From positions 1 to 25,083 of the IMG/VR virus record IMGVR_UViG_3300025141_010114: 25,083 nt of DNA; one strand, 5' to 3'. The DNA comes from a virus. The notes beneath the pieces were generated by a model. It searched no databases. It was not told the origin of the DNA and saw nothing but the letters and a program-made list of their open reading frames with translations. The position numbers were made by a program, and so were the translations under genes. This document shows positions 1-25,083 of the stretch, piece after piece (within the stretch, counting starts at the first letter, position 1; every line of letters begins with the position of its first letter).

Positions 1-1
1 A

Positions 2-112
2 AACATCGGTACTACCGCCGCTTCAGCATATGACTGGACATGTGATGTGGTTGGCTACTTTGATGGAAGCATAACTGTCTGGGAAGTTGTACAAAAGGCA
101 CAGTGGAGCTAA
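2..112 (+). CDS. 3' end of an unrecognised gene
   Basis: An open frame enters from the left edge and ends with TAA at 110-112, giving the last 36 residues of a protein (ending ...VVQKAQWS). The fragment is short, with alternating polar and hydrophobic residues and several aromatic residues, which suggests beta structure. Nothing in it allows a family call. It sits directly upstream of the terminase in the same reading frame, separated only by TAA and two codons, so the two genes are probably co-transcribed. It could be a small virion protein, but that is a guess from its position in an assembly module. Confidence 0.6.
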   Translation, partial: NIGTTAASAYDWTCDVVGYFDGSITVWEVVQKAQWS

Positions 113-118
113 TGGAGT

Positions 119-1738
119 TTGCCAAAGCAATCTAAGAAAGCTTTAGAAGAAGTCAAGAAGTGTCAAGGAGACTTTGCCTACTTCTGCAAGTATCTTAAGA
201 TTCTAGATAAGAGTGGCAACGTTGTTCCCTTCAAGCCAAACTATGCACAAAAAGATTTCTATCAAACTTTAGAAAAAAATCCGTGGATATATACTTTGAA
301 GGCAAGGCAGTTGGGCATGACAACTGCAATTGCTGCGCACCTCTTTTGGAAAGTACTTTTTACGCCCAACTTTAAGTGTGCCGTTCTGGCACATACCCAA
401 CAGGCATCAAAGAACATCTTTGAGATCTACCATAGATTTCATCAATACCTACCTAAGTTTCTTAAGTTCAAGTGTGATACTTCTAACGTTAATGAGTTAA
501 AGTTCTTTCATGGCGGTGGCTTGAAAGTATCTTCAGCTACATCTTCTCACTTTAGAGGTTCAACATTTAATGCAATCCATGCATCAGAGCTTTGCTTCTA
601 TAATAATTTAAAAGAAACAATTGCATCAATCTTCCAGACTGTTGCTGATAACTCAGAGATCATTATTGAAACTACAGCCAATGGACTTAATGAAGGCTAT
701 AGGCTATGGATGGAAGATAATGGTTTTGGTAAACTGTTTATTCCATGGTATACAGATAAGACCTATGTCTCCGCTCCCTTACCTAACAAAGGGTTAAATG
801 AGTTCGAACGTAAGTACAAAGCCAAATATAACCTCACCAATAAACAGATGGGGTGGGTTAGGAAGACTGTCGATATTAGGTGTGGTTCTGATATCAATAT
901 CTTTCATCAAGAGTATCCTGCTTCTGCTGCACTAGCCTTTATTACAACTGGTACTAAGTTCTTTAATTGTTCTTTCCCTGAGGCTATTAAATTAGAAGAA
1001 GAGGGTCTAATAGAGTACTCTCCTCCTGTACAGTATCGTTCATACGCCATGGGAGTCGACTCTGCAAGTGGTTCACCAACTGGTGACTATTCTGCTGCAG
1101 TTGTTGTTGACATCACTGATAGACGAAAGATGTTTGTAGCTGCCACCTATTACAAGAGAGAACCCCTCTCAGAGTTCGCTTCAGCCTGTCTATTGTTAGG
1201 TAAGAGGTACAATGCCCTAGCCTGTATAGAGTCTAATAGTATTGGTATGTCAGTCATAGACAGATTCCAAATGGATAATTATGTGCACCTTTATAGGAGA
1301 ACACAGTTTGATAAGATCGGTAATCAGTGGGTAGAGAAATTAGGATTTAATACCTCACCACAGACAAGACCAATGATGTTGGCTAGATTGCAAGAACATA
1401 TCAATAAGAAGTGGTTAAGCCCTGTATGTCAAAGAATCAAATACGAAATTAATTCTTTTGTATATAATCAGAATGGCAAACCCGAAGCAGCCTCTGGTCA
1501 ACATGATGACCTTGTATTTGCTACTGCCTTAGCTTTGATGAGTATTGATCAGGCAGACTCTTATACTATGGAAGTTGAACAAAAGAATAGACCACATGGT
1601 ATTGCTGGTGTTTTGGAATGGGAATGTAATACAGGAAAGCTTTATAAAGACAATCAAGGATTCTTTGATGACGAACCTTTGTTCAAGAATCCAATGTCAA
1701 CAGAACAACAGTTAGATAAAAAATTAGGAATTGTATGA
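119..1738 (+). CDS. terL: Terminase large subunit (DNA packaging ATPase/nuclease)
   Basis: This is the motor protein that docks on the portal, pumps DNA into the procapsid and cuts the concatemer. The ATPase half shows a variant Walker A, KARQLGMTT at residues 61-69, Walker B plus catalytic Glu in NAIHASE (151-157), and a coupling motif, IIIETTANG (181-189). The RNase H-like nuclease half shows GVDSASGSPTGDYSA (312-326, Asp314), ACIESNS (368-374, Glu371) and GQHDD (460-464), the expected three acidic sites. The 539-residue length fits the family. The start is TTG at 119, because the next in-frame Met is residue 67, inside Walker A. A GGAG lies 10 bases upstream at 105-108. An ATG at 112 forms the TAATG junction usual in this genome but is in another frame and stops after seven codons. 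A one-base error in the TTT at 118-120 is possible. The stop overlaps the next gene as ATGA. Confidence 0.95.
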   Translation: MPKQSKKALEEVKKCQGDFAYFCKYLKILDKSGNVVPFKPNYAQKDFYQTLEKNPWIYTLKARQLGMTTAIAAHLFWKVLFTPNFKCAVLAHTQQASKNIFEIYHRFHQYLPKFLKFKCDTSNVNELKFFHGGGLKVSSATSSHFRGSTFNAIHASELCFYNNLKETIASIFQTVADNSEIIIETTANGLNEGYRLWMEDNGFGKLFIPWYTDKTYVSAPLPNKGLNEFERKYKAKYNLTNKQMGWVRKTVDIRCGSDINIFHQEYPASAALAFITTGTKFFNCSFPEAIKLEEEGLIEYSPPVQYRSYAMGVDSASGSPTGDYSAAVVVDITDRRKMFVAATYYKREPLSEFASACLLLGKRYNALACIESNSIGMSVIDRFQMDNYVHLYRRTQFDKIGNQWVEKLGFNTSPQTRPMMLARLQEHINKKWLSPVCQRIKYEINSFVYNQNGKPEAASGQHDDLVFATALALMSIDQADSYTMEVEQKNRPHGIAGVLEWECNTGKLYKDNQGFFDDEPLFKNPMSTEQQLDKKLGIV

Positions 1739-1974
1739 GTGAAAAAGTAGATTGGAAAGCACTCAATGAAAAGGTTGCTAATATGAAACCTAGAAGGAAG
1801 GGTACCTCTCAGCTTACCTTTAGAGAGATTGAAGAAATTAAAGAGAAAGTATGGTGGGAAGAGTACGATGTCCCTGGTGGTATAGTTAGATTGGCTAAAG
1901 AGTATAACTGCCCTAAGGGACTAGTCTCAAGATATAAAACATTAACCGCCCAAGGAAAGGGATGGAAAGGTTAA
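1735..1974 (+). CDS. Small helix-turn-helix protein, possible terminase small subunit
   Basis: This 79-residue protein overlaps the terminase stop by four bases (ATGA), so its translation is probably coupled to TerL. Residues 47-68 look like a helix-turn-helix: a helix containing GGIVRLAKEYNC, a turn, then PKGLVSRYKTL. The rest is charged, and the C-terminal tail is basic. A small DNA-binding protein next to TerL suggests the packaging-site recognition subunit. However, small terminases usually precede TerL, and this one is short and has no obvious oligomerisation region. It could equally be a regulator of the structural genes that follow the leader at 1975-2061. The helix-turn-helix is a reading by eye; the terminase role is inference from position. 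Confidence 0.5.
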   Translation: MSEKVDWKALNEKVANMKPRRKGTSQLTFREIEEIKEKVWWEEYDVPGGIVRLAKEYNCPKGLVSRYKTLTAQGKGWKG

Positions 1975-2061
1975 TCGTAATATTTGAAAATTTTGTATAT
2001 TTATTATGAAAAGTGTGGGGCATAACCCGTCGTGACAGGCACGTAAAACTGGAGGTAACAA
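1975..2061 (+). promoter_or_regulatory. Leader upstream of the scaffold-capsid genes, possible late promoter
   Basis: This is the longest non-coding stretch at the head of a gene block. Its first part is very AT-rich, with TTGAAA at 1984-1989 and TATGAA at 2005-2010. The spacing of 15 is short for a sigma-70 promoter, so the promoter call is weak. Two small inverted repeats follow: GGG/CCC around CATAA (2018-2028), and CGTG/CACG around ACAGG (2031-2043). A strong ribosome site, GGAGG (2051-2055), serves the ATG at 2062. A phage-type RNA polymerase promoter cannot be excluded; I see no second copy in the window to define a consensus. Confidence 0.35.
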
Positions 2062-2841
2062 ATGCCACTTTTGGACAATACAGCGTTAGAAAGCCTAGGA
2101 GAAGTACTAGACCAAGACTTCGAACCCAAAGCTGATGATTCCTCGCTAGAATCGAAACAAGAGGAACAGGTAACACCTGAGCCTCAGACAGAAGAAGCTC
2201 CCTCGGAGGAGTCAACAGAAGTAGATGAATCTGGACATCCGATTCCATATGGCAGATTCAAGAGTGTAGTTGAGACTAGGAATACACTGCGGAGTGAGAA
2301 CGATACTCTCAAAGCTCAATTACAAGAAATGGAGAGTCGATTTAAGAATATTAAGACTCCTGTTGCTGGGTCGGTTGAACCATCCCCTACGGAACAGACA
2401 GATTGGTTAGATGATTATCTTGCAAAAGATACTGTTCAATCTGGAGTACCCGAAGGTTATCGTGATGAGACTACTCAATACCAGCAATTAGATTCTAGGA
2501 TTCAACAGTTTGAGATTAGAGAAGCTCAGAGTGAACTTCAACTTGAACTGCAATCAGCAAAGGCTAAATACCCTGCTGTTAATGATGACATTCTTCTTCA
2601 TGCAGTCATTCAGGATCCCACTGTGGATGTAATGGATGTTGCAGAAAAATATAATACTTATGTTGCCTCAATTGAGGAAAGAGCTATCGCTCGCCATCTA
2701 GAGGAGAATAAGCCTAAGGCTGCTCCTAGATTAAATGGCGTTTCTTCTGGGCACACCCCAGGCAGTAATACTGCCAAAGGTAAGCCAAGAACTATGGCAG
2801 AAGCTCGTGCTGCTGCTTTAGAATTTTGGAAAACTAGCTAA
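2062..2841 (+). CDS. Head scaffolding protein
   Basis: Scaffolding proteins direct coat subunits into a correctly sized shell around the portal and are then removed. This 259-residue protein has the usual build. Residues 1-57 are strongly acidic and disordered. A PYGRF segment at 62-66 leads into a coiled coil over about 67-94 (SVVETRN, LRSEN, LKAQLQEME). A long charged helical middle follows. The C-terminal end is basic and Ala-rich (KGKPRTMAEARAAALEFW), where scaffolds typically bind coat. It lies directly before the major capsid gene, as in most tailed phages, with only 18 bases between. The start is ATG with GGAGG eight bases away. No protease motif is seen, so it does not look like a fused protease-scaffold. 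Confidence 0.85.
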   Translation: MPLLDNTALESLGEVLDQDFEPKADDSSLESKQEEQVTPEPQTEEAPSEESTEVDESGHPIPYGRFKSVVETRNTLRSENDTLKAQLQEMESRFKNIKTPVAGSVEPSPTEQTDWLDDYLAKDTVQSGVPEGYRDETTQYQQLDSRIQQFEIREAQSELQLELQSAKAKYPAVNDDILLHAVIQDPTVDVMDVAEKYNTYVASIEERAIARHLEENKPKAAPRLNGVSSGHTPGSNTAKGKPRTMAEARAAALEFWKTS

Positions 2842-2845
2842 CATA

Positions 2846-2857
2846 AGGAGGATTTTA
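2846..2857 (+). promoter_or_regulatory. Strong ribosome site of the capsid gene, shared with the 23883 gene
   Basis: AGGAGGATTTTA lies just upstream of the capsid ATG. The same 12 bases occur at 23869-23880, at nearly the same distance from the ATG of the 108-residue protein. It is a near-perfect match to the 16S anti-Shine-Dalgarno and implies high translation. Confidence 0.6.
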
Positions 2858-2859
2858 TA

Positions 2860-4305
2860 ATGCCAGCTACTTTAACAACGCTTGATTCTGTCCTAAAGGA
2901 ATTTTATCTCGGACCAATTCAGGATCAATTAAATAACGAGGTACTTGCGCTTGATCTCATGGAGAAAGCAAGTGTAGATTGGAGTGGGAAGAGGGTTATC
3001 ATCCCTGTTCATACTTCTCGGAACTCTGGTGTAGGCTACAGAGGAGAAGGTGGTACGCTACCTACTGCTGGTCAGCAAGGTTTCTCGAACCTTACTGTAA
3101 ATGCCGAGTTCCTATATGGTCGGTTCCAAGTTTCTGGACCCGCCATCGCTGCTGCCAAGACTGGTGGCAAAAACTCATTCATCAGTTATGTTGATGCTGA
3201 GATGACTAAGCTCGTTTCTGATATTCGCAATGAGGCTAACCAACGTACATTCGCTGGTGGTCGTGTTGTCGGTTATCTCAATGAGAAGAAAACTAAGCTA
3301 GCTAACGTTACATGGGAGTTTAGTGGTGATAGTGCTCGATTGGATCGCATGCACCAAGTATGTCGTGCTGCTGCAGCCGGTCCATTTGAACTTGCTGTGC
3401 TGCTAGTTCGTTGTGATACTCTAGAGACGATCTCTCAAGAGAGACTTCGGGACGACGCTGTTCCTAGTACTGCTGTTGATCAGTCTGCTGGTACAATTGA
3501 GTTTGTAGGAGCGGTTGATACACGCACCGATATTAATGGCGCTACCGTACCTCCGGGTACTGCGATCGCCGTGGTCGTTCGGTATCGTGATCAAAATGCC
3601 GGCGTCCAAGCTCGGATTGATGATGGTACCGTTGCCTTCCAAGAGCTTGCTGCTTGTGCTGGGACAGGAAATGCTGCTACTACGGTGCAGGAGCCTCTCG
3701 GGGTTTTCTCCTGTTTGCATGATCAGGAGTACTTTGGGCTCGGTACTGGTGCTGCTGGCGGGGTGGCTGCTACTCAGATTAGAGATGGTTCTGGTGAACT
3801 GATTGGTACTGGTCACTGCACTCTGTCTGCTGATGATAGTCGTGCTGGACTCTCTCTTGGAGAGTTGCAGAGGCTTATTGATCAGCTTGACATTGATTCA
3901 GGCGAGGCTCCAGATGTGATGCTAGTGCACCCTGTATTCCGACAGGCATATGCCGGTTTGATGGTTTCTACTGCGAATAACAACAACAACTTGGTTGTTG
4001 ATACTACGTCCGCTGGAAAGGGAGATGCTGGGTTCAGTGCCTTCTCTTTCAACAACATTCCATTCAAGTCTTCTAGGCATTGTCCTAAAGGCATGGTCGT
4101 TGCTCTGCACACGCCCTCTTGGAAATTGACTGAGCTTGAGTCTGGTGGGTTTGCTGATCTCGATGGGGCTGTTCTCAGCCGCACTGCGAATGCAGATAAC
4201 TGGGAAGGGTTCTATCGCTGGTACTACAATCAGGTTTGTCTCCGACCGAACGCTAATGGCGTCTTGGTAGGATTCAGCTTCCCTGGTTCTGCTGCTGGTG
4301 CTTAG
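2860..4305 (+). CDS. Major capsid protein
   Basis: This is the shell-forming coat subunit. The N-terminal part is typical of HK97-fold coats: an early helix (DSVLKEFYLGPIQDQLNNE), a strand with RVIIPVHTSRN, a glycine-rich loop (GYRGEGGTLP, about 65-74), then a segment resembling the E-loop and spine helix (ELVSDIRNEA-like stretch near 113-125). The C-terminal part has SLGELQRLIDQLDIDSGEAP followed by DVMLVHPVFRQAYAGLM, a pattern recurrent in coat families. At 481 residues it is longer than a plain HK97 coat; residues of about 150-310 may hold an inserted domain. It follows the scaffold, has a very strong ribosome site, and is followed by a strong terminator. Codon use differs sharply from its neighbours: by hand count 19 of 25 Arg codons are CGN, against 3 of 19 in terL, as expected for a very highly expressed gene. 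Confidence 0.9.
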   Translation: MPATLTTLDSVLKEFYLGPIQDQLNNEVLALDLMEKASVDWSGKRVIIPVHTSRNSGVGYRGEGGTLPTAGQQGFSNLTVNAEFLYGRFQVSGPAIAAAKTGGKNSFISYVDAEMTKLVSDIRNEANQRTFAGGRVVGYLNEKKTKLANVTWEFSGDSARLDRMHQVCRAAAAGPFELAVLLVRCDTLETISQERLRDDAVPSTAVDQSAGTIEFVGAVDTRTDINGATVPPGTAIAVVVRYRDQNAGVQARIDDGTVAFQELAACAGTGNAATTVQEPLGVFSCLHDQEYFGLGTGAAGGVAATQIRDGSGELIGTGHCTLSADDSRAGLSLGELQRLIDQLDIDSGEAPDVMLVHPVFRQAYAGLMVSTANNNNNLVVDTTSAGKGDAGFSAFSFNNIPFKSSRHCPKGMVVALHTPSWKLTELESGGFADLDGAVLSRTANADNWEGFYRWYYNQVCLRPNANGVLVGFSFPGSAAGA

Positions 4306-4334
4306 ACCTTAGGTCAGGCTAAATTAGGCTTTAA

Positions 4335-4376
4335 GGGGCAGGATGGTTCACACCGAACTGTCTTGCCCCTTTTTTG
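4335..4376 (+). terminator. Rho-independent terminator after the major capsid gene
   Basis: A 15-base-pair stem (arms 4335-4349 and 4355-4369, fully paired if G-U pairs are allowed) closes a five-base ACACC loop and is followed by a run of T from 4370 to 4375. This is a textbook intrinsic terminator and the only strong one I found in the window. Placed after the capsid gene, it probably lowers transcription of the downstream portal and tail genes relative to capsid. Confidence 0.93.
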
Positions 4377-4389
4377 TATTAAGGAAGAT

Positions 4390-4566
4390 ATGGACTTTAT
4401 ATTACCAATTTTTATGTTTTTAGGAATAGTCTTTGTAGTCCAAGTGAATATTATCACTTGGCTTTTTACTGAAAGGCTATACCATAAAGTTAAAGAAGAA
4501 AAGGCAGTTGAGAATAGAAGTCCAGTTTCAGGTTATGCCACAGTGTTTGCAATGGAGGATGACTAA
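4390..4566 (+). CDS. Small single-pass membrane protein
   Basis: This 58-residue protein starts at the ATG at 4390, served by AAGGAAG just upstream. A longer reading from TTG at 4363 would begin inside the terminator stem and is unlikely. Residues 3-26 form one hydrophobic helix (FILPIFMFLGIVFVVQVNII). A charged cytoplasmic-looking tail follows, with Lys/Glu-rich and polar residues. It lies between the capsid terminator and the Gly/Ala-rich gene, sharing a TAATG with the latter. Its function is unknown. A pinholin-like or virion membrane role could be imagined, but nothing in the sequence decides it. Confidence 0.7.
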   Translation: MDFILPIFMFLGIVFVVQVNIITWLFTERLYHKVKEEKAVENRSPVSGYATVFAMEDD

Positions 4567-5111
4567 TGGCTTTTAAATTTGGTAAAGGTGAGGGAGTCCC
4601 TAGTCATGAACGACGCATGGCTGCTTTAGAAATGCAAAGGAAGAGAGAACAAGAAAGTGCTATGGGTGGCGCAGAAGCTGTTGGATTGGGTCTAAGTATA
4701 GCAGGTGCAATTGCTGGAGGTGTAATGGGCGGTCCTGCAGGAGCAGTCGCAGGTTGGAAAGGCGGAGAAGCTCTAGGTGGACTAGGAAAAGCTGCAGTGG
4801 CTCCTAGCCAAGGTGAAGCGGTGCAACATCTTAAAGGAGCAATTGGTTCTGGTATTGCTGCAGCCCCGGGCATAAGTGATATTATGGAAGAAGGTGCTGA
4901 AGCCTCTGAGGCTGTTGGGGAAGCAGGAGGTGTTGCGGCTAAGGTAGCAGCATTAACTAAGGCGCCTGTAACTGATAAAGAAATTGAAGAATATAGATTT
5001 GGTAAGTCCGATCCATATGGTACGGGGCGTAGGGCTGCAGCCCATAAAATACGGGCTGAGTCTATGACTGCAGATGCAGGATTGCGAGAGCTTTATAGAG
5101 GTACAAAATAA
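4566..5111 (+). CDS. Gly/Ala-rich hydrophobic protein, possible internal virion component
   Basis: I do not recognise this 181-residue protein by family. Its first 33 residues are charged (KGEGVPSHERRMAALEMQRK). Residues 34-75 are dominated by Gly and Ala with repeated GxxxG spacing (AVGLGLSIAGAIAGGVMGG), the pattern of membrane-inserting glycine-zipper helices. The remainder is Ala/Glu-rich and ends in a basic segment. It overlaps both the membrane-protein stop and the portal start by TAATG and has GGAGG upstream, so it is translated as part of the portal group. Similar Gly/Ala-rich proteins travel with DNA in many podoviruses. An ejection or capsid-internal role is inference from composition and place. 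Confidence 0.7.
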   Translation: MAFKFGKGEGVPSHERRMAALEMQRKREQESAMGGAEAVGLGLSIAGAIAGGVMGGPAGAVAGWKGGEALGGLGKAAVAPSQGEAVQHLKGAIGSGIAAAPGISDIMEEGAEASEAVGEAGGVAAKVAALTKAPVTDKEIEEYRFGKSDPYGTGRRAAAHKIRAESMTADAGLRELYRGTK

Positions 5112-7006
5112 TGGACTATCCTAATCTAAAAACCCCTTTAGCCAAAGCTAAAACAGATAAGTCAACTTATACTAGATTATGGGATTTGGCTTTAATGTAT
5201 TTACAAGGCAAACAACACATTGTCTATGACAAGAATTTAAAGTCCTATGTTACAGCCAGGATGGATCAACATAAGGCACAGTATACAGTCAACCTCTTAG
5301 TTAACATCTATCGACACATCGTTTCTAGACTGGCAGTTGAGTATCCCTCAATTTCAGTTCTTCCTGCTTCTCCTTCAACAGAGGATATTCTAAAAGCTAG
5401 ATCCTCAGAAGAAGCACTTAAATATTACTGGCACAGTAACAACATGAAAGAAGTTATTAATGAAGCCGTTAAGTGGCTTGTTAGTACTGGTAATGTTGGA
5501 CTACAAACATTCTATGATCCTGATCTAGAGTCAGTTGGTACTAAGGTAGTTTCTCCTTATGATCTGTTTTATGAATATGGTGTTAAGGGACCAGAGGAAA
5601 GTCAATGGGTTGCCGTTAGGCAAGTTGTTGTTAAAGAAGAATTAGAGAAGCGCTTTCCTAGATTCAAGGATAAGATATCAACATTGCCAGATGCAGTAGT
5701 ATCTTATGGTGGTGGTAGTTGGGAAGACGCACCAGAAGGTAGGGCAGAGGTTTATGAAGTATATTGGAAGGATGGTAGATATGCTTTGATCAACGGAGAT
5801 CTACATCTATTCGAAGGAGAATACCCCGTTGGTTCACAACCTGTACAATTAATTCGTTATACTGATATCCCCTATAGTTTATGGGGAGTTGGTCTTGTCT
5901 CTAATCTATTAGATCTACAATCACTCTATAACAGAGTTAGAAATCAAGTTGTTGATAATGTAGACCTTATGAGTCACCCTAAGTGGTTGATCCCTAAGAC
6001 AGCAGGTGTGCCTGCTAATTCAATCAAGGGTAAGCCGGGGGAGAAGATTTATTATAATGCTGCAGGAGGTGCACCACAACAGATTGCTGGTGCTGGATTA
6101 CCACAGTATGTTATGAACCATATTCAGCAATTGCAAAATGAAATGCTAGATGTTGCTGGACTACATTCAACATCAGTTGGAAAGAGGGCTGTAGGTATCA
6201 ACTCTGCCGCCTCTATTAATGCTCTTTCTGAAAACGATACTTCGCAACTTCAAGTAACACAACAGAATATTGAATATGCTGTACAGAATATAGCTAAAAC
6301 AATTCTAATCTTCATGAAGGAATATTACGATAAACCAAAGATGATGAGAATGTTGGATGGTCAAGGTTCAGTTGTATTCAAGAGTATTTCATCGACCGAA
6401 GTTGTTGATACTCCTGAGATCTTTATCGAAGCCGGATCACTCTTCCGAGATGAAACTATGGACAGGAAGCAAAGAATACTAGACATGGTTGAAATGGGTA
6501 TTATTGATAAGGACGAGGCTGCTGCTGAATTACACTTTAAGACAGACAACAAGTCTATCCTAGATAAACTAGCCACCATGTCACACGCTCAGGACATGCT
6601 TAAAGCTGCTGTCGCAGGAAGAGGAATTGAATTCTTCCCAACAGATGATCTAGATTTGATTGAGAGAGTCTTTGCCGAGTATATTAGAAGTCCCGACTTC
6701 TATGAACTCTCACCACATTTGCAACAGCATGTATCCAAGATTTATGGACAGATATTCCCAGCCAAGGGACAGAAGGCACAGCTACAACAACTTAAGTCTG
6801 GTGGTGCTAAAGCTGCCAAACAACAAGGTGCAGAGGCTGATGCTAAAAAGGCTAAGGCTAAGGCTGCTATGGATAAAGATCTTTCCTTCTTTAATCGTCC
6901 TGCGCAAACTCAAGGCAGAGGTCCAGGGCAACCTGCAACCCCTGAAGAGGCTGCAGCCAGAGGTGCTGAAGCAGCTATGGGTGGTGGCGTAGGAGGAGGA
7001 GGTTGA
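5111..7006 (+). CDS. Portal protein (head-tail connector ring)
   Basis: Portals form the dodecameric ring at one capsid vertex through which DNA enters and leaves. This 631-residue protein fits the T7/P22-like portal size. Its N-terminal region carries the common pattern NLLVNIYRHIVSRL (61-74) followed by a P..SVLP segment (79-85), then a helical stretch with EEALKYYW and a conserved GNVGLQTFYDP. VVSPYDLFYEYG (146-157) matches the wing region. The stem and crown helices follow, with QLQNEMLDVAGLHSTSVG typical of the C-terminal half. The last 70 residues are Lys/Ala/Gln-rich and end in a Gly tail (GGGVGGGG). It starts at a TAATG overlap with AGAGG upstream. Unusually, it lies downstream of scaffold and capsid, not upstream of them. 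Confidence 0.92.
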   Translation: MDYPNLKTPLAKAKTDKSTYTRLWDLALMYLQGKQHIVYDKNLKSYVTARMDQHKAQYTVNLLVNIYRHIVSRLAVEYPSISVLPASPSTEDILKARSSEEALKYYWHSNNMKEVINEAVKWLVSTGNVGLQTFYDPDLESVGTKVVSPYDLFYEYGVKGPEESQWVAVRQVVVKEELEKRFPRFKDKISTLPDAVVSYGGGSWEDAPEGRAEVYEVYWKDGRYALINGDLHLFEGEYPVGSQPVQLIRYTDIPYSLWGVGLVSNLLDLQSLYNRVRNQVVDNVDLMSHPKWLIPKTAGVPANSIKGKPGEKIYYNAAGGAPQQIAGAGLPQYVMNHIQQLQNEMLDVAGLHSTSVGKRAVGINSAASINALSENDTSQLQVTQQNIEYAVQNIAKTILIFMKEYYDKPKMMRMLDGQGSVVFKSISSTEVVDTPEIFIEAGSLFRDETMDRKQRILDMVEMGIIDKDEAAAELHFKTDNKSILDKLATMSHAQDMLKAAVAGRGIEFFPTDDLDLIERVFAEYIRSPDFYELSPHLQQHVSKIYGQIFPAKGQKAQLQQLKSGGAKAAKQQGAEADAKKAKAKAAMDKDLSFFNRPAQTQGRGPGQPATPEEAAARGAEAAMGGGVGGGG

Positions 7007-7007
7007 T

Positions 7008-7691
7008 ATGAATACAGGAGAAATTAAGCAACTGTTTAAAGACTTTACTGATGAAGCTGATACAACTTTTATTACTGCAGCCAATGTAGAGTTGTACTGC
7101 CAAATTGGATATGATCAATTCCGTAGAAAAGTTAGTGAGTATGATCCCTTCTTTTACACTCAGACATTCACCTTTAATGTTTCAAGTGGTAATATTAATC
7201 TAAGTACACAAGCGCCTGTAGAGGAAGCAGCAGTCTTTCTATTAGGTTCTGGTGCTACACCTACTGCTCCACACGGTAAGATGTCTCAACTTATTAGAGT
7301 TGGTATTCAGACTAGTAGTAATCGATTGCCCGATTATTGGATGGCTGGTGCTACTTCTGAAGAGGATCTGATCAATGCTGTAAGAACTTACCTTCTAAAA
7401 GGACAAACTCTACATTTCGGTGAAGAAAGTTTAAGCACTACCGTAAGACTCGATTACGTTCCTGTGCAAAACATTGCCGGGGGATGGGCTGCAGCAGCAG
7501 CCTTTATTGATGACCTATCAGAATTTCACGATCTAATAGCTTTATATGCATATGGCAATTATGCTATCAGAGATGGTGCACCTAATCCTATAGTTGATGC
7601 CCAGTTATTAAGAAGAGAACAAGCACTCATAAGTTACTTAAGTCATGGAAGATCTCAAGAAGCAGCTAACCATGTGAGTTACGTACCATAA
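7008..7691 (+). CDS. Head-tail adaptor (connector) protein
   Basis: Directly after the portal and before the nozzle-like gene is a 227-residue protein, the usual place and size for the adaptor that extends the portal (the role of P22 gp4 or T7 gp11). The N-terminal half has helices (GEIKQLFKDFTDEADTTFI, YCQIGYDQFRRKV). A beta-rich centre follows, and a helical C-terminus carries FHDLIALYAYGNYAIRDGAPNP and LLRREQALISYLSHG, a layout common in these adaptors. The ATG is one base after the portal stop. Its ribosome site is supplied by the GGAGGAGGAGG that also encodes the portal Gly tail. The role is inferred from order and fold pattern; exact family membership is not proven. Confidence 0.78.
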   Translation: MNTGEIKQLFKDFTDEADTTFITAANVELYCQIGYDQFRRKVSEYDPFFYTQTFTFNVSSGNINLSTQAPVEEAAVFLLGSGATPTAPHGKMSQLIRVGIQTSSNRLPDYWMAGATSEEDLINAVRTYLLKGQTLHFGEESLSTTVRLDYVPVQNIAGGWAAAAAFIDDLSEFHDLIALYAYGNYAIRDGAPNPIVDAQLLRREQALISYLSHGRSQEAANHVSYVP

Positions 7692-10600
7692 TGGCTATCA
7701 AGGGTAAAGATGTAGAACTCCTAGTTGATGGGATGAATGCAGATTCAACTCACAAAGGTGCCTATATCCAGAATATGGATAGACATATTAACTGGAAGGT
7801 TCGTAAGGGGTTTGGTCAGAATAGTCAATTCGATACAACGATAGGTTGGGATGACTGGGAATTCGTCAAACATGTTGGTTCTAAATATATTAAAACTAAT
7901 TTCGGGCATGAACAGATTATTACTATCGGTTTAATTAAAACGTTTACTGGTAGCCTAGGGGGCAAGGATGCTGTCAATATTAAAGCTAGAGCAAAACGAG
8001 TAGGACAATACGTTCTAGCCTACATGGTATCAATCTATGATATTACTACAGATGAAGTATGGGAAGAGATAGTACACCCAAATACAAACGATGTTGCTCT
8101 AAATGGTAGTAACTGGAGGGGTGCTACTAACAACATGAGAGGACTAAGAGGTCGTTATGAGACATACTTTGAAGATGATGTAGAAACAAACTTATTTGCT
8201 GATTCTGATGCTAAGTTCTTCTTCGAAGAGGTTAATGATACACTTTTCCTAGGTGACTCTAGGACAGGTATTTTAGCTTATATCCCAGCAGTATTTGAAG
8301 GATCTCGAATTCAATCAACAGATGGTGTGCATCATAATGATTGGGCGCTTGGTTATTCTGAATCTTCTAGACTGCGAAGAGTTGCACCCCGTGATGGTGA
8401 CTTTGCTGATGCATATGCTTACCTAACACAGACTGAATTCCCAAATCCTATTGATATTACCTCAGTATTAAATCGTATTGTTTATGTAGATAAGAGCGCA
8501 ATCTACTTTAGTGATATAGGTAATCCCACCAGCATCATTGCTGATAATGTACTTCAAATATCTTCAGAGAATCCAATTACATCAATACAAGAATTGAATG
8601 GCAATCTTCTTATTTTCACAAAGAGTGAAACCTTTTATTACCAACCTTCTGTTGGGGTTGTAGTCTCAGCAGGTAGACTGCAGAAAGTCTCTAATCAAAT
8701 TGGCTGTATCAGCCCAAACACAATTGTTACTGCTGAAGGATCTGCTTTATGGATTGATGCAAATGGTGTATATACAAGCAACAATGGTATGGCAATTAAC
8801 ACCATATCAAAAGGTATAGAAAAACTCTTTACTGATTATATCAGTAATCCTCTTTCAAACTTCTTTAATAATACTGGTGTTATATCTAATGCTTCTCTTG
8901 GTACACTAGATCAGGGCAATCTGATTTTTAGATTTAAATCTGAACAAGTAAATGTCACCTTCGATCACATAAGGAAGAGCTTAATATTTTCTATTCCTAA
9001 AGAAAATATAGCTATGGTTTGGAATAGTAATGGCTGGAGTGTGTGGAACTTTGAATCGATTGCAGCCGCTACTAATCCTCAAGCTATAAAAAACATTGAT
9101 AATCCATGGTTTGTCATGGGAGAAAACCAGTTATATCTAATTGGATCTCCTGACAGATATAATATTACTAATGCTGCTCGATTTATCACTGGTACCGATG
9201 GCGCTGCTGATCCAGCATCTACTAGTCTAACTAATCAGCCCACCACACAAACACAGGGTGGTTCATATTACATATTAGAATATGGAAGAGGAGGCTCCCC
9301 TGATAGAACTGTTATTGCAAAAAATAATGGCAATAGCCCACAATATACAACAAAAGATAGGGTCGTTGAGGACCGTAGAGTTGCCCAAGGACGCTGGTAT
9401 TTTAACCCCGACAGCGATTATAATACAGATAACTATACAACTAGACAAGGGTTATTTGAAATTGGTGAATGGGTACCAATTAAAAAAGGTACTCTATTGC
9501 CTAGAAGTAGAGCAGGTGTCCAGAATACAGTACTGTATGATAAATCATTTTTAGTACCAGTATATTTTACACCTGATACGTCGTGGAGTTCATTAGCTCC
9601 TAGCTATGCATCAGACATAGCTAAATCATTTCCTGGCTTACCTACTGATATTTCATTGAATTTTGATTTTGATAATGTGCATTGGGCTTTCTATTTTAGA
9701 GATAATGCAAACTCAGCGCTTACTGACTATTATCAAGTTAATGCAATCTTTCCTCCTGAGAGAGTACGCTCAATGGGCGGGTGGGGTGCAGATACTGTGG
9801 AACCTGTAGTCGGACAGAGTAGTATCTTAATTAAAAAGGCGGCTGGTGGTGGGTGGTTAATGGCAAGAGATGGTTGGAAAGTCGATGCTATCTTTGATTA
9901 TGATCAGATTAGAAGTGTAGCATCATATCAATATGATGGAATGAATGTTAATAGGAGATATAGAAACCTATTGATGTGGCTTCCAATCTATTATACTGGG
10001 GGTAATCTCACAGGTACTAATGCTCAGGGTACTTCTTATCCTGCAGATGGAGCAGATGATGTTATGTCAGCAGGAATTACAGGAATTGCTGCCTATTATT
10101 CTAGAACTGCTGCTTTTGCCGGTGCTGATCATGCGAGTTATGGTGCCCAATTTTGTGACTTCTTTCACTTTGAACCTTCCTATCTAGATAAGACATGGAG
10201 GCAAGGTAAATCTGCTGGAGGTACCATAGCCAATGAAACTTGTGATCCTCAACAACCTATCGATTGGGTTTACAAATCAGAACAAGTTGGATTAGAAGAG
10301 GCAGCACAAGTAAAGGCTAGAAGCTTGTGGCTTAGAGTTAAAGCTCATGGAGTTGCAACTACTGGTAAAGCACGAGAAACCGACGAGTGTATATACGGAC
10401 AATTGAATGCTGTACTGGGTTCCGATTGGAAAGATTGGGTATCTCAATTTATTGATTATCAAGATACTGAAATTAATAAAGATATTCAAAGTATTCTTGA
10501 TGAGAATACCGGTATTGATGCCAATAATATCAGAAGCAGAATATATGATGCTTCTAATACCGTTAGTAAAAAGACCTTCAATAATCCTAGTATATATTGG

Positions 10601-10804
10601 GGCAGTGATTCAGCATCTTCTAGAGGGAACTATCTTATTGATGATGAGGAATATGATACGATTTGCATGTCGACATCGGTTAAAGGTGAATACTTTTCAT
10701 GGATGCTTTTTGGACATATGCAAGCTCCAGGAGAATCATTAGAAATTGATTCTGCAAAGGCTACAATTCGTCCCGCAGGTGGTAGAAGGAGGAAGGGTAG
10801 ATAA
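7691..10804 (+). CDS. Tail nozzle / tail tubular protein B-like
   Basis: This 1037-residue protein is probably the nozzle of the short tail, analogous to T7 gp12 and P22 gp10. The N-terminal part sets up repeated beta blades (WKVRKGFGQ, DAKFFFEEVNDTLFLGDS, NRIVYVDKSAIYFSDIGNPT). Residues 270-325 carry the telling series: SDIGNPTSIIADN, then SSENPITSIQELNGNLLIF, TKSETFYY, and later SALWIDANGVYTSNNG. This is the beta-propeller pattern of podoviral nozzles. It is longer than T7 gp12 (794 residues), and the extra C-terminal 500 residues are rich in Tyr, Trp, Asn and Gly, suggesting added receptor-facing or knob domains. It begins at a TAATG overlap with the adaptor. Its final codons form AAGGAGGAAG, the ribosome site of the next gene. 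Confidence 0.8.
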   Translation: MAIKGKDVELLVDGMNADSTHKGAYIQNMDRHINWKVRKGFGQNSQFDTTIGWDDWEFVKHVGSKYIKTNFGHEQIITIGLIKTFTGSLGGKDAVNIKARAKRVGQYVLAYMVSIYDITTDEVWEEIVHPNTNDVALNGSNWRGATNNMRGLRGRYETYFEDDVETNLFADSDAKFFFEEVNDTLFLGDSRTGILAYIPAVFEGSRIQSTDGVHHNDWALGYSESSRLRRVAPRDGDFADAYAYLTQTEFPNPIDITSVLNRIVYVDKSAIYFSDIGNPTSIIADNVLQISSENPITSIQELNGNLLIFTKSETFYYQPSVGVVVSAGRLQKVSNQIGCISPNTIVTAEGSALWIDANGVYTSNNGMAINTISKGIEKLFTDYISNPLSNFFNNTGVISNASLGTLDQGNLIFRFKSEQVNVTFDHIRKSLIFSIPKENIAMVWNSNGWSVWNFESIAAATNPQAIKNIDNPWFVMGENQLYLIGSPDRYNITNAARFITGTDGAADPASTSLTNQPTTQTQGGSYYILEYGRGGSPDRTVIAKNNGNSPQYTTKDRVVEDRRVAQGRWYFNPDSDYNTDNYTTRQGLFEIGEWVPIKKGTLLPRSRAGVQNTVLYDKSFLVPVYFTPDTSWSSLAPSYASDIAKSFPGLPTDISLNFDFDNVHWAFYFRDNANSALTDYYQVNAIFPPERVRSMGGWGADTVEPVVGQSSILIKKAAGGGWLMARDGWKVDAIFDYDQIRSVASYQYDGMNVNRRYRNLLMWLPIYYTGGNLTGTNAQGTSYPADGADDVMSAGITGIAAYYSRTAAFAGADHASYGAQFCDFFHFEPSYLDKTWRQGKSAGGTIANETCDPQQPIDWVYKSEQVGLEEAAQVKARSLWLRVKAHGVATTGKARETDECIYGQLNAVLGSDWKDWVSQFIDYQDTEINKDIQSILDENTGIDANNIRSRIYDASNTVSKKTFNNPSIYWGSDSASSRGNYLIDDEEYDTICMSTSVKGEYFSWMLFGHMQAPGESLEIDSAKATIRPAGGRRRKGR

Positions 10805-11475
10805 TGGCTAAAGTACGTGAATCAAGCATTATTAAACAAGAAGATAAACAAATTCAGAGCAATGCCTCCATTCGTGAAGAATGGAGATCAGATCTTGATT
10901 CGCTTGATATTACAACAAGAAATAATCCAGTACAGGAGCCAAAGAAAAAGAACAATATAATCACACTAGGTGCAGGTGAACATGGTGGTATGAAGCTTAC
11001 CAAGCCTACTACTAAGATTACTAGTAATACTGGTGCTACAATATCTAGACAAGTTGTGATTGAACAAGATGGTACAGAAACACCCTCAACAATGTTTAAT
11101 GGTGTTACCTTTATTTCTAGTAGATCTAACCCTGGTAGGAATAACTCCTCTATTTTAGTTAATATCAAATCAGGCTATGCTGTCTTCAATGGCTGTACCT
11201 TTATAAAGGATGCATCAGATCCACTAGATAATGATGGTACTGGTTGTTATATTGCTGTGCAAGAAGGTGCATATGCCACTTTTAGTGGCTGTGCATGGGC
11301 TACAGATACTAGTACTAAGTTAGTCAATGCAGATGATACAGGAGATCTTGTCTTTAATCATGGTGGAAATGCTAAAGCGGATTGTATAATAATGGGTGGT
11401 GTCAACGAAACAGGCTTGTCTAATCCTAGGAGCTTTAATAATGTTTTTATATTTCTTCCATTGGAGATTTTATAA
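10804..11475 (+). CDS. Beta-helix-like virion protein (probable spike or adhesin)
   Basis: This 223-residue protein has a charged, helical N-terminus (residues 1-60, KQEDKQIQSNASIREEWRSD), perhaps for docking to the tail. A region of stacked short strands follows: MFNGVTFISS, SGYAVFNGCTFIKD and GAYATFSGCAWATD over about 97-172. The spacing of F-x-G-C/V-T/A-F/W turns suggests a right-handed parallel beta-helix, a fold common in phage spikes. It is too short for a complete spike with enzymatic activity, and no catalytic pair is evident. It could be a cap or an adaptor for a longer fibre. It overlaps both neighbours by TAATG and sits just after the nozzle, where adhesins normally lie. Confidence 0.6.
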   Translation: MAKVRESSIIKQEDKQIQSNASIREEWRSDLDSLDITTRNNPVQEPKKKNNIITLGAGEHGGMKLTKPTTKITSNTGATISRQVVIEQDGTETPSTMFNGVTFISSRSNPGRNNSSILVNIKSGYAVFNGCTFIKDASDPLDNDGTGCYIAVQEGAYATFSGCAWATDTSTKLVNADDTGDLVFNHGGNAKADCIIMGGVNETGLSNPRSFNNVFIFLPLEIL

Positions 11476-12359
11476 TGAGTAATAGAAAAATAACTAAAGA
11501 ACAGTTTACTGATGGTACTACGATTGATGGTACTCGTATAGAAAAAGCCCTAGGCGATGTCGCTACTAGATTTAATAATGTAGAAAAAGGCGATTTAGAA
11601 AAACGATTTACACAGACTCAATATGTTATGGGATGCATGCCGTGTAAAAGAGATTACACCGGCGCTGAACTGGGCAAAGGCGTATTACACTTACAGTGGC
11701 TTAATGATACAAATTATTATAATCAAGTAGTCGACCCCGCAGACGATGCTCCTAGTAGTTATGATAATAGATATAGAGTTAAAGGATTTGGTACTGAGGG
11801 GGGTGATCTGTGGACAACACCTTTGATCTTTAAGAAACCAGTTATTGTAAAAGATATACACGTATTCTTCATAACAGATTTTTATGATTTTGGTTCTGAT
11901 GATTATGCTATCTTTCATGATGAAGAAGCTCACTATCAAGATCTAGATTCTCCTTATCCCCCGCTTAAGTGGACTGATGTACTCTTACATGTAGATTCTC
12001 CTTATCAATCAGAAAAACGAGCGTATAACCTTAAAGAATTATGCCGGCATGACTTTGAAGAGCAAGCCTACACTCTTAATCGTTACCAAGAATATCCTGA
12101 TTTTGCTGGTAAAGGTAGAGTTGAGTTTAATGATATGTTACCATTATTCCCTAGAACTACAAATAATAGTAAGGCAAATCAAACTCCTATTAATGGATTG
12201 GCAATTAACTTAAGTGATATTAATACACCTATTCCTAGAGACTCTAGGATTAGATTATCAATCCAGCCACCTAGGGCTCAGGTGGCGGGGTCCCCGCTAG
12301 GGTTCACCAATCAATATTATTCTGTAGTCTTGACAGTATATGAGGAGATAGTAGAATAA
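11475..12359 (+). CDS. Virion structural protein, possible tail adhesin component
   Basis: I cannot assign this 294-residue protein to a named family. Residues 1-50 (KITKEQFTDGTTIDGTRIEK, then ALGDVATRFNNVEKGDLEKRF) look like an attachment segment of a tail-associated protein. The rest is beta-rich with many Asp, Tyr and Pro residues and no signal peptide or membrane helix. CMPC at residues 54-57 could be a redox or metal pair but may be incidental. It is bounded by TAATG overlaps on both sides, with GGAG upstream, and lies between two other probable adhesin genes. Near the 3' end the coding sequence holds two GC-rich inverted repeats (12266-12297). Confidence 0.6.
   Translation: MSNRKITKEQFTDGTTIDGTRIEKALGDVATRFNNVEKGDLEKRFTQTQYVMGCMPCKRDYTGAELGKGVLHLQWLNDTNYYNQVVDPADDAPSSYDNRYRVKGFGTEGGDLWTTPLIFKKPVIVKDIHVFFITDFYDFGSDDYAIFHDEEAHYQDLDSPYPPLKWTDVLLHVDSPYQSEKRAYNLKELCRHDFEEQAYTLNRYQEYPDFAGKGRVEFNDMLPLFPRTTNNSKANQTPINGLAINLSDINTPIPRDSRIRLSIQPPRAQVAGSPLGFTNQYYSVVLTVYEEIVE
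12266..12297 (+). other. Two adjoining GC-rich inverted repeats inside a coding region
   Basis: GCCACCT (12266-12272) pairs perfectly with AGGTGGC (12280-12286). The 13-base palindrome GCGGGGTCCCCGC overlaps its end at 12285-12297. Both stand out in an AT-rich gene and lie some 60 bases before its stop. There is no T run, so this is not an intrinsic terminator. It may be an mRNA stability or processing structure, or chance. Confidence 0.5.
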
Positions 12360-14164
12360 TGGCTAAAATAGATCGCAGTAAAAAGAAATTAATAAGAGGT
12401 GTCAAACTTACAGTTGATCACACCTATGATGTATTAAATGAAGTGGGTGAGGGACTAGAACGTGAGATCGTAGCTGATCAAATGAAGCATGATCATTCCT
12501 ATTTCAGACTTAATTATCAGCTTCCCATTGCAACACCATGGACAACTACCGGCGCCGTTGATTCGAGTAGGGTTGATAACTGGTCATATCAATTTGGATT
12601 TGCATTGCCGCCTACTCAAGATCATTTTAATGATAAAGCACAATTAAGTACAGATACTCCAATTCCTATTTTAGATGAAATATCTTTTGGTTTTGATCAG
12701 AGAGATGAAAACTGTTTGTTAGAAGGTCCTCCTAGACAAATTAGTGGACTTTTAGAACTAGAAGATGGTAAGATGGTATTCAAAAATGAGAAAGATTCTT
12801 CCAGCATTGAATTTGTAATTTTCTCTAAAGCACAACAAATCTGGGATAGTAATACAAAAGATTATTCAAATGATGAAATGTTACGATTAGAATTACCAGC
12901 ATCAGCTTATATGTCTAGTTTAGCTAAGCTTAATCCGTTTGCTGTTGGTGATTTGAATAAAGCATTCAATCCCTATAAAACATATTTGTTAGCAGTTAGA
13001 TTAAATAACTTCTGGTATGACTATGGCGAAACAACAGCACAGCGAATGGAAGTTGCATCATTAACAATATCTCTTAAGTTTAAGATGAAACTTCTAGAAC
13101 CTGATATTGCTACTGCAGCATTAACATTGCCAAACTATCCTAAAGCACAATTGGATGATGGTGTAGGTGGTCTAGACGACTTTCCAGGGAATAGAGACGA
13201 TTTTACATGGGTCACAAAAACTCCCGATGTTGCTACAGCAGAGAAAGATATTACTGCTCAAGCCACGAATGTAGCAGTAGAAGGTGGAACCGCTCCCGGG
13301 ATAGGTACAACGATATCCGATATTGATAGAGAATTTACAAATAAGCTTAGTGGTGGTTGGAGTGAATATGGATTATGTGCTACCGATCAACAGATAAAAG
13401 CAGAAGCTGCATATGAAGTAATATCAGTACCTTTGTTTTGTACTGGAATTCCCGCATGTCAGGAAGGTGGAACTGTTAGTCCGGGCGATCCATACTATAT
13501 CAAAACCCAATTAAGATATTCGGATGATGATGGAGCTAGCGGTGGTGGCAATTCAGAAAATACAGAATTTGATAGAAGAATTATTCCCATTAAAAATCCA
13601 TTATTAATCCACGAAGTACTCATGTGGTATGGAGGTACTATTGACTCTGGTGTGGGTATTAATGTAGGAGTTGGTATTGCAACGGGGCTCAAAGGTGATC
13701 AACATAATTATCAACAAGTTGCCCTTATGTCTACTAATGGTGTTGATATAGATGATTTTACGATCGATACATGGAATGTACAACCTACTGAACCACAGAG
13801 TGCAACCTCAGGATATCTTAAGATTAATGAAACCGGACCTAAGTGGGAAACTGGAAAGTTAATTAAAATACCTATAGTATGGGGGCATACTGATCCAACT
13901 AGAACTACAACTTATCCTGTACAAAATGACTTTGGTGGTCGTCCTTTCTATGTGGGCAAAGGCACTAATATTACTGCCGATAGAACTAATGTTGGTGTCG
14001 ATGGAGGTGGTACTCCAAACTTTAGTCGTGCCTATGGTACTGAACAGTGGATTGAAGTAAGAATGACACTGGATCCACTAACTAAGAAGCTAGGGGAGCA
14101 GCAGATGCTTATTCCACCACAGGGATATTGGGTGTATCTAATCTGTAAAAAGACTTTGTGCTAA
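12359..14164 (+). CDS. Large beta-rich virion protein, probable adhesin or spike
   Basis: This 601-residue protein starts at a TAATG overlap with GAGGAG upstream. Residues 1-55 are helical and charged (KKKLIRGVKLTVDHTYDVLN, then EVGEGLEREIV). This segment loosely parallels the first 50 residues of the preceding protein, as if both attach to the tail in a similar way. The remainder is beta-rich with jelly-roll-like strand patterns (RMEVASLTISLKFKMKLL, TYLLAVRLNNFWYDYG) and a glycine-rich stretch near 390-395. It ends in PPQGYWVYLICKKTLC. It closes the adhesin group; a separate leader follows. I recognise no enzyme motif. Receptor binding is inferred from position and composition only. Confidence 0.6.
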   Translation: MAKIDRSKKKLIRGVKLTVDHTYDVLNEVGEGLEREIVADQMKHDHSYFRLNYQLPIATPWTTTGAVDSSRVDNWSYQFGFALPPTQDHFNDKAQLSTDTPIPILDEISFGFDQRDENCLLEGPPRQISGLLELEDGKMVFKNEKDSSSIEFVIFSKAQQIWDSNTKDYSNDEMLRLELPASAYMSSLAKLNPFAVGDLNKAFNPYKTYLLAVRLNNFWYDYGETTAQRMEVASLTISLKFKMKLLEPDIATAALTLPNYPKAQLDDGVGGLDDFPGNRDDFTWVTKTPDVATAEKDITAQATNVAVEGGTAPGIGTTISDIDREFTNKLSGGWSEYGLCATDQQIKAEAAYEVISVPLFCTGIPACQEGGTVSPGDPYYIKTQLRYSDDDGASGGGNSENTEFDRRIIPIKNPLLIHEVLMWYGGTIDSGVGINVGVGIATGLKGDQHNYQQVALMSTNGVDIDDFTIDTWNVQPTEPQSATSGYLKINETGPKWETGKLIKIPIVWGHTDPTRTTTYPVQNDFGGRPFYVGKGTNITADRTNVGVDGGGTPNFSRAYGTEQWIEVRMTLDPLTKKLGEQQMLIPPQGYWVYLICKKTLC

Positions 14165-14169
14165 ATCAG

Positions 14170-14185
14170 GATATATAAGAGGAGG
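14170..14185 (+). promoter_or_regulatory. Leader with GATATATAA and strong ribosome site before the internal-protein genes
   Basis: GATATATAA (14170-14178) runs directly into GAGGAGG, followed by the ATG at 14195. The same nine bases occur at 23856-23864, again a few bases before GAGGAGG. The TATATAA could act as a -10 element, but no convincing -35 lies 16-18 bases upstream. The shared leader marks two gene-group starts. Confidence 0.4.
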
Positions 14186-14194
14186 AGTTATACT

Positions 14195-14725
14195 ATGGCA
14201 AGTACAGCAATGAGAAAACTAGCAGCAGAAAAAGAAGCTTCTAGAGAAAGAATGAAAGAGAAGGCTAGAGCGTACGAAGGGATCGCTGCCGGCGGAGAAG
14301 ACGTAGCAAGGGGCGCCATTCGACAACAGGCAGCCACAGGATTAGCTGCTGCCATTTCTGCTGGGGGTGGTGGAGGTATGGGAGGTGGCATGCTAGCTGG
14401 AGCTAGACAGACTGCCCTATCTGCAGGTATGCAAGAGGCAACAGCAGTACAAGCTGCTAGAGAAAAAGCAGGACAAGTTGGTCTTGAAACTGAACAACTA
14501 ATTGCTGAAATAGGTTCTAAAGAAGCCGATGCTCAACAGAAGCGTGTTGATTATGAGGCTCAAATTCAAGCTATCTTTGCTGCTAATAAAGGATTCTTTG
14601 ATGATGATGAGGATTCTGCTGCTGATTCAATCTTAAGACTAGCTGATAATGAAGAAGATGGTGCAATTGCTGCAGAACTTAGGGCAAGAGCTAAAAGAGT
14701 ACGTGATCAAGTAGAGGACTTTTAA
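14195..14725 (+). CDS. Small internal virion (ejection) protein, T7 gp14-like in place and size
   Basis: This 176-residue protein is Ala-rich and helical, with a central Gly run (about 53-66, SAGGGGGMGGGMLAGA) flanked by amphipathic helices. The N-terminus is basic (KLAAEKEASRERMKEKAR) and the C-terminus acidic (FFDDDEDSAAD, then EEDG). It opens a trio of 176, 663 and 2377 residues that parallels T7 gp14 (196), gp15 (747) and gp16 (1318) in order. In T7 these leave the head first and build the channel across the envelope, with gp14 forming the outer-membrane pore. The Gly-flexed helical hairpin here is compatible with that. No direct sequence match to gp14 is claimed. Confidence 0.65.
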   Translation: MASTAMRKLAAEKEASRERMKEKARAYEGIAAGGEDVARGAIRQQAATGLAAAISAGGGGGMGGGMLAGARQTALSAGMQEATAVQAAREKAGQVGLETEQLIAEIGSKEADAQQKRVDYEAQIQAIFAANKGFFDDDEDSAADSILRLADNEEDGAIAAELRARAKRVRDQVEDF

Positions 14726-14727
14726 TT

Positions 14728-16719
14728 ATGGCTAGGATATTACCAACAGGATTAGCCCAACCATGGCAGTACAAAGAAAAGAAGATTGTACAACATACGC
14801 CTATGACTCAGGTTGGTCCTACAGAACTTAAAGCAATCTACGATGTAGGTAAATCCTTGTGGGACGAGGTAATATCCCCTAACATGGCAGCCCTCATTGG
14901 CGCCATTGTAAGAGCCAATCAAGCTGAAGGTCCAGATAAAAAAGACAAAGAGGCTGCAGTTACTAGACTTATTGCTGCAGGAAAGATACCTCCTGCAGAG
15001 GTAAAGAAGGCTAAAGAAGCCGCTGCTGAAATAAGAAAAGCTGATCCAGATAGTGTAAGACATGCAATGGGGCATTATGATCCTGAAATCACACCAGAAG
15101 ATCTAGCTGCTAAAGAAGGGCGAAGGGCTGAAAGAGAAGGGGAAGTCATGACCTTCGATGAAGCAGATCGTGATGCAAAAACAGTTGCAGAGGAAAATCT
15201 ATTTATTGATAGATTATATCTTAAGTTCCAAGATGGGTCATGGACAAAAGAACAAGCACTTAATTACTTAACTGCACAGACTGATCGACTAGCTGAATTA
15301 GAATTTGATATAGAAAGAATTAGACAAAGGATTAATTCTTGGTGGGGAGCAGAAGCACTTAAAGAACCCTCTAGAAGTTGGAGCGGGGATTTAGAAGCTG
15401 CTCGACAACAGTATCCTAATTTAGATTTAGAATTAGATGAGTCTGGTGAGATAAAAGTTATTGGTCAAGATGGACTTCCTTATATAACCCAAACTCCTGC
15501 CAGAATGGATGCTGCTACTGCATCAGGCAGAGAACAACATGGTCAACCATGGGAGGATACTCGTGCAGGTCCAGCCGATATAAGATCTACAGCCAGAGGA
15601 GATTGGGGTATAGAGAGTACAGATTTAAATACACCCGCTATGATTATTCATGGTGATCGACTTGGAGTGGATACATCTAGAGACATTCATGGCGCACCTC
15701 AATTCGATCCAATAACTGCAGGAAGTGGACCGGTACCTCCCGGGGTTGCTCCTGATACTCCAAAGACTCTTACAGATTATGATAGACGCATGCGTGATCT
15801 AGATCTTGAACAACTAGAAATTGATAGGATGGCTAGAGAAGCCGCTCCTCCACCGGAGCCACTACCGCCTACCGCTGTTCCTCCTACACCAGCGGCTGTA
15901 GCAAGAGATCCGGGGAGATACGATAACATTTGGGCAGAAGCTGCGGCTGCAACAACGCCCGAAGAACAAGCAGATATCGTTCAAAGGTATGTTGACACGT
16001 ACCAACCTAGGGATATGGGTGAGGTGTTGTGGGGCGACGATTATAGAAAGGAAGCTCAGGCTAAACGAATAAGGGAGTTTATGTCTAGTGCGTCTAAGTC
16101 TAAGACAACTGCACCATGGTTAGAAAGAAAAAGAGAAGAGGAATATTATAGGCTTAAGGCTAATCGATTAGCAGAAGATAAGGAATATGGTCCTCTTACG
16201 TGGGAGGAACTGCAGAAAATGCCTCCAAGAGAAGTAGAAGCATATGATAATATTATAAAAGCCAGAAAACGTCTTGCTGAAACAAAGAGAGAAGAACTTA
16301 AACTATCAGTAGACGAAGTAACACTGCTGCGAAGTAAACTAGCACAGACTCAAGCTGAGGAAGATGGTCTTTATTATGCACGAATGAAAGAATTCAGATC
16401 GGCTGAAGAACATGAGTGGTCCAGAGTAGATCGTGATATTGCAAACCAAAAGATAAAACTTCAAATTGATCAACTCCTAAAAGAAACTGACAAAGAAGAA
16501 CGTAAGACACTTACTCAGCGGAAAAAGCTTGTACAAGCCGCTCTCAGACAACGGGCAATTCGTATTACTAACGAACTTAAGGCAATGATTCCCTACAAAA
16601 GAGTTTATGGTACCCAAATCAATGCAAAGGTTCTAGAACATGATAAGGTCGTTAAAGATATGGCAAAGGTTGCAGACATGTCTGACGCTCAACTTCAAAC
16701 TTACTTGCGTGGATTATAA
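14728..16719 (+). CDS. Medium internal virion (ejection) protein, T7 gp15-like in place and size
   Basis: This 663-residue protein lies two bases after the preceding gene, with GAGG upstream in that gene. It is almost wholly helical and highly charged. A first domain runs to about 220 (DEVISPNMAALIGAIVRANQ, then FIDRLYLKFQDGSWTKEQAL). A polar middle is followed by a Pro-rich linker at about 371-390 (PPPEPLPPTAVPPTPAA). A long coiled-coil C-terminus (about 480-663) is full of Lys, Glu and Arg heptads. Position and size match the middle member of the podoviral internal core, which forms the tube linking pore and inner-membrane protein. Low-complexity linkers are more abundant than in T7 gp15. 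The assignment rests on order, size and helical character. Confidence 0.65.
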   Translation: MARILPTGLAQPWQYKEKKIVQHTPMTQVGPTELKAIYDVGKSLWDEVISPNMAALIGAIVRANQAEGPDKKDKEAAVTRLIAAGKIPPAEVKKAKEAAAEIRKADPDSVRHAMGHYDPEITPEDLAAKEGRRAEREGEVMTFDEADRDAKTVAEENLFIDRLYLKFQDGSWTKEQALNYLTAQTDRLAELEFDIERIRQRINSWWGAEALKEPSRSWSGDLEAARQQYPNLDLELDESGEIKVIGQDGLPYITQTPARMDAATASGREQHGQPWEDTRAGPADIRSTARGDWGIESTDLNTPAMIIHGDRLGVDTSRDIHGAPQFDPITAGSGPVPPGVAPDTPKTLTDYDRRMRDLDLEQLEIDRMAREAAPPPEPLPPTAVPPTPAAVARDPGRYDNIWAEAAAATTPEEQADIVQRYVDTYQPRDMGEVLWGDDYRKEAQAKRIREFMSSASKSKTTAPWLERKREEEYYRLKANRLAEDKEYGPLTWEELQKMPPREVEAYDNIIKARKRLAETKREELKLSVDEVTLLRSKLAQTQAEEDGLYYARMKEFRSAEEHEWSRVDRDIANQKIKLQIDQLLKETDKEERKTLTQRKKLVQAALRQRAIRITNELKAMIPYKRVYGTQINAKVLEHDKVVKDMAKVADMSDAQLQTYLRGL

Positions 16720-16721
16720 AA

Positions 16722-19700
16722 ATGGCTAGTCCCCTCACCTTAAGACAAGGTAACGTCGGTGACATCGATGTAATCCTATTTGAAGAAAGTCAAAATTCAC
16801 CAGAATGGGTTGAGTTTGTCAATAGTACAGGATTACCTCCAGAACATGTATTGTTCGAACTACACCAAATGCATCATAGATGGTCTGAAGAGTCTAAGGC
16901 GGCACAGGTGCAAGCTGCTAGAGAAAGAGGCTATGCTGTTGGTCCCCCGGTTGGAGAAGGTGGTGGCAGAGTTACATATAAAGAAGAAGATGTTACTAGA
17001 AAACAGTTTATCGATAAATATGGTGTTGCCCCTACAGCAGATCTTCCTAGAGAATATGAACGTACTGAGGTAAGTAGAAAAAAGTTTATCCCGGATGAGC
17101 GAACCCAAGAGTTCGCCGATTTCACAAAGGCTAGAGAAGAAGCAGAAGCACAGGCTCTAAAAGATGAAGCGGCTGAGAGAGATGCTAAACTATATGCATA
17201 TGCTATGAAACATCAGGGCTACATCCCGGACAAACCGATGACGCAGACGGGTTTCGGTCCTATGCCAGGACTAGTCGCTGACCCCGGCTGGAAGCCTAAT
17301 CCTAATCACCCAGCTTTTGGTGGTAGTGGCTATAATGAAGAGCTATACATCAGAGAACATACATCAGCCTTACGTGCAGGGGGACTAGGCGCGCCCCTTG
17401 TACCTGCTCTACGTATTGCAGGGGCGACAGAAGGAGCCTGGGAAGAATTTGGTAGAACTGCAATGCATGCCGCTGTTGCTACTAGGCTCGGATCCGCCAT
17501 TGGTGCTGGTGTGTCAAGCAGAGAACAAGATGAACAATTAATTCGTGAAGCATTAGATGGAAATTTATCGTTAACTCCTGAAACATATGACCAGATAGAA
17601 AAAGATATTGAAGAAAGGTTTGGTAATGTTGATCAAGCCTTGGTTAACTCAGGGCTTCTAGATGCTAATCTAGCAGCATTAGATAACTTTGGTACAGACT
17701 TTATCGATACGATCATGATCATGTGGCATTTAGCATCTGAAGGATTGGGCTTCGAAGATATCACCGAAGCAGACGCAAAACAACTTAAGGCTGCCTATTG
17801 GAAATATATGGCAACGCAAGGACCAAGAGGGCGGCAATTTGGAAGAGGACTAGTCTCTGGTATGATAGGTGGGGTTGGGTTCTTTGGAGATCCTCGTAAT
17901 TGGGGTAAATCCTTCGCTGCACGTCCATGGCTAACACTTCTAATGTGGTCCCCTATTCTTAAAACAGGTCTTCGACTTGCTAGGTCCAGTAGCAAGATAT
18001 CAGCAGATCAGGCTGCTAAAATAGAAGGTTGGCTTAAGGCTACCAATGCTATCGAAGCTTCTATTGAGGCTGCTAAAAGACTAAAAAAGGGGTACTCATC
18101 CGGGCAGGCTGCGAGGATGGGAGTCGATATTGCAAAAACGATAGGTTTATCCCCAGAAGCTACGTCGGCATTCTTAAGATGGTGGAATGATGCAGCCGCA
18201 GATGGATCACTTGACATCGAATACTGGAAGAAAGGAGTCATTGAGGATCCAGTTAAACTAAGATTAAAAGTTGTACAGTTATTTTCTGAGATTGAACGCA
18301 AGATTCGAAGAGGTGAGGAAGTAGGTGCACCACGGTATGAGGGTGATGTACCCCCTCCTGCAGCCCCTGGTACCCCTCCTATACCTCCCCCAGAATCAGG
18401 ATATGGTGTAGCACCATCTGATGTTGTTGAGGTGCGTAGATATCCGCCTCCGACTCCTAGAACTGCAGTAGAAAGACAACTTAGAAGAGAGTTCGAACTA
18501 GCAGAAGAAGCAAGACTTACTCCTAGTGAAAGGGCTAAGGCAAAAGAAGCAGCAGAATATCGGGAAGCTTTCGAAGAAGGACAAATCGATCCACTTACAA
18601 CAAAACTCAGAGAACCTCCTCAAGGACATTACGAAAGAGGACTAGGTGCTAGACCAGCAACTGATTATCCACTCACTAAAGGATTAGTTGAGTCAGGAAG
18701 ATATGAAGAATTAACATACAAGAATCTTGAGAGGTTGGATCCTTATACTGGTGAAGTTGTTGAGAGCAGGTTTCCGGGTGAACCTGAATTCTTCCCTAGA
18801 TCTAAACCACCTAGGACAAAACTTAGTCCTGAAGAACGTGCAATTAGAAATCTTGAAAGGGAACAAGAACTTTCTGGCTTGAAAAAGAAGATAAAGAAAA
18901 ACCTTGAGGACGAGTCAAATATTCGTTTGGCAATCGAAGCCGCAGAGAAAGGCGAAAAAGACACACCGCTATGGCAGGTTAAAGCTGCATATGATCAAAT
19001 TGAAGCGATTCAATTAAAAAACGATCTTCTTCTTGCAAAAGGAAAACGCTTGGATGCAGAGAGAAAACGGTATATCCTAGAAGAAGCCGGTACGCTTGTC
19101 GAAGGTCCTAAAAAACACCCCAAAACTAGACGCGCACTTACATTAGAAATCGATGAGAATCTCCAAAAGATTAGAGAGGTCCGTGAGGGTGTGGAAGCCA
19201 TGAAGGAGATAAGGGATTCCGGTGAATCACCCGGTGCACATCCAGAATTTGGAAATATTCGTGATGGTATGGAACTACTAGAAGTTCTTGAAGCACGGGA
19301 TAAAACACTACGTACCGAATTAAAATCAAAAGGTCCTGCAGAACTCCATGCCGGTATACCATTACCAAAGATACTTAAAGAATTAGAACCGCTTCTGAAG
19401 AAGTTAGGATTAATCTATGAGGGTAAACGAGGTGGTGCACGTACCGGGGTGGCGCTTACCTATAGGTTTAAGTCTGCGAGTTCAGAAGATCCCATTATAT
19501 TGAGAAAGAGCGTAATAGAGGATAAAGGTTTAGAAGGGGCACTTAGAGAAGCTCTAGAACAGCATCGCCTGAAAGCCGAGGAGAAATTCAAGGCTAAGGC
19601 GGAGGAGGCGGAGTGGGCTAAGGCGGAGGAGGACTACATCCCATGGTTAGATGTAAGTCAACCGATGCGCATTATAGCTAAAATTGAGCAACTTACTGAA

Positions 19701-22700
19701 TGGTTGGAAGTAGAGAAAGGTATCGGGCGACTCTCCAAAGGGCGGCGAGGAAAAGAATCGATAAGTCTACGTCGCAGCCCTGAAGAAATAGCTCAGGCTA
19801 GAGAGCTTCTCCCTAAGTTATTGACTATAGTAGAAACAATTGGTAAGAAATTTCCTCCGGAGTTAAAGTTAAAAGAACGTCTAGACGCTCTTGACATTAA
19901 GCCCGCCAAGGTCACCGGAGGGAAGTTCGATACCGGCGTACGCATGCGGGAGGATTACTACCTCCATGCTGGTGTACCATTACCAAAGATACTTAAAGAA
20001 TTAGAACCGCTTCTGAAGAAGTTAGGAATAATTTATGAGGGTGCCTCGGGTAAAAAAGATGCACCTCACATGTATGGCTTTCAAGGTGATGGGAAGGGTA
20101 AGCTAAAAAAAGGAGACTCTTTTAGTGTTACAACAAAACGGATTGAAGACCTAGGTGTAGAGGGAGCATTTAGGCAATCATATGATGCTATTATAGAGGC
20201 GAATAAACTAGCAAATATACCATTACCAGAAATATTTAAAAATAAGAATTGGGATATAGAGCCACTTCTCGAAAGGTTAGGGATTATTTATAAAGGCACT
20301 GTAGAGCATAAAACAGAAACTCATCCTGTATATGGTTTTGAGTATGTGAAGGAGGGTCCTGTAAAGGGTACCACTTTCAATATTAAGGAAAGTCGAATCA
20401 ATCAGCACATCGAGAGGCGCAAGCGCGGGTTCGTTGACGAGCGCGCCAGAGCTACTGATGCACAATTTGCTATAAAAGTAGCTCTTAATGAGGTGATGTC
20501 TAAAATTGATCCTGAACATTCGAAGATGCCTTTCGCCGGTGAATTGCAACCCCGGGAGCCCGGGGATCCATACAAGTTCTATGGTGGAATTCCAATTGAA
20601 CCACTTTATGAACAAAGTAAAAAAGCTTATGATTATGCAGTCAAGAAGTTGTTTGGTGAAAAGGTTAGACCAGAAGATATTCTAGAAGTAGAAGATCTGG
20701 CTATTCATGATTGGGTTTTTGGTGAGAAAGAGAGTGTTCCTGTTAGAGTACAGAATGGTAAAATTTATAATACTGATCAGTATAGAGTGTTGTTAGATCA
20801 ACTATCAGATCCTACTCCTCAACGCATTAAAATTAAAGATAGTACCAAATTAGAACTAGATCTACAGAGCAAGAAAGATCGTCTAGCTAGACTCGAAGCA
20901 ATGGATCCGCCTGTCTCGGAAACAATTCTACAAACTGAACGTGGATTTATTGAGTCTGCTGAAAGAAGACTAAAAGAGTTCAACGAAGATCCAGCTACAT
21001 GGCTTGATGACACTGTAGGCAATATTCGCATTAAAGCAATGAAGAAAGCGCTGGTCGACAAGATTGTTGATCGTGGTTTGATGAGTAGGAAAGACGCAAA
21101 TGCAATGATGCGGCGAAAAGGGTGGGATGATGCTGCAGCCGTGGCACAGTATGTTGTTAGTAAACAATGGACTAGTAAGATTCCAGAGATCTTTTATAAA
21201 GATCCTAAGGTGCAAGGAGTAATGAATGAGATTATAGCACTCATAGAGAAGCACTACGGTAATGAAGGCGCTGCAGATATCCTTAAAACAAATATACCTG
21301 CAGGTGAAATATGGAGCATTATTGATAGAGCAATTAAGCCCGGAGAAGGTCTGCCAGCTAGGTTTGCTGAAAGGATCGTAGCAAATGTATTCCACGATCA
21401 GTCAGTGCACTGGTTAAGAAATAAAGATGTTAGAAATCAAGTTATTGATAAGTTATCAAAATTAGATCCTGATGTTCCTGTCAAGGAATGGAATAGGCTT
21501 CTCAATAACATGGTTGAGCCGGCACTTACTGAGGGTGTTTTTGAATACCAACTTGAACTTCCAAATGGCAAAACCATTAGTACTATGGAGCTAATAGTAG
21601 ATACTGTCAAGGAGCTTCCCGCAGAAATAAAGAAGGATATACGTGCAGAAGTTTGGATGCAAATAGGTTATGAAGTTGCCGCTGACTTACAACGACGTCA
21701 GTTGAGGCAGGGTCTTCACAAAGAATCTTCACGCTTTTTTAATAAAGAAGGTGGAACACAAATAACTGATTATGTTACGAATCTGGTACGTGGTATAAGT
21801 GACGGCGAAATGATGCCTCAATCAATTAAAAGATTTGCAATTGCAGACATAATAGCAGAGTTAGAAACAAATAAGAACAAGTATATTGAGAAGATTAGCC
21901 CATACGTGCATGAGTATACTGGTAATGAATTAATGGTTAATAAGCTTATCGATGCTCTCAATAAGTATGGTGCACCTGAAGGGATTATTCGCAACTATGT
22001 TGGACGTGGTGTGAAAGCAGTTAATCCTGGGTTAAATTCTACTTTAAAATGGCATATCAAAACCTTGAATACTGCTAGAGAAGCCAATAGTATGTTTTGG
22101 AGAATTCAAACAGGTATTAAAGCACACCTAACCGCTTTAAATCCCAGTGCTGGAATAACAAATGCCATGGCAAATATATTTGTGCAGGGACAAAAGAGAG
22201 GAAAAGGTCCATTAGGCATTATAGCCGATCTGGTTGATAGTGGATCCATATATAAACAATATTTGGAAGGTAAATTACCTAGTCATTTAACTAGTTTAGA
22301 ACCTTTTCTTAAGGAATTAGAAGCATCTGGATTATTGAATACAACTGTTGTAGAGGCTGAGTTGGGATCTCTTAAGAATCCTGCTGCAAGTTATTGGGGA
22401 AAGGCTTGGAGAAAGTTAACTGCACAAAAGATATTAACTAAAGCATATCGTTTTGGTGATAACATCTTTAAGCTTGATCAATCTCTAAGAGGTATAGTAT
22501 CACTCAGAAATCAACTTCGTCATTTTAAAGAAGGTGATTTTTACATGCTTGATATGACAAAAGGTAGGAAGGGGCTGCTTGTTAAAACCAAAGAAGGTTG
22601 GGAACTAAGAACTCCTCAGGGTGTGAAGCAGCTTAGTGAAAAAGATTATGCTAGAGTTATAGTAGACGCAGCTAATGCTATGGCACAGGCACTGTTTTTT

Positions 22701-23855
22701 GATTATAGCGAGACATCACTATATGCTCAGGCATTAAAAAGTGCACCAATAATTGGTACAGCCTCCCCATTCTATATTTGGCAATGGAAGGCGGTAGATA
22801 TGCCGGGTAAGCCCGGGCTATTGTCTGCTATCTTGCCGGGTGGTGAAGAGATAGCAGGATATACCAATAATAAAAAAGTTCAAGCCATGCAGGCAAAAGC
22901 TGCAGTCAAACTATCTGCAAGAAGAGTCATGTCTATTAATGGTATGCGCAATGCATTAATGAATAAAGATCGTGATGAAGTAGCAAAACTCTTAACTCGA
23001 ATTCCAGGGAACTTGTCACCTGTATTATTGCAAGACATTACTAATCCTGAATATCTACAGTTTAATCGATGGGAAAGTATTAACTTTGGAGAACCGACCT
23101 TAAAAATATTAGGAATTATTCAAGGTTTACTTGTTAGTACAACTAAACCAGATTTAAGAACTGATGCAGGGTTAAGAGAATTGTACCCCACACTGAAAGA
23201 AGGCGGCATTGATTGGAATCTTAAAACTTTACCAGAGAAAGAAAGGAAAAGAATCTTAGCAGTTAGAAAAATGGTTCTTAAGAATGAGAGTAATCAATAT
23301 TGGAGTTTGGCAGACGTAACAAAACTAGCTGGTATATCAGGTGGTCCCTTTGTTGATTTCCTAGAGGAAGTAAATATTGGTGAGAGAAGACTTACTGACA
23401 TTAAATTGTCTGAGATCTATCGTGACTTTGGTATGGTACTCTTTGGTGGTGGTATACATAAAGTTGTAGATATTGCAATCGGTCATGCAGATCCAACTTC
23501 TGAATGGAGTACCCGAAGATATGCAATATCTGATGACTCAACAGACGTCGAAGAATCTACTAGATGGGGTATAAGAAAGTTCACAGGTAGAGGTTGGCAA
23601 AAGGTCGACACCAAAGAAAAGGTCAATCATTACTTTAAGAAAGTTGGTACCGCATTGAGGTCTTCCATCACTACAGAAATGAAGAACAGATCTAAAAAAT
23701 TGGAAACACTTGGTCATGGGAAAGAGGCAAAGATGTATCTAGAAAAAGCGGCTATGATCGATCATATAATTAAAAATGAGCTAGCGGCTGAAAAACAGAG
23801 GATCCTTGAGATTATCCACCACACTGGAATGTCAGGGGAAGGTAGTAAAAAATAA
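16722..23855 (+). CDS. Giant internal virion / DNA-ejection protein (2377 residues)
   Basis: The largest gene here ends the internal-protein trio, in the place of T7 gp16 but nearly twice its length. Visible parts in order: a charged helical N-terminus; a Gly-rich hydrophobic stretch (GRGLVSGMIGGVGFFGDP, about 372-390) and a hydrophobic helix (RPWLTLLMWSPILKTGLRLA, about 399-418), both candidate membrane segments; a Pro-rich linker at about 540-580; a Lys/Glu helical region; three copies of an approximately 80-residue module at 875-948, 1082-1162 and 1163-1233; GGIPIE at 1288-1293; then a long helical C-terminal half. That half contains LNPSAGITNAMANIF (about 1804), FGDNIFKLDQSLRG (about 1911) and SPFYIWQWKA (about 2016), a series I recall from very large phage internal or polyvalent proteins. 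I see no lytic transglycosylase motif near the N-terminus, unlike T7 gp16, and no RNA polymerase signature. The ribosome site is weak, so translation probably depends on coupling. Confidence 0.75.
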   Translation: MASPLTLRQGNVGDIDVILFEESQNSPEWVEFVNSTGLPPEHVLFELHQMHHRWSEESKAAQVQAARERGYAVGPPVGEGGGRVTYKEEDVTRKQFIDKYGVAPTADLPREYERTEVSRKKFIPDERTQEFADFTKAREEAEAQALKDEAAERDAKLYAYAMKHQGYIPDKPMTQTGFGPMPGLVADPGWKPNPNHPAFGGSGYNEELYIREHTSALRAGGLGAPLVPALRIAGATEGAWEEFGRTAMHAAVATRLGSAIGAGVSSREQDEQLIREALDGNLSLTPETYDQIEKDIEERFGNVDQALVNSGLLDANLAALDNFGTDFIDTIMIMWHLASEGLGFEDITEADAKQLKAAYWKYMATQGPRGRQFGRGLVSGMIGGVGFFGDPRNWGKSFAARPWLTLLMWSPILKTGLRLARSSSKISADQAAKIEGWLKATNAIEASIEAAKRLKKGYSSGQAARMGVDIAKTIGLSPEATSAFLRWWNDAAADGSLDIEYWKKGVIEDPVKLRLKVVQLFSEIERKIRRGEEVGAPRYEGDVPPPAAPGTPPIPPPESGYGVAPSDVVEVRRYPPPTPRTAVERQLRREFELAEEARLTPSERAKAKEAAEYREAFEEGQIDPLTTKLREPPQGHYERGLGARPATDYPLTKGLVESGRYEELTYKNLERLDPYTGEVVESRFPGEPEFFPRSKPPRTKLSPEERAIRNLEREQELSGLKKKIKKNLEDESNIRLAIEAAEKGEKDTPLWQVKAAYDQIEAIQLKNDLLLAKGKRLDAERKRYILEEAGTLVEGPKKHPKTRRALTLEIDENLQKIREVREGVEAMKEIRDSGESPGAHPEFGNIRDGMELLEVLEARDKTLRTELKSKGPAELHAGIPLPKILKELEPLLKKLGLIYEGKRGGARTGVALTYRFKSASSEDPIILRKSVIEDKGLEGALREALEQHRLKAEEKFKAKAEEAEWAKAEEDYIPWLDVSQPMRIIAKIEQLTEWLEVEKGIGRLSKGRRGKESISLRRSPEEIAQARELLPKLLTIVETIGKKFPPELKLKERLDALDIKPAKVTGGKFDTGVRMREDYYLHAGVPLPKILKELEPLLKKLGIIYEGASGKKDAPHMYGFQGDGKGKLKKGDSFSVTTKRIEDLGVEGAFRQSYDAIIEANKLANIPLPEIFKNKNWDIEPLLERLGIIYKGTVEHKTETHPVYGFEYVKEGPVKGTTFNIKESRINQHIERRKRGFVDERARATDAQFAIKVALNEVMSKIDPEHSKMPFAGELQPREPGDPYKFYGGIPIEPLYEQSKKAYDYAVKKLFGEKVRPEDILEVEDLAIHDWVFGEKESVPVRVQNGKIYNTDQYRVLLDQLSDPTPQRIKIKDSTKLELDLQSKKDRLARLEAMDPPVSETILQTERGFIESAERRLKEFNEDPATWLDDTVGNIRIKAMKKALVDKIVDRGLMSRKDANAMMRRKGWDDAAAVAQYVVSKQWTSKIPEIFYKDPKVQGVMNEIIALIEKHYGNEGAADILKTNIPAGEIWSIIDRAIKPGEGLPARFAERIVANVFHDQSVHWLRNKDVRNQVIDKLSKLDPDVPVKEWNRLLNNMVEPALTEGVFEYQLELPNGKTISTMELIVDTVKELPAEIKKDIRAEVWMQIGYEVAADLQRRQLRQGLHKESSRFFNKEGGTQITDYVTNLVRGISDGEMMPQSIKRFAIADIIAELETNKNKYIEKISPYVHEYTGNELMVNKLIDALNKYGAPEGIIRNYVGRGVKAVNPGLNSTLKWHIKTLNTAREANSMFWRIQTGIKAHLTALNPSAGITNAMANIFVQGQKRGKGPLGIIADLVDSGSIYKQYLEGKLPSHLTSLEPFLKELEASGLLNTTVVEAELGSLKNPAASYWGKAWRKLTAQKILTKAYRFGDNIFKLDQSLRGIVSLRNQLRHFKEGDFYMLDMTKGRKGLLVKTKEGWELRTPQGVKQLSEKDYARVIVDAANAMAQALFFDYSETSLYAQALKSAPIIGTASPFYIWQWKAVDMPGKPGLLSAILPGGEEIAGYTNNKKVQAMQAKAAVKLSARRVMSINGMRNALMNKDRDEVAKLLTRIPGNLSPVLLQDITNPEYLQFNRWESINFGEPTLKILGIIQGLLVSTTKPDLRTDAGLRELYPTLKEGGIDWNLKTLPEKERKRILAVRKMVLKNESNQYWSLADVTKLAGISGGPFVDFLEEVNIGERRLTDIKLSEIYRDFGMVLFGGGIHKVVDIAIGHADPTSEWSTRRYAISDDSTDVEESTRWGIRKFTGRGWQKVDTKEKVNHYFKKVGTALRSSITTEMKNRSKKLETLGHGKEAKMYLEKAAMIDHIIKNELAAEKQRILEIIHHTGMSGEGSKK
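19344..19565 (+). repeat. Module repeat 1 within the giant internal protein (residues 875-948)
   Basis: The module opens with HAGIPLPKILKELEPLLKKL and continues with GLIYEG, a short beta part ending in YRF, and a helix with GLEGALREAL. Its first 81 bases match repeat 2 except at four positions, with 53 identical bases in a row (19357-19409 and 19975-20027). Confidence 0.9.
19592..19632 (+). repeat. Short GC-rich direct repeat, 17 bases with 24-base period
   Basis: GGCTAAGGCGGAGGAGG occurs at 19592-19608 and again at 19616-19632, encoding AKAEEAEW then AKAEEDYI. The block is far richer in G than its surroundings and lies between module repeats 1 and 2. It contains strong Shine-Dalgarno-like GGAGGAGG, but no useful in-frame start follows at the right distance. 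Confidence 0.8.
19962..20207 (+). repeat. Module repeat 2 within the giant internal protein (residues 1081-1162)
   Basis: It starts with HAGVPLPKILKELEPLLKKL, GIIYEG, then MYGF, a Lys/Gly turn, FSVTTKRI and a helix with GVEGAFRQSYDAI. It begins 618 bases (206 residues) after repeat 1 and is directly followed by repeat 3. Confidence 0.9.
20208..20420 (+). repeat. Module repeat 3 within the giant internal protein (residues 1163-1233)
   Basis: This is the most diverged copy: NIPLPEIF, four extra residues, then IEPLLERLGIIYKG, VYGFEY and TTFNIKESRI. It lies in tandem with repeat 2 at an 81-residue period. The DNA match to the other copies is limited to short runs such as ATACCATTACCA. Confidence 0.8.
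20550..20565 (+). other. GC-only near-perfect palindrome in the giant gene
   Basis: CCCCGGG and CCCGGGG are separated by AG, giving two CCCGGG sites ten bases apart in AT-rich coding sequence (codons for REPGD). It may be structural in mRNA or chance. Confidence 0.5.
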
Positions 23856-23880
23856 GATATATAAAACGAGGAGGATTTTA
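23856..23880 (+). promoter_or_regulatory. Leader with GATATATAA and strong ribosome site before the 108-residue gene
   Basis: GATATATAA (23856-23864), shared with 14170-14178, is followed by AGGAGGATTTTA (23869-23880), shared with the capsid leader. It thus combines elements from the two other strong starts in the window. It may mark a late transcript start; no clear -35 is seen. Confidence 0.45.
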
Positions 23881-23882
23881 CA

Positions 23883-24209
23883 ATGGCAACAGTAATAAGT
23901 TTGAATGAAAGATTAATGGCAGGTAATCCAGTGCTGGATTCTGGTGCAACTATTGTGGCGCATGCAGCTAATACCGCTGGTGCTTTGACTGCACTAATAG
24001 AGGCAGTTGATCTATCATCTGCTAAGTATATTCTAATTTCTAATACATCAGGAGCTAATGCTTACATGCATGACGGCTTGGCTGGTGGCGCAGGGGTTGG
24101 TATTCTACTTGCCCCTAATGCAACACTAGAATTAGAAGTAGCAAATATACCTAGCGATTGGGCACTAGAATGTCCAGGCGGCATATGTTATATAATGGTA
24201 TTACGATAG
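23883..24209 (+). CDS. Small beta-rich virion protein, possible capsid decoration protein
   Basis: This 108-residue protein is mostly strands: SAKYILISNTSGANAYMHDG, a Gly-rich turn (LAGGAGVG), ILLAPNATLELEV and a final GGICYIMVLR. The layout (residue-resolved strand, 'N-S/T-...' turn, G..GI.L.PN..LEL, then an edge strand) resembles a small beta-sandwich type often found as an unnamed structural protein in tailed phages. It has no signal peptide or membrane helix. Its ribosome site is identical over 12 bases to that of the major capsid gene, which hints at high expression and hence a protein needed in many copies. Decoration or surface function is inference. Confidence 0.55.
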   Translation: MATVISLNERLMAGNPVLDSGATIVAHAANTAGALTALIEAVDLSSAKYILISNTSGANAYMHDGLAGGAGVGILLAPNATLELEVANIPSDWALECPGGICYIMVLR

Positions 24210-24221
24210 GAGGAATAGATA

Positions 24222-24542
24222 ATGGCTTTACCATATGAGAGACGCAGAGAGGCTGCTAATGAAATAGAGCGGCGATTAATGGGTGGTACACCGGGAGCAA
24301 GTGCTGCTGGACCACCAATTGAAGAAGGCAAGTTAACCAAGATACCCGGCATTGTTGAGGAAGTTGGACCTCCTGGCATGCCTACGCCGGATGTTGTTGA
24401 GCAACTAGAAGCATTAATTGTTCAGTGGAAACCCAAATCTAAAGAAGGTAAACGATATGAGAAGGATCTACAAAAAGTTGTAGACTCGCTTAAATCATTA
24501 CAACGAGATGTTGAACCTGAATTAGATGTACAGGGGTACTGA
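24222..24542 (+). CDS. Small hypothetical protein, helical with Pro/Gly middle
   Basis: I do not recognise this 106-residue protein. Residues 1-20 form a charged helix (LPYERRREAANEIERRLMGG). A flexible Pro/Gly section runs to about 56, and the last 50 residues are a charged helix pair (VVEQLEALIVQW, then KDLQKVVDSLKSLQRDVEPE). The start is ATG with AGGAGG seven bases upstream in a 12-base gap. The stop TGA lies four bases before the next TTG start. Its setting between a probable virion protein and an XhlA-like protein allows either a minor virion role or a lysis-related one. Confidence 0.6.
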   Translation: MALPYERRREAANEIERRLMGGTPGASAAGPPIEEGKLTKIPGIVEEVGPPGMPTPDVVEQLEALIVQWKPKSKEGKRYEKDLQKVVDSLKSLQRDVEPELDVQGY

Positions 24543-24546
24543 GTGA

Positions 24547-24798
24547 TTGCTTACCGTAAAAGGAACTAAGTTAGTACTAATGGATGAAGACGTCAATACA
24601 GAACTGTTGGATTTTAGATTGAATGCAACCGAAGAAAGGTTGGTTAGTCTAGAAAATCATTTTGAGCGTATGTGCGTGCAGATTTCTGAATTGACAGTCG
24701 TCGTCCAATTACAATCACAGCAACTAGGGATCCTTAAGTGGGTTGCTATGGTGACTTGTGCTGCGCTTATAGGATCAATAGTCAAGGGGTTTATGTAA
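24547..24798 (+). CDS. XhlA-like coiled-coil membrane protein, possible holin partner
   Basis: This 83-residue protein has a coiled coil (about 27-60: LNATEERLVSLENHFERM, then ISELTVVVQLQSQQL) and one C-terminal membrane helix (about 61-82: ILKWVAMVTCAALIGSIVKGF). That is the build of XhlA-type proteins, which act with holin in host lysis in Bacillus phages. The start is uncertain: TTG at 24547 has GGGG about ten bases upstream, while ATG at 24580 gives 72 residues but lacks a well-placed ribosome site. The stop shares TAATG with the next gene. Family membership is judged from architecture only; a virion membrane protein is the alternative. Confidence 0.5.
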   Translation: MLTVKGTKLVLMDEDVNTELLDFRLNATEERLVSLENHFERMCVQISELTVVVQLQSQQLGILKWVAMVTCAALIGSIVKGFM

Positions 24799-24959
24799 TG
24801 ACTCCAACCAAAGCAAAAGCAAGAAGGAAGGCTGGGCTTAAGAAGCTTCTTAAGAAGTTTAAAACCTTTAAAGGTAAGGTTAACTACGTTAAGAAACATA
24901 TACCTGATATTAAAGATCCGGAGGCATTTGTTGTATCTGTTGTAGGTAAGAAGAAGTAA
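24798..24959 (+). CDS. Small Lys-rich basic protein
   Basis: This 53-residue protein starts at the TAATG after the XhlA-like gene, with AAGGGG upstream; a longer reading from 24738 would lie inside that gene and is unlikely. Some 20 residues are Lys or Arg (KAKARRKAGLKKLLKKFK). The C-terminal part, YVKKHIPDIKDPEAFVVSVV, could form a short helix-turn. It could bind DNA or acidic membranes. Its function is unknown. Confidence 0.6.
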   Translation: MTPTKAKARRKAGLKKLLKKFKTFKGKVNYVKKHIPDIKDPEAFVVSVVGKKK

Positions 24960-25083
24960 TGGCTACACAAAAACATGGAAAGGGAAAAGGGTTTCTAGGA
25001 AGCACTGCTGAAGAGGCTATGATAGAAGCCAGACGGGATGCTGCTAGAATGCTGCATGGTATGAGAGGTATTGTCAAACTAGA
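24959..25083 (+). CDS. 5' end of an unrecognised gene running off the window
   Basis: It begins at a TAATG overlap and reads through to the right edge (41 full codons). The visible part starts with a basic Gly/Lys stretch (ATQKHGKGKGFLGS) followed by a helix (EEAMIEARRDAARMLHGMRG). There is too little for a call. Confidence 0.55.
   Translation, partial: MATQKHGKGKGFLGSTAEEAMIEARRDAARMLHGMRGIVKL

Follow-up and report, generated by a model that had tools for sequence, protein, structure and literature searches.

Genomic context of a giant virion gene

The DNA examined is a 25,083-base virus record, which we refer to in its entirety as the window and in which positions are given on one strand. 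It codes for a terminase, the major head protein, and the portal, followed by a long run of genes on the same strand that ends in one open frame encoding a giant protein of 2377 aa (Table 1). This gene and the two preceding it, which encode proteins of 176 and 663 aa, form a trio with gaps of 2 bases each, and none of the three products has a family match in PHROGs, Pfam, or NCBIfam searches. The early genes of this phage lie outside the window. A near-identical 27-base leader with a strong ribosome-binding site is present at 2839-2865 and again at 23862-23888, preceding the major head protein gene and a 108-aa gene at 23883, respectively.

Table 1. Features of the giant gene, its upstream neighbors, and the repeated module
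Feature	Position	Strand	Remarks
176-aa Ala/Gly-rich protein, gp14-position candidate	14195..14725	+	Position and size only
663-aa protein, gp15-position candidate	14728..16719	+	Position and size only
Giant virion protein gene P0001	16722..23855	+	2377 aa, single open frame; candidate gp16-position ejection protein; homologue in L002/L003
Hypervariable middle block holding the modules	18810..20558	+	About residues 697-1279, boundaries approximate; L002/L003 alignment fails between conserved anchors
Module copy 1	19344..19574	+	Residues 875-951; HMM and alignment; absent from L002/L003
Near-identical head of copy 1, 81 bases	19344..19424	+	77/81 bases match the copy 2 head, with an exact run of 53
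Spacer between copies 1 and 2	19575..19961	+	Predicted largely helical; holds 17-base direct repeat
Module copy 2	19962..20201	+	Residues 1081-1160; equivalent to the relatives' single copy, closest to it along whole length
Near-identical head of copy 2, 81 bases	19962..20042	+	Matches copy 1 head
Module copy 3	20208..20444	+	Residues 1163-1241; diverged, adjoins copy 2

In the ejection operons of short-tailed phages such as T7 and P22, the order is gp14-gp15-gp16, encoding a small Ala/Gly-rich, a medium, and a giant protein (PMC8954989). Likewise, the 2377-aa protein is encoded by the last and largest gene of a three-gene block near the head and portal genes, following gp14-like and gp15-like genes that are recognized by size and position only. 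Gp16-type ejection proteins are mosaic and highly variable in size, with a listed range of 609-1337 aa (PMC8954989). The window's protein differs from this type in its length and in that no transglycosylase domain was found in it, and it shows no significant match to known ejection proteins in PHROG, Pfam, NCBIfam, PDB, and phage tblastn searches. On its genomic position, we consider it a candidate ejected virion protein, probably gp16-like.

A repeated module with a near-identical head

The middle of the giant gene contains three copies of a module of about 80 residues, of which the first two open with almost the same 81 bases, spaced 618 bases apart. Alignment confirmed the first-pass annotation's count of 77 identical bases, including an exact run of 53. 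Of the 27 residues in each head, 25 are shared, and the codon is the same for 23 of these, compared with 9.5 expected from the codon usage of the window (P = 7e-9). The DNA likeness ends abruptly on either side of the head. No second direct repeat of such length and identity occurs anywhere in the 25 kb window, and no comparable direct repeat was found in the giant gene of relatives. Copy 3, previously described as tandem but diverged, is indeed both: it follows copy 2 immediately, its start at residue 1163 lying 82 residues after that of copy 2 at residue 1081, and its head shares 56 of 81 aligned bases once its 4-codon insertion is removed. The charged helical spacer between copies 1 and 2 has its own 17-base direct repeat, GGCTAAGGCGGAGGAGG, at 19592 and 19616 (19592-19632), 24 bases apart, which is likely a slippage product.

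As for the tails of the module, that of copy 1 scored against a model trained on the other copies as well as only 3 of 2000 shuffles did, indicating modest homology, while none of 2000 shuffles equaled the tail of copy 3 in the same kind of comparison. Since both tails score as module, copy 1 is a full module rather than a head fused to an unrelated protein. The earlier statement that identity is limited to the opening helix thus holds for the DNA, which stops matching sharply, but the protein that follows is not unrelated.

The three-copy arrangement is known from one metagenomic contig, and viral contig scans yielded no near-identical contig over the site, as might be expected if two sequences had been joined during assembly at their common 53-base run. 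Against such a chimera, the frame is open across all copies, the spacer codes for continuous protein, and the tail of copy 1 is different. Moreover, the 53-base run is shorter than a typical sequencing read. We therefore regard an assembly artifact as very improbable.

The module is a small orphan domain

An AlphaFold2 model of copy 2, built from the five available sequences, has a pLDDT of 83 and a pTM of 0.74 and folds into one helix, three strands, and two helices (H-E-E-E-H-H). A model of the 441-aa region spanning the three copies, which was used for element order only, shows the same order in copies 1 and 2, although with low confidence (mean pLDDT 46). Foldseek comparison of the copy model with the PDB and the BFVD viral models gave no match at E < 0.001, and sequence searches against Pfam, PHROGs, NCBIfam, and PDB sequences returned nothing significant. 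The module is thus a small orphan domain, new to the libraries searched. The first-pass annotation had suggested a new repeat domain, and the lack of any match to a well-known domain, in sequence or fold, agrees with this, but the domain is narrow in distribution, found only in the window and two relatives.

The best matches were all below significance: the RuvB_C wing and a designed protein, both at E 0.13, and the JEP8 protein (probability 0.51, E 0.42). The dsRBD-like fold has a similar order of elements (helix-strand-strand-strand-helix), yet the sole dsRBD match had an E of 2.3 and a TM of 0.23. The phage motif 'YDK..P..LKKYAKKWGAKV..ITPxMR' was also discarded, its hhalign probability being 0.2% over 8 columns when compared with two real examples. 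Nor were further copies convincing: neither FHAGLDMREFLKN after the L002 module, considered as what is left of copy 3, nor the conserved 'GGIPIEPL' anchor at residue 1287, considered as a possible fourth copy, clearly outscored shuffled sequences (110, 163, and 36 of 3000 shuffles).

The giant proteins of phages and plasmids are known to carry small orphan domains, the LPDs, and these proteins are thought to be injected (PMC5512222). The module resembles LPDs in being a small orphan domain in a giant phage protein. It differs in that it belongs to one clade, whereas LPDs are spread among many elements, and in that it is repeated within one protein. When the full-length protein and the individual copies were scanned against Pfam, no LPD profile was matched.

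Distribution of the module among relatives

Two independent relatives from different metagenome assemblies, L002 and L003, encode a giant protein about 80% identical to that of the window over residues 1279-2377, with lower identity N-terminally. Copy number, raised in the first-pass annotation as a point of comparison, does differ among these relatives, with three modules in the window and one each in L002 and L003. Within residues ~697-1279, the alignment with L002 and L003 holds only at one module copy, which is copy 2-like throughout. Between window 20043-20081 and L002 7027-7066, the 33 bases that directly follow the copy 2 head and encode GKKDAPHMYGF are identical, although the two phages are otherwise diverged. 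Relatives identified through their portal at 97-99% identity end short of the module; one of them, G003, gives a 96% match over the first 612 residues of the giant protein.

The module is absent from distant relatives (L033-L035, L017), the portal of which is 35% identical. These phages retain the small-medium-giant gene order with the giant gene last, and their giant protein has in common with that of the window only a C-terminal stretch, residues 1786-2040, at 24% identity. Contig G005 (38.6 kb) has a distant relative's giant gene leaving both of its ends (L033 2-3883, L034 10426-12570), and it is therefore probably a complete genome, whether circularly permuted or not, that was cut within the gene. 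Viral contigs were scanned with patterns and profiles, in a collection that may lack records very close to the window, and no module was found beyond the window, L002, and L003. It was not found in 84,980 bacterial and archaeal genomes, and isolate phages gave no match. The module is so far confined to one clade of marine phages, and the reach of our findings is limited since it is known from three contigs.

When window 16722-18820 was compared with L002 4450-6500, the fraction of identical residues specified by the same codon was 0.85 over residues 1-170, 0.67 over 171-560, and 0.89 over 561-700. Judged by its codons, the giant gene is patchworked between the window phage and L002, which suggests that patches were recently exchanged. 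L002 itself has two 76-base copies, 16377-16452 and 16769-16844, 392 bases apart and 76% alike, each with a TATAAT-like sequence; these are likely repeated phage promoters.

Head and tail of the module have different histories

The head and tail were contrasted with L002 as the reference, that is, one comparison species, over 27 head and 49 tail residues. In the head, copies 1 and 2 agree against L002 at 14 bases, compared with 2 at which copy 2 and L002 agree against copy 1; the corresponding residue counts are 7 and 1. In the tail, copies 1 and 2 share only 5 such residues and copy 2 and L002 share 19. This reversal of relatedness is significant at the residue level (Fisher P = 0.0016). Four-sequence topology tests on the head and the tail apart, both of which are short pieces, excluded no tree (AU p 0.07-0.82), so the case for recombination rests on the pairwise contrast.

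In the tail, copy 1 lies further from copy 2 than does the counterpart of copy 2 in another phage species, so the duplication of the module itself should be older. And since relatedness reverses between head and tail, the heads most likely owe their identity to older copies having recently recombined, and a fresh duplication of the entire module is not indicated. The first-pass annotation's "recently duplicated 80-residue module" is therefore not supported, because only the 81-base head is recent, while the conversion or recombination limited to the opening helix that it also proposed is favored by the incongruence of head and tail. A plain recent duplication, followed by fast divergence of the tails under diversifying selection, would be the simplest history and would also account for the identical heads. 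It is nevertheless improbable in our judgment, given that the tails diverge beyond the between-species distance with no DNA likeness left and that the silent sites of the head are nearly unchanged, which would call for an extreme rate shift exactly at base 81.

Another possibility is that the tail of copy 1 and the spacer came from a related phage by homologous recombination at the head, in the manner of a single-crossover integration that leaves a head on both sides. Accordingly, a 537-base segment is flanked exactly by the 81-base repeat, G+C content is ~0.49-0.51 at 19440-19800 compared with ~0.35-0.45 in most flanks, and similarity between phages varies from patch to patch along the giant gene, as seen in the same-codon fractions (0.89 for residues 561-700 vs 0.67 for 171-560). 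Yet viral contig scans found no donor phage with the copy 1 tail and spacer segment, and the G+C excess is small, the gene reaching 0.48 elsewhere. We hold this insertion to be rather unlikely as a full account; the exact repeat flanks and the slightly G+C-richer segment keep alive a route via a segment of a co-infecting relative.

Discussion

We consider it moderately probable that an orphan domain of ~80 aa in a giant, probably ejected virion protein gained extra copies, the heads of which were later homogenized by recombination. According to this explanation, a domain of one helix, three strands, and two helices would sit in the fast-changing middle of a giant virion protein, which probably enters the host by ejection, as T7 gp16 does. 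The window's lineage would have gained extra module copies (three vs one), and after these had diverged, recombination between copies 1 and 2 would have re-equalized the first 81 bases while the tails stayed different. The route could have been gene conversion inside a single genome or, at the shared head, crossing-over with the genome of a co-infecting relative. We infer recombination from the repeat, the difference in copy number, and the reversal between head and tail.

Such exchange has precedents. High yields were obtained with lambda Red recombination at 22% divergence (PMC2327257), so substrates of this kind are within the reach of phage recombinases. In lambdoid phages, homeologous recombination between partly diverged sequences creates mosaicism and patchwork genes (PMC2327257). 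The giant gene of the window would likewise be patchworked by recombination of partly diverged sequences, with the difference from lambdoid phages that the partners here would be copies within a single gene or phages that are very closely related. A bolder and doubtful extension is that the conserved opening segment is a built-in recombination seed, with which this clade would swap tails, change copy number, and keep pace with its hosts.

As for function, the modules may add folded elements to the flexible middle of a protein that would exit the capsid via the portal and then either span the host envelope or enter it. Each copy could then fold on its own and serve as a spacer or contact element, making the ejected protein longer.

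In its evolutionary behavior, the module is nothing unusual for the virion genes of phages. Few parts of phages are as variable or as poorly understood as ejection proteins, and a module that changes in copy number and is homogenized by recombination is one way in which they grow and diversify. With its small size and clear boundaries, the domain would also suit structural work. If the ejection reading is right, module copy number would alter the reach or the contacts of the ejected protein.
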